From contig NZ_JAPDPI010000040.1 of assembly GCF_026013615.1 (NCBI RefSeq), positions 1-48,509 of the forward strand: a stretch of 48,509 bases of DNA, given 5' to 3'. Shown piece after piece: positions 1 through 48,509 of this stretch. Positions within the stretch are counted from its first letter, which is position 1, and each line of letters begins with the position of its first letter. This stretch comes from Plebeiibacterium marinum (GTDB taxonomy: Bacteria > Bacteroidota > Bacteroidia > Bacteroidales > Marinilabiliaceae). The notes under the pieces are model-generated. The model searched no databases. It was not told the origin of the DNA and saw only the letters and a program-made list of their open reading frames with translations. A program made the translations under genes and the position numbers.

Positions 1-155
1 ATGTGCTTAATCAGGTGCAGCTCTTTGATTCGGACAATTTCCTCAAACTTGGCTATGTCACTTGATTTAGGTTTACGGAATTTACTATTAAGGCAGATGC
101 CTCCAATAATTCCAATGGTTAAGGCCAAGGTTGGCAACAATAATTTACTCTTCAT
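1..155 (-). CDS. N-terminal part of a membrane-anchored protein (gene runs off the window)
   Basis: Reading leftward from an ATG at 155-153 there are 51 open codons to the window edge. The product starts MKSKLLLPTLALTIGIIGG, a Lys-flanked hydrophobic segment (about residues 5-22) that would be a signal anchor, followed by a basic stretch and then FEEIVRIKELHLIKH. A short N-terminal membrane helix followed by an amphipathic 'IxxIxEL' stretch resembles Bacteroidota DUF4230 proteins, but too little is present to assign the family. The start codon is chosen because it directly precedes the hydrophobic helix. No opposing gene competes for this stretch. Partial gene, function unknown. Confidence 0.55.
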   Translation of the reverse strand, partial: MKSKLLLPTLALTIGIIGGICLNSKFRKPKSSDIAKFEEIVRIKELHLIKH

Positions 156-257
156 AGTAAAAGTGGTTTTAATTTTTGTTATTTGATATATTCACTATCT
201 GTTTTATTATAAATACAATATTTTACAAAAATACGTAACTCACTGATATAGGCATTG

Positions 258-463
258 CTGCAACTTGCAGTAAGGTTTCCCCAACCAGGGAAAGTCTCCT
301 GCAACTTGCAGCAAGGTTTCCCCAGCTGGGGAAAGTCTCCTGCAATCTGCAGCAAGGTTTCCCCAACCAGGGAAAGTCCCCTGCAATCTGCAGCAAGGTT
401 TCCCCAACCGGGGAAAGTCCCCTGCAATCTGCAGCAAAGATTCCCCAACCTGAAAAACCAACT
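258..463. repeat. Five-copy 41-bp tandem repeat, two palindromes per unit
   Basis: Units begin at 259, 300, 341, 382 and 423, an exact 41-bp period; the last unit is degenerate. Each unit carries a short palindrome (CTGCAACTTGCAG or CTGCAATCTGCAG) and then a hairpin of the form TTTCCCC-loop-GGGGAAA. The second unit's hairpin (about 318-335) is a perfect 18-bp palindrome. Overlapping minus-strand ORFs through the array are by-products of a 41-bp period lacking stops. It lies between the start of the leftward gene at 155 and the next gene at 867. Confidence 0.9.
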
Positions 464-478
464 GCCAATCTGAAACAA

Positions 479-866
479 TTTTTCTGATAATTGTAATCAG
501 CATTCGTTAACGCACTCTGTATATTTTGTATAAAAAAAACGACTATAATATTTCTACTCACAATTATACTAAAGTATTTTATTAAACAGAAAAATTACAT
601 CTTGCTCCCAATCCCCCAAAATACGTTGTTTAATTAATACAGAAATAACACACACACCTTATTGCACACAAAATCACCTCCCAAAACAACGCATTATCAC
701 CCAAAACACTCTTATCAAAACAATTAATCTTTTCGTCAGTGTTATTTTATCGTTAATCACAAGTAAAGAACCTTTCGTCATTCAAGTAAATTATTTACTT
801 TTTTTGTTATTTGCAGCATCATATATTTGCAATGCATTTTAATTAAATCTACACAACATCATTTTT
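479..866. other. AT-rich gene-free stretch upstream of the DUF6261-like gene
   Basis: About 390 bases with no supported ORF. It is AT-rich with several A and T runs. A TATATTTG hexamer-like box lies at 822-829, about 37 bases before the next start codon. Nothing else was recognised here. Confidence 0.6.
822..829 (+). promoter_or_regulatory. Candidate Bacteroidota -7 promoter box
   Basis: TATATTTG matches the TAnnTTTG -7 consensus of Bacteroidota housekeeping promoters and sits about 37 bases upstream of the start at 867. A TTTG at about 803-806 could be the -33 element, but its spacing is shorter than usual. Weak candidate. Confidence 0.4.
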
Positions 867-1658
867 ATGTTTACAAACATCAAACTGCGACATTTGCGAA
901 ACCATGAGTTTTACACTTTCAGTTACAACCTTTGCAAAGTCGTTGAAGACCATGACCCGGTAAAGCTACAAATCGAAGCACCTTACCAACAATTTAAACA
1001 AACTCAAACCGTCCTTTCAGCTATATACAAACCTGAAAAAGGAAGTGAAATAACTGCACTTCTACAGAAAAAAGATGAAAAAAGGGACAATTCAATTACA
1101 GGTATCACACATTACGTAACCGCATTCACCTATCATTATGATGAAGAAAAGCGTAGTGCTGCAAATACCTTGAAACATCACCTGGATTCATATGGTAGTG
1201 GCATTGCCCGTTTAAATTACAGTGCAGAAACCGGGGTGCTTACAGACATTATTGAAAAATGGAAACACACAGAGAAGTATGTCAATGCCGTTAATGTTTT
1301 AGGCATACAAAATTGGATTGACGTTTTAGAAAATGAAAACATTGATTTTGATAACACTTTCTTAAGCCGTGTTAAAGAATCTTCTGAAGCATCTGAGTTA
1401 AAAGTAAAAGAAATCAGGGATGAACTAGTAGTTAAACAACAAACTCTTCTTGATCACATCAGCGCTTTTGTTACAATCAAAGGCAAAGATGATTACGAGG
1501 CACTTATTAAGATGATTAACAAATTATTTGACCACTACAACAAATTACTTAGCTCTCGCAAACATACTTCTGACGACAATGAGAATACTGATACTGAAAA
1601 CATCAACAACCAGGAATCTAACGTTATAGAAGATATTAAAATAGAAAATTTAAATTAA
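867..1658 (+). CDS. DUF6261-like protein of unknown function
   Basis: 263 residues with no signal peptide or membrane helix, so probably cytoplasmic. It begins MFTNIKLRHLRNHEFYTFSYN and is largely helical with charged stretches. The last ~35 residues are an acidic, Asn-rich low-complexity tail. The opening (short, 'L..LRNxEF') and the helical body resemble Bacteroidota DUF6261 proteins, which have no known function. It stands alone: a TAnnTTTG box lies upstream and a GC-rich hairpin follows at 1698-1715. I have no better guess at its role; the family assignment is from memory of the pattern. Confidence 0.8.
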   Translation: MFTNIKLRHLRNHEFYTFSYNLCKVVEDHDPVKLQIEAPYQQFKQTQTVLSAIYKPEKGSEITALLQKKDEKRDNSITGITHYVTAFTYHYDEEKRSAANTLKHHLDSYGSGIARLNYSAETGVLTDIIEKWKHTEKYVNAVNVLGIQNWIDVLENENIDFDNTFLSRVKESSEASELKVKEIRDELVVKQQTLLDHISAFVTIKGKDDYEALIKMINKLFDHYNKLLSSRKHTSDDNENTDTENINNQESNVIEDIKIENLN

Positions 1659-1697
1659 CAAAGACTATTAACCCGTAGATTAAAAATAAAATGCACC

Positions 1698-1720
1698 GGC
1701 TGCCCTTGGGCAGCCAATTT
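1698..1720 (+). terminator. Candidate terminator after the DUF6261-like gene
   Basis: A perfect inverted repeat, GGCTGCCC-TT-GGGCAGCC, is followed by AATTTCTT. The stem is strong but the T-tract is weak. It separates the gene ending at 1658 from the truncated tssC at 1754. Confidence 0.55.
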
Positions 1721-1753
1721 CTTATAAAAAATTAAGATCTATAGAAAGGCAAA

Positions 1754-2284
1754 ATGTACCGCACCTTAATGTCGCAGGTTACTGCTGGCAAAAAGCACGG
1801 TGGCATAAACGAAGTTCAGGGCGTTAGGTTTGACCTGAAAAAAAGCGAGATAGCAAACCTGGAAAAGATGGGTCTGATACCCATGGTGAACGAATACGGA
1901 AAAGTAATGGCTTTTTCGGCCAAAACGCTGTTTAATGGCGACAACATGGGACTTCAAACCTATTCGGTGGTGAGGGTTTTTGATTATGTTACAAAAGTTA
2001 TGATGGACTTTTTAAACAGGCGGGCATTTGAAAACTTTAATGCCAAAACCAGAAAAGAACTATTAGGGCAGATCATCAGGTTTTTAGACACCATTTCAGG
2101 CCCCGAAAAACTAATAGAGAGCTTTACAATTAAACGGTTTGAGCAAGATCCGGTTCAAAAAGACAAAGTGCACCTTGATATTCATATGAGACCATTTTTT
2201 CCGGCCAAAAATTTTATGATAAAAATGGAAGGACAAAAAGGTGATGATGGAACAGACTGGGATAGCGAGTACCAACAAGCTTAA
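1754..2284 (+). pseudogene. tssC: C-terminal fragment of a type VI secretion sheath protein (TssC-like, DUF5458)
   Basis: The 176-residue product resembles only the C-terminal part of the TssC sheath subunit of Bacteroidota type VI systems (T6SS-iii): it has the AFSAKTLFNGDN and LQTYSVVRVFDYV stretches and a final GDDGTDWDSEYQQA. Full-length TssC is roughly 450 residues, so the N-terminal ~60% is missing. An in-frame TAG at 1742-1744 closes the frame just upstream, and the 95 bases back to the previous gene encode nothing TssC-like. No other type VI gene is in the window. I read it as a relic, either excised from or inserted away from a T6SS locus. The intact 3' part and a possible purine-rich RBS (GAAAGG) leave open that the fragment is expressed. 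Confidence 0.7.
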
Positions 2285-2595
2285 GCAATAAACATAAAGA
2301 AAATTTGGATTTAAGCACAAAGGGTAGCATTTAAAATTATTCAGGACAGCTTTGGAGGTCTGCATATTTTGTAGTTCGTTTTTCCTGCAGGCCTCCATTC
2401 TTCCTGTTTTTACAATACTTTTTGCTCACAAAAAACTTAAAACCTATTCAAAACAATTCTGAATTCTTTAAAAAACCCATCAATGCCTTTCATCGAAATT
2501 GCCTGATGGAACAACATCAATATTCATTAATTAAATGGATACCCGGCATTCCTTTGCCTGTATCCTTGTATTAACTAATAAAACATTTAAAAAAA
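2285..2595. other. Gene-free spacer with a long-loop inverted repeat
   Basis: About 310 bases without a gene. GGAGGTCTGCA (2354-2364) and TGCAGGCCTCC (2386-2396) form an 11-bp stem with one G-T pair and a 21-base loop. No T-run follows, so a terminator role for the tssC fragment is uncertain. The rest is AT-rich with no recognised element. Confidence 0.6.
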
Positions 2596-3429
2596 ATGAG
2601 ATTTTTTAGATTGGCAACTTATGCCTCAGCCCTAACTATGTTTCTAATATTTTCATCGTGTGGCGATGATATAGAAAGCACAAAACTTGAAATGGAAGAT
2701 TTTAATCGTGCAACCGTAAAGCTATATGCTTACGCAGACTTAAACCTGATTACAAGTGGATACGAAACAGCTCCTGAAAAAACGCCTATACTCATTAGTG
2801 CTCCTTATTCAGATTTCAACCCGGGTGCCCCGGGCGTTTGGACAGACACTGCATTTATTGATTCAAATGGCAGTATTGAAGTTAGCGTACCTGTTTCGAG
2901 CAGAGGCGCAACCTATACCATTACCCCTTTTGATTTTGAAGCAATTCAAACACAAGAAATAAACTCAAACAATGCTCAGATTCAGAAAATCTATTCATCA
3001 ACAGCAACAACAATCAACCTTCTTCCTATGTCGTACGAAATTGTAGAACTCAATTACACCAGCAAATTCTACAACAACTACAGCGAAACCGTTAGTATTA
3101 ATTTATTTATAAATGGAGAATTTAACCAACTGACTACAGGATATGAATATTTACCCAGCGGAATAGCCTTAACCATCCAAGGTTCTTCACTATGGAGTTT
3201 AACCGTTTCAAACTTTGAATCCACTATGATTGGTACCGAATCTTACAGCAAAACATCAATCATTGTAAAAAAAGGGGAAGATTTAAAAATTCTGGGTTTT
3301 GATTACAAAAAACTATTAAGCAACGGCACCTCTGATAGTTATACATATTTCAAAAACTACATAGGATCATTCAGCACCCAAGATCAGGATATCATTATCC
3401 ACCTGGATGACAGGAAAAATTTTGAATAA
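2596..3429 (+). CDS. Putative lipoprotein, unknown function
   Basis: 277 residues. The N-terminus is a type II signal peptide: a hydrophobic run ending in a lipobox (LIFSSC, Cys at about residue 22) followed by GDD, so the mature protein should be a lipoprotein at the periplasmic face or cell surface. The rest is Ser/Thr/Asn-rich and beta-strand-like, with no cysteines or catalytic motif. It lies 29 bases before an outer-membrane barrel gene on the same strand and the two are probably one operon. A lipoprotein-barrel pair suggests a shared surface or envelope role, but nothing in the sequence says which. Confidence 0.85.
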   Translation: MRFFRLATYASALTMFLIFSSCGDDIESTKLEMEDFNRATVKLYAYADLNLITSGYETAPEKTPILISAPYSDFNPGAPGVWTDTAFIDSNGSIEVSVPVSSRGATYTITPFDFEAIQTQEINSNNAQIQKIYSSTATTINLLPMSYEIVELNYTSKFYNNYSETVSINLFINGEFNQLTTGYEYLPSGIALTIQGSSLWSLTVSNFESTMIGTESYSKTSIIVKKGEDLKILGFDYKKLLSNGTSDSYTYFKNYIGSFSTQDQDIIIHLDDRKNFE

Positions 3430-3458
3430 CATCAGAAACTGTATAAAACGAAAAAACA

Positions 3459-4286
3459 ATGCATAAAAGTACAATTGTTGCAGCTTTGGCACTGCTATTC
3501 ACGTGCAGCATTATGGCACAAAACAATACCATACAAAACAAACACGGCATTGCATACCTCCCCCAGGCCTACGACTGGGCAATAGGTGCCGATGCCAGCC
3601 CATATTTAGAATATCTTGGAAACTTATTTAATGGCACAGAGAATAACGAACTCGATTTAGGTAATCAAAACCTGTATTTCAGGTATTACATCACCAACAA
3701 ATCGGCCATTAGGATAAACCTTAGTATTGGAAATAGTACTAACAAGGAATTCTATTACATAAATAATGAGGCCAATATTGACCCGTTAAATATGTACAAT
3801 ATGGTAGAAGATATGAAAAAGACCCAAAAAAACAGCTACAGCGTGTTAATAGGTCTTCAAAAATCAAGAGGGTATGGAAGACTAAAGGGATTTTACGGTT
3901 TACAAGTGGGCTACCAATATAGCAAAGAGAGTATTTTTTACGAATATGGAAATGCTTTTAGTGCAGCAAATCAAACACCCGGTAACTACTGGGATTTTGA
4001 AACAAGCAGACCAACAGAAATAAACAAGGGAAAATCAAATGGAATTACTGGCGGAGGCTTTGTTGGTGTTGAGTTCTATATACTCCCCAAAATATGTATT
4101 GGAGGGGAATGTAGTTTAATGTATACCAAAACCTGGCAATCGCAAAGTTATAGCACCTTTGAACAATGGAGCAACGACCGTGTAATTTCGGTTGACATAC
4201 CTGAAACACCCGGCAATAAAACCTCTAACCTTGAAACAGCCCGTCCGGCAACTTATAGTGGCCTGTACCTGATGTTTCATTTTTAA
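3459..4286 (+). CDS. Outer-membrane beta-barrel protein
   Basis: 275 residues with a Sec signal peptide (cleavage after the Ala in CSIMAQ). The mature part has alternating polar/aromatic strands such as LYFRYYITNKSAIRINLSIG, separated by loops, and ends in LYLMFHF. A C-terminal aromatic residue is the usual BAM recognition signal of outer-membrane barrels. The length and strand density fit an 8- to 12-strand OmpW/OmpX-like barrel; no OmpA peptidoglycan domain follows. It is the second gene of a pair with the lipoprotein and is closed by a strong terminator. Substrate or partner unknown. Confidence 0.8.
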   Translation: MHKSTIVAALALLFTCSIMAQNNTIQNKHGIAYLPQAYDWAIGADASPYLEYLGNLFNGTENNELDLGNQNLYFRYYITNKSAIRINLSIGNSTNKEFYYINNEANIDPLNMYNMVEDMKKTQKNSYSVLIGLQKSRGYGRLKGFYGLQVGYQYSKESIFYEYGNAFSAANQTPGNYWDFETSRPTEINKGKSNGITGGGFVGVEFYILPKICIGGECSLMYTKTWQSQSYSTFEQWSNDRVISVDIPETPGNKTSNLETARPATYSGLYLMFHF

Positions 4287-4306
4287 AAACTTGTGTAGTG
4301 TTGTTT

Positions 4307-4343
4307 AGCATCGCCACTGCCAGGCAGGGCGGTGCTTTTTTTA
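4307..4343 (+). terminator. Rho-independent terminator after the outer-membrane barrel gene
   Basis: AGCATCGCC pairs with GGCGGTGCT (one T-G pair) around an 11- to 12-base loop and is followed directly by seven T. It ends the lipoprotein-barrel transcript. Confidence 0.85.
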
Positions 4344-4389
4344 TATTAATCATGAACAAATGAGCCCCACAAATAAGTAATGATAAATC

Positions 4390-4495
4390 GTTCGGCGTAT
4401 GCCTCTGGCTACGTCGCAGTACATAAGGCCTCTGGCCTGTATAATAAAACAACAAAGCCTCTAGTAGGCGCAGATCTGCGATCCGCGCTAGCAGA
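4390..4495. repeat. Short GC-rich dispersed-repeat-like element
   Basis: GCCTCTGGC occurs twice and a variant (GCCTCTAGT) once within about 70 bases, followed by the perfect palindrome CGCAGATCTGCG near 4471. The higher GC than the flanks and the internal repetition look like a REP-type intergenic element. It lies between convergent genes. Confidence 0.4.
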
Positions 4496-4504
4496 ACTAA
4501 AAGG

Positions 4505-5173
4505 TTATTTTTTCTTTTTTGTAAAGTTTACGGACTGACCCTTACCTATTTCGCTGAGTATATCTATAGTTGTCAGCCCTATGTTTTTGCTTTTGGCAAT
4601 ATACGAAGATAGCGCTATCCCATAAATTCCGGTATTATATAAAGGCATTATATCTTCAGTAGTAATACCTCCAATGGCAATAATTGGGATGTCAGTTTTG
4701 TTAGTATAACATTTTGAAACAATGTCCATATAACCTTTAAAATCCAATACAGGACTTAAGTTTTCTTTGGTTTGCGTAAAACGAAATGGTCCAAGCCCAA
4801 TATAATCAACCCCTTCAGAAACGTGTTGCTGAATATGTTCAAATGTATTGGCCGTGGCACCAATTATTTTATGTTCGCCAAGTTGTTTCCTGGCTTCAGA
4901 AACTGAACAATCATTTAATCCCAGGTGAACACCGTCTGCATCAATTTTTTTTGCAATATCCACATAATCGTTAATTATAAAGGTGGCATTGTGCTCCATA
5001 CAAATGCGCTGGCATTTTAGGGCAATGGATATTATTTCTTCCTCCGTTTTATTTTTCAACCTTAGCTGTACCCAGTTGCCTCCTCCGGCACAATACTCCT
5101 GAACCTGTTGTTCAATAGGGATTTCAGTATTTTGGAAAGTAACAAAGTGTAAGCGGCCTATATATTTGTTCAT
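4505..5173 (-). CDS. thiE: Thiamine-phosphate synthase
   Basis: 222 residues, the usual ThiE length. ThiE joins the pyrimidine diphosphate (HMP-PP) and the thiazole phosphate to form thiamine phosphate in the cytoplasm. Visible TIM-barrel motifs, in order: QLRLKNK at the pyrophosphate-binding strand, INDYVDIA and DADGVHLG around the HMP pocket, YIGLGPFRFTQTK (the ThiE 'GPxxxTxTK' loop) and AIGGI for the phosphate. It is the second gene of a leftward pair, 32 bases after a shorter ThiE/TenI relative. No thiC, thiG, thiH or thiS is in the window. The last residues are a Lys run encoded in an A/T-rich end. Confidence 0.93.
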   Translation of the reverse strand: MNKYIGRLHFVTFQNTEIPIEQQVQEYCAGGGNWVQLRLKNKTEEEIISIALKCQRICMEHNATFIINDYVDIAKKIDADGVHLGLNDCSVSEARKQLGEHKIIGATANTFEHIQQHVSEGVDYIGLGPFRFTQTKENLSPVLDFKGYMDIVSKCYTNKTDIPIIAIGGITTEDIMPLYNTGIYGIALSSYIAKSKNIGLTTIDILSEIGKGQSVNFTKKKK

Positions 5174-5205
5174 TGATATATTTTTTATGCAATAATATTA
5201 AATCC

Positions 5206-5817
5206 TTATAAAAGAACAGAATTCATCTGATGAAAAAAAACACTGACATCATCCATTTTTTCTGAAATGCTACAAAAATCCCAAAAGCCCCCCAGGATAG
5301 CAGCTCCATAAAACCCGGCCTGTTTCACTTTATAAATGTTTTTATGGGTTATACCGCTAAGGGCAACCAGTTTCCTGTCTGGATTTTGCTTTGCGAATTT
5401 CAATATATCCTTCATTAAAAAAGAATTGCCTCCATAGCCAGGCTTTGAGGTGCTTGCAAATATCGGACTCAGAAAATAATAATCAAACACAGATGGTAAA
5501 TCTGTTATTTCATTTAACCCATGTGTGGAGATACTCTTTGATCCGGGAAAGGATTCATAGTTTTTAATTAAATGTTGGGTGTGCCTGTTAAAATGCAATC
5601 CTTTAATATCAAACTCGTTGCTTAGTTCTAAATGATTGTGCACAACTATCTTGTTGTGAAGCGAGGCGGGAATGGCTTTAAGTAATTTCCTCACATTATC
5701 TACTGAAGAATCCGGTTTTCGTAAATGTACAGTTGCCAGCTCATTGCTTAATAAATAACTGATAATATCAGCCTCATTGGGTACCGTAGCGGGATGTGTT
5801 ATGATATAAAACTGCAT
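5206..5817 (-). CDS. ThiE/TenI-family protein
   Basis: 203 residues with the same TIM-barrel plan as ThiE but more diverged: VHLRKPD in place of QLRxK, VVHNHLELS in place of INDxxxxA, GLHFN in place of GVHLG, and FLSPIFAS followed by KPGYGG where ThiE has its TxTK loop. Loss of the Asn-Asp and Thr-Lys residues argues against thiamine-phosphate synthase activity. TenI-type thiazole tautomerases show this pattern and act on the thiazole precursor. It is the first gene of the pair with thiE, so a role in thiamine synthesis or salvage is likely. It could also be a degenerate ThiE paralogue. No TPP riboswitch fits in the 70 bases upstream. Confidence 0.8.
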   Translation of the reverse strand: MQFYIITHPATVPNEADIISYLLSNELATVHLRKPDSSVDNVRKLLKAIPASLHNKIVVHNHLELSNEFDIKGLHFNRHTQHLIKNYESFPGSKSISTHGLNEITDLPSVFDYYFLSPIFASTSKPGYGGNSFLMKDILKFAKQNPDRKLVALSGITHKNIYKVKQAGFYGAAILGGFWDFCSISEKMDDVSVFFHQMNSVLL

Positions 5818-5821
5818 AATA

Positions 5822-5864
5822 AAAAAAAGCTGCCCAAAGATAATTCTTTTCGGACAGCCCTATA
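5822..5864 (-). terminator. Terminator after the thioredoxin pair
   Basis: On the minus strand GCTGTCC pairs with GGGCAGC (one wobble), with additional A-rich/T-rich pairing in the loop (AAAGA with TCTTT), followed by eight T. It ends the thioredoxin transcript, so the thiamine genes downstream need their own promoter or read-through. Confidence 0.75.
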
Positions 5865-5888
5865 ATTTATCAAATAATATTTCAAGTG

Positions 5889-6356
5889 TTATTTAGTAAC
5901 CTGCAGCACTTCGGATATCATCTTTTCCATATCCTCTTTTGGCCTAAAACCCATTACAGCCTTGGGCTCCCCGTTTACCGGGATAAACACAATGGTAGGT
6001 AAACTTCTGATCCCAAACATTGCAGCCAATTCTTTCTCATTGTCAGTATTTATTTTAAACACCTGGAGTTTGCCCTTATATTCCTTTTGAAGATCATCCA
6101 GAACCGGAGCCAACATCCTGCATGGCCCACACCAATCAGCATAAAAATCTAAAATAGCAGGAATTTTACCTTCGTATTTCCATTCCTTGTTTGCATCAAA
6201 ATCGTAAATATGGTGTTTAAACGATTGTTTGCTAAGGTATATCACGCCACTGTCATTATTGCCAGTTCCTGTTTCCTTTGCCTTTACTTCGCCAGAGCAA
6301 GAAAAACCCGTTAAAAGAAAAAGGGCAGTTAATGTTGAAATCAGAAAATTATTCAT
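5889..6356 (-). CDS. Thioredoxin-fold lipoprotein
   Basis: 155 residues. A type II signal peptide (LLTGFSC lipobox, Cys about residue 20) and a short linker precede a complete thioredoxin domain with the WCGPC active site (about residues 75-79) and the cis-proline loop SLPTIVF. It should sit in the periplasm facing an envelope membrane and reduce or exchange disulfides there. It starts 11 bases after the cytoplasmic thioredoxin gene. The two domains are close relatives: LSKQSFKHHIYDFDANKEW here parallels LTKETFKTKVFDFETNKDW there. The lipoprotein form therefore looks like a duplicate that gained an export signal. Confidence 0.9.
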   Translation of the reverse strand: MNNFLISTLTALFLLTGFSCSGEVKAKETGTGNNDSGVIYLSKQSFKHHIYDFDANKEWKYEGKIPAILDFYADWCGPCRMLAPVLDDLQKEYKGKLQVFKINTDNEKELAAMFGIRSLPTIVFIPVNGEPKAVMGFRPKEDMEKMISEVLQVTK

Positions 6357-6367
6357 AATTGCAAGTA

Positions 6368-6730
6368 TTAGTCCATATTTACTTTCAATACATCTTTAAA
6401 GGCCTTTTTCAATGTGTCTTTTGGCAATGCGCCCTGTGCCATTTGCGGCTGACCTTCACTAGGAATAAAAAGCAATGACGGGATGCTTTGTATCCCAAAC
6501 ATTCCCGACAATTCTCTTTCCGCTTCTGTATCTACCTTGTAAATATCAATTTTGCCATCGTATTCTTTCGAAAGCTCTTCTAAAACCGGGGCTATTGCCT
6601 TACATGGCCCACACCAATCAGCATAAAAGTCAATTAAGCAAGGTTTGTTGCCTTCAAATTTCCAGTCTTTGTTGGTTTCAAAATCAAACACTTTTGTTTT
6701 GAACGTTTCTTTAGTTAAGTGCTCTAACAT
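6368..6730 (-). CDS. trxA: Thioredoxin (cytoplasmic)
   Basis: 120 residues without a signal peptide: a thioredoxin fold with WCGPC at about residues 39-43 and the cis-proline segment SIPSLLF. It reduces protein disulfides with electrons from thioredoxin reductase, which is not in this window. An extra N-terminal ~20 residues (FDFETNKDWKFEG) before the core beta strand are shared with the lipoprotein partner downstream. That segment is typical of a Bacteroidota thioredoxin subgroup and not of E. coli TrxA. First gene of a two-gene leftward operon. Confidence 0.92.
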   Translation of the reverse strand: MLEHLTKETFKTKVFDFETNKDWKFEGNKPCLIDFYADWCGPCKAIAPVLEELSKEYDGKIDIYKVDTEAERELSGMFGIQSIPSLLFIPSEGQPQMAQGALPKDTLKKAFKDVLKVNMD

Positions 6731-6846
6731 GATTATAATATTTTTAATTAATACTCAAATATCGACTTTACAAATATATGTATAAATGTCGATATATCCA
6801 TATCAAAGTGTGTGCCAATAATTATTTACTGACAAAATTGGAGTAT

Positions 6847-8166
6847 TTATTGATTTACCGGAAGTCCAAAACTAAAAACAGAGCCCCTACCCGATTGGCT
6901 TTCCACATCAAAGCTTCCCTGGTTGTGCTTAATCATTTCCATTACAATTTTAACACCCAATCCCTGGCCTTTTTCTTTTTGGGTTCCTTTGGAAGTGTAG
7001 TAGTCAAACGGATTTTTAAGGCGTTTTATCTGTTCACTGCTCATACCCATACCCGTATCCGTAACCCGGGTTACCACAAAGCCGTTTTCTTTTTTTAGCG
7101 AAATATTAATCTCATCTTCCGGGTATGAGTATTTAACGGCATTAACCAACAGGTTTCTGAAAATGATTTCCACCATCAACGGATCAGCCCAAACACTTGC
7201 ACTATCGCAGCCTTTTAGCACACACTTAATCTTTTTTTCATCGAGCACATGGGTTAGTTCTGTTACTACATTGGCATATACATGGCACAAATCAGTTATT
7301 TCGGGGTTATAGGTTATGGAGCCCAACTGAGCCTTCGACCAGGTTAGCAACCTGTTCATCATATTCGACAGGTTCATGGCCGAATCGAATATTTTATTAT
7401 TATACATCTGGCGGGTTTGGCAATCAATATCCTCACATTGCAACTTCATCAACTCCGAAAAACCCAGTATGGTATTCATTGGCTCCTTTAAGTCGTGGGC
7501 CACTATCGAAAACAGCTTATCTTTAGTAGCATTTAGCTGCTCAACCTTTTCTTTTTGCTCACTAATTTTTGCATTGGCACCCAACAAGTGCTGTGTTTGC
7601 TGGTTTAAGCGTTCATTTTTTTCCCTTATCTGAAAAACCATTGATTTTTGGCTGGCGAGCGAATGGTCAAAAACCTTTTTTATTTTATAAATGGCGATAC
7701 AATATATTGATATAACAACTGCATTTACCACAAAATGATCGGACAAAAACGAGTTATTGGAAAGCATTGTTACGTAGAACAGGTGCAGATTGATCAACAG
7801 CCCAAAAATTAAAACATGGATTTTCCCACCTAAAATACCTATCAGGGGCAAAAGCATAAACATATATATTATATCGAGGATAAGCGTTTCGAGCATTGAG
7901 TCGTGAAGATATCCCATGCCCAACACCATATTAAGGAAAGCCGTGTATGCCACAATAACAAAACCCGTTTCAATGGACATTTTTTTACGGTATACCAAAA
8001 CTGACAATATGGCAAGAATCAATATACTTGCCACTTGCAAAAGCTGTATCTGCCAAATATCGTATGCTACCAGATAATATAATTCAACAAATAAAACCGC
8101 AGTGGTAACAACAAGTGTTGCTGCCACCTTTATCCTGGCAAAGGTGTCTTCTACATTAACCATCAC
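6847..8166 (-). CDS. Membrane-bound sensor histidine kinase
   Basis: 439 residues. The first ~160 hold about six hydrophobic helices with short loops, an integral-membrane sensor with no large periplasmic domain. A helical coiled-coil linker follows. The HisKA motif is FSIVAHDLKEPMN, whose His is the autophosphorylation site. The ATPase domain shows an N-box (NLLVNAVKYS), a G1 box (DTGMGMS) and a G2 box (GQGLGVKIV). It should phosphorylate a response regulator, but none is adjacent, so it is an orphan kinase whose signal is unknown. Its kinase core is close in sequence to the TPR kinase at 35387-37618, including the LNATKDKLFSI lead-in. Confidence 0.93.
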   Translation of the reverse strand: MMVNVEDTFARIKVAATLVVTTAVLFVELYYLVAYDIWQIQLLQVASILILAILSVLVYRKKMSIETGFVIVAYTAFLNMVLGMGYLHDSMLETLILDIIYMFMLLPLIGILGGKIHVLIFGLLINLHLFYVTMLSNNSFLSDHFVVNAVVISIYCIAIYKIKKVFDHSLASQKSMVFQIREKNERLNQQTQHLLGANAKISEQKEKVEQLNATKDKLFSIVAHDLKEPMNTILGFSELMKLQCEDIDCQTRQMYNNKIFDSAMNLSNMMNRLLTWSKAQLGSITYNPEITDLCHVYANVVTELTHVLDEKKIKCVLKGCDSASVWADPLMVEIIFRNLLVNAVKYSYPEDEINISLKKENGFVVTRVTDTGMGMSSEQIKRLKNPFDYYTSKGTQKEKGQGLGVKIVMEMIKHNQGSFDVESQSGRGSVFSFGLPVNQ

Positions 8167-8492
8167 ATATCACATTTTCCAATATAATGTTAGCAAGAAA
8201 AATCCAACGTCTTCCCTCCACACACCCTCTGACTCTCCCGAATAAAAGTTCGGAACAGGCTCTAAAGGGAGAACCATCAACTCGCATAGAGCGAGGGATT
8301 TCCCATTTAGGGGTTAGGGGTGAGCGGTTGGAGCTTTAACTATTTCAGGAGTTTTCTTGCTGATACTAAATAACAATACAGTGTAAAAACGAAATTGTTT
8401 CAGAAAAAATGTATTAAAACAAAAAAAAGGAGCAATTGAATATTGTATTCACATACTCAAATATTCGCAATAAAAAGTTCGTGGATTTATAT
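8167..8492. other. Gene-free stretch with GC-rich patch and start of repeat region
   Basis: No supported ORF. A patch at about 8210-8330 has TAGGGGTTAGGGGTGAGCGG and neighbouring CCTCTGACTCTCCC. Similar (C/T)CCCC..AAGGGG..GTGAGCG patches recur at about 15726-15755 and, inverted, at about 48447-48485. These look like dispersed intergenic elements. Confidence 0.5.
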
Positions 8493-9209
8493 AGTTTATA
8501 AAGTTCGTAAAGTTTTTAAAGTTTATAAAGTCACAAGGTTCTTAAAGTTATAAGATTGAATAGCTGGAAATATTTTACTATACAGAGAAACTTACAGATT
8601 ACAAGTGATAGGACTAACTAATCCCCATCCCACCACCTTTGGCGGTGTACTTCCCCTTAACTTCAATGTTAAAGGGAAGAGTGATTCCCGCCAAGCTTAC
8701 TATTTGTAAGTTGAGAAAAAACAGATAAGCTAAAGCGAAGCGTCCTATCAGCTAAAGGCGCAGCCGTCCTACTAGCAATTTACCACCAGCTATATTCCAT
8801 TTCGCTCATTAACCTTTACTCGTTTTAATAAATTTAAAACATATTTCACTCAGTAATTATAGTTTATAAAGTTCGTAAAGTTTATAAAGTTACAAGGTTC
8901 TTAAAGTTATAAGATTGAATAGCTGGAAATATTTTACTATACAGAGAAACTTACAGATTACAAGTGATGGGACTAACTAATCCCCATCCCACCACCTTTG
9001 GCGGCGTACTTCCCCTTAACTTCAATGTTAAGGGGAAGAGTGATTCCCGCCAAGCTTACTATTTGTAAGTTGAGCAAAACAGATAAGCTAAAGCGAAGCG
9101 TCCTATCAGCTAAAGGCGCAGCCGTCCTACTAGCTATTTACCACCAACTATATTCCATTTCGCTCATTAACCCTTACTCGTTTAAATAAATTTAAAACAT
9201 ATTTCACTC
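8493..9209. repeat. Tandem duplication of a ~350-bp non-coding unit
   Basis: Copy A spans about 8493-8851 and copy B about 8861-9209, nearly identical along their length. Copy A is longer because it has one extra 9-base unit in the opening GTTTATAAA/GTTCGTAAA array. Each copy contains a 9-bp-period array, a TTCCCCTTAAC..GTTAA(A/G)GGGAAG hairpin and a GC-rich block of two imperfect 22-bp repeats (AGCTAAAGCGAAGCGTCC / AGCTAAAGGCGCAGCCGTCC). No ORF, transposase or terminal inverted repeats were seen. Small ORFs here (for example 8998-9189) are artefacts of the repeat. Confidence 0.85.
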
Positions 9210-9228
9210 TGCAATAAATGCTTTGAGT

Positions 9229-9292
9229 AAAACAGATAAGCTAAAGCGAAGCGTCCTATCAGCTAAAGGCGCAGCCGTCCTACTAGCTATTT
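9229..9292. repeat. Third, partial copy of the GC-rich block
   Basis: The GC-rich end block of the tandem unit (from AAAACAGATAAGC to CTACTAGCTATTT) appears a third time, directly before the 3' end of rsgA. A related block in the opposite orientation lies at about 15623-15666, so this block is a dispersed repeat in its own right. Confidence 0.8.
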
Positions 9293-9294
9293 CC

Positions 9295-10374
9295 CTAATA
9301 CTTCCAAGGCTTACGCTTTTTTACTTGTTTCACCATTTTTGCAAAATCCTTCCCTTTTTGCCGTTTCTCAGCTTCGGTATAACTGTAATGTTGCGCTTCG
9401 CGCTGCATTTTCAGAAAGTTGTTATAGCTGTCACGATCAATTTCACCATTTTCGAGTGCCTCTAACACGGCGCAACCATCTTCGTGCTGATGGGTACAAT
9501 CAGTATACTTACATTGTTTGGCAAGGGAAGTGATGTCTACAAAAGTGGTTCCTAATCCGGATTCGGCATTAGTAATGCCCACTTCACGCATACCAGGGTT
9601 GTCGATTAAAACACCACCCCTGAGCAATATAATTAACTCGCGATGCGAAGTAACATGCTTCCCTCTTTGCGTTCCAGAACCAATAACACCTGTTTCCATT
9701 ACTTCGCTACCCGACAAGAGGTTGATTAAACTCGACTTGCCTACTCCGGAAGAACCCAGGAAACAATATGTTTTGCCTGATAGTATCAATTCCTGCAAAT
9801 CGGATATACCACTTTGGCTTAAACAGGAAGTTGTGATAACAGGAACATCGGGAATCCTATTGTTTACTTCTTCAACTAATTCACGCAAGATGTCTGTATC
9901 AATCAAATCCGCCTTGTTTAAAACCAATATGGGAGATATCCGGGCTTCGAAACACAGAGTAATATAACGTTGGAAACGGTTGATGCTGAAATCACGGTTA
10001 ACTGATTCTACAACAAAAGCATAATCCACATTGGCTGCAATGGGCTGTGCTGTTGCAGCTTTACCCACAGCTTGACGCTTTAAAATATTTGTCCGCTTTA
10101 AAATATGATGGATAAATACTTTGGCATCGTCATATTTTGTAATGGTAACCCAATCGCCTACAACGGGAAAATCCTCCCTGTTTTGAGCAGTAAACCTGAG
10201 GGTTCCGATTACTTCGCCCTCAAACTCGCCATTGTGGTTTACCAAACGGTAACGCTCTTTATGTTCTGATGTTATACGGGCAATTTCCCAATCGTGTAGT
10301 TGCTTTTCTTTTAGGTAATTTTCGAATGATGAACTAAAACCCAACTGGATTAAGATATTATTATGAGTTGTCAT
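9295..10374 (-). CDS. rsgA: Ribosome small-subunit biogenesis GTPase RsgA
   Basis: RsgA is a circularly permuted GTPase that checks late 30S maturation. In order: an OB-fold N-domain (GDWVTI about residues 75-80), then G4 (LNKADL) before G1 (GSSGVGKSS), G3 (DNPG), and a C-terminal zinc site (C-x4-C-x-H-x5-C in QCKYTDCTHQHEDGC). The frame is open to 10458, but I place the start at 10374 (MTTHNNILIQLGF). That gives 359 residues, near the family length, and the 28 upstream residues have no counterpart in RsgA. Transcribed alone, between repeat-rich spacers. Confidence 0.93.
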   Translation of the reverse strand: MTTHNNILIQLGFSSSFENYLKEKQLHDWEIARITSEHKERYRLVNHNGEFEGEVIGTLRFTAQNREDFPVVGDWVTITKYDDAKVFIHHILKRTNILKRQAVGKAATAQPIAANVDYAFVVESVNRDFSINRFQRYITLCFEARISPILVLNKADLIDTDILRELVEEVNNRIPDVPVITTSCLSQSGISDLQELILSGKTYCFLGSSGVGKSSLINLLSGSEVMETGVIGSGTQRGKHVTSHRELIILLRGGVLIDNPGMREVGITNAESGLGTTFVDITSLAKQCKYTDCTHQHEDGCAVLEALENGEIDRDSYNNFLKMQREAQHYSYTEAEKRQKGKDFAKMVKQVKKRKPWKY

Positions 10375-10458
10375 GATATTTTTGTTTGATATAAAAAATG
10401 AGCTAATTGTTTTATAGCGATATACAATCTCACTGACAGGTGCTTTTAAGCACTTCAA

Positions 10459-10951
10459 AATAAATATGATGAAGGAATATAGGGTAAAAACACCTGTCGC
10501 TTATACCAGCTCCGGATACCCGATTATAGGAATATGTAATGAAGTTTTAATCATCCGTTACAAAGATAAGGAATATTAGTGAATTGCCAATAGTGGAGGG
10601 TGAAGGGCTGAGGGCGGAGAGCTGAGAGCGAAGGGCGAAGGGCAGAGAGTGAAGCGAAGTGCGGAGAGCGAAGGGCAAAGGGTGGAGAGTTTGTTGCTTA
10701 GAGCGGATACCAATAGCAAAGGGCTCATTATTGACGGCTTTGTTTGCGTTAAGGATTGAAGCGGATACCCCACAGCGTTATTTTGCAAAGTAGTTTTTTT
10801 AGATAAAGTTGAAATCGGGCATAAACAGGATTTGCAGATAGCACAGGGAGCGAGGAGTATGAGCGGAAAGCCTGACCCGAGCAATGGTTTTTGTGCTTAA
10901 GAAAATGTTTATACCGAGGGGAACGCCCAACTAATTTTTATATGTTTACGG
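10459..10951. other. Gene-free spacer between rsgA and the WD40 gene
   Basis: About 490 bases separate two divergently oriented genes. Apart from the GA-rich heptamer array at 10594-10692 I see no gene. An ORF on the minus strand here (10576-10884) runs through the repeat and has a low-complexity Leu/Ser/Pro translation, so I do not regard it as real. Confidence 0.6.
10594..10692. repeat. Degenerate GA-rich heptamer array
   Basis: Words with a 7-base period and the pattern nnGAGGG/nGAAGGG: TGGAGGG, TGAAGGG, CTGAGGG, CGGAGAG, CTGAGAG, CGAAGGG, CGAAGGG, CAGAGAG and TGAAGCG run in unbroken 7-bp phase from 10594 to about 10656. After a slip, further units continue to about 10692. Confidence 0.8.
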
Positions 10952-10969
10952 TTGAAAAAATATTTTGCC

Positions 10970-12109
10970 ATGAGAAAATATACTGTTGTTTGCTTGTTGT
11001 TTATATGTTCTGCTCTATTTGCCCAAAAGCATGAATACCTTAAAAATGAAATTACAAGGGTTGCGTTTCAGCCTAATTGTATTGATGTGAATAAGGATAA
11101 CACCAAATTGCTGATTGGCGGGGAGAATAAAATGGTGGCGGTATTTGATCTGGAAAAGATGAAAATGGAACAGGAATTTGAGGCACACTACCAGGCCGTA
11201 ATGGATGTGAGGTTTTCGGATGTTTATGATGGGTTTTATTCGTTGGGAGATAAGAGTTTTAAGTTGTGGCTTTGGGGTGCCGGGGAGCCTGAAAAACTTT
11301 ATAAAGGGAGCCATACCTTTATTACTGATATGGGCATGACTGCCAAAGAGGATTTTTTTGTGGGTGGATCATACGAAAAGCGTTTCAGATGCTGGAACAA
11401 TACCCAACCGGAGGAACCTGTGGTTATTGATACAGACCAGAAAAAGAGTGTGGTTTCGGTTGCAGTAAGCAACAACCACTTGATTGCTGCCGGATCGCTG
11501 GATTCGACCATTGAACTATGGGATGGGAATTCGGCTACAAGGACAGGTAAAATCCTGGCGCATTCAGGCCCCGTGTGTTGCTTGCAATTTATTGATGAGG
11601 GTAAAAAACTATTGTCGGCCTCGCACGATGGCTATGCCAAATTATGGGATATTGAAACCACCGAAGCACTGAAGGTTTACGGGGGACACACCCAGCCCAT
11701 TAGCAATATTGACATAAGGAATGATGAAAAATTTTTGCTTACAGCAGCCTATGATAATACTATTGGCTTATATAATATAGCTAGCGGTGATTGCATCTAC
11801 AGATATCGTTTTCATAAAACACATGTGCTGGATGTGAAATGGAATGCCAGTGGAACAGGCTTTTACTCGTGCGACAAGGATGGAAACATTGTGGAATGGG
11901 AAGTTCCGAAAAAGGTGTTTGTAGATTTTTATTTTGCCAAAGAGCTTCAAAAGGAAATGACAGATAGTAAACTGTTTTTACCCAAGCAAAAGGGTGAGTC
12001 GAAAGATGATTATAAAATACGGGAACAAAAGGCTGAGGAATTTAAGCAGGGCCTGATTGACAAGTATTATCAGTTAACAGTGAGCAATATCAATGACAAT
12101 GAACAATGA
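10970..12109 (+). CDS. Secreted WD40-repeat protein
   Basis: 379 residues from the ATG at 10970 (a TTG-initiated extension of six codons is possible but unneeded). A clean Sec signal peptide ends at ALFAQ. About six to seven WD40 blades follow; the clearest are around KLWDIETTEALKVYGGHTQ and IELWDGN, each with the GH...(W/L)D spacing. The propeller is a protein-interaction scaffold in the envelope; there is no enzyme domain. The C-terminal ~60 residues are charged and helical. The last codons (..NDNEQ-stop) are encoded by the start of a 7-bp tandem repeat, so the array has reached the 3' end of the gene. Confidence 0.88.
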   Translation: MRKYTVVCLLFICSALFAQKHEYLKNEITRVAFQPNCIDVNKDNTKLLIGGENKMVAVFDLEKMKMEQEFEAHYQAVMDVRFSDVYDGFYSLGDKSFKLWLWGAGEPEKLYKGSHTFITDMGMTAKEDFFVGGSYEKRFRCWNNTQPEEPVVIDTDQKKSVVSVAVSNNHLIAAGSLDSTIELWDGNSATRTGKILAHSGPVCCLQFIDEGKKLLSASHDGYAKLWDIETTEALKVYGGHTQPISNIDIRNDEKFLLTAAYDNTIGLYNIASGDCIYRYRFHKTHVLDVKWNASGTGFYSCDKDGNIVEWEVPKKVFVDFYFAKELQKEMTDSKLFLPKQKGESKDDYKIREQKAEEFKQGLIDKYYQLTVSNINDNEQ

Positions 12110-12173
12110 ACAATGAACAATGACCAATGAACAATGACCAATGAACAATGACCAATGAACAATGACCAATGAC
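12091..12173. repeat. CAATGAA/CAATGAC heptamer array
   Basis: One 6-base unit (12091-12096) and then eleven consecutive 7-base units, alternating largely CAATGAA and CAATGAC, to 12173. The array overlaps the last six codons and the stop of the WD40 gene. Confidence 0.95.
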
Positions 12174-12465
12174 TCTAATAACTAAACCAGAAACCAGAAA
12201 CCAGAAACTAAGCCTGCACTTACCTCCCCCCCTTTCGTCAAACATTTTCTTTGCTTAACTGTTTGGATATTTGTTATGAGTTATAAAATGCATGACGGCA
12301 TAAATGCCAGATAAAAAGGGCTATGTAGAGATTTTGTTTAAGTATTTAAAATGTGGAATTAATTATTCGAAACGTTGTTTTTATGCTTTACAACATATTT
12401 TCTGCTCTTTGGAAACAAATAATTTCCTTTTTTTGTCGTGCTCTTATTTCTGAAAAACGACAAGT
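12110..12465. other. Repeat-rich spacer upstream of the acyl-CoA carboxylase genes
   Basis: After the CAATGAC array, three perfect AAACCAG heptamers follow at 12184-12204. The remaining ~250 bases are AT-rich with no ORF. The promoter for the carboxylase genes must lie here, but I do not see a convincing TAnnTTTG box. Confidence 0.6.
12184..12210. repeat. AAACCAG heptamer array
   Basis: Three perfect AAACCAG units at 12184-12204 and a partial fourth. It has the same 7-bp period as the array 11 bases upstream but an unrelated word. Confidence 0.85.
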
Positions 12466-14007
12466 ATGAAAGATAATAGAATACCGTTTAAAAGGTTTCA
12501 TGAAAGAAACGAAAGCCTGATTTCGCAATACGACGAAAACTATTATAACAGGCAGCATTCAAAGGGAAAGTTGACTGCCCGTGAGCGCATTGACTTTTTA
12601 ATGGACAATGGCAGTTTTCGTGAAATTGATGCTTTTGTAAAGCCTCTTGGCAAAGAAGATGAAAAGCAATACGGGGATGGTGTGATTGTAGGATATGGTA
12701 CAGTTAATGGCAGAAAGGTTTTTGTGTTTGCACAAGACTTTAACTACATGGGTGGATCATTAGGCGTTGTACATGCCCAAAAAATTATAAAAGTACAGGA
12801 GATGGCTCTAAAAATGGGACATCCGATTATAGGTTTGATAGATTCCGGCGGCGCAAGAATTCAGGAAGGTGTGGCCAGCTTAGCCGGGTACGCAGGGATT
12901 TTTTCGCAAAACGTAAAGAGTTCTGGTGTTATACCTCAAATTTCTGTAATCCTTGGGCCTGCGGCAGGTGGGGCTGTATATTCCCCTGCCCTTACCGATT
13001 TCAGGTTTATGACCAGGGACACTTCGTATATGTTTGTTACCGGTCCTGAAGTGGTTAAGGAAGTACTGAACGAAGACACTACTTTTGAAGAATTGGGTGG
13101 TGCTGAGGTACATGCAACGCAAAGCGGTGTGGCCGATATGATTTTTAGCGATGAGGAACACACCTTGATGGGAGTTAAAAAGCTGTTGAGCTACCTGCCT
13201 TCAAATAATGTAGAACACCCCCCGGTGCTGTCGGTTGAAGATGTGGCTCCAGGGAAAAATGAAAAGTTATCGCTACTTCTTCCTGACGATCCCAACAAAC
13301 CCTATGATGTGGTGGATGTGATCAAACTGATTGTGGATACAAATTCATTTTTTGAGATAGCCGAAAACCACGCCCAGAATATTGTGATAGGTTTGGCCAG
13401 GTTAAACAACCAGGTAATTGGTGTAGTGGCCAACCAGCCTAAAGTAATGGCAGGTTGTTTAGATATTGATGCTTCTAAAAAAGCTGCCCGCTTTGTGCGT
13501 TTCTGCGATTCGTTTAACATTCCGCTTTTGGTACTCGAAGACGTACCTGGTTTTATGCCTGGAATCAGCCAGGAACACAATGCCATTATCATGCATGGAG
13601 CTAAGTTGCTGTATGCTTTTGCCGAGGCTACTGTTCCAAAAATTACGGTAATACTACGCAAGGCATATGGAGGAGCCTATATTGTTATGAATAGTAAAAA
13701 TATGGGAGGCGATTTTAATTTTGCATGGCCAACTGCGGAAGTGGCCGTAATGGGACCCGAAGGGGCCATTAAAATACTGAACCGCAAGGAGCTGCTTAAC
13801 GCCGATGATCCTGAGGAATTGAAACGGAGGCTGATTGCCGATTATAAAGAGAATGTGGCCAACCCATACGTAGCCGATGAAAAAGGTTATATCGATGAGG
13901 TGATAGATCCTTCGGAAACACGTGAAGTGATTATCAATGCCTTTGCTTTGCTCGAAAATAAAGTGGAGCACAATCCAACAAAGAAACACGGGAATATTCC
14001 ATTGTAA
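12466..14007 (+). CDS. pccB: Biotin-dependent acyl-CoA carboxylase, carboxyltransferase (beta) subunit
   Basis: 513 residues, typical of propionyl-CoA carboxylase beta / methylmalonyl-CoA decarboxylase alpha subunits. Two crotonase-like halves: the N-terminal oxyanion-hole region SGGARIQEGV (near residue 127) with GPAAGGAVYSPA, and the C-terminal RKAYGGAYIVM with WPTAEVAVMGPEGA. It moves CO2 between carboxybiotin and an acyl-CoA. With biotin carboxylase and a biotin carrier encoded next, and no membrane decarboxylase subunit nearby, an ATP-driven propionyl- or acetyl-CoA carboxylase is the best reading. The choice of acyl-CoA is inferred from family similarity only. Confidence 0.92.
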   Translation: MKDNRIPFKRFHERNESLISQYDENYYNRQHSKGKLTARERIDFLMDNGSFREIDAFVKPLGKEDEKQYGDGVIVGYGTVNGRKVFVFAQDFNYMGGSLGVVHAQKIIKVQEMALKMGHPIIGLIDSGGARIQEGVASLAGYAGIFSQNVKSSGVIPQISVILGPAAGGAVYSPALTDFRFMTRDTSYMFVTGPEVVKEVLNEDTTFEELGGAEVHATQSGVADMIFSDEEHTLMGVKKLLSYLPSNNVEHPPVLSVEDVAPGKNEKLSLLLPDDPNKPYDVVDVIKLIVDTNSFFEIAENHAQNIVIGLARLNNQVIGVVANQPKVMAGCLDIDASKKAARFVRFCDSFNIPLLVLEDVPGFMPGISQEHNAIIMHGAKLLYAFAEATVPKITVILRKAYGGAYIVMNSKNMGGDFNFAWPTAEVAVMGPEGAIKILNRKELLNADDPEELKRRLIADYKENVANPYVADEKGYIDEVIDPSETREVIINAFALLENKVEHNPTKKHGNIPL

Positions 14008-14084
14008 AAAACTTTAGTATCAGGTATTAAGTCGCAAGTTTTAAAATATTGTGCCTTTATACTTGAATTTTGATACTGTTACTT

Positions 14085-15575
14085 ATGAAAATAAATTCGA
14101 TTTTAATAGCGAACCGTGGTGAAATTGCCATCCGAATTGCACGAACTGCAAAAAGGATGGGTATTAAAACTTATATGTTCCTTTCGCACCACGAACCCAA
14201 TGCATTGCACCTTGCCCATGCCGATGAGGTGATTGATGTATCTGAAAACACCTATATAAATATATATACCAATATCGATAAGCTTATCGAGACTGCTTTA
14301 GAATATAAAATAGATGCCATTCACCCTGGATATGGATTCTTGTCCGAAAACCCTTTTTTACCGCGCGAATGCGAGCATAACAATATTGTGTTTATCGGAC
14401 CTTCTTCTAAAGCTATAGACCAGATGGGCAACAAGGGCATGGCCCGCGACATGGCTCTTAAAAACGACATCCCCGTGCTACAAGGAAGCAAGGGTGTGAT
14501 CACAACTCTTGAAAAGGCAGAAGAAACAGCCAACGAAATTGGATATCCTATTATTTTAAAAGCGGTTGCCGGCGGGGGTGGAAAAGGGATGCGCGTGGTA
14601 CGCAAAAAGAGTGAGCTGGCATTGATGTTTAAGCTGGCCACCAACGAGGCAAAATCCCTGTTTGACAACGACTCCATGCTGATTGAAAAGTATGTTGAGA
14701 ACCCAAGGCATGTAGAGTTTCAGGTGTTGGCAGACAAGCACGGAAACATAATACACCTGTACGAAAGGGAGTGCAGCATTCAGCGTAAGCACCAAAAGTT
14801 ACTTGAAGAGGCTCCTTCGGCTGCGCTTAACGATGAGCTACGGGCAAAAATTGGAGCTGATGCGGTTAAAATATGTAAAGCAACAAAATATTATAGTGCC
14901 GGAACTGTTGAGTTTTTGCTGGATGATGATTTGAACCATTACTTTATGGAAATGAACACCAGGGTTCAGGTTGAACACCCCATTACAGAAGAAATTACCG
15001 GGGTAGATATTATTGAACAGCAAATCAGGGTAGCCCAGGATGAAGAGCTGACCCTGAAACAGGAGGATATAACCAAGAGTGGATGGGCCATTGAACTGCG
15101 TGTAAATGCCGAGGATGTTCAATCGGGTTTTGCTCCGTCGACCGGATTGATAGAGCAAATGGATATTCCCAATAAAAAATATCTGCGCTGCGATTCGGGA
15201 TACCAGGCTGGTAAAGTAGTGGTTTCAAGTTTCGACTCGCTGGTGGCAAAACTAATTGTTACAGGAAAAACAAGGGGCGAGGCCATAAAAAATTGTCGTA
15301 AGGTTTTAAACGACACCACTATTAAGGGTGTAAAAACCACTCTCCCGTTTTTTAAGCAGGTGATGCAAACGCCTTCTTTTGTAAAGGGAAAATATACTAC
15401 ATCTTTTATTGAAAAAGACCTGGAGCAAAGTTATTATCAGGAGGATAATGAATTATTTGCAGCCGCTGCGCTTGCCATGGAAGCTTATTTAAAGGAACAG
15501 GATAAGATCAATTCCGGAGAGTTGAGTTCTAAACCTGTTTCGGCCTGGGCCATGAGCAAGAAGATTAAGGGGTAG
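14085..15575 (+). CDS. accC: Biotin carboxylase subunit
   Basis: 496 residues from the ATG at 14085 (MKINSILIANRGEIAIRIAR); a longer frame from 14070 adds five hydrophobic residues that the family lacks. It carboxylates biotin using ATP and bicarbonate. Visible: the N-terminal preATP-grasp domain (ANRGEIA, then GYGFLSENP), the ATP-grasp glycine loop (KAVAGGGGKGMRVV), the catalytic segment MEMNTRVQVEHP and the C-terminal biotin-carboxylase domain. The C-terminus lacks a biotin carrier domain, which is a separate gene here. It lies 77 bases after the beta subunit and is followed at once by a 7-bp repeat array. Confidence 0.95.
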   Translation: MKINSILIANRGEIAIRIARTAKRMGIKTYMFLSHHEPNALHLAHADEVIDVSENTYINIYTNIDKLIETALEYKIDAIHPGYGFLSENPFLPRECEHNNIVFIGPSSKAIDQMGNKGMARDMALKNDIPVLQGSKGVITTLEKAEETANEIGYPIILKAVAGGGGKGMRVVRKKSELALMFKLATNEAKSLFDNDSMLIEKYVENPRHVEFQVLADKHGNIIHLYERECSIQRKHQKLLEEAPSAALNDELRAKIGADAVKICKATKYYSAGTVEFLLDDDLNHYFMEMNTRVQVEHPITEEITGVDIIEQQIRVAQDEELTLKQEDITKSGWAIELRVNAEDVQSGFAPSTGLIEQMDIPNKKYLRCDSGYQAGKVVVSSFDSLVAKLIVTGKTRGEAIKNCRKVLNDTTIKGVKTTLPFFKQVMQTPSFVKGKYTTSFIEKDLEQSYYQEDNELFAAAALAMEAYLKEQDKINSGELSSKPVSAWAMSKKIKG

Positions 15576-15624
15576 GTAGCGGATAGCAAATAGCGGATAG
15601 CGGATAGCGGATAGCGGATAGCAC
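15576..15624. repeat. ATAGCGG heptamer array directly after accC
   Basis: Seven units in perfect 7-bp phase, starting at the base after the accC stop codon: GTAGCGG, ATAGCAA, four ATAGCGG, ATAGCAC. It runs straight into an inverted copy of the GC-rich dispersed block. Confidence 0.93.
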
Positions 15625-15666
15625 GGCTGCGCCTTTAGCAGTTAGGACGCTTCGCTTTAGCTCATC
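15623..15666. repeat. Inverted dispersed copy of the GC-rich block from 8493-9292
   Basis: GGCTGCGCCTTTAGC followed by GGACGCTTCGCTTTAGC is the reverse complement of the block present three times at 8700-9290, with a few changes. It sits inside the accC-accB gap of the carboxylase gene set. The rest of the gap to 15881 (including a CCCCTTTAAGGGG hairpin near 15736-15748) holds no gene. Confidence 0.75.
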
Positions 15667-15881
15667 GGTTTTCAATTAATGCTTTCAGGAAAACTCGATG
15701 TTATCCCCCACACAGAGCCAGTAGCCGCCCCTTTAAGGGGTGAGCGATGGGATCCGCAACAAAACTGAAGTTTTAATGCAGAGACTACTTAAACGTTGTT
15801 TTGCTTAGCATTTAAGCTTGAAATTCAGTAGAACCCGGAGTATAGCAAATAGCTAACAACCATTACAAAAACAAACAAAAG

Positions 15882-16403
15882 ATGAAACTTTTACATCATA
15901 CCAAAAATTACACACTAACAGGAGAAAAGAAGGTGAATGTGACTGTTAGGGACAATAAGATTTATAAGATTAACAACCGTAAAACACCCATTGACGTTGA
16001 GCCTTTGGATAATGGGGAGTTTGTGATTAAATGTGCCGAAAATTCGCATATTGGCGAAGTGGTTGACCTGAAGCAGAATGAGGTTACGGTGATGATTAAT
16101 GGAAATACCTATCATTTTACTATTGACACCGAGCTAGCAAGCAAACGCAAAGAAAAACTCTCGAAGTCTGACAAAAAGAAAGTGGAAAAAACAAAGGCTC
16201 CGCTACCCGGCGAAATTGTGGCGGTACTGATGTCGGAAGGGCAAGAAGTACACAAGGGAGAACCGGTTATGATTCTGGAGGCCATGAAAATGCAAAATGA
16301 AATCGTGAGTCCGGTAAGTGGCAAGATCAAGAGTATACATGTAAAAGCTGAAGAATCCGTGATGAAAGATCAGTTGTTGTTTGAAATTGATCCGGGGAAA
16401 TAG
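15882..16403 (+). CDS. accB: Biotin carboxyl carrier protein
   Basis: 173 residues. The C-terminal ~70 form a biotinyl domain with EAMKMQNE; Lys136 is the biotinylated residue. The N-terminal ~80 residues (MKLLHHTKNYTL and beta-strand-rich following sequence) resemble the linker/BT-type domain of propionyl-CoA carboxylase alpha subunits, which helps assemble the holoenzyme. A Lys-rich hinge (about 86-106) joins the two. It completes the three-part carboxylase with the genes at 12466 and 14085. The 306-base gap before it contains repeats, so co-transcription is likely but not shown. Confidence 0.93.
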   Translation: MKLLHHTKNYTLTGEKKVNVTVRDNKIYKINNRKTPIDVEPLDNGEFVIKCAENSHIGEVVDLKQNEVTVMINGNTYHFTIDTELASKRKEKLSKSDKKKVEKTKAPLPGEIVAVLMSEGQEVHKGEPVMILEAMKMQNEIVSPVSGKIKSIHVKAEESVMKDQLLFEIDPGK

Positions 16404-16545
16404 AGTAATGTTTATGAGTATTTTTTATCATTTGCATGATTATAATATTATTGAGGTAAACTTTTTTGCCACATAATGGTTTAGTTATTAATCTGAATTC
16501 TAAAATATTAATTAAATACAGGTTAGAAATTTAAACCTCATATCT

Positions 16546-16965
16546 ATGCGAGAATTAATGCTTATCATCCATATCATATCTGTAGCCCTGTTTTTAGGGG
16601 CTGCATTTTCAGGGTATATCATCAATCTGGTGGCCAAAAAAAAGGAAGATGAAGGGCTGTTGAACATTTATACGGCCTTACTTTCGCTCAATTATCTTGG
16701 TAAAACAGGCTTGACCCTGTTAATTATTACAGGGGGATATTTAATGACTCCCTACTGGCAGGCATTGGGCGCCATGCCAATGCTTATTGCCAAGCTGGCA
16801 CTGGTAATTGTACTTTTAATTTTACTGGTGGTAATTAGTATAAAAGCCAAACAGGCACGCCATAACCCATCTGTAACAAACTTTATGAAATTGAAACCAT
16901 TTCAAAACATCAGTCTGGTTGTTAGCATTGTAGTGGTAATATTGGCAGTTATGGTATTTGGATAG
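16546..16965 (+). CDS. Small four-helix membrane protein (DUF2269/CopD-like)
   Basis: 139 residues with four hydrophobic helices (about 3-27, 44-66, 74-101, 116-138). The first helix carries a His (LIIHIISVALFLGAAF), like the heme- or copper-associated histidines of CopD/DUF2269-type membrane proteins. A conserved GGYLMTPYWQ lies between helices 2 and 3. No soluble domain and no signal peptide apart from the first helix. It stands 142 bases after the biotin carrier gene. Function unknown; a redox or cofactor link is only a possibility. Confidence 0.75.
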   Translation: MRELMLIIHIISVALFLGAAFSGYIINLVAKKKEDEGLLNIYTALLSLNYLGKTGLTLLIITGGYLMTPYWQALGAMPMLIAKLALVIVLLILLVVISIKAKQARHNPSVTNFMKLKPFQNISLVVSIVVVILAVMVFG

Positions 16966-17279
16966 ATGAATAGTCCTGGTGCAACAATTGCAATAAAGAT
17001 GCTGTCCGTTGTAATGCTCGCTATTCTGGGCTGTTAAACTCTTGAATACATCAGACTGGTGCTCAAAAGAGAGGTTTCAACCAAATATTTTACCAATTCA
17101 CAAGCCAAAATCTCAAACTAACACATCTACACTTCTAGATATTTGCAGAAAATATTAACTTTAACCTTGCATTGCTGCAACCTTTATTAATTTTTTTTGT
17201 TTTTGAAACAACCAACATAAAACAAAAACAACAAAAGCAAAAAAATCAGTGTTCCATAATTAATAATAATACACTACAT
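16966..17279. other. Gene-free spacer upstream of the ApbE cluster
   Basis: AT-rich, with a poly-T run near 17192-17200 and A-rich runs after 17218. No ORF supported and no clear promoter box recognised. It should hold the promoter of the cluster that starts at 17280 or 17393. Confidence 0.5.
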
Positions 17280-17381
17280 ATGAAACGACCCATGATAAAT
17301 TCTACTCACACAGGAGAGGCATTATTAGGGAGTTCCCCGTCTGTACAAACGGACAGGCATCGAATACCTTTGGAAATATAA
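17280..17381 (+). CDS. Candidate 33-residue peptide ORF heading the ApbE cluster
   Basis: ATG at 17280, TAA at 17379-17381. The translation begins MKRPMINSTHTGEALLGSSP and ends RHRIPLEI. The stop is 11 bases before the start of the thioredoxin-like gene, and the base composition of the ORF is clearly less AT-rich than its upstream flank. A weak stem (GTCTGT-ACAA-ACGGAC, about 17339-17354) lies within it. It could be a translated leader, a small secreted or modified peptide lacking a signal sequence, or chance. The same frame extends upstream to 17172, but that part is AT-rich filler. No homologue comes to mind. Confidence 0.35.
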   Translation: MKRPMINSTHTGEALLGSSPSVQTDRHRIPLEI

Positions 17382-17392
17382 ATTATAATGAG

Positions 17393-17824
17393 ATGAAAAC
17401 AATAGCACTTCTTCTGTCAGTACTTGCCATTAGCATGGCATCCCATGCCCAAAGCAATGAATTAAATTTTACGGAAGCACAGTCTCTGGCTCAAAAAGAA
17501 GGGAAACATATCATAGTAATCTTTAAAGGATCAGACTGGTGTGCCCCTTGCATAAAACTGGAAAAGGAAATTCTGAATACTGAAGAATTCAAACAACTCA
17601 CAAAAAAACATTTCATAACTGTAACTGCTGATTTTCCTCGAAAAAAGAGCAATCAACTCCCCGAAGAAAGACAAAAACACAACGCTGCCCTGGCAGAGAA
17701 ATATAACAGTAATGGATATTTCCCATTAGTAGCAGTGGTTGATGCAAAAGGAAAACTATTGGGTGCACTAGGGTATGAAAAAAAGAGTGTTTCACAGTAT
17801 GTTGAAAAACTAAAAGCATTTTAA
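17393..17824 (+). CDS. Periplasmic thioredoxin-like protein
   Basis: 143 residues with a Sec signal peptide (cleavage after SHAQ or ASHA) and a thioredoxin-like domain containing DWCAPC (Cys about residues 50 and 53), a Trp-Cys-x-x-Cys active site of the thioredoxin_7/DsbD-gamma type. YFPLVAVV provides the cis-proline segment. It probably reduces or keeps reduced the cysteines of a periplasmic partner. It starts an operon with apbE (5-base gap) and the Cys-tailed DUF4266 lipoprotein, whose C-terminal cysteines are an obvious candidate substrate (inference). Confidence 0.88.
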   Translation: MKTIALLLSVLAISMASHAQSNELNFTEAQSLAQKEGKHIIVIFKGSDWCAPCIKLEKEILNTEEFKQLTKKHFITVTADFPRKKSNQLPEERQKHNAALAEKYNSNGYFPLVAVVDAKGKLLGALGYEKKSVSQYVEKLKAF

Positions 17825-17829
17825 ACTCT

Positions 17830-18852
17830 ATGAAATCGTTAATTACACTTGTCTTTTTATTGCAGCTAGGTTTAGTGCCTGCCCTGTCGCAAAGCACCTA
17901 TAAAAAAGTAACAAAATTAATGGGGTGTAAATTTGAAATTAGCGTTGTAGCCAATTCTCAAACGGAGGCAGACTCATATATTACTGCGGCAACTGAGGAA
18001 ATCAAGCGCATTGAAAAAATGATTTCATCATGGAATAATGATTCCGAGACCTCCCTGATTAATAAAAATGCGGGGATACAACCTGTTAGGGTAAGTAAAG
18101 AGTTGCTCCTGCTTATTGAACGGGCTCTGAAAATATCGAAATTAACCGATGGAGCATTTGATATAACTTATGCATCTGTCGACAAAATATGGAAATTTGA
18201 TGGGAGCATGACTCAAATGCCCAATCCTGAAACCATTAAACATTCGGTAAGGAATATTGACTACAAAAACATTGTTATCGACCATGAAAAAAGCACCGTT
18301 TATTTAAAAAACAAAGGCATGAAGATTGGTTTTGGAGCCATTGGTAAAGGGTACGCCGCCGACAAAGCCAAAGCACTATTGATTTCAATAGGGGCTAAAG
18401 CGGGAATTATAAACGCCTCAGGAGACCTATGTACCTGGGGAACCCAACCCAATGGCAAAAATTGGATGGTAGCTATTGTCAATCCCCTGAACAAGCAAAA
18501 AGTATTTTCATGGATGCCCGTTGTAAACAGCGCTGTGGTAACATCCGGGAATTACGAGAACTTTGTAACCTTTAATGATGAAACCTATTCTCATATCATC
18601 GACCCCAGAACAGGCTATCCGGCAAAAGGAATTCTGAGCGTTAGCATATTTACCCCCAATGCTGAAATTGCTGATGCTTTGGCCACATCGGTTTTTGTTA
18701 TGGGCACGGAGGCTGGCCTTAATTTGATTAATCAACTAAATGGTATTGAATGCATCATTATTGATTCTGACAACAACATATTAAAATCAAATCATATTCA
18801 ATTCGACACGGTAAAAAATGAAAAAACAAATGAAGAAAATATTTCCAATTAG
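17830..18852 (+). CDS. apbE: FAD:protein FMN transferase (ApbE)
   Basis: 340 residues with a Sec signal peptide (no lipobox Cys at the cleavage site, unlike many ApbE). ApbE uses FAD to attach FMN through a phosphodiester bond to a Ser/Thr of target redox proteins outside the cytoplasm. Family motifs seen: GAIGKGYAADKA, NASGDLCTWG, SGNYENF, HIIDPRTGYP and the late DALATSVFVMG. No NqrC/RnfG-type target is in the window. The reading frame overlaps the DUF4266 gene by 35 bases, which suggests coupled translation. The local target may be the DUF4266 or DUF3570 product (inference from linkage only). Confidence 0.93.
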   Translation: MKSLITLVFLLQLGLVPALSQSTYKKVTKLMGCKFEISVVANSQTEADSYITAATEEIKRIEKMISSWNNDSETSLINKNAGIQPVRVSKELLLLIERALKISKLTDGAFDITYASVDKIWKFDGSMTQMPNPETIKHSVRNIDYKNIVIDHEKSTVYLKNKGMKIGFGAIGKGYAADKAKALLISIGAKAGIINASGDLCTWGTQPNGKNWMVAIVNPLNKQKVFSWMPVVNSAVVTSGNYENFVTFNDETYSHIIDPRTGYPAKGILSVSIFTPNAEIADALATSVFVMGTEAGLNLINQLNGIECIIIDSDNNILKSNHIQFDTVKNEKTNEENISN

Positions 18853-19042
18853 CGCCCTGATCCTGGTTCTGTCTACTTCATGTTCTGTTTTAAAAGAATA
18901 TGAAAAAGTAAACATCAACGATCCGGATATGGCTTTAAGTGATAAGAAGTTTAAAAAATTTGAAACCAGCTATCAAGTATACCGCGAAGGGGCATCCGGC
19001 GCCAATGGAGGTAAATCTGGCGGTGGGTGCGGCTGTAACTAA
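18818..19042 (+). CDS. DUF4266 lipoprotein with Cys-rich tail
   Basis: Up to 74 residues; the start may be 18818 or the ATG at 18830, both inside the end of apbE. A type II signal peptide with lipobox LSTSC is followed by the DUF4266 core (KVNINDPDMAL, then KFETSYQVYREGASGANGG) and a tail ending GGGCGCN. The SGAN segment is close to, but not the same as, the (S/T)GA(S/T) context that ApbE flavinylates. The two tail cysteines could bind metal or cycle with the neighbouring thioredoxin. The family's function is unknown. It recurs next to apbE and DUF3570 as far as I recall. Confidence 0.88.
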   Translation: MKKQMKKIFPISALILVLSTSCSVLKEYEKVNINDPDMALSDKKFKKFETSYQVYREGASGANGGKSGGGCGCN

Positions 19043-19253
19043 CTGCAATATTTTATTCTGATTTCAGTAGATAGGCTCTGCAAGGAAACCCCGGTTTTAT
19101 AGTGAACCCCACCCCTCCACCTCTCGAACTACGTACCTATTAAGCAGTTGAAGGATACAAGTAGGGATAAAATCGAGTTTTCCAACAAGCTCTAATTAAT
19201 ACAAATTGATCATCGTTAATTATTTATTGATCATTGTTAATTGAAATAATCTT

Positions 19254-20672
19254 ATGTGTAAAACAACAATATTAATGATACTGATGTTCCTTATGGGCTC
19301 CTTAGCTTATGCCCAAAAGGATTCAACAACCATATACAAAAAAAGGGTTTTAGAAAGCACCGAAATAGACATACTATCCAGTTACTACAAACAAACAGGC
19401 GACAATGCATCGGTTACCGGAGGGATTGGGAATGAAGAACTAACCGATTTTACTCCAACCATCATTGTAAGTATGCCTTTAAATGCAGATGATGTTTTAA
19501 CTATTGATGCGGGTTTTTCTACTTACACCTCAGCTTCATCCAGTAACGTAAATCCCTTTGATAAATCAGGAGCTTCTTCTAACACCAATAACACTATGGA
19601 GGGAAGTCCCTGGGTAGCCTCATCCGGAGCCTCACAAAAAGACACCTGGACCAATTTGTCGGTGAGTTATGCCCACAGCTCTGATGACCGCAACAAGAAG
19701 TGGAGTACGAACATATCATTCTCAAACGAATACGACTATAGCTCAATTGGTATTGGAGGAGCATATACGCTGCAATTCAACCAAAAAAACACGGAAATGG
19801 GTTTAAGCTCCAATTTATTTTTCGACACCTGGAAAGCGGTCTACCCTACTGAGTTAAAAGCTTATATTGATGAAGAAGGCGATCTTGATGATGGATTTTT
19901 TTCAAATGCTGATATCCTCGATATTAATGGCAATATTACGCCCAAATCAGGAAACACCTGGAATCCGGATGCATTTGAAAAAATTAAGGACAAAGGCAGA
20001 AACACTTATGCGGTATCCCTGTCTTTTTCACAAATCTTAGGAAAAAATGCACAATTCTCGCTGTTTGCAGATATTGTGATGCAAAAAGGATATTTGGCTA
20101 ATCCGATGCAAAGGGTATATTTTGCCGACAAGGCCAACTATTTTATAGGTAATGCCAGTAGCATCCCAATATATACAAGCAGTGAAAACCGCGATGTATT
20201 CATGCTTGCCGACGACATTGAAAGGCTGCCCGACACAAGGTTTAAAATCCCGGTGGGCGCACGGTTTAACTACTATTTCAACGAGTTTTTAACCCTCAGA
20301 ACATATTACCGCTATTATAAGGACGACTGGGGTATCCAATCAAATACCATTTCTGTTGAATTACCCATAAAAATATTAGGTAAACTGACTTTATATCCCG
20401 GCTACCGGTTTTATAATCAATCGACAGCAGATTATTTTGCTCCTTTTGACGCACACCTGTCTACTGACGAATATTATACTTCTGATTATGACTTGTCGAA
20501 GTTTGATGCTAACCAATGGAGCATTGGGTTAACTTATACCGATATATTTACCTCTTTTCACATTGGCAAATTTGGATTAAAAAGTATTGACTTAAAATAC
20601 AACAACTATGAACGTAACAGCGGTTTAAAAGCCAACTACTTTGCCTTTGGGTTAAAGTTTGTTATGGATTAA
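19254..20672 (+). CDS. DUF3570 outer-membrane beta-barrel protein
   Basis: 472 residues with a signal peptide ending AYAQ. The mature protein starts with the DUF3570 hallmark region (DILSSYYKQTGDNASVTGG and TPTIIVSMPL) and then repeats amphipathic strands to a terminal FGLKFVMD, as in a large outer-membrane barrel of perhaps 16-20 strands. It follows the thioredoxin-ApbE-DUF4266 operon after a 211-base gap that contains TTGATCATCGTTAATTAT-type repeats just before the start. Together they look like a system that places redox or metal-handling chemistry at the outer membrane. The role of DUF3570 is not established. Confidence 0.88.
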   Translation: MCKTTILMILMFLMGSLAYAQKDSTTIYKKRVLESTEIDILSSYYKQTGDNASVTGGIGNEELTDFTPTIIVSMPLNADDVLTIDAGFSTYTSASSSNVNPFDKSGASSNTNNTMEGSPWVASSGASQKDTWTNLSVSYAHSSDDRNKKWSTNISFSNEYDYSSIGIGGAYTLQFNQKNTEMGLSSNLFFDTWKAVYPTELKAYIDEEGDLDDGFFSNADILDINGNITPKSGNTWNPDAFEKIKDKGRNTYAVSLSFSQILGKNAQFSLFADIVMQKGYLANPMQRVYFADKANYFIGNASSIPIYTSSENRDVFMLADDIERLPDTRFKIPVGARFNYYFNEFLTLRTYYRYYKDDWGIQSNTISVELPIKILGKLTLYPGYRFYNQSTADYFAPFDAHLSTDEYYTSDYDLSKFDANQWSIGLTYTDIFTSFHIGKFGLKSIDLKYNNYERNSGLKANYFAFGLKFVMD

Positions 20673-20988
20673 AGAGCACTTATGGAGATTTACTTACAGC
20701 TTGTATTACCCCAAACCCCAAAGGGGCTTCTGATTTACAGCTGTGTTATCATGTAGTATTTGCCGGCTTTATTATGACTCCCCATTGGTAGCAAAAACAA
20801 AAGTCTAAAAACACCCGGCAAGTCAACAAAAAAGCTCTTTAGTTTGTTAAAATATTTTGATGTTGTTAAACATTGTTTATAATTGAAGAAAAATATCTTT
20901 AATTTAAATCAACTTAATATATTTGTCATTCATTATTATACAAGAATAATCACGAAACAAAATATAGCAAAATTAAAAGTTTACAATT
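20673..20988. other. Spacer upstream of mdh
   Basis: About 316 bases. A CCCC-AAA-GGGG hairpin near 20716-20727 follows the DUF3570 gene. A TATATTTG box at 20918-20925 (63 bases before the mdh start) matches the Bacteroidota -7 promoter element. No gene seen. Confidence 0.5.
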
Positions 20989-21912
20989 ATGAAAGTAACC
21001 GTAGTGGGAGCAGGAAATGTTGGAGCTACCTGTGCAGATGTGTTAGCTTACAGAGAAATTGCTAACGAAGTTGTATTACTTGATATTAAAGAAGGAGTAG
21101 CCGAAGGAAAAGCACTTGATATTTGGCAAAAATCTCCAATCAATTTATATGATACTCGTACTATTGGGTCAACAAATGACTATGAAAAAACTGCGGGATC
21201 AGATGTGGTTGTAATCACATCCGGATTGCCTCGTAAACCAGGAATGTCAAGAGATGACTTGATTGAAACCAATGCCGGAATTGTAAAAATTGTTACTGAA
21301 AATATCGTAAAGCATTCTCCTGATGCCATTATCATTATCGTTTCAAATCCATTGGACGTAATGACATATCAGGCGCACCTTTCTTCTAAATTCCCCAGAA
21401 ACAAAGTTATGGGTATGGCAGGAATCCTTGATACAGCACGTTACCGCGCTTTCCTTGCTGAAGAATTAAATGTTTCTCCAAAAGATATCCAGGCAGTGTT
21501 AATGGGTGGACATGGCGACACAATGGTTCCACTTCCACGTTATACAACAGTTGGTGGAATTCCTGTTACGGAATTAATTGATGAAGAAAAATTAAACGCT
21601 ATTATTGAAAGAACCAAGTTTGGTGGCGGCGAGTTAGTAAAACTAATGGGAACTTCGGCATGGTATGCTCCAGGTTCAGCTGCAGCACAAATGGTTGAAG
21701 CAATTGTGAAAGACCAAAAAAGGGTATTCCCTGTTTGTATTAAACTTGAAGGGGAGTACGGAATTGATGATTGCTACCTGGGAGTACCTGTTGTTCTTGG
21801 TAAAAACGGTGTTGAAAAAGTTATTGAGCTTAAATTGAATGACGACGAAAAAGCTTTATTGGAAACCAGCCGCGAACACGTTCTTGAAGTAATGAATGTA
21901 TTGAACAAATAA
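20989..21912 (+). CDS. mdh: Malate dehydrogenase (NAD, LDH-like type)
   Basis: 307 residues, LDH-like MDH class. It interconverts malate and oxaloacetate with NAD(H) in the TCA or reductive branch. Visible: Rossmann GAGNVGATCA at the N-terminus, an Asp after beta-2 (LLDIKEG) selecting NAD, the mobile loop GLPRKPGMSRDDL with the substrate arginines (Arg at about 81 and 87), NPLDVMTY, and the catalytic His in GGHGDTM. Codon use is noticeably less varied than in neighbours, as expected for an abundant enzyme. Transcribed alone and closed by a strong terminator. Confidence 0.96.
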   Translation: MKVTVVGAGNVGATCADVLAYREIANEVVLLDIKEGVAEGKALDIWQKSPINLYDTRTIGSTNDYEKTAGSDVVVITSGLPRKPGMSRDDLIETNAGIVKIVTENIVKHSPDAIIIIVSNPLDVMTYQAHLSSKFPRNKVMGMAGILDTARYRAFLAEELNVSPKDIQAVLMGGHGDTMVPLPRYTTVGGIPVTELIDEEKLNAIIERTKFGGGELVKLMGTSAWYAPGSAAAQMVEAIVKDQKRVFPVCIKLEGEYGIDDCYLGVPVVLGKNGVEKVIELKLNDDEKALLETSREHVLEVMNVLNK

Positions 21913-21932
21913 TATTTCACTTATTATACATC

Positions 21933-21963
21933 AAGCCTGCTAAGTTTTTAGCAGGCTTTTTTT
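21933..21963 (+). terminator. Rho-independent terminator after mdh
   Basis: AAGCCTGCTAA pairs with TTAGCAGGCTT around a short T loop and runs into seven T. Strong. Confidence 0.92.
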
Positions 21964-22096
21964 ATGCCCCACAACAAATTCCCTGAAAATATAATAGCTT
22001 AATTGAAGTTTTATTGCAGACTGCTCTTACTTTTTTCCGAATTTTTGCGTTATTTTGATATTACAATTCACAACACAACATTAAAAAATCAATATC

Positions 22097-22708
22097 GTGA
22101 AAACATTTCTTTTTAAACCGCTATTATTAAGCACATTCCTACTTCTACAGATTTCCTGGGGTTTTGCTCAAGACGAAGATCAAAATCAAGACCTGGATAA
22201 TGGTCCTTTAGTTGGGCAGTTCGACTATATTATGAAAAAGTCGGAAACTTACGAAGCTTATAAAGTTGTTAAGATTACATCTTTAAGAAAAATAAAATCA
22301 AACGTTCTTGATTCTGTAAAGAATCTTAAAAGCACAATTTCAGAACTCGAAACACAAAGCGAAACACAAAAGAATGAAATCAACAGCTTAAAATCAGATC
22401 TGAAAGACACGAATGACAAACTCAACCAAATAACAAAAGAAAAGGAAAGTTTCTCCTTCCTGGGATTTTTAATGAAGAAAAGTTCATATAATTTAATGGT
22501 ATGGACTATCGTTTTGGTTTTAACAGTTGCATTTGTAGTCATGTTCTTTTTATTTAAGCAACGCCATTCAGTTACAGCAAAAACAAAACAAGCACTAATT
22601 GAAAAGCAGGAAGAGTTTGATGCCCATAGAAAGTGGGCTCTGGAAAGAGAGCAAACACTTGCAAGGGATTTAAATAAATTAAAACAAAAATACAAGGGGC
22701 TTGATTAA
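22097..22708 (+). CDS. Membrane-anchored coiled-coil protein of Bacteroidota
   Basis: 203 residues from a GTG start. A signal peptide (WGFAQ) is followed by an acidic stretch, FDYIMKKSETYEAYKVVK, a long coiled coil (about 70-120), one membrane helix (about 134-154, WTIVLVLTVAFVVMFFLF) and a second Lys/Gln-rich coiled coil to the end. The order implies a periplasmic coiled coil joined through the membrane to a cytoplasmic one. Similar Bacteroidota proteins are often labelled 'tRNA (guanine-N1)-methyltransferase', which this architecture does not support: there is no SPOUT knot. Real function unknown. Confidence 0.82.
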   Translation: MKTFLFKPLLLSTFLLLQISWGFAQDEDQNQDLDNGPLVGQFDYIMKKSETYEAYKVVKITSLRKIKSNVLDSVKNLKSTISELETQSETQKNEINSLKSDLKDTNDKLNQITKEKESFSFLGFLMKKSSYNLMVWTIVLVLTVAFVVMFFLFKQRHSVTAKTKQALIEKQEEFDAHRKWALEREQTLARDLNKLKQKYKGLD

Positions 22709-22907
22709 AGTCCCTTTTTCTTTAACCGGAAAACCGATCTTTACTATCTGCTTCTGCCTACGTCCGCAATCGTACACCTTTCCGTGCCATAACGTTCATT
22801 TTTCCCAACCCTCTTTCACCAAAAAATCCACCCATTTACCTACATATCATTAACTTACAGTTTTCGGCACAAAATATGAAATTCAGTTAGCACAACAATT
22901 AATAACT

Positions 22908-22912
22908 GGAGG
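22908..22912 (+). promoter_or_regulatory. Shine-Dalgarno sequence before the WM-repeat gene
   Basis: GGAGG lies 8 bases before the ATG at 22921. Strong SD sites are uncommon in Bacteroidota, and most genes in this window lack one. Confidence 0.6.
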
Positions 22913-22920
22913 ATAAAGCA

Positions 22921-23682
22921 ATGAAAACACAAGTAAATCACCACAATCATCACTTGACAGCAGTTGGAGTATTAATTAGTTTATCAGTTGTTCTTTTAGC
23001 GTTTGGAATTTATAAAACAGTTGTTTTTCAACAAAATGAAATGTTCAATTCATACACATATACTTCAGAATCGGTAGCAGCCTCATATGATGTTAACAAT
23101 TTAAATGCAGCAAATGAATTTGAATTTACTGCAAGCGAAGCTCCTATAGAAATGGAAGAATGGATGACAGATTATTCATCATGGCTTGTTGAGCCAGAAC
23201 AATCAGCCACAACTTTTGGTCTTTCTGACTATGTTGAAGAAACATTACCTATTGAAAACTGGATGACAAACACATCGGAATGGCTCAATACAGTAGCAAC
23301 AGACCAAGTATTTGAAGAAGAACTTGTTGTTGAAGACTGGATGCTTTCCACCTCTGAATGGGTTACACCAATAACGGCTATAGATTTTACTCACGATGAA
23401 AAAGAATTAGAAATTGAAAGCTGGATGGTTTCAATTGACCAATGGAATGTACCTTTGCTAACAACACAACAATGGAACGAAATCAACAACAATCAGGAAG
23501 AAACACTAGCGGTTGAAAACTGGATGATTCAATGTTGTACCTGGTTACTTCCTCATCAAATGAACTCCGAAGAGCTTTATGATTTTAGTCAGAATATTAT
23601 GGAAGAAGCCCTTGTGCTTGAACCATGGATGACAAATGTTGAAAGTTGGTTAATTGAAGAAACTGAAACAGAAAGAGTTTAA
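22921..23682 (+). CDS. Membrane-anchored protein with six 'E-x-W-M ... W' repeats
   Basis: 253 residues. One N-terminal membrane helix (about 13-36), preceded by a His-rich start (NHHNHH), anchors an acidic extracytoplasmic part. That part contains six copies of (V/I/L/M)Ex-WM-x5-W, with WM at residues 81, 114, 140, 168, 201 and 236. Examples are ENWMTNTSEWLN, EDWMLSTSEWV and EPWMTNVESWLI. The spacing varies (26-35 residues), so each unit is a short motif on a flexible acidic linker and not a rigid repeat domain. Single WM motifs of this kind occur in small Bacteroidota proteins without known function. There is a strong SD, and a bidirectional terminator follows. No enzymatic motif. Confidence 0.85.
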   Translation: MKTQVNHHNHHLTAVGVLISLSVVLLAFGIYKTVVFQQNEMFNSYTYTSESVAASYDVNNLNAANEFEFTASEAPIEMEEWMTDYSSWLVEPEQSATTFGLSDYVEETLPIENWMTNTSEWLNTVATDQVFEEELVVEDWMLSTSEWVTPITAIDFTHDEKELEIESWMVSIDQWNVPLLTTQQWNEINNNQEETLAVENWMIQCCTWLLPHQMNSEELYDFSQNIMEEALVLEPWMTNVESWLIEETETERV

Positions 23683-23761
23683 CTGACATATTCATTGCTT
23701 TTCATCCACGGAAATGATTTCTTATTAAACCATAAAATAACAAGTCCCAATCCTAAACAAC

Positions 23762-23799
23762 AAAAAAGGATGTCTCTTTAGTACCAGACATCCTTTTTT
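23762..23799. terminator. Bidirectional terminator between convergent genes
   Basis: AAAAAAGGATGTCT and AGACATCCTTTTTT form a 14-bp stem around a 10-base loop, with T-runs on both strands. It serves the WM-repeat gene (plus strand) and the permease gene (minus strand). Confidence 0.9.
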
Positions 23800-23826
23800 A
23801 TTTTTCATAAATCTGTTTTGTATATA

Positions 23827-24945
23827 CTATTCACTTTGAGCTGAATTTTCCATTTTATTGTTTCCCTCTGCTTTATTTAAAACAAACCTGTTGTAATAAG
23901 AAAACAAAAGTGTAGTAATTGGTAATGCAATCAGCATACCAAGCAATCCCAGCAAGCTTCCCCAAATTGATAAGGAAAGTAAAATAATAGCCGGGTGCAA
24001 TCCATATACTCTCCCCATTATCTTTGGAACCAAAATAGTTTCCTGAATTAACTGAACTACAGCAATTACAATTAATGAGAGCCCTATCACATGCCAAAAA
24101 CTTTGATTTGTTTCCATAGCCTTGAGCAAGGACAATAAGGCAACCGGTATTAGTCCCACAACCTGCAAATATGGTACAATGTTCATCGCTCCAATAAACA
24201 ATCCTATAATAATTGCCATTGGCAAACCAACTATTTTAAATCCTATTGCCAATAGTACACCTACAATCAATGCAATAAGTCCCTGGGCTCTAAAATATAT
24301 CTGCATTCCGGATGTAAGATCCTCAAAAACATGCAAAACCGGTTCCCGATATTGAGGAGGCACCAGAGTAATCCAGCCATCAGAAATTCGTTTAAAATCG
24401 ATAAGCAAGAATACCAAATACACAATAACGATTAGCAGGCTAATCAATCCAATTAAAAAATTCACTGATCCGGAAAATACAACCCAGGCCTGCCCTAAAA
24501 CTTTCCTTAATGTATCCGCTACACTCTGCGGATTAAGAATTTCAGTCAAGTCAGTTTGCTGAACATACTCATTGATCCACGTAATGGTCTCTTGGGGCAA
24601 TATTTCTGCAAACGAAGAACTTTCAATATGTTTGCGTAACAGCTGAACCATCTTAGTCATTTCACCAACAAACTGCGGAATCAGCCATATTGACAACAGA
24701 TATAAACTCCCAAAAACTACTATCAAACCAGTAAAAACAGCCAAAGCCCTGTATTTGAAACGAAGTCTAAATTGAATAAAATCGATTAGAGGATTAATTA
24801 AATAGGCAAATAGAACTGCTATTAAAAAGGGTATTAACGCCCCGCTTAACCTACGCAGTAAAAAATATACCCCAAGTAAGAATCCTATAGATAATAACAT
24901 CCGGACAACCCTGTCAAAAGTATAGGGTTTCGACTGATAATTCAT
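23827..24945 (-). CDS. AI-2E family (PerM/YdiK) membrane transporter
   Basis: 372 residues from the ATG at 24945 (a TTG seven codons upstream is less likely). Eight predicted membrane helices in the AI-2E/PerM arrangement: two pairs at the N-terminus, a large mid-protein extracytoplasmic segment (about 80-150), and a C-terminal half with FIGAMNIVPYLQ and GRVYGLHPAIILLSL, both typical of the family. Members export autoinducer-2 (TqsA) or Na+/H+ or remain uncharacterised, so the name reflects family and not substrate. Convergent with the upstream gene; transcribed alone. Confidence 0.9.
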   Translation of the reverse strand: MNYQSKPYTFDRVVRMLLSIGFLLGVYFLLRRLSGALIPFLIAVLFAYLINPLIDFIQFRLRFKYRALAVFTGLIVVFGSLYLLSIWLIPQFVGEMTKMVQLLRKHIESSSFAEILPQETITWINEYVQQTDLTEILNPQSVADTLRKVLGQAWVVFSGSVNFLIGLISLLIVIVYLVFLLIDFKRISDGWITLVPPQYREPVLHVFEDLTSGMQIYFRAQGLIALIVGVLLAIGFKIVGLPMAIIIGLFIGAMNIVPYLQVVGLIPVALLSLLKAMETNQSFWHVIGLSLIVIAVVQLIQETILVPKIMGRVYGLHPAIILLSLSIWGSLLGLLGMLIALPITTLLFSYYNRFVLNKAEGNNKMENSAQSE

Positions 24946-25223
24946 AACATTATAATTTTGAGCCAAGATAGAAAAATAATTTAAGCACCATAAATAATTT
25001 AAATTATCGCCTGATATTATGAATTATTATAAGAAATTATTTTCTTCGTGTTCAATTATCGACTATTCCGTGTGAATTTTTGTTAATTTATGTATTTATT
25101 TATAAATAATCTAAGCCACAAATTGTTGGAGTATGGATATTTATTTAGTATTTTACAACCATTATTTAATATGATGCACGCAACAGCACTTTATTAAAAA
25201 CAAGCTAACACACAACATCTTAA

Positions 25224-26654
25224 ATGAAACAAAACATTTTATATCTACTACTGTTTCTTTTATCTTTTGGCATATTTTCTTGCGAAAGGGAATTTGAGTA
25301 TGCCAATGGACTAAATGGATTAAGTTTTTCGGTAGATACATTGATGTTTGATACCATTTTTTCATCGGTTGGTTCTGTTACCCGGAACTTTAGAATATAC
25401 AATCCTTACGATGAAGATCTCATTATAAATTCCATTGAACTTGCCAATGCGGATGCCAGTAACTTTAGACTGAATATTAATGGCTATGCCGAGAATTACA
25501 TGGAGGATGTTAAAATAAATTCTCACGATAGTCTGTATGTATTTGTTGACATTACAATAACCCCGGGAGATGAAAATTCGCCTTTTGTTGTAAGCGATTC
25601 GGTACTTGTATATACTGGCGACAAAACTCAGAGCGTAACCCTTGTTGCCTATGGCCAGGATGTGGTATTGCTAAAAGAGGAAAAGGTTAAAACCACCACT
25701 TTTACTGCCGACAAGCCTTATTTGATATATGATTATTTAATTGTTGACAGCCTTGAAACGCTGACCATTGAACCCGGAGCCCGATTGCATTTTTATAACG
25801 ACGCTGAGTTAATTGTTTTTGGGAGCATGCAGGTTGACGGGACTTACGAAGAACCTGTTCAGTTTTTAGGTCACCGTTTGGAAGAGTGGTACGAAGATAA
25901 ACCCGGACAATGGGGACAGATCCATTTTATGCCCGGAAGCTCAGATAGCTACATCAAACATGCAGAAATAAAAAATAGTCTCACCGGATTATTTGTTGAT
26001 TCTGTTGGTTTGGGAAAAGATTCCCCATTACTTATTGAAAACTCTATTATTAACCATATAACTGATTTTGGTATTATTGCCCAAAATTCCAATATAAAAA
26101 TAAGCAACTCCGTAATTGGAGATTGTGGTTATCATTCAGTAGCCCTTACCCTGGGAGGAATATATAATTTTTATCACTGCACTATAGCCAACTACTTTAA
26201 TTGGACATACAGAAGTACTCCAGCTTTATTTTTAAACAATTATTACATTGATGAAGATGGGAACGAAGTTATAAATCCTCTTATTGAGGCCAACTTTTAC
26301 AATAGCATCATCTATGGAAGAAACCATACCGAGCTAGGTTTTGATTTTATCGAAACTGAAGAAACAGAAGATTTGCCCGATAATGGTTTTAATTATTTGT
26401 TTAAAAACTGTTTGATCAAATCAGGAGAGATAGATATTAGCGATCCAAACAAATTTAAGTTTATTACGGCTAATGAAGACCCCAACTTTATAGATCCTTA
26501 CGGCTTTGAATATCAACTAGACACCCTATCCCCCTGCAAAGACATTGGAAACTTTGACATTGCCAGCGATTTTCCTTTTGACTTGTTAAATACCAACCGA
26601 ACAAAAGATTCTGGTCCTGACCTGGGGGCTTACGAACGAATTGAAGATGAATAA
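25224..26654 (+). CDS. Lipoprotein with Ig-like and parallel beta-helix domains
   Basis: 476 residues. A type II signal peptide (GIFSC lipobox, Cys about 20) is followed by a 'choice-of-anchor' type beta-sandwich (about 35-150: SVTRNFRIYNPYDEDLIINSI..., ITITPGDENSPF). Next comes a right-handed parallel beta-helix (about 180-400) with repeating short strands and Asn-rich turns (LIENSIINHITDFGIIAQNS), and a final GPDLGAYERIEDE, a common ending of such Bacteroidota surface proteins. Probably exposed on the cell surface, binding or cleaving a polymer; no catalytic triad can be assigned. It overlaps the next gene by 8 bases, so they are translated together. Confidence 0.88.
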   Translation: MKQNILYLLLFLLSFGIFSCEREFEYANGLNGLSFSVDTLMFDTIFSSVGSVTRNFRIYNPYDEDLIINSIELANADASNFRLNINGYAENYMEDVKINSHDSLYVFVDITITPGDENSPFVVSDSVLVYTGDKTQSVTLVAYGQDVVLLKEEKVKTTTFTADKPYLIYDYLIVDSLETLTIEPGARLHFYNDAELIVFGSMQVDGTYEEPVQFLGHRLEEWYEDKPGQWGQIHFMPGSSDSYIKHAEIKNSLTGLFVDSVGLGKDSPLLIENSIINHITDFGIIAQNSNIKISNSVIGDCGYHSVALTLGGIYNFYHCTIANYFNWTYRSTPALFLNNYYIDEDGNEVINPLIEANFYNSIIYGRNHTELGFDFIETEETEDLPDNGFNYLFKNCLIKSGEIDISDPNKFKFITANEDPNFIDPYGFEYQLDTLSPCKDIGNFDIASDFPFDLLNTNRTKDSGPDLGAYERIEDE

Positions 26655-27660
26655 AAAAAACTTTACATCAAACCTTCTTATTTTCTTTCTATCCATACTC
26701 TCTCAAAACATTTATGGTCAACACAAAGATGAAATAGGAGTCCTGTTCTATAATGTAGAAAACCTATTTGACACTTATGATGATACCATAAAAACAGATG
26801 AAGAGTTTTTACCTGAAGGCGCCAGGAAATGGAATTATAAAAAATACAACCAAAAGATAAATCACATTGGACGTGTTATATTTGAATCAGGCCAATGGAA
26901 CCTCCCGGTTATTATTGGGCTTTGTGAAATTGAGAACTCCGGGGTTCTAAAAGATTTAATCTTTTCCACAGGATTATCTAAACTATCGTACAACTATATC
27001 CATTATGAATCAAGCGACAAAAGAGGCATCGATGTAGCCTTACTCTATAAATCAAAGCAGTTTACACCTCTGGAATCCAGACCTGTTAAAATAAACTTTA
27101 GTTCAGACAGCAGGCCAACCCGGGATATCCTGTATACATACGGACTTTATAATGAATCCATTCCCTTGCATATTTTTGTTTGTCATTTTCCTTCGAGGTA
27201 CGGTGGCGTAATGGAAAGCCAGCACAAAAGGGTATTAGCAGCACAGACTTTGTGCGACACGATCAATCAGATCAATAAACTTGACAAATTGGCTAATATT
27301 ATAGTAATGGGTGATTTTAACGACAATCCCAACGATATAAGCATATGTCAAATTATTAAAGAAACAAACCTTGTTAACCTGTCGACAAATATGAAGTCGC
27401 TCAACAATTCGCAGGGAACCTTGAAGCATAAATTTGAATGGAATATATTTGACCAAATGCTGGTATCTGAGAATTTAAACGACAGTACCAACGATATGTC
27501 AATTTCAGATAACCTTATGTTACAGGATTTCGAATTCCTGCTTGAAGACGATCTCAGTTACACCGGAAAGAAACCCTACAGAACCTATATCGGATACAAG
27601 TACAATAACGGATATAGTGATCACCTACCTATTTTACTAAAATTAAATCCCAATCGATAA
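26647..27660 (+). CDS. Secreted endonuclease/exonuclease/phosphatase-fold protein
   Basis: 337 residues from the ATG at 26647, which lies within the last codons of the previous gene; a TTG six bases upstream is unneeded. A signal peptide (YGQ) precedes an EEP domain. It shows FYNVENLFDT (Asn of motif 1), CEIEN (metal-binding Glu), VMGDFNDNP (catalytic Asp/Asn) and the C-terminal SDHLPI (general-base His). Members cut DNA/RNA or sugar/lipid phosphates. Export points to a nuclease or phosphodiesterase used in nutrient (phosphate, nucleotide) scavenging. Translational coupling with the beta-helix lipoprotein suggests a joint surface function. Confidence 0.9.
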   Translation: MNKKNFTSNLLIFFLSILSQNIYGQHKDEIGVLFYNVENLFDTYDDTIKTDEEFLPEGARKWNYKKYNQKINHIGRVIFESGQWNLPVIIGLCEIENSGVLKDLIFSTGLSKLSYNYIHYESSDKRGIDVALLYKSKQFTPLESRPVKINFSSDSRPTRDILYTYGLYNESIPLHIFVCHFPSRYGGVMESQHKRVLAAQTLCDTINQINKLDKLANIIVMGDFNDNPNDISICQIIKETNLVNLSTNMKSLNNSQGTLKHKFEWNIFDQMLVSENLNDSTNDMSISDNLMLQDFEFLLEDDLSYTGKKPYRTYIGYKYNNGYSDHLPILLKLNPNR

Positions 27661-27661
27661 C

Positions 27662-28177
27662 TTATATTAAGTTTTGCCTTACCCACTCATACATAGCAAC
27701 GCCACAGGCATGAGAAACATTCATGGATTTAATGGCTCCCACCATTGGTATATGAACCGCCTGCGAACACTTTTGCACCAATTCATCCGCAAGCCCATAA
27801 ATTTCATTCCCCAGCAAAAACGCCACCTTTCCTTTCAAGTTTGACAGGAAGATGTTATTGGAATTATCAGCTGTTTCTATTGCTACCAGTTCATATCCGG
27901 CATCAATACTATCCATCCAGCAATCTTCAGAAACAAAGGACCACTCCACCTGACCTTGAGCTGCGCCTGCCACTTTTTTAATCTTGCTTGCCCTAACAGA
28001 TAGTTCATCCCCAACGAAAATTACTTTTCTGCATCCGAAGTTTGATGCCAGTCGAATAATATGCCCCATATTTTCAGGAGATTTTAATTGATAGGCAACA
28101 ATAATTGGGCCTTCGTTGCCTAAGGAGTATTCTCTGGTTTCAAATAATAAGGAAGACTTTGTTGATTTATTTTTCAT
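27662..28177 (-). CDS. SpoU/TrmH-family RNA 2'-O-ribose methyltransferase
   Basis: 171 residues, a minimal SPOUT fold. Motif 1 is SPENMGHIIRLASNFG, motif 2 FLLGNEIYGL, and motif 3 with the trefoil-knot SAM site is IPMVGAIKSMNVSHACGVAMYE. The short length, without an extra RNA-binding domain, fits TrmL/TrmH-type tRNA methyltransferases more than rRNA RlmB. The exact target base cannot be told. It is the second gene after cca, whose stop it nearly abuts (1 base), so the pair forms a tRNA-processing operon. Convergent with the EEP gene 1 base away. Confidence 0.88.
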   Translation of the reverse strand: MKNKSTKSSLLFETREYSLGNEGPIIVAYQLKSPENMGHIIRLASNFGCRKVIFVGDELSVRASKIKKVAGAAQGQVEWSFVSEDCWMDSIDAGYELVAIETADNSNNIFLSNLKGKVAFLLGNEIYGLADELVQKCSQAVHIPMVGAIKSMNVSHACGVAMYEWVRQNLI

Positions 28178-28178
28178 C

Positions 28179-29597
28179 TTACTTTAATACTAACCCCTTT
28201 TCTTTTCCCAGTTTTAGCATAAGCCCGTAGGCTTGTTCTCTTTCGTTTTCAATATCCCCATCCAAAATGGCATCCTTAATGGCAGTTTTAATATCTCCAA
28301 TTTCTCTGCAAGGCCCAATTCCAAATGCCTCCATAATATCTTCACCAGAAACCGGGGGTTGAAAATTTCTGACCCGATCTTTTTCCTCAATCTCTTTAAG
28401 TTTCCTTCTAACAATTTTGAAGTTTTTCATAAAGCGTTTTACTTTATCTTCATTTTTAGAAGTAATATCAGCTTCGCACAAGGTCATTAACGAATCAATA
28501 TCATCTCCTGCATCAAAAAGCAAACGTCTTACCGCAGAATCCGTAACTATATCCTCCGACAAAACGATAGGGCGCATGTGCAGATATACCATTTTCTGTA
28601 CAAACTTCATCTTTTCGTTCAAAGGAAACTTCATGCGCTTAAAAATCCTGGGAATCATTTTTTGTCCCAAATGATTGTGCCCATGAAAAGTCCAACCCAG
28701 TTTTTCGTCATATCTCTTTGTTGCCGGTTTTGCAATATCATGAAAAATAGCAGCCCACCTTAACCAAACATCATCAGTATTAGGCACTATCCTATCCAAA
28801 ACTGCTAAAGTATGGTAAAAATTATCTTTATGTTTCCTGCCCCCTTTTTCCTCAACTCCTTTGAGTTGCTGCAACTCGGGCATAATAATATTCAACAATC
28901 CGGTTATCTCCAGTAGCTTAAATCCAACGGAAGGGCGTTCGGCCATCATCATTTTGTTTAACTCGTCAACAATGCGTTCGCCTGAAACAATGCCAATACG
29001 CTCTTTATTATTCTTTATTCCCTCAAGGGTTTGATCCTCAATCCTAAAGTTAAACCTGGTTGCAAAACGAATGGCCCTCATCATACGCAATGGGTCATCC
29101 GAGAATGTAATATCCGGATCCAATGGTGTACGTATAACCCCATTATCCAAATCTTCTTCCCCGTTAAAGGGGTCAACCAACTGACCAAAAGTGTTTTTAT
29201 TCAAACTTATTGCCAGGGCATTAATGGTAAAATCCCTTCTATTCTGATCATCCTCAATAGTGCCATCCTCAACAATTGGCTTTCTTGAATTTCTTTGATA
29301 GGATTCTTTTCTGGCTCCAACAAACTCAACTTCTTCATCCCGGAACTTGAACATCGCTGTGCCAAAATTTCTAAATACAGACACCTTTAGTTTTCCCAGT
29401 TTTGCTGCAACTTTCTCAGCCATATCAATACCACTCCCTCTGACTACAATGTCAATATCCTTTGAAGGCTTGCCCAAAAGAATATCCCTAACATATCCTC
29501 CAATAACATATGTTTCAACACCCTCCTGATCTGCAACAGCCCTAACTGCCTTAAAAACTGTACTATCAAGGTGTTTATTTACGTTTATCTCTGCCAT
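28179..29597 (-). CDS. cca: CCA tRNA nucleotidyltransferase with HD domain
   Basis: 472 residues. It adds or repairs the 3' CCA end of tRNA. The class II nucleotidyltransferase head has [19 protein letters not shown] (residues ~28-46, with the metal Asp pair) and [12 protein letters not shown] for nucleotide selection. The neck and body include [15 protein letters not shown]. The C-terminal half has an HD phosphohydrolase segment ([10 protein letters not shown]), as in many bacterial enzymes with 2',3'-cyclic phosphodiesterase activity. First gene of an operon with the SpoU methyltransferase. Confidence 0.94.
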
Positions 29598-29726
29598 ATT
29601 CTGTATTTAGGATGACAAAATTACAATATATTTATTGGATAATAACATAAAATGATCGTTCATAGTTTAATAACAGTAGTGAACTTTTTCAATTCTATTA
29701 CAAAGGCCCTCAATAGACATATTACC

Positions 29727-32700
29727 TTAGCCTTTCATTCTGACTAGGTCTTTAAGCTCTGCATTAGATAAATCTCCAATCCACTTTTCTCCAGTTGATA
29801 CAGCTAAATCAGCCAAATGCTTTTTATCAAGAAGCATTTCGTTAATCTTTTCTTCAAAAGTTCCCTTGGAAATCATGCGGTGAACCAATACATTTTTTTG
29901 CTGACCGATACGAAAAGCCCGGTCGGTCGCCTGTGCTTCAACAGCCGGATTCCACCATAAATCGTAATGAACAACATGATTGGCTGCGGTTAAGTTTAAT
30001 CCTGTACCTCCTGCTTTTATGGAAAGGATGAAGATTTTTTTATGCTTTTTAGTCTGGAAGGCTTCAACCATTTCATCCCTTTTTTGACGAGAGACACCAC
30101 CATGTAAGAACAATGGCTTATTGTCAAAAACATTTTCTAATATACGTACAAGAATTTGTCCCATTTCTTTATATTGAGTGAATATCAGTACTTTTTCATC
30201 ACTTTCGCATATAGAGCGAAGTAACTGAATAAGCATCTCGGTTTTTCCTGATAATTCTACACGGTCATCTTCTTTTTTTAGAAACTGTGACGGGTGGTTA
30301 CATACTTGCTTTAATGCAGTCATCATTTTTAGTACCAGTCCTTTTCTTTCGATAGAGTCTTCTTCCGTATTTTCAAGCGTTTCCATCATTGAATCAACTA
30401 CATTCTGGTACAGTGCGGTTTGTTCTTTGGCTAGTTCAATAAAACAATCATGTTCAATTTTTTCCGGCAAATCAGATATGATTGATTTATCGGTTTTTAA
30501 CCTTCTGAGGATAAACGGTTCGGTTATCTTCCTGAACCTTTCAAGTTGTTCCCCATTATTGTCATTCTCGATAGGAGAGGCAAAAGCTTTCTTGAAAAAT
30601 TTTGCAGAACCCAAGTAGCCTTTATTAACAAAATCGAATAAACTCCAATATTCACTAAGCCTGTTTTCAACCGGAGTTCCACTCATAGCGATTTTAACAT
30701 CAGCTTTTAATTTTTTAACTGCTTTTGTCTGTTCTGTTCCCGGATTTTTTATGTTCTGAGCTTCGTCAATGGCAACGAGTTCCCATTTTACCTTTTGAAA
30801 TTTTGATGCATCGCTACGTAACATTCCATAGGACGTAATTACCAAATCACATCCATCGGTTTTAAACTCCCGTTTTGCTCCATGATATATATGAGGTAAC
30901 AATTGTGGTGCAAATCTTTCAATCTCCTTCTGCCAGTTAGTAATCAACGTTGTAGGAACAACAATCAATGCTTTTTTCTTTTCAAAACGACCTTCATTTT
31001 TGAATTGTAGTAATAAACTGATGACTTGCAATGTTTTTCCAAGTCCCATATCATCAGCAATAATGCTTCCAAAGCCTACTTTACTATTGTTGTATAACCA
31101 TTGATATCCACGTTCCTGATATGGACGCAATGTTGCATTCAATTCGGCAGGAGATGCAATTCGGTCACTTTGTAGTAATTCATTAATGAGCTCCTTTGCT
31201 GTATCTGAAATGGATATTTTTGCTTCCTGATATTCTTCTGTTAAGGCTGATTGAAGCAATTCTGCATGGGAGAGCTGTTTTTCTGCATCCAGGTTAGCAA
31301 GCATGGTTGATACTTCTTTTTGGTCAACCAGCACATATTCTCCCTTAATATTTACAACTCCTGATGTACCGTCAACCATTTTTTTAAATTCACCTACTGG
31401 AATGGTTTTGTCACCAATGGCTATTTGCCATTCAAATTGCAGCATTTCATTAAGGTTAAAGTAGCTTTTGCCTGTAGAACCTGAGCTATTGCTTTCTAGT
31501 TTTAGAGAAGCTTTTGGTCGTGCCAGGCTTTTAAGTGAATTAGGCAATAAAATACGAATGCCTAATAATTTAACTATTGGCAAAATATTTAACAGAACTT
31601 CGGCAAAGGTATCTGAATCAAAGAAAAGTTGTTCTTTACCTGAGGATGAAATTAATGGTTTTATTGCCGAAAAATCATGCGATAAACTTGCCAGTGATTG
31701 AAATAATGATGTTTTAAATTTATTGTATGCCTTGTTGTTAATAAAATCATTAAGCGATATCGGTTTCTGCAAGGAATCCTTACGATCTTCGACCCATATC
31801 TGAAACTCAAAGCTGTTTTCTTCCGGTTTATCATCAATTTTAATCAACGGAACGTAAGGTTTTTCACCTATAAAAAACCGTTGCAAGTATTGATGAATGG
31901 CTTCCGGCATTTGTTTTTCGCCAAGTTGATTAAATGAATAACATTTGTTCCTGAAAAATAACTGTTCAATTTTTGTTTCTAAATACTGAGTTGTCCTAGC
32001 CTGAACTGAGTTATTCTCCTTTATATAATGGGTTAAAAAAAGAGACACAAGTGTTATGCACTGTTCCCGTATCGACAGATATTTATGTTTTTTTGCATTA
32101 ATATATACTTTAACCAATTCAAGAGAGATGCCTTGTTCAAGCATATTAAGTAGTGCATTAACTTCTTCGTTTATGATAGCCGGAATCCATCGAATGACAT
32201 TCTCATTTTTCTTTAATGCCAGTATTTGCGGCAAGAAGGCTCCATTTTCGGCAAGTTTAACGCTTAAATGCCAGGCCCTGTACAAAGCTTTTAAATCAGA
32301 TGATAATCGTTGCTCATATTTTTTGGGCAATCTTGCCAGGAAATTAATCATAGAATCAATTCCATAATCATCGACTGTATCAAAAACCAAATCCCCATTA
32401 TCTGAATGGAAAATTGCTTTTTGAAAAGAAGAATCATCATTTATGAATAATTCAACCGTTTCAATGGATTCAAAAGCCTTAAGTTCCAATCCTTCCTCTT
32501 CTTTACCCAATAATGTTTTCGAATAACGCGATACGGCTTTAAAGTTTTTGCGCAACAACGGAACAAAAGGTTTATCGTAAAAGATGCTCCTGGGTTCGAG
32601 CAATGATAACAGCTTGTCAGTTTGAGGCGTTATTTTCGACAAATCAAAGTGTGCACTATCTTCTTTTATTTCGTTAACATGCTCGGGTGCACCATCCAAT

Positions 32701-33257
32701 AGTTGTTGCTGAAAATCCGGGATATCCATCTCTTTTTCAAGAGTCATACCAGTTTTTGTCAGTTCCTTAAGAATATCCAAACCATGTAACTGAAAAATCA
32801 AAAAGGGGTTTCTGTCAATTTCAGCCGAAATCATATAAATAACCGATGCCAGATGTTTACACGGGACTGCCCAATCCGGACACGAACATTGCATGTCAAA
32901 ATCAGACCACTTATTGGGGAATACTGCAATATGATGCTCTTTTGCTATTTCGTTTAACTCGTGGGGCAACTCCCTGTTAAGCAAATGAGAGAGCAACAAA
33001 GGGTCTTGGCTAATGGCTTGTAATAACTTCTTTTTCTCTGCATCGGTAAACAATGGCACTGTAACCAAAACCTTGTATGGTGTGCGACGGCTTCCTTTAA
33101 CCTTGGCTTCTATTCTGTTATTAATAATATTAATGGACGCCACATAACCATTCCGGGCATAACTTCTACCTCTGGGTAATCGGTTTGAATAGTCAATATC
33201 AGTTAGGGCTTTTAGAAAGTGTTCACCCCACCAGGTTTTTCCAAATTGTTGTGCCAT
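29727..33257 (-). CDS. SWIM-type zinc finger SNF2 helicase
   Basis: 1176 residues. The N-terminal SWIM zinc finger is CSCPDWAVPCKH (near 122-134). A long helical middle follows, then a SNF2 ATPase with Walker A DDMGLGKTLQ (near 730), Walker B DEAQN (near 830), SGTPVENRLSEYWSLFDF, and a C-terminal helicase lobe with FLHGGVSRQKRDEMV and the arginine-finger motif ATDRAFRIGQ (near 1117). It is a Rad54/HepA-like dsDNA translocase, probably remodelling protein-DNA complexes. It lies beside a decayed type I restriction locus, but such SNF2 proteins are widespread, so I would not assign it to defence on that basis. Single gene with a 100-base upstream spacer. Confidence 0.93.
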   Translation of the reverse strand: MAQQFGKTWWGEHFLKALTDIDYSNRLPRGRSYARNGYVASINIINNRIEAKVKGSRRTPYKVLVTVPLFTDAEKKKLLQAISQDPLLLSHLLNRELPHELNEIAKEHHIAVFPNKWSDFDMQCSCPDWAVPCKHLASVIYMISAEIDRNPFLIFQLHGLDILKELTKTGMTLEKEMDIPDFQQQLLDGAPEHVNEIKEDSAHFDLSKITPQTDKLLSLLEPRSIFYDKPFVPLLRKNFKAVSRYSKTLLGKEEEGLELKAFESIETVELFINDDSSFQKAIFHSDNGDLVFDTVDDYGIDSMINFLARLPKKYEQRLSSDLKALYRAWHLSVKLAENGAFLPQILALKKNENVIRWIPAIINEEVNALLNMLEQGISLELVKVYINAKKHKYLSIREQCITLVSLFLTHYIKENNSVQARTTQYLETKIEQLFFRNKCYSFNQLGEKQMPEAIHQYLQRFFIGEKPYVPLIKIDDKPEENSFEFQIWVEDRKDSLQKPISLNDFINNKAYNKFKTSLFQSLASLSHDFSAIKPLISSSGKEQLFFDSDTFAEVLLNILPIVKLLGIRILLPNSLKSLARPKASLKLESNSSGSTGKSYFNLNEMLQFEWQIAIGDKTIPVGEFKKMVDGTSGVVNIKGEYVLVDQKEVSTMLANLDAEKQLSHAELLQSALTEEYQEAKISISDTAKELINELLQSDRIASPAELNATLRPYQERGYQWLYNNSKVGFGSIIADDMGLGKTLQVISLLLQFKNEGRFEKKKALIVVPTTLITNWQKEIERFAPQLLPHIYHGAKREFKTDGCDLVITSYGMLRSDASKFQKVKWELVAIDEAQNIKNPGTEQTKAVKKLKADVKIAMSGTPVENRLSEYWSLFDFVNKGYLGSAKFFKKAFASPIENDNNGEQLERFRKITEPFILRRLKTDKSIISDLPEKIEHDCFIELAKEQTALYQNVVDSMMETLENTEEDSIERKGLVLKMMTALKQVCNHPSQFLKKEDDRVELSGKTEMLIQLLRSICESDEKVLIFTQYKEMGQILVRILENVFDNKPLFLHGGVSRQKRDEMVEAFQTKKHKKIFILSIKAGGTGLNLTAANHVVHYDLWWNPAVEAQATDRAFRIGQQKNVLVHRMISKGTFEEKINEMLLDKKHLADLAVSTGEKWIGDLSNAELKDLVRMKG

Positions 33258-33360
33258 TGTTTAAATAAGATGTGCGATTTATTTTGTTGTTTTTTTTTAA
33301 CTCCGTGCTATTCCACTAATAAATGTATCAACAAAGTCAATATTTTATTTTCTTTCTTCA

Positions 33361-34176
33361 TTATTCTTCGAGTTTGTTAGGTAGGTTATCGGAGAGCAAA
33401 ATTTTCATTTGCTGAATAGCAATCTGGTTTAGTTTTCCTAAGCGTTCAGATTGCGAGATGCCTTCGTTAATAAAAACAGCGTTTAAATTTTCAAGGTTAG
33501 CCAAACACACCAACTGACTAACATTAGCAAAATCTCTTATATTTCCTTTTTCGTCAGGGTTTTCGTCACGCCATTGTTTTGCAGTTTTTCCAAACAATGC
33601 CATATTTAACACATCGGCTTCGTTGGCATAAATATGACTTATTTGTACAGGAGTTAAATCTTTTGGAATCAAATTCTCTTTTATGGCATCGGTATGTATG
33701 CGGTAATTTATTTTGGTTAGGTTGCGCCTAATATCCCATCCAAGTTGTTTTAATTCCTCATCTTTAAGTCTTTGAAACTCTTTGATTAGGTAAATTTTAA
33801 ATTGTGGAGAAACCCATGATGCAAATTCAAAAGCAATATCCTTATGTGCATATGTTCCTCCATATCTGCCAGCTTTTGCAATAATTCCAATGGAATTGGT
33901 TTTTGTTACCCATTGTTTTACTGAGAGTACAAAACGGTTTAAGCCTGCTTGGTTTTTAATTCCCTCGAATTCGGGGGAATTAAAATCGGGGTTATAAATC
34001 TCTTCCCAGATACCTAAAAATTCAATGGTATTTTTGTTACGTAACCATTTTTCAATCAAAGCCAAACCATTTTCGATATCTCTTACCATATCAGTTAAAG
34101 AAATATAATCCTGTTCCTTGTTGTGCAGCACGGCTATTTCACTACCTTGAACAACTATCTTTTTGTTTTTCTTCAT
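33361..34176 (-). CDS. KilA-N domain protein linked to a type I restriction relic
   Basis: 271 residues. The N-terminal ~110 are a KilA-N DNA-binding domain (DYISLTDMVR, IEKWLRNKNTIEFLGIWEEI, GGTYAHKDIAFEFASWVSPQFK). The C-terminal part is helical with IAQQ-type segments typical of KilA-N/Rha-like genes carried in restriction islands. Such genes often sit between hsdM and hsdS. Here it follows the 3' end of a broken hsdM by 27 bases and no hsdS or hsdR follows, so it is a survivor of that locus. Full-length and without frameshifts. Cellular role unknown. Confidence 0.88.
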   Translation of the reverse strand: MKKNKKIVVQGSEIAVLHNKEQDYISLTDMVRDIENGLALIEKWLRNKNTIEFLGIWEEIYNPDFNSPEFEGIKNQAGLNRFVLSVKQWVTKTNSIGIIAKAGRYGGTYAHKDIAFEFASWVSPQFKIYLIKEFQRLKDEELKQLGWDIRRNLTKINYRIHTDAIKENLIPKDLTPVQISHIYANEADVLNMALFGKTAKQWRDENPDEKGNIRDFANVSQLVCLANLENLNAVFINEGISQSERLGKLNQIAIQQMKILLSDNLPNKLEE

Positions 34177-34203
34177 TTTAAAATGCTTTGAGATAAAGTA
34201 AGA

Positions 34204-34630
34204 TTAACTAAATACAAGTCCCAATTCCTGAAAATAGCCGTTGATTTCAGTGTCCAGTTCTGAGCGTTTGGCTTCCAGTGTTTTTATTTCTTGCATTACA
34301 GCATTAATATCCACAGATTCTTCTTCTTCAAAAGTATCTACATAACGAGGGATATTCAGGTTATAATCGTTTTCAGCAATTTCTTTTAACGAAGCGAGAT
34401 ATGAGTACTTCTCTTTTTCTTCCCTGTTTCGGTAGGTGTTTATTATTTCCTCTACATCACTATCTCTTAATTCGTTTTGATTACCAACTTTAATAAAGTG
34501 GTCGTCTCCACTTGCATCAATAAAAACCGAGAATGTAATCCCGGTAATCGTCTGCGCTAATCTTTCCTCGTAACAAATTTGCAATCCCCCAAAGTTGGGC
34601 TTCGAGTTGTTTCTTCTGGTCTTCTGACAT
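34204..34630 (-). pseudogene. hsdM: hsdM (type I DNA methyltransferase) with a large internal deletion
   Basis: From an ATG at 34630, 37 codons encode a normal HsdM N-terminus (MSEDQKKQLEAQLWGIANLL then DYRDYILGFY) before a TGA at 34519-34517. In another frame the following bases encode an HsdM C-terminus: IDASGDDHF, NQNELRDSDVEEIINTYRNREE, NIPRYVDTFEEEESVDI and ELDTEINGYFQELGLVF. The whole catalytic core (SAM-binding and NPPY motifs, roughly 350 residues) is missing, and the join near 34519-34527 lies in a run of T on the coding strand. The methylase is therefore dead. The downstream frame could still give a ~126-residue product, but its first 21 residues are out-of-frame. Confidence 0.88.
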
Positions 34631-34740
34631 ATATTTTGTGATTTAAAATCCTAAATGAAAAGCGCTAAAGATATTGCTTTTAGATAAGAAAACCACAAAC
34701 AAAGCACAATGAACTATCTCACAAAGCTATACAAAAGGAC

Positions 34741-34775
34741 AAAAAAACTCCCGATTAAAATAACCGGGAGTTTTT
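34741..34775 (-). terminator. Terminator after the HU gene
   Basis: On the minus strand ACTCCCGGTTA and TAATCGGGAGT form an 11-bp stem (one wobble-like mismatch) followed by seven T. T-runs on both strands would let it work in both directions. Confidence 0.88.
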
Positions 34776-34804
34776 ATATGTTTTATAGCCTTGTAGGCTG
34801 TACC

Positions 34805-35077
34805 TTAATTAATAGTTTCGTCTAAAGCCTTACCTGGTTTAAACTTAGCTACTTTTTTAGCTGCAATTTGAATTTCTTTTCCTGTTTGAGGGTTTCTGCC
34901 GGTACGTGCTGCACGTTCGCTGATAGAGAATGTTCCAAATCCAATTAACTGAACGCTTTCTCCTTTAGCTAATGCATTTTTGATTGCTTCTGTTGTTGCG
35001 TTTAAAGCTTTTTCTGAATCTGCTTTTGATAATCCACTTTCTGATGCTATTGCATTTACAAATTCTTGTTTATTCAT
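34805..35077 (-). CDS. hup: HU-family DNA-binding protein
   Basis: 90 residues, the standard HU length: MNKQEFVNAIASESGLSKAD helix-turn-helix dimer core, then the arm region FGTFSISERAARTGRNPQTGKEI and a final KFKPGKALDETIN. It binds and bends DNA as a homodimer and compacts the nucleoid. Single gene with its own terminator; codon use is restricted, as in highly expressed genes. Confidence 0.95.
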   Translation of the reverse strand: MNKQEFVNAIASESGLSKADSEKALNATTEAIKNALAKGESVQLIGFGTFSISERAARTGRNPQTGKEIQIAAKKVAKFKPGKALDETIN

Positions 35078-35175
35078 CTCTTTATAGTATTTGATTGAGT
35101 TAATTAATCAGTGCAATATAGCTGTTAATTTGGTTTTTTTCATTGAAATATTCTAAAAATTATAAAAAAGGAAAA

Positions 35176-35376
35176 TCAATCCTCTATTTCTTTTAAAATA
35201 TTTTCAACCTCCGTTTCTGTTTTATGGAGTTTTTCTTTACAAAGCTTTAATAAAACAGAAACTCGCTTTACTTTTTCCGAAAGTTCATCAACATCTAATT
35301 CATCTGCTTCTATTTTAGCCAGAATATCTTCAATTTCATCAATAGCTTCTACGTACCCAATTTTTTTCTTCGTCAT
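35176..35376 (-). CDS. xseB: Exodeoxyribonuclease VII small subunit
   Basis: 66 residues, one helical hairpin: YVEAIDEIEDILAKIEADELDVDEL followed by LLKLCKEKLHKTE. XseB binds along the coiled stalk of XseA to form exonuclease VII, which degrades single-stranded DNA. The length and the E-x-(L/I)-E-x-I-(L/V) pattern are typical. The large subunit gene xseA is usually next to it in Bacteroidota; here the neighbour (10 bases upstream in the operon direction) is a histidine kinase instead, and xseA is not in the window. Confidence 0.9.
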   Translation of the reverse strand: MTKKKIGYVEAIDEIEDILAKIEADELDVDELSEKVKRVSVLLKLCKEKLHKTETEVENILKEIED

Positions 35377-35386
35377 ACTCCAAGTC

Positions 35387-37618
35387 TTAAGATTTCACCA
35401 AAGGTAAGGTAAATTTAAATGTACTCCCCTTTTCCAGTTTACTTTCTGCCCAAATTTGCCCCCGGTTAATTTCCACAAATTCCTTACACAGCACAAGCCC
35501 CAACCCGGTCCCTTTTTCGTTGAAGGTTCCCTGGGTAGACACATTGCTATCCACACTGAAAATTTTCTTAAGGTTCTCTTTTGTAATCCCGACACCTGTA
35601 TCCGTAACAGCTACTTCAACAAACTGCCTGTATATTTTAGCCGAAACCGTTATCACACTCCCTACTCTTGAAAACTTAATTGCATTCCCAATCAGGTTTC
35701 TTAATACTGCACTATACAAATCCTTATCTGCCCAGGCAATTGTATTTTCAGGAATATCAATTGAAATAACAATATCCTTTTCTTCTGCATTGATTTTTAA
35801 AATAGAAACTATATTGCTGGTTACAATCCCTACTTCAAGCCGTTCGGGTTTATAGTCTGTGGTTCCCAACTGGGTTCTTGACCATTGTAGCAAGGTATCT
35901 ACTAACGAAAAAAGTTTCCTTGTGGAATTATGTATAATCTTGCTATACTCCATAATATCTTTATGGCTCTTGGATTCTGCATGTAACGACAGCATTTCGG
36001 AGAATCCCATCAGGGAGTTAAACGGACTTTTTAAGTCGTGGGCAATTATAGAAAAGAACTTATCCTTTGTTGCATTCAGTTTTTCGAGCTCTGTGTTTTT
36101 TGTTTTCAACTTTTTTTCAACTTTAGCCTTTGCCTTAAACAGGCCAAACAACACAATAGTAAATACAAACAATAAAATTGTGGCTCCCCAAAGCAGGTAC
36201 GATTTATTCTTTTCTTTAAGCCAATAATTATTCAATGATATATTCTCCTGCTCAAGTTCTTCTATCACTCGTTTATCCTTGGTACTCGTACTTAAACCTG
36301 AAATCTTTCTGAGAGCAACAACCGCCTCTTTATTCAATAAGGAATCAGTGATAATACCCCTTCTATTTTGATAATAATATGCCGAGCGATAATCTCCCTG
36401 TAATTCATACAGGTCGGCAAAAACTTTATAACAATCGGCCTTCATCCCCATCTCATCCAGTGTAGATGCAATTACCAAAGCCTTTTGCGCATAGGATTTT
36501 GCCTGGTATAAATCATCTGTTTTTACATAAACCTGAGACATGAGCAACATGAGCTGACCTTCTTCAGACACATCAGGATACTTATTTAAGAGCTCAGCAG
36601 CCTCATGAAGCACAATGATAGCCCTGGGAAAATTCCTTTCCTCAGCATAATAGGCACCCAAAGCTATTTTTGATTTAATAATGCCCAAAGTATCAGATGC
36701 ATTTATACAAACGTCCTTATACTTATCAAGATAATCCAGGGCATCTTCCATTTGCTGCTTAAACATATATATTTTACCTATTTTTAAATAGCAGCTTGCC
36801 AAAAATCCATACAAATCAGAGCTTTGACAATTATCCATTGCTTTATAATACAAGGTCAATGCATGGTTATAGTCTCCTAAAACCATCGAAATATCTGCCA
36901 TTTCCACTATAGTTTGGCAGATCCCCCTTTCCATATTTAACTTTGCGTAGGCCTTTTGTGCCGTAACCAGCGATGCTATTGACATATCATAGTCTCCCCT
37001 TTTTCGATAAGCCTTACCTTTGTAATAATTTGCATCCGCCACGGTCAACTCTGAACCACTATCTTTGGCCAGCCTTATTGCCGAATTAAATATTTTAATT
37101 GCTTCCTTATAATTCTTCGATTTAATATTGAGTATCCCCTGCTGTATATTTACTTCAGGCAAATAATTCTTGGTTTTTTTAGCATTTAATAAAAAGCTAC
37201 TGGCATCAAACGCCTCTTCTGCCTTTATAACATTCCCTGTTTCATAACAAACTTTGCCTAACCAGAAATAAGCCTGTCCCAGTAAGTTATCAACATTTCT
37301 AATGTTGACTCCAATATCTACTGCCTTAAATAAATAAGATGCGGCATTGGAAACATCACCACTTTCAGCTAATATAATTCCACCTACGGCACAAACATAA
37401 AAGAGCTCCCGTTTACTTCCTTTGGATTCAATATCTTCCACATACATCTTTAGCAGATCACCCGGTTTTTTACTGGTCTGTATTTGACGCAATCCTGAAA
37501 CCACATCGTCTGAACCAGCAAATAAAAAAGGATTTTGTAAAGAATTATCTGTTGCTTTAATAGGCATACAAAACAACAATAGAGCTAAAAGGAATATATA
37601 TTGTACCAGAGTCTTCAT
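35387..37618 (-). CDS. TPR-containing sensor histidine kinase
   Basis: 743 residues. A signal peptide (~1-22) leads to a periplasmic array of about nine TPR-like helical repeats (~70-430; for example ANYYKGKAYRKRGDYDMSI and ADCYKVFADLYELQGDY). A coiled coil and one membrane helix follow (~480-500, YLLWGATILLFVFTIVLFGLF). The cytoplasmic kinase has HisKA FSIIAHDLKSPFNS, N-box NLIGNAIKFS, and G boxes DTGVGI and GTGLGLVLC. A ligand or protein partner probably binds the TPR array. There is no response regulator nearby. Its promoter region is shared, divergently, with nifH. Whether it controls nif is untested; it is the nearest regulatory gene. Confidence 0.93.
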   Translation of the reverse strand: MKTLVQYIFLLALLLFCMPIKATDNSLQNPFLFAGSDDVVSGLRQIQTSKKPGDLLKMYVEDIESKGSKRELFYVCAVGGIILAESGDVSNAASYLFKAVDIGVNIRNVDNLLGQAYFWLGKVCYETGNVIKAEEAFDASSFLLNAKKTKNYLPEVNIQQGILNIKSKNYKEAIKIFNSAIRLAKDSGSELTVADANYYKGKAYRKRGDYDMSIASLVTAQKAYAKLNMERGICQTIVEMADISMVLGDYNHALTLYYKAMDNCQSSDLYGFLASCYLKIGKIYMFKQQMEDALDYLDKYKDVCINASDTLGIIKSKIALGAYYAEERNFPRAIIVLHEAAELLNKYPDVSEEGQLMLLMSQVYVKTDDLYQAKSYAQKALVIASTLDEMGMKADCYKVFADLYELQGDYRSAYYYQNRRGIITDSLLNKEAVVALRKISGLSTSTKDKRVIEELEQENISLNNYWLKEKNKSYLLWGATILLFVFTIVLFGLFKAKAKVEKKLKTKNTELEKLNATKDKFFSIIAHDLKSPFNSLMGFSEMLSLHAESKSHKDIMEYSKIIHNSTRKLFSLVDTLLQWSRTQLGTTDYKPERLEVGIVTSNIVSILKINAEEKDIVISIDIPENTIAWADKDLYSAVLRNLIGNAIKFSRVGSVITVSAKIYRQFVEVAVTDTGVGITKENLKKIFSVDSNVSTQGTFNEKGTGLGLVLCKEFVEINRGQIWAESKLEKGSTFKFTLPLVKS

Positions 37619-37733
37619 AAAGGTTCTAAATGTATCTATGCATGGCTATAAAGATAGAAAAAGAATCCTATTAAGAAATTGTTAAGTAACAGATGATTTG
37701 AGCAACACCATAATTCCCTTGATTAATGGATTT

Positions 37734-37850
37734 TTCTACACTTATGTAATCAAGTATTTTACTACCCGTTTATTATCCACTGAATCACTGCTTCTTACGT
37801 AATTTTCTACAATTAAAGTAACAACCTGGGGTAATTCTACATTTTTGTAG
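37734..37850. promoter_or_regulatory. Three TTCTACA motifs, candidate operators upstream of nifH
   Basis: TTCTACA begins at 37734, 37805 and 37835, all on the same strand, 71 and 30 bases apart (about seven and three helical turns). Two of them form TACA-N4-TGTA dyads (37737-37748; 37838-37849). They lie 200-320 bases before nifH, where an enhancer-type activator or a repressor could bind. No known factor is assigned. Confidence 0.35.
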
Positions 37851-37963
37851 GATAAAATCTGGCGTGCCAAACTCTAAAATAAAAATACAAATTTTATTCA
37901 CCCCTGTTTTTCAACCTATTACAAGCACAAACCAACATCACCCCTGCTCTTTAATAATGTTTT

Positions 37964-37979
37964 TGGCACATCGTGTGAA
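37964..37979 (+). promoter_or_regulatory. Degenerate sigma-54-like promoter upstream of nifH
   Basis: TGGCAC-ATCGT-GTGAA compares with the consensus TGGCAC-N5-TTGCA: the -24 half is perfect, the -12 half has GA where GC is expected. It is about 75 bases before the nifH start. Weak because of the -12 change. Confidence 0.3.
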
Positions 37980-38039
37980 TTAAGGAAATCAGAAGACAAT
38001 ATGAAATATAAACATAGACAATTAGTATAAACCTATTAA

Positions 38040-38876
<837 letters not shown>

Positions 38877-38937
38877 TGTTCAGTACCCAGATAAAAGCTA
38901 AAAGTTAAAAGTCCAAATACTTAATAATAAACAATTT

Positions 38938-38971
38938 GATTTTGAGATGCAGATTCTCTCATCTCAAAATC
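38938..38971 (+). promoter_or_regulatory. 12-bp stem-loop between nifH and nifI1
   Basis: GATTTTGAGATG and CATCTCAAAATC form a perfect 12-bp stem with a 10-base loop. No T-run follows, so it is more likely an RNA-processing or 3'-end-stabilising hairpin that raises nifH message over the distal genes than a terminator. Confidence 0.7.
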
Positions 38972-38999
38972 ACTAATTAAAAAATAGGAGACCCATAAA

Positions 39000-39326
39000 A
39001 TGTTAATGATAAAAGCAATTGTTCGTCCAGAAAAATCAAGCATAGTATTAAAGGCATTATTTGAAGCCGGTTATGTTGCAGTTACAAAATCACCTGTAGT
39101 AGGTAGGGGTAAACAACGTGGTATCAAAATCGGTGATGTTACTTACGATGAGTTACCAAAGGAACAGTTAATCATGGTGGTAAAAGATGAAGATAAGGAT
39201 TTTGCAGTAAGCACAATCATGGAAGCTGCCCGTTCAGGTGAATCAGGAGCTTTTGGTGATGGTAAAATATTTATCTCTCCGGTAGAGGAAGCATACACTA
39301 TCTCAAGAGGTGTAAAAGAGTTGTAA
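39000..39326 (+). CDS. nifI1: PII-like nitrogenase regulator NifI1
   Basis: 108 residues, GlnB/PII fold: MIKAIVRPEKSSIVLKALFEAGY at the N-terminus, the T-loop region around SPVVGRGKQRGIKIGDVTYDELPK, and GDGKIFISPVEEAYTISRG, the conserved C-signature of NifI1. With NifI2 it forms a complex that binds NifDK and blocks activity when ammonium rises and 2-oxoglutarate falls. Its place after nifH and before nifI2-nifD is diagnostic. The start at 39000 is favoured by a GGAG about 10 bases upstream; a second ATG lies two codons in. Confidence 0.95.
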   Translation: MLMIKAIVRPEKSSIVLKALFEAGYVAVTKSPVVGRGKQRGIKIGDVTYDELPKEQLIMVVKDEDKDFAVSTIMEAARSGESGAFGDGKIFISPVEEAYTISRGVKEL

Positions 39327-39329
39327 AAA

Positions 39330-39427
39330 GAGATAATAGACATTAGATAAGAGATAATAGATTTTCTATCTCTTATCAATATTACAACAAGTCTATTATC
39401 TAATATCTATCATCTAATAATCTAAGA
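39330..39427. repeat. Heptamer arrays in inverted arrangement, nifI1-nifI2 gap
   Basis: Left: AGAGATA, ATAGACA, TTAGATA, AGAGATA, ATAGATT in 7-bp phase from 39330. Right: GTCTATT, ATCTAAT, ATCTATC, ATCTAAT, AATCTAA from 39391. The two are reverse-complementary words (TAGATAATAGAC-type), so the gap can fold into a stem. A middle hairpin, AGATTTTCTATCT, lies between. Confidence 0.9.
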
Positions 39428-39431
39428 GAAC

Positions 39432-39809
39432 ATGAAAAAAGTAATGGCAATAATAAACATCGACAAGATGAACGCTACAAAGAAAGCCCTTTTAGATGCC
39501 AATATCACTTCGATGACTGCATCGGGTAAAGTATTTGGACGAGGAAAAGGACTTTGGGAAGCAAAAATTCTTGAAGGTGTTAAAAACAATCAACCTGAGG
39601 CTTTAGAGCACTTAGGGAAAGAACCTCGACTTCGCGCACAAAGAGTATTAGAAATCGTAGTTAACGATTCTTTTGTTCAGCCTGCTGTTGATGCAATAAT
39701 TGAAGCCAATCAGGATGCACCACATGGATGTGGAAAGATATTCGTAATGCCAATTATGGATGTGATTCAGGTAAGAACAGGCGTTACTGGCAGCAAAGCA
39801 GTGGATTAA
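39432..39809 (+). CDS. nifI2: PII-like nitrogenase regulator NifI2
   Basis: 125 residues, PII fold with a longer T-loop than NifI1: MKKVMAIINIDKMNATKKAL, VFGRGKGLWEAKILEGVKNNQPEALEHLG (the extended loop), RVLEIVVNDSFVQPAVDAII and CGKIFVMPIMDVIQVRTG. It partners NifI1 in ammonium-responsive inhibition of NifDK; 2-oxoglutarate and ATP release it. It lies 37 bases before nifD. Confidence 0.95.
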   Translation: MKKVMAIINIDKMNATKKALLDANITSMTASGKVFGRGKGLWEAKILEGVKNNQPEALEHLGKEPRLRAQRVLEIVVNDSFVQPAVDAIIEANQDAPHGCGKIFVMPIMDVIQVRTGVTGSKAVD

Positions 39810-39846
39810 GAAAGTAAGTTTTTATCACATTTTAAAAACAAAACTC

Positions 39847-41487
39847 ATGGTTAAAAAGAAAGATTTTTCAGCAGGATTACCGGATCCTACTCCATTAATA
39901 GAAGATATTATTAGCAAATACCCTAGAAAAGTAGCTAAGAAACGTGCTAAGGCGATGATTGCTAATACCCCTGATGAAGATCAGGAAATCCAGGCTAACG
40001 TTAGAACAATTCCAGGAATCATTACCCAGCGAGGATGTACTTATGCAGGATGTAAGGGGGTGGTTTTAGGACCAACAAGAGATATTATCAACCTGGTTCA
40101 CGGCCCAATTGGTTGTAGCTTTTATGCCTGGTTAACACGTCGTAACCAAACCAGACCAGAAACTCCAACTGATGAAAACTATATGATGTATGCATTTTCA
40201 ACTGATATGCAGGATGAAAACATCGTATTTGGTGGTGAGGTAAAATTGAAACAAGCAATTCGTGAAGCTTTCGAATTATTTAAACCTAAAGCTATTGGTG
40301 TATTCTCTACATGTCCGGTAGGTTTGATTGGTGATGATGTTCACGCTGTATCTCGCGAAATGAAAGAAGAGTTAGGCATCAACATATTTGGTTTTTCTTG
40401 TGAAGGTTACCGGGGTGTATCTCAGTCGGCTGGTCACCACATTGCAAACAACCAGGTATTTAAAAATGTTGTTGGTTTAAATGACCGCCCACGTAAATCG
40501 AAGTTCCAGCTGAACTTATTGGGTGAATATAATATTGGTGGTGATGCCTTTGAACTAGAGGCTTTATTTGAAGAAGTTGGAATTGAGTTGATTTCTACAT
40601 TCTCAGGTAACTCTACTATCAAGAGTATGGAATATGCCCATACAGTTGACTTGAACATTGTAATGTGTCACCGTTCAATCAACTACATCGCAGAGATGAT
40701 GGAAGAGAAATATGGTATTCCATGGATTAAAGCCAACTTTATCGGATCAGAAGCTACAGCTAAAACACTTCGTAAAATTGGTGAATTCTTTGATGATGCA
40801 GAACTAACAGCTAAGATAGAAGAAGTTATTGCCCGCGAATCTGCGAAAGTAAAAGAAGTAATGGACGCTATCAAACCTAAAACAGAAGGTAAATTAGCGA
40901 TGATGTTTGTAGGAGGTTCTCGTGCTCACCATTACCAGGAGCTATTTAAAGAACTTGGTGTAACAACAGTATCAGCCGGTTACGAATTTGCTCACCGTGA
41001 TGACTACGAAGGTCGTAAAGTGATTCCTAATATTAAAATTGATGCAGATACCCGTAACATTGAAGAAATCACTGTTACTAAAACAGAGAATCCTGAATTA
41101 TGGAGGGAAGATCTTGTTGAAAAGAAAGCTGCGTTGGAGAAAAAAGGATATGAGTTTAGCGATTATGAAGGTATGATGCCTGAGATGACTAAAAACTCAT
41201 TGGTTATTGATGATATTTCTCACCTTGAAACTGAAAAGTTAATTGAGTTCTACAAGCCAGACATTTTCTGTGCCGGTATCAAAGAGAAATATGTAGTGCA
41301 AAAATCTGGTGTGCCATTGAAACAGTTACACAGTTACGATTACGGTGGCCCTTATACTGCGTTCGGTGGAGCAATTAATTTCTTTAAAGAAATGGAACGT
41401 ATGTTAGTTACCGATGTGTGGAAATTAGTTGACACACCTTGGAAATCGGAGCCAGAGATTGTAGGCAGCATGACTATTAACGCTTAA
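39847..41487 (+). CDS. nifD: Nitrogenase MoFe protein alpha chain
   Basis: 546 residues. Carries FeMo-cofactor and half of the P-cluster. P-cluster cysteines: GCTYAGCKGV (C64), HGPIGCSFYAW (C90), STCPVGLIGDD (C156). Active-site residues: Q193 and H197 in VSQSAGHHIAN; cofactor ligands C274 (VMCHRSINY) and H495 (HSYDYGGPYTAF). An insertion of about 50 residues (roughly 385-440, EFAHRDDYEGRKVIPNIKID...) is shared with Clostridium pasteurianum-type group III NifD and absent from proteobacterial NifD. All molybdenum-enzyme residues are present and there is no AnfG/VnfG gene, so it is not an alternative nitrogenase. Confidence 0.97.
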   Translation: MVKKKDFSAGLPDPTPLIEDIISKYPRKVAKKRAKAMIANTPDEDQEIQANVRTIPGIITQRGCTYAGCKGVVLGPTRDIINLVHGPIGCSFYAWLTRRNQTRPETPTDENYMMYAFSTDMQDENIVFGGEVKLKQAIREAFELFKPKAIGVFSTCPVGLIGDDVHAVSREMKEELGINIFGFSCEGYRGVSQSAGHHIANNQVFKNVVGLNDRPRKSKFQLNLLGEYNIGGDAFELEALFEEVGIELISTFSGNSTIKSMEYAHTVDLNIVMCHRSINYIAEMMEEKYGIPWIKANFIGSEATAKTLRKIGEFFDDAELTAKIEEVIARESAKVKEVMDAIKPKTEGKLAMMFVGGSRAHHYQELFKELGVTTVSAGYEFAHRDDYEGRKVIPNIKIDADTRNIEEITVTKTENPELWREDLVEKKAALEKKGYEFSDYEGMMPEMTKNSLVIDDISHLETEKLIEFYKPDIFCAGIKEKYVVQKSGVPLKQLHSYDYGGPYTAFGGAINFFKEMERMLVTDVWKLVDTPWKSEPEIVGSMTINA

Positions 41488-41492
41488 TCATT

Positions 41493-41498
41493 AGGAGG
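41493..41498 (+). promoter_or_regulatory. Shine-Dalgarno AGGAGG before nifK
   Basis: A perfect AGGAGG lies 8 bases before the nifK ATG, within the 19-base nifD-nifK gap. Strong SD sites are unusual in Bacteroidota and in this window. Confidence 0.65.
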
Positions 41499-41506
41499 AT
41501 TTTACT

Positions 41507-42889
41507 ATGTTATTACGACATACAACAGAAAAAGAAATAGATAGAAAGGCACTAACCGTTAACCCGGCAAAAACCTGTCAGCCGGTAGGTGCCATGTACG
41601 CAGCTTTGGGGGTTCACGGATGCTTGCCCCATAGCCACGGATCACAAGGATGTTGTTCTTATCACAGATCAGCCCTTACCCGCCACTATAAAGAGCCTGT
41701 AATGGCAGCCACTTCATCATTTACCGAAGGTTCTTCTGTATTTGGTGGTCAGGCCAACTTACTACAGGCAATCGGAACCATATTTTCAGTATACGATCCT
41801 GAAATCATTGCTGTTCACTCTACTTGTTTATCAGAAACAATTGGTGATGACCTTGGTCAGATCGTTGCAAAAGCTAAAACAGATGGTAAGATTCCTGAAG
41901 GAAAACATGTTATCCAGGCTCCAACCCCAAGTTATGTTGGTTCGCACGTAACCGGATACCACAATATGCTGGAAGCTATCGTTAAGTATTTTGCAATGAA
42001 AACTGACGAGGCTAAACGTCAGGTCAACCTGTTGGCAGGTTGGGTTGAGCCTTCAGATATGCGTGAGTTAAAAAGAATTACAGGAATGATGGGTATTAAA
42101 ACAGTATTGGTTCCTGATACTTCTGATGTTTTAGATACTCCTATGACTGGAAAGTTCGAAATGTACCCTAAAGGGGGAACTACCATTCCTGAATTAGTAA
42201 GCATGGGCGACAGCATGAAAACTGTAGCTTTAGGTGAATGGGGTACTAAAGGTGCTGCTGTAGCATTGGATAACCAATGTAAGGTTCCTTTTGATCTGAT
42301 TGATCTTCCAATCGGAGTAAAAGCTACAGACCGTTTCATCATGGCTTTATCAAAAGCAGGAGCAGTTTCTGTACCTGAGGCCATTAATGATGAAAGAGGT
42401 CGTTTAGTAGACTTAATCACCGACATGCACCAATATTTCTACGGAAAACGTGTTGCTTTATACGGAGATCCGGATCAGTTAATTCCAATGTGCGAGTTCT
42501 TATTAGATCTTGATATGATCCCTGCTTATGTTGTTTCAGGTACTCCTGGAAAATCTTTTGACAAAAAGATGAAAGCTGTATTTGGCGACAAAATTGACCA
42601 GGTTAAATTCAAGAATGGAGCAAATGCTGATATGTTCCAGTTGCATCAGTGGATCAAACAAGAAGGTGTTGATTTATTGATTGGTAACACATATGGAAAA
42701 TATATCGCTCGTGATGAGAAGATTCCTTTCCTAAGAATGGGATTCCCAATTGTTGACCGTGTTGGACATTCATATTTCCCAACTTTAGGTTACATGGGAG
42801 GAATTAGAATCCTTGAAAAAATGCTTGACTTATTAATGCAGCATCAGGATGAAACCTGTGATGAAGAAAAGGTTGAGCTTGTAATGTAA
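41507..42889 (+). CDS. nifK: Nitrogenase MoFe protein beta chain
   Basis: 460 residues, the short group III form without the ~50-residue N-terminal extension of proteobacterial NifK. Holds the other half of the P-cluster: CQPVGAMYAALGVHGCLPHSHGSQGC includes its cysteines, with STCLSETIGDDL the third ligand region. A conserved Ser near the cluster lies in the TSSFTEGSSVFGG stretch. C-terminal FPIVDRVGHSYFPTLGYMGG is typical. It pairs with NifD in an alpha2beta2 protein. The 19-base gap and strong SD after nifD favour balanced synthesis of the two chains. Confidence 0.97.
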   Translation: MLLRHTTEKEIDRKALTVNPAKTCQPVGAMYAALGVHGCLPHSHGSQGCCSYHRSALTRHYKEPVMAATSSFTEGSSVFGGQANLLQAIGTIFSVYDPEIIAVHSTCLSETIGDDLGQIVAKAKTDGKIPEGKHVIQAPTPSYVGSHVTGYHNMLEAIVKYFAMKTDEAKRQVNLLAGWVEPSDMRELKRITGMMGIKTVLVPDTSDVLDTPMTGKFEMYPKGGTTIPELVSMGDSMKTVALGEWGTKGAAVALDNQCKVPFDLIDLPIGVKATDRFIMALSKAGAVSVPEAINDERGRLVDLITDMHQYFYGKRVALYGDPDQLIPMCEFLLDLDMIPAYVVSGTPGKSFDKKMKAVFGDKIDQVKFKNGANADMFQLHQWIKQEGVDLLIGNTYGKYIARDEKIPFLRMGFPIVDRVGHSYFPTLGYMGGIRILEKMLDLLMQHQDETCDEEKVELVM

Positions 42890-42890
42890 T

Positions 42891-42980
42891 ATAAGATAAG
42901 AGATTATAGATAAGAGATCATAGACTTATGTTATTCGAGGACAAAGTATGTCTAATGTCTCTAATCTCTTATCTAAAAAT
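42891..42980. repeat. Heptamer arrays (AAGAGAT word family), nifK-nifE gap, first half
   Basis: ATAAGAT, AAGAGAT, TATAGAT, AAGAGAT, CATAGAC run in phase from 42891. GTATGTC, TAATGTC, TCTAATC, TCTTATC run from 42946. Complementary words (AGATAAGAGAT / ATCTCTTATCT) allow a stem. It starts two bases after the nifK stop. Confidence 0.9.
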
Positions 42981-43008
42981 CTTGAAGAATTTGTGTTTGC
43001 CAGAGGTT

Positions 43009-43094
43009 AAGACTAGCGGGGTGATTTCTCTTCGGAACGCCGAAGAATAATAGGTGGTATAAATTAATAAGTTACCCCGCCGGTCTTTATTTTT
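43009..43094 (+). terminator. Two-hairpin terminator-like element between nifK and nifE
   Basis: AAGAC-TA-GCGGGGT (43009-43022) pairs with ACCCCGC-CG-GTCTT (43074-43087). Inside, TCTTCGG-AACG-CCGAAGA (about 43029-43046) makes a second hairpin. A T-rich tract TTTATTTTT follows. It is the only GC-rich stretch of the gap. It could act as a partial terminator that lowers nifEN relative to nifHDK, or as a structured leader of nifE. Confidence 0.7.
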
Positions 43095-43097
43095 AAA

Positions 43098-43190
43098 AGT
43101 ATCAAGTAGTAAGTATCAAGATCCAAGACTTACTTACAACTTGAGAATCATCTTGATACTTGATACTTGTGTCTTATGTCTAATGAGAAA
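43098..43190. repeat. Heptamer arrays (AGTATCA/TTGATAC words), nifK-nifE gap, second half
   Basis: AGTATCA, AGTAGTA, AGTATCA, AGATCCA, AGACTTA run in phase from 43098. TTGATAC, TTGATAC, TTGTGTC, TTATGTC run from 43153. AGTATCAAG and CTTGATACT are reverse complements, so the unit can form a hairpin shortly before nifE (43217). Confidence 0.92.
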
Positions 43191-43216
43191 TCAATCTTCT
43201 ATTAAAAAATAAGATT

Positions 43217-44548
43217 ATGTCAAAATATATTAAAGATAGAACACCCCAGATTGTTACCATTGGCGAAGACCAACATGATTTAGCCTGCGAAAAGAAATCA
43301 GTAGCAGGATCTGTAAGTCAGAGAGCTTGTGTTTTTTGTGGTTCAAGGGTAGTGCTATACCCAATAGCAGATGCCCTGCATATTGTTCATGGCCCAATAG
43401 GATGTGCCGCCTATACATGGGATATCAGAGGAGCAATGTCGTCAGGACCTCAATTGCACCGACTTAGCTTTTCGACCGACTTACGCGAGAAAGATGTGGT
43501 TTTTGGAGGAGAAAAAAAATTATACAGTGCCCTAACCGAACTTATTGAAGCCTACAAACCCAAGGCTGTTTTTGTATACAGCACATGTATTGTAGGCGTT
43601 ATTGGCGACGATGTGGAGGCTGTTGCAAGACAGTTAACCAAAGAAACAGGTGTAGAAGTAATACCTGTTATGAGCGAAGGTTTTAAAGGAACAAAGAAAG
43701 ATGGATACAAAGCTGCCTGTGATGCATTAATGACTTTGGTGGGAACAGATGACGATTATGTTGCACCAAAATACAGCATTAACATTTTAGGTGATTTTAA
43801 CCTGGCCGGAGAGCTTTGGATTTTATCTGAATACTATAAAAAAATTGGCGTGGAAATAATTGCATGCCTTACCGGCGACGGCCGTATAGAACAAGTCAGA
43901 AGATGTCATAAAGCATCTTTAAATGTTGTTCAATGTTCTGGTAGCATGATGCATGTTGCCAAAGAAATGAAAGACAAGTACGATATCCCTTTCAAAAAGG
44001 TATCATACTTTGGTATTGAGGATATGTCGGATGCCCTATACGAGGTTGCACAGCACTTCAACGATCCTGAGCTAATGGCCAATGCAAGAGCCCTTGTATC
44101 TGAAGAGCTGGCCAAATTAATCCCTGCACTTCAACCCTACCGCCAAAAACTGGAAGGTAAAAAGGCAGCAATTTATGTAGGGGGAGCCTTTAAAGCCATC
44201 AGCTTAGTAAAGGCCTTGCGATTACTGGGAATGCAAACTGTGGTTGTTGGATCTCAAACAGGTAATAAGGATGACTACAACCTATTGAGCAAAATCTGTG
44301 ACAAAGGAACTGTAATTGTAGATGATTCTAACCCAAATGAATTATCTGACTTTGTTAAACAAACGGGAGCAGATTTGTTTATAGGCGGCGTTAAGGAAAG
44401 GCCTATTGCATATAAGCTGGGTCTAGGTTTCTGTGATCACAACCACGAACGCAAAGAAGCATTAGCCGGATATGTGGGTATGCTCAACTTCGCAAAAGAA
44501 GTGTACGCTTCGTGCATGAGCCCTGTGTGGAAGTTTATTGAAAAGTAG
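43217..44548 (+). CDS. nifE: FeMo-cofactor scaffold protein NifE
   Basis: 443 residues, homologous to NifD. NifEN receives the NifB-co cluster and completes it with molybdenum and homocitrate. Cluster-binding segments: RACVFCGSRVVLYPIADALH, HGPIGCAAYTWD and YSTCIVGVIGDD for the 4Fe-4S site, and VVQCSGSMMHVAKEMKDKYD in place of the NifD cofactor-Cys loop. The C-terminal HNHERKEALAGYVGMLNFAKE and SPVWKFIEK are typical. Codon use is broader than in nifHDK. Its last stop codon overlaps the first unit of a heptamer array. Confidence 0.95.
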   Translation: MSKYIKDRTPQIVTIGEDQHDLACEKKSVAGSVSQRACVFCGSRVVLYPIADALHIVHGPIGCAAYTWDIRGAMSSGPQLHRLSFSTDLREKDVVFGGEKKLYSALTELIEAYKPKAVFVYSTCIVGVIGDDVEAVARQLTKETGVEVIPVMSEGFKGTKKDGYKAACDALMTLVGTDDDYVAPKYSINILGDFNLAGELWILSEYYKKIGVEIIACLTGDGRIEQVRRCHKASLNVVQCSGSMMHVAKEMKDKYDIPFKKVSYFGIEDMSDALYEVAQHFNDPELMANARALVSEELAKLIPALQPYRQKLEGKKAAIYVGGAFKAISLVKALRLLGMQTVVVGSQTGNKDDYNLLSKICDKGTVIVDDSNPNELSDFVKQTGADLFIGGVKERPIAYKLGLGFCDHNHERKEALAGYVGMLNFAKEVYASCMSPVWKFIEK

Positions 44549-44760
44549 TATCAAGATGCAAGTATCAAGACACAAGACTATTTACTTGATGTAAATATAT
44601 GTTACAACTTGATACTAATCATTAATCAGTCAAGTCTCAAAAGCAAGATAAAAATCATCTTGACACTTGATACTTGATACTTGATACTCATTATTTAATC
44701 CATCAAGTCTCATTTGCAAGATGTACTTCATCTTGATACTTGATACTTGATACTTGATAC
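44547..44760. repeat. Heptamer arrays and 63-bp duplication filling the nifE-nifN gap
   Basis: Left: AGTATCA, AGATGCA, AGTATCA, AGACACA in phase from 44547, overlapping the nifE stop. Right: TTGACAC and three TTGATAC (44660-44687), then four TTGATAC (44733-44760) ending 8 bases before nifN. The two right arrays each end a ~63-bp unit (about 44625-44687 and 44698-44760, period 73) containing a CAAGAT..ATCTTG hairpin. Confidence 0.93.
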
Positions 44761-44768
44761 TAAAAATT

Positions 44769-46181
44769 ATGGCCGACAAAATACCAGTATTAAAAGAACG
44801 TAAAAACTTCGTTGCCACAAGGAATGCCTGCAAGGTATGTTCCCCATTGGGCGGAAGTATAGCATATAAAGGAATCAAAGGATGTGTTCCTGTAATTCAT
44901 GGCGGACAAGGATGTGCCACTTACATCCGCCGATATTTGATTAGTCACTACAAGGAACCTGTTGATATTGCCTCTTCAAACTTTAGTGAAGAATCTACAA
45001 TTTTTGGTGGTGAAGCAAACCTCAGTGCAGCTATTCAAAATGTAATAACCCAATACAAGCCCGAAGTAGTTGGAGTTTGTACTACCTGTTTAGCTGAAAC
45101 TATTGGTGACGATATTGGACAGGCTCTGAGAAATTACAAGGCAGCAAATGCCGATGACAAGAGTATTCCAGAATTTGTATACTCATCAACACCCAGCTAC
45201 CAGGGATCGCATATGGATGGTTTTCATGAAACGGTAGCTGCCATCACCAAAACATTTGCCACAAAAGTAGAGCTCAACGAAAAAGTAAACATTTTTCCGG
45301 GATTTTTATCTACTGAGGATTTAAGGATGCTAAAGGATATTCTGGAAGATTTTGAAATAGACTATATCATGATCCCTGACTACTCTGAAACTTTGGATAA
45401 TCCGGTTTGGGATACTTACCACCGGATTCCGGATGGAGGAACATCTGTTGAGGATTTAAAGATGATGGGAGGTGCCAAAGCCAGTATTGAATTTGGTCCG
45501 GTTTTAAACAGAGGAAACCTGGCCGGAAGAGTGAAAAACAAAGACCTGGCATTAACCGGAGCTGAATATCTTGAAAAAGAATTTGGAGTAAAAAAGTTTG
45601 GCATCAACATCCCGGTTGGCATTACCCAATCTGATGAGTTATTTGAAATATTGAGCGATATCAGCGGAAAGGATATTCCTAAAAAATACACCATGGAACG
45701 TGGCCGCTTAATAGATGCCTATGCTGATGGTCATAAATATGTTTTTGGGAAAAAAGCTGTTGTATACGGCGAAGAGGATCTGGTAATAGCCATGACAAGT
45801 TTTCTGGATGAAATTGGTGTGGAAGTTATTTTAGCCGCTTCGGGAGGAAACAGCGGTATCCTGAAAAACGAAATTGAAAAATGTGCACCTGTTCATGGCA
45901 AAACTACCGAGGTACTTGGTGATTTGGATTTTGAAAAAATCAATGAGCTGTGCATCGATATGAAACCTGATTTCATCATTGGAAATAGCAAGGGATATTA
46001 CATAGCCCGTGAACTAAACATCCCAATTATAAGAGTAGGCTTCCCTATTCACGACAGGATTGGAGGTTCAAGGCTGAAACATATCGCATACAAAGGCGCT
46101 CAGGAAAACTTTGATAAGATATGCAATGCCATGATGGAATACAAACAAGAAAACTCAGAAGTTGGGTATAAGTATATATAA
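44769..46181 (+). CDS. nifN: FeMo-cofactor scaffold protein NifN
   Basis: 470 residues from the ATG at 44769; the frame extends upstream by five codons into the TTGATAC array, but that TTG is an artefact of the repeat. NifK homologue and partner of NifE. Visible: NACKVCSPLGGSIAYKGIKG, HGGQGCATYIRRYLISHYKEP, SSNFSEESTIFGG, CTTCLAETIGDD and the late GNSKGYYIARELNIPIIRVGFPIHDR. Separate from NifB here (no NifN-B fusion). Followed by another repeat-filled gap. Confidence 0.94.
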   Translation: MADKIPVLKERKNFVATRNACKVCSPLGGSIAYKGIKGCVPVIHGGQGCATYIRRYLISHYKEPVDIASSNFSEESTIFGGEANLSAAIQNVITQYKPEVVGVCTTCLAETIGDDIGQALRNYKAANADDKSIPEFVYSSTPSYQGSHMDGFHETVAAITKTFATKVELNEKVNIFPGFLSTEDLRMLKDILEDFEIDYIMIPDYSETLDNPVWDTYHRIPDGGTSVEDLKMMGGAKASIEFGPVLNRGNLAGRVKNKDLALTGAEYLEKEFGVKKFGINIPVGITQSDELFEILSDISGKDIPKKYTMERGRLIDAYADGHKYVFGKKAVVYGEEDLVIAMTSFLDEIGVEVILAASGGNSGILKNEIEKCAPVHGKTTEVLGDLDFEKINELCIDMKPDFIIGNSKGYYIARELNIPIIRVGFPIHDRIGGSRLKHIAYKGAQENFDKICNAMMEYKQENSEVGYKYI

Positions 46182-46185
46182 ATAA

Positions 46186-46423
46186 AGTATCAAGTAGTAA
46201 GTATCAAAACACAAGATTATTTACATGATTTAGACATTTTGTTATTTACAGTTAATAAAAGATACAAATAAGAAAAACCATCAAGAAATATCAAACACTC
46301 ATATGAAAGCTTTAAATCATCTTGATACTTGAGTCTTGATACAAATTAACAACCATCAAGCTAGTTCAAATATCTATAAGCAAGATATAAACATCTTGAT
46401 ACTTGATACTTGATACTTGATAC
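46186..46423. repeat. Heptamer arrays filling the nifN-nifB gap
   Basis: Left: AGTATCA, AGTAGTA, AGTATCA, AAACACA in phase from 46186, five bases after the nifN stop. Right: four perfect TTGATAC at 46396-46423, ending 14 bases before nifB. A CAAGAT..ATCTTG hairpin precedes the right array, as in the nifE-nifN gap. Confidence 0.93.
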
Positions 46424-46437
46424 TAAAACGAAAGCAT

Positions 46438-47703
46438 ATGATTGACTTCAAAAAACACCCCTGTTTCAATAAAGAAGCAAAAGGACAATATGCGAGAGTG
46501 CATTTGCCAGTAGCTCCTAAATGCAATATTAGTTGTAACTATTGTAACCGCAAATTCGACTGTGTAAACGAGAGTCGTCCAGGTGTTACATCAAATATAC
46601 TTACACCGGAGCAGTCAATAGTATATTTAACATCGCTACGCGAAAAAATGCCCCATCTATCGGTAGTTGGAATTGCCGGCCCTGGTGATCCGTTTGCCAA
46701 TCCGGATGAAACAATGGAAACCTTGCGCCAGGTAAGGGCAAATTTTGAAGATATGATTCTTTGCGTTTCATCAAATGGTTTAAACATTGCTCCTTACATT
46801 GAAGAACTGGCTGAATTAAAAGTAAGCCACGTAACCATAACTATCAATGCACTGGATGCTAAAATACTTGAAAAAGTATATCGCTGGGTAAGGTTTGAAA
46901 AGAAAGGATACTTTGGTTTGGCCGGAGCTGAACTGCTTTTAGAAAAACAATTAGAAGCTATTGATAAGCTAAAAGCTGCTGGTATTACGGTTAAAGCCAA
47001 TGCGATTGTGATACCTGGAATTAACGACAAGCACCTTCCTGAGTTAGCAGAAGGATTGGCAGCCAAAGGGGTTGACCTGATGAATACCATCCCATTGATT
47101 CCGGTGGAAGATACTCCATTTGCTGATTTAGAAGAGCCTGCTTCGGCTTATATGAAAGAAATACGCAAGAAAATAGGCGAATTCCTTCCACCTATGACAC
47201 ACTGTAGCCGATGCAGAGCTGATGCTGCCGGGTTATTAGGAAAAGACAGTACTGAGGCCATGGAACTATTATCTGAAGCTGCTAAAGTACGTATCGACAA
47301 AGGCGATACTGCAGAAAGGCCTTATGTTGCCGTAGCCAGTAACGAAGGAATATTGGTGAACCAGCACCTTGGTGAAGCAGAAAGGCTTTATATATTTAAA
47401 GAAACGCCTAACGGATACAAATTAGTAAACCAAAGGGTTACTCCTCCAAGAGGAAATGGCGACAAACGTTGGGAAGAACTGGGTGATACATTAAGCGACT
47501 GCAGAGCCATATTGGTTGGCGGTGTTGGTCCTAAACCTTCAAAAATACTGGCCCAATCCGGAATTGAAGTCATCGAAATGTCCGGATTGATAGATCAGGG
47601 TATGGATGCTGTATACAAAGGAATGGAACTAAGAACCATTACCAAAGCCGAAAGCTTTAAATGCGGTGCAGGATGCTCAGGCACAGGTACTGGGTGCGGG
47701 TGA
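46438..47703 (+). CDS. nifB: FeMo-cofactor core synthase NifB (radical SAM) with NifX-like domain
   Basis: 421 residues from the ATG at 46438 (MIDFKKHPCFNKEAKGQYARV); an upstream TTG in the repeat array is rejected. The radical SAM domain has C-x3-C-x2-C (KCNISCNYCNRKFDC), GIAGPGDPFANPDET and IPGINDKH. After about residue 290 (ERPYVAVASNEGILVNQHLGEA) a NifX/NafY-type domain follows. It ends in a Cys-rich tail FKCGAGCSGTGTGCG. NifB fuses two 4Fe-4S clusters with carbide insertion to form NifB-co, handed to NifEN. It should be essential for the system in this genome. Confidence 0.96.
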   Translation: MIDFKKHPCFNKEAKGQYARVHLPVAPKCNISCNYCNRKFDCVNESRPGVTSNILTPEQSIVYLTSLREKMPHLSVVGIAGPGDPFANPDETMETLRQVRANFEDMILCVSSNGLNIAPYIEELAELKVSHVTITINALDAKILEKVYRWVRFEKKGYFGLAGAELLLEKQLEAIDKLKAAGITVKANAIVIPGINDKHLPELAEGLAAKGVDLMNTIPLIPVEDTPFADLEEPASAYMKEIRKKIGEFLPPMTHCSRCRADAAGLLGKDSTEAMELLSEAAKVRIDKGDTAERPYVAVASNEGILVNQHLGEAERLYIFKETPNGYKLVNQRVTPPRGNGDKRWEELGDTLSDCRAILVGGVGPKPSKILAQSGIEVIEMSGLIDQGMDAVYKGMELRTITKAESFKCGAGCSGTGTGCG

Positions 47704-47707
47704 TAAA

Positions 47708-47795
47708 GCGGATAGCTAATAGCTAATAGCTAATAGCTTATAGCCAATAGCGGATAGCGGATAGCGGATAGCTGGTAGCTAAGAGCTTATAGCTT
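47708..47795. repeat. GCTAATA/GCGGATA heptamer array after nifB
   Basis: Twelve units in unbroken 7-bp phase from 47708: GCGGATA, three GCTAATA, GCTTATA, GCCAATA, three GCGGATA, GCTGGTA, GCTAAGA, GCTTATA. The GCGGATA word is shared with the accC array at 15576 (ATAGCGG in another phase). Confidence 0.95.
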
Positions 47796-47909
47796 AAAAA
47801 CATTTAAGCATCATGTTTACCATGCTGTAAATAAAAGCCCATTCAGGGGTTTGGGGTAAATGCAAGCTGCAAACCAAAGCCCTGACAGCCAAGAAAACTG
47901 AGATTGCTA

Positions 47910-47987
47910 CAAACAATCAACAATGAGCAATGAGCAATTAACTCTATTGATAATTGTTGATTGATAATTGATAACTGATAATTGTAA
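47910..47987. repeat. Inverted heptamer arrays before the ferredoxin gene
   Basis: Left: CAAACAA, TCAACAA, TGAGCAA, TGAGCAA from 47910. Right: ATTGATA, ATTGTTG, ATTGATA, ATTGATA, ACTGATA, ATTGTAA from 47946. CAATCAACAAT in the left pairs with ATTGTTGATTG in the right. Confidence 0.9.
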
Positions 47988-48011
47988 AATTAACCTATAA
48001 TATTCAAAGCA

Positions 48012-48317
48012 ATGAAAAAACCGGAATATCACATTTTAGTTTGCAACTCATACCGTGTTGCAGGAGATGCTCAAGGATTTTGTAACAAAAACGGAGCAAC
48101 CGACTTTATTCCATACATTATTGAAGAATGTAACGACAGAGGATTAGACGTTGCAGTTTCAAGTACTGCATGTTTAAATGTTTGCAGCCAGGGGCCGATC
48201 ATGGTAATCCATCCGAACAATCTTTGGTATGGCCAGATTACAGAAGAAAGAATTGATGAAATCCTTGACGCACTTGAAGAAGGCGAAGCTGTAGAAGAAT
48301 ATCTGATAACTGATTAA
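48012..48317 (+). CDS. Thioredoxin-like 2Fe-2S ferredoxin
   Basis: 101 residues, the (2Fe-2S) ferredoxin domain of the Shethna FeSI / Clostridium-type thioredoxin-fold family. Ligand cysteines are spread as VCNSYRVAGDAQGFC at the N-terminus and STACLNVCSQGP in the middle, and ITEERIDEILDALEEG closes the fold. Similar proteins follow nifB in group III nif clusters of Chlorobi and Clostridia. Likely role: carrying electrons to NifH or serving cofactor assembly; which of the two is not shown by sequence. It probably ends the nif operon; an inverted heptamer region follows. Confidence 0.92.
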   Translation: MKKPEYHILVCNSYRVAGDAQGFCNKNGATDFIPYIIEECNDRGLDVAVSSTACLNVCSQGPIMVIHPNNLWYGQITEERIDEILDALEEGEAVEEYLITD

Positions 48318-48321
48318 CTTA

Positions 48322-48419
48322 TTAGACAATTAGATAATAGATAAGAGATTTTGAGACTATTGTACTGCATTAACAACCTGAGTTCGATAATTATCGGGTC
48401 TATTATCTCTTATCTAGTC
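48322..48419. repeat. Inverted heptamer arrays after the ferredoxin gene
   Basis: TTAGACA, ATTAGAT, AATAGAT, AAGAGAT, TTTGAGA run in phase from 48322. GTCTATT, ATCTCTT, ATCTAGT run from 48398. The same word family as in the nifI1-nifI2 and nifK-nifE gaps; the arms pair (AATAGATAAGAGAT with ATCTCTTATCTAG-type). Confidence 0.9.
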
Positions 48420-48509
48420 TCTGCAAGAAAACTCCTGTATTATAGTGGCCCCCTCCGCTCACCCCTCATCCCCTAAAGGGGAAGCCTCTCGCACCGTGTG
48501 GGTTGACAC
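48420..48509. other. GC-rich dispersed element at the window edge
   Basis: Contains CTCACCCCTCATCCCC and TAAAGGGG, matching in inverted form the GGGGTGAGCG patches at about 8310 and 15742. The flanking CTGCAAGAAAACTCC..TTATAGTG resembles 19078-19105. No gene seen before the window ends. Confidence 0.45.

Follow-up and report, generated by a model that had tools for sequence, protein, structure and literature searches.

The gaps between the nif genes of Plebeiibacterium marinum carry facing arrays of 7-bp units, in which a word repeated at one edge of a gap is answered at the other edge by its reverse complement, and in a comparison of 23 other genomes such arrays are concentrated in nif gaps relative to other co-directional gaps. 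With a probability of about 40%, we regard them as hairpins whose arms would grow by 7-bp slippage and which would be kept in nif operons as mRNA structures.

Facing arrays in the nif gaps of the window

In the window, by which we mean the whole stretch of DNA analysed (48,509 nucleotides), sequence identity at lag 7 reaches 0.42-0.54 in five gaps (nifI1-nifI2, nifK-nifE, nifE-nifN, nifN-nifB and nifB-fdx), and the same gaps show 0.22-0.32 at lags 6 and 8. After fdx the lag-7 identity is 0.31 over the whole 192-base stretch, a low value due to the shortness of the arms there. From nifI1 to fdx (39327-48011), 11 out of 11 detected period-7 segments have a reverse-complement partner within their own gap, which confirms the facing arrangement that the original prediction had described. 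The partner matches are significant when compared with 60 random gaps of the genome (empirical p <= 0.03); with other lag-7 gaps as the reference, several of them having words in common with the nif gaps, a p of 0.05 is reached by the two nifI1-nifI2 segments only. The segment scan covers gaps between two genes, so that the arms after fdx lie outside its scope. The features are the following:

39329..39363, + strand: forward arm in the nifI1-nifI2 gap, words AGAGATA/AGATAAG, from segment scan, matched by a reverse-complement segment
39392..39424, + strand: facing arm in the nifI1-nifI2 gap, words TCTATTA/TCTAATA, from segment scan, matched by a reverse-complement segment
42894..42928, + strand: first nifK-nifE hairpin, forward arm (AGATAAG AGATTAT AGATAAG AGATCAT AGACTTA), from segment scan and fold
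42953..42977, + strand: first nifK-nifE hairpin, facing arm, base-paired to its forward counterpart in the predicted fold
42991..43089, + strand: structured, conserved but non-heptameric element flanked by the nifK-nifE hairpins (model R1)
43098..43132, + strand: second nifK-nifE hairpin, forward arm (AGTATCA AGTAGTA AGTATCA AGATCCA AGACTTA), from segment scan and fold
43150..43184, + strand: second nifK-nifE hairpin, facing arm (CTTGATA units), from segment scan and fold
44547..44581, + strand: nifE-nifN gap, forward arm that shares bases with the nifE stop codon, from predicted fold
44657..44689, + strand: nifE-nifN gap, inner facing arm (CTTGATA units), from segment scan
44731..44761, + strand: nifE-nifN gap, outer facing arm with its end 7 bases upstream of the nifN ATG, from segment scan and fold
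46186..46220, + strand: nifN-nifB gap, forward arm, from predicted fold
46393..46424, + strand: nifN-nifB gap, facing arm with its end 13 bases upstream of the nifB ATG, from segment scan and fold
47708..47796, + strand: nifB-fdx gap, TAGC(N)3 array of about 12 units downstream of the nifB stop, with a weak facing match, from segment scan
47913..47938, + strand: nifB-fdx gap, CAATGA(N) forward arm, from segment scan
47945..47985, + strand: nifB-fdx gap, ATTGATAA facing arm, from segment scan
48326..48352, + strand: after fdx, forward arm (AGATAAT/AGATAAG), read by eye and from predicted fold
48397..48418, + strand: after fdx, facing arm, from predicted fold

The positions claimed for the arrays relative to the coding sequences hold as well. 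The AGTATCA... array begins inside the nifE stop codon (TAG, 44546-44548), at 44547, and the arrays upstream of nifN and nifB end at 44761 and 46424, respectively, the corresponding ATGs lying at 44769 and 46438. Words differ between gaps with the period constant at 7, as had been proposed, and they also differ between species; the unbroken phase is found within each arm (about 3-13 units) but was overstated for whole gaps. For the TAGC array that follows nifB, only a weak facing match was found (score 13, p 0.03), and the CAATGA/ATTGATAA pair of the same gap is separate from it and close to fdx. No partner was found for a weak array after nifH (38889-38935), and no Rfam family reached the gathering score between 38000 and 48509.

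Distribution inside and outside the nif loci

Tandem 7-bp units are frequent elsewhere in the P. marinum genome. The genome scan called for in the original prediction revealed an excess of lag-7 identity above chance outside the window (z about 17), and period-7 arrays are present in 46 of 466 sampled intergenic gaps, with about 3.9 expected, in a sample that excludes eight short contigs (L131-L137 and L140). The pairing of forward and reverse-complement arrays within one gap, also anticipated, did not turn out to be general outside the window, where it was seen in 2/43 co-directional, 4/13 convergent and 1/6 divergent segments. When the two halves of co-directional lag-7 gaps outside the window were compared, the direct signal was strong (z 8.8) and no inverted signal was found (z 0.6). 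Other runs of at least five genes in the sample carry arrays in 17 of 175 gaps, none of them paired. Divergent gaps have a lower mean lag-7 identity in this genome; given segments in 5 of 67 of them, and in 8 of 34 in a Paludibacter MAG (G153), avoidance of divergent gaps is not claimed. Column-restricted variation inside the arrays is modest (p<0.05 in 8 of 40 arrays), and slippage predicts likewise.

Across 23 phylogenetically non-independent genomes, that of P. marinum excluded, facing arrays occur in 17/116 co-directional nif gaps versus 2/453 background gaps (Fisher p 8e-11, odds ratio about 39), and arrays of any kind, paired or not, in 34/116 versus 22/453. For the first 16 of these genomes the counts of facing arrays are 16/107 in nif gaps versus 2/419 in the background (13/107 versus 2/419 at a stricter threshold), with arrays of any kind in 31/107 nif gaps; genome by genome, facing arrays are higher in nif in six, lower in one and tied in nine. 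The numbers per genome are small because the background consists mostly of one 18-20 kb stretch for each smaller genome (3.1 kb only for G002). The seven genomes added last (G002, G005, G011, G022, G033, G046 and G147), for which short nif loci were used, have paired arrays in 1/9 nif gaps versus 0/34 background gaps.

The concentration is also seen in two congeners. In Labilibacter marinus, 1.5 kb of nif gaps hold 6 segments versus 2 in 16.0 kb of sampled background, and in Saccharicrinis aurantiacus 2.5 kb hold 5 versus 1 in 18.7 kb; in both, the sampled background is at chance level and the nif segments are all facing. Array presence is patchy, with 34 of 77 nif loci bearing them. A further genome of the same genus (G003) has no period-7 segment in 205 sampled background gaps (1.6 expected by chance) or in its five nif gaps, and these array-free gaps fold ordinarily (z -2.3, n=5), so that arrays are dispensable in this organism.

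Known heptamer systems

The original prediction had named the STRR heptamers of cyanobacteria as a parallel but had treated the paired inverted layout with changing words as new to it. This did not stand: as far as the available parts of the reports go, precedents are found in the P6b element of Nostoc trnL (PMC4476775, PMC3488679), in STRR hairpins (PMC2670836) and in heptamers of Xanthomonas and Nostoc (PMC4692102). The kind of element is already known from P6b and STRR, and it is the concentration of facing heptamer arrays in nif gaps that was not found in the open literature searched.

The P6b stem-loop of the trnL (UAA) intron of Nostoc and Calothrix is built of paired heptanucleotide repeats of two interchangeable classes (TDNGATT and NNTGAGT). 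Its stem arms consist of degenerate 7-nt units in variable number, and replacement of one word class by the other has happened repeatedly, leaving the structure similar (PMC4476775, PMC3488679). The nif arrays share with it opposed arms of 7-nt units that pair, as well as the exchange of words between relatives with pairing retained. However, P6b as described there is one locus in a cyanobacterial group I intron, whereas the nif arrays sit between protein genes, in many operon gaps, with many words and mostly in Bacteroidota. The cyanobacterial STRR heptamers are likewise 7-bp tandem units that form hairpins in gaps, upstream of hoxW and between hupS and hupL, and roles in stability or coupling have been proposed for those in hydrogenase gaps; they belong to another phylum, and the portion of the report at hand describes neither a systematic facing-word layout nor a nif concentration (PMC2670836). 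By our own reading of the part available, the repeats ttgtcagttgtcag... and ccactgactactgac in the Nostoc hupS-asr0689 gap are facing period-7 words, marked 'no hairpin' by the authors (PMC2408588).

The G-rich heptamers reported in Xanthomonas and Nostoc by Rehm (2015) are found on the sense strand downstream of stops and, upstream of starts, on the antisense strand, mostly between aligned genes, a polarity like that of the nif arrays, and one example has two repeats inverted; in the sections available they differ in that each genome has one G-rich word type, studied as quadruplex-forming and not as paired arms (PMC4692102). The TAACTGA heptamers described by MacGregor (2015) in marine Beggiatoaceae, some Cyanobacteria and five Bacteroidetes are also intergenic, near start codons and patchy in distribution, and other heptamers occur in some Bacteroidetes gaps as well, but the excerpt available concerns one word in direct repeats, with 169 direct sets and one indirect set in the main genome (PMC4679880). 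Operon-gap stems have been linked to relative transcript levels in selective RNA processing and stabilisation operons, such as the intercistronic stem-loops of Clostridium cip-cel (PMC4423207), and at the nifH1 processing-site stem-loop of Anabaena variabilis (PMC4284476). The accessible parts of these two reports give no heptameric description, and they studied function, whereas the nif arrays are known from sequence.

Word turnover, folding and possible origins

Within a gap, both edges carry matching words (z 9.4 versus all permutations and, within the same locus, z 3.0 with p 0.0012), and the same permutation test found no direct-repeat matching between edges. Words are also swapped between relatives at the same site with pairing kept. 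The nifE-nifN gap holds AGTATCA/TGATACT in the window and in S. aurantiacus (L022) and AGTATAA/TTATACT in L. marinus (L021), and the arms after fdx are built of AGATAAG in the window, AGTCATT in L. marinus and GTCAATA in a third relative (L023), each with its own facing arm. The persistence of pairing through a change of word is a hint that folding counts for more than the sequence itself.

In the reading that we favour, an intercistronic nif hairpin would consist of two arms of one 7-bp word read in opposite directions, which would lengthen or shorten by replication slippage in 7-bp steps, as suggested by the period and by differences in unit number between relatives. If the cluster is co-transcribed, the polycistronic nif mRNA could carry long stems directly downstream of one gene's stop codon and upstream of the start codon that follows. 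These stems may be retained by helping to set the relative levels of nif mRNA segments via 3'-end protection, processing or pausing, on the model of the intercistronic stem-loops of other operons. Any word would suffice provided that the facing arm matches it, hence the different words at the same gap in related species. Should the nif concentration reflect function, these gaps would be a set of natural, rapidly re-written operon hairpins with pairing kept and sequence free, and a clean system for testing how spacer structure affects nitrogenase subunit ratios, which matter for the transfer of nif clusters between hosts. A bolder version, which we consider rather unlikely, holds that the nif operons of Bacteroidota contain a regulatory element with no fixed sequence, namely a hairpin defined solely by two matching opposed 7-bp word arrays at the gap edges; selection would act on the match and not on the word, so that lineages swap the word in both arms, and a genome-level factor (a polymerase habit or a repeat-binding protein) would set which words occur and whether arrays exist.

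Predicted folding bears out in part the proposal that the arrays are structured spacers of nif transcripts, for which nif concentration and edge word matching also speak. The folding z of nif gaps is -3.5 in six genomes (n=35) versus -2.0 in operon-run gaps of five of them (n=211; p 2.8e-5), and in P. marinum it is -4.95 (n=6), with five of six gaps below -3. A stable stem is thus predicted for its own nif gaps; the effect is much weaker over all 77 relatives' loci (mean -2.62 in array-bearing nif gaps, n=61, versus -2.31 in array-free ones, n=60 sampled, and -2.20 in ordinary array-free co-directional gaps of the P. marinum genome), where arrays appear to add hardly any folding stability. Also against the proposal, the arms lack the greater tolerance of G·U than of A·C that an RNA helix under selection would show: 30 G·U and 35 A·C were counted (p 0.62) in 42 of 71 nif gaps, the remaining 29 having no arm pair above the score cut.

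This balance of mismatches is what double-stranded DNA would give, and it is quite possible, at somewhat less than even odds, that the arrays are neutral products of DNA dynamics, short inverted repeats in spacers acting as hot spots of 7-bp slippage without RNA function. The two arms would share a word by descent from one small starting hairpin and separate expansion, and the nif enrichment would reflect tolerance of long spacers or local history. In agreement with such an origin, direct-only arrays are common elsewhere in the P. marinum genome and in G153 (26 segments versus 1.0 expected in shuffles), arrays or words come and go inside one genus, and unit order is not preserved between arms. 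Neutrality alone, however, leaves unexplained the excess of facing arrays in nif over other co-directional gaps and their presence in the nif gaps but not in the sampled background of L. marinus and S. aurantiacus. If it were correct, these loci would still supply numerous examples with which to study why bacterial DNA slips by seven bases at a time.

The original prediction also considered the copying of 7-mers with inversion. A 7-bp step is consistent with slippage, but we find it improbable that a snap-back (quasi-palindrome) event copies an arm as its reverse complement to the other edge of the gap and so keeps the arms alike. Word matching between edges, balanced mismatch types and one word column changed in both arms of the L. 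marinus nifE-nifN gap, apparently in a coordinated manner, would all fit; nevertheless, several gaps have arms more than 100 bp apart, and the true order of units pairs no better than a shuffled one (mean percentile 0.45 in 56 segments, with low power as many units are alike), which argues weakly against copying of a whole arm.

Insertion of a dispersed mobile repeat of MITE or REP type deserves very little credence, even though an AGTATCA family with a similar core (AGACACAAGACT...TTTACA...TGTAAATCATCTTGATACTTG) is found again in several of the nif gaps in the window, L. marinus and S. aurantiacus, and 9 of the 26 overlapping genome matches of CTTGATACTTGATAC fall in nif gaps of the window. 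A given site carries wholly different words in different species, words also differ from gap to gap within a locus, and neither constant ends nor a constant dispersed consensus was seen. Genes of the REP transposase type (Y1_Tnp) are present in P. marinum and in 8/8 congeners searched, array-poor ones included; a REP-type transposase is not supported as the cause, Y1_Tnp occurring in 12/13 genomes, bearers and non-bearers alike.

Least probable of all is a translational role, either as stops in three frames behind the stop codon (7 not being a multiple of 3) or as a stem joining stop and start for re-initiation: arrays at most 20 bp from a stop do hold 175 sense-strand stop triplets versus 120 (SD 13) with unit columns permuted, and block all three sense frames in 20/25 cases and the antisense frames in 12/25 (own-genome sample, window included), but neither arrays further from stops nor the left arms in nif gaps of relatives (169 versus 155, SD 11) show such an excess, and the stop-to-start path through the predicted fold is no shorter than in shuffles, so that closure of the gap by the fold is not supported and a three-frame stop backup is supported for own-genome arrays adjoining stops only. 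Use of the stop codon itself as first unit is weak in P. marinum, with lag-7 identity in 10, 8 and 14 of 27 cases at the three stop positions, and higher in the nif gaps of relatives (16, 21 and 21 of 41).

Facing heptamer arrays in the nif cluster

The window lies in a draft genome of 5.62 Mb and 187 contigs (hereafter the host genome). Its NifN shares 91% identity with the protein of Labilibacter marinus (locus L021) and 89% with those of Saccharicrinis aurantiacus (L022) and Plebeiobacterium sediminum (L023), identities that place the window in the Bacteroidota of that group. NifN alone was used for protein comparison between genomes, its paralogues nifD, nifK and nifE surfacing in the same search. 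The gene order, which suggests that the nif cluster is co-transcribed, is as follows (names from the original prediction and from gene order):

38052-48317, nifH, nifI1, nifI2, nifD, nifK, nifE, nifN, nifB, ferredoxin

As had been claimed, period-7 arrays (lag-7 segments) are located by TRF and lag-7 scans in the gaps nifI1-nifI2, nifK-nifE, nifE-nifN, nifN-nifB and nifB-fdx, and the short arms after fdx were recognised by eye and in the predicted fold. The further claim, that a forward array is answered by its reverse complement before the next gene, was also borne out: each of the 11 segments detected between 39327 and 48011 has a reverse-complement counterpart within its own gap (p at most 0.03, with 60 random gaps as the reference). 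When other lag-7 gaps, whose words are often shared with the nif arms, serve as the comparison, only the two nifI1-nifI2 segments reach p 0.05. For the weak array after nifH a partner was looked for in the same gap and none was found, and the facing partner of the TAGC array after nifB is weak.

Distribution in the host genome and among relatives

The host genome was sampled over 1.07 Mb, the window counted in. Gaps outside the window show the lag-7 excess that the original prediction implied (identity 0.3106 vs 0.2916 after dinucleotide shuffling, z 17). Lags 14 and 21 show its harmonics, and lags 2 and 3 are raised too. The first 448 kb, window included, give the same lag picture as the later sample, and their coding DNA lacks the lag-7 peak. 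Lag-7 segments occur in 46 of 466 gaps, about 3.9 being expected, and their words are many (e.g. TAGCNNA, CAATGAN, AGRGYNR, GAAAGTT, TTAGTCA, AGATAAG, AGTATCA). The predicted pairing within one gap held in the nif gaps of the window but is uncommon in the host sample outside the window, where only 2/43 co-directional (between genes on the same strand), 4/13 convergent and 1/6 divergent segments are paired. Moreover, the two halves of co-directional array gaps in this genome are alike in direct, not inverted, orientation. Therefore, the general phenomenon is the direct heptamer array, and it is in the nif cluster that facing arrays are concentrated.

Three arrays in non-nif gaps of the window, all devoid of facing arms, are:

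12110-12173, period-7 array of CAATGA type
15577-15622, period-7 array of TAGCGGA type
10597-10682, period-7 array of purine-rich GGGCGAA type

In the 25 host arrays located 20 bp or less from stop codons (window in), sense-strand stop triplets number 175, against 120 (SD 13) with unit columns permuted; this enrichment is absent from host arrays elsewhere and from the relatives' nif gaps.

The facing-array pattern of nif is real and unusual. In the co-directional gaps of 17 genomes, the host included, arrays are found in 37/113 nif gaps vs 50/699 background gaps sampled outside nif, and facing arrays in 22/113 vs 6/699. Leaving the host out, the 16 remaining genomes give 31/107 vs 17/419 for arrays and 16/107 vs 2/419 for facing arrays (p 3.5e-10). 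Genome by genome, the facing rate of nif exceeds that of the background in 6, falls below it in 1 and equals it in 9. Seven extra genomes with short nif loci yield 1/9 vs 0/34 for facing arrays and 3/9 vs 5/34 for any arrays, which brings the facing counts over 23 genomes (host out) to 17/116 vs 2/453 (p 8e-11). Sampled backgrounds are at chance level in L. marinus (2 segments in 146 kb, 0.75 in shuffles) and S. aurantiacus (1 in 160 kb, 1.0 in shuffles), and despite this their nif loci carry 6 and 5 segments, respectively, all of them facing. Long gene runs other than nif rarely display the layout: it occurs in 0/175 gaps of the host sample (runs of 5 or more genes; arrays in 17), 0/89 in a Paludibacter MAG (arrays in 6), 1/17 in L. 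marinus (arrays in 2) and 0/13 in S. aurantiacus (arrays in none).

Among relatives, mostly Bacteroidota, 80 nif loci were fetched, of which 77 were usable and 3 gapless. They contain 101 lag-7 segments (3.0 in shuffles) spread over 34 loci, and facing partners were identified for 50 of these segments. Words differ between species, examples being CATAATT/AATTATG in Paludibacter MAGs (L075, L083), GTGAACC/GGTTCAC in L044, ATTTACT/AGTAAAT in L068 and GTTTATA/TATAAAC in L080. With junctions numbered from nifN by gene order, arrays occupy 13/30 gaps of 60 bp or more directly before nifN (facing arms in 5), 11/40 directly after it (6), 12/49 at the second junction after it (3) and 4/50 before nifE (3). 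MAGs labelled deltaproteobacterial, of 58-61% GC, bear nif heptamer arrays at L092 1151-1221, 4370-4525 and 8700-8868 (AAGTTTT-type words) and at L098 4435-4582; 4/5 and 1/2 of their segments are facing, and the layout is therefore not confined to Bacteroidota.

Arm matching, turnover and level of action

In 55 nif gaps of 28 loci, the opening 45 bases were compared with the reverse complement of the closing 45. Their likeness is far greater within a gap than between gaps (z 9.4), and it persists when the exchange of partners is restricted to gaps of one locus (z 3.0, p 0.0012). In direct orientation the edges of these gaps show no significant likeness (p 0.07 and 0.89). In close relatives, word and partner arm change together at the same site. 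The nifE-nifN gap carries AGTATCA/TGATACT in the window and L022 and AGTATAA/TTATACT in L021. After fdx, the word is AGATAAG, AGTCATT or GTCAATA, and in each case the facing arm matches it. Between L021 5911-6000 and L022 5847-6000, one word column of nifE-nifN was apparently replaced in several units of both arms (AGTATCA to AGTATAA), another unit variant being kept through the change (CTTTAAT in L021, CTTGAAT in L022). How well an arm matches its partner does not appear to depend on unit order (mean percentile 0.45 over 56 segments). This result favours separate expansion of two arms that have a word in common.

Turnover is visible in a congener, G003, whose NifN is 87% identical to that of the window: no lag-7 segments were detected in 205 gaps (380 kb sample) or in 5 nif gaps. 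Overlapping matches to the TAGC pattern number 78 in the host, 4 in one congener and none in 7 others, and those to CAATGA 20 in the host and none in 8 congeners. Within 149 genomes of the family and order, host included, scattered matches exist in 5 (TAGC) and 4 (CAATGA). Whatever makes the arrays can be gained and lost within one genus.

According to MacGregor 2015 (PMC4679880), Mrazek and colleagues found that, among long simple repeats, those with heptanucleotide units form the most frequent class in most of the genomes that they examined, and they suggested polymerase slippage. Known parallels are the heptamer repeats described there and in Rehm 2015 (PMC4692102), Nostoc trnL P6b (PMC4476775, PMC3488679), STRR hairpins (PMC2670836), repeats of short length in the Nostoc hyp region (PMC2408588) and cip-cel stem-loops (PMC4423207). 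In Anabaena variabilis, stable nifH1 transcripts and stem-loops at processing sites are reported (PMC4284476). PMC4046671, PMC4853749 and PMC8219983 do not affect the conclusion. Literature searches, confined to an open library that lacks most subscription papers, showed no account of facing heptamer arrays for nif operons of Bacteroidota among the listed titles and opening lines of abstracts.

The favoured reading, with a probability of about 40%, is that slippage would build intercistronic hairpins that are retained in nif operons for a role in the mRNA. That neutral DNA dynamics make the arrays is practically level with it. Gaps of 60-330 bp were folded in six genomes (host, L. marinus, S. 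aurantiacus, P. sediminum, the Paludibacter locus L083 and G003), larger sets being subsampled. Predicted folding is stronger in nif gaps (z -3.5, n=35) than in operon-run gaps of five of these genomes (-2.0, n=211; p 2.8e-5), and strongest in the host (-4.95) and L. marinus (-4.14). The nif gaps of G003, where no arrays were found, do not show this stronger folding (-2.29). Over all relatives, the predicted contrast is weak: nif gaps that bear arrays have -2.62 (n=61), those that lack them -2.31 (60 sampled), and ordinary array-free co-directional gaps of the host -2.20. A strand-symmetric count of arm mismatches gave 30 G·U vs 35 A·C in 42/71 gaps (29 lacking an arm pair above the score cut), and there is therefore no sign that RNA wobble pairs are favoured. 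Stop and start codons are not brought closer together by the predicted fold.

Further structured elements and repeats

A conserved structured element lies between two heptamer hairpins of the nifK-nifE gap:

42991-43089 (+), structured element with paired outer-stem changes (GCGGGGU/ACCCCGC vs GUGAGGC/GCCUCGC)

Of 54 sources, only the window, L021, L022, L023 and the G003 locus (L191) are matched by a model made from 4 sequences, which has one match in the host genome; no Rfam family matches the element at gathering score. It may be an RNA element specific to nif, placed between nifHDK and nifENB.

A second recurrent motif, located downstream of the nif cluster, has a C(A/T)GGGGTGG core adjoining a stem with a T run at its end; one further RNA was found at L022:

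L021 11109-11382, C(A/T)GGGGTGG-core motif
L022 11910-12084, the same motif
L023 10431-10731, the same motif
L191 13607-13850 (reverse complement), the same motif
L022 13204-13281 (-), Flavo-1 RNA (RF01705), 43.1 bits, barely above the gathering score of 42

The window also holds longer-unit repeats, the second entry lying in one long gap:

258-472, tandem repeat, 4.7 copies of a 41-bp unit, CTGCAATCTGCAGCAAGGTTTCCCC...
8474-8553, 8728-8771, 9086-9136, 9239-9289, period-9 TTTATAAAG array plus a 22-24-bp tandem repeat, AGCTAAAGGCGAAGCCGTCCTA.., at three places
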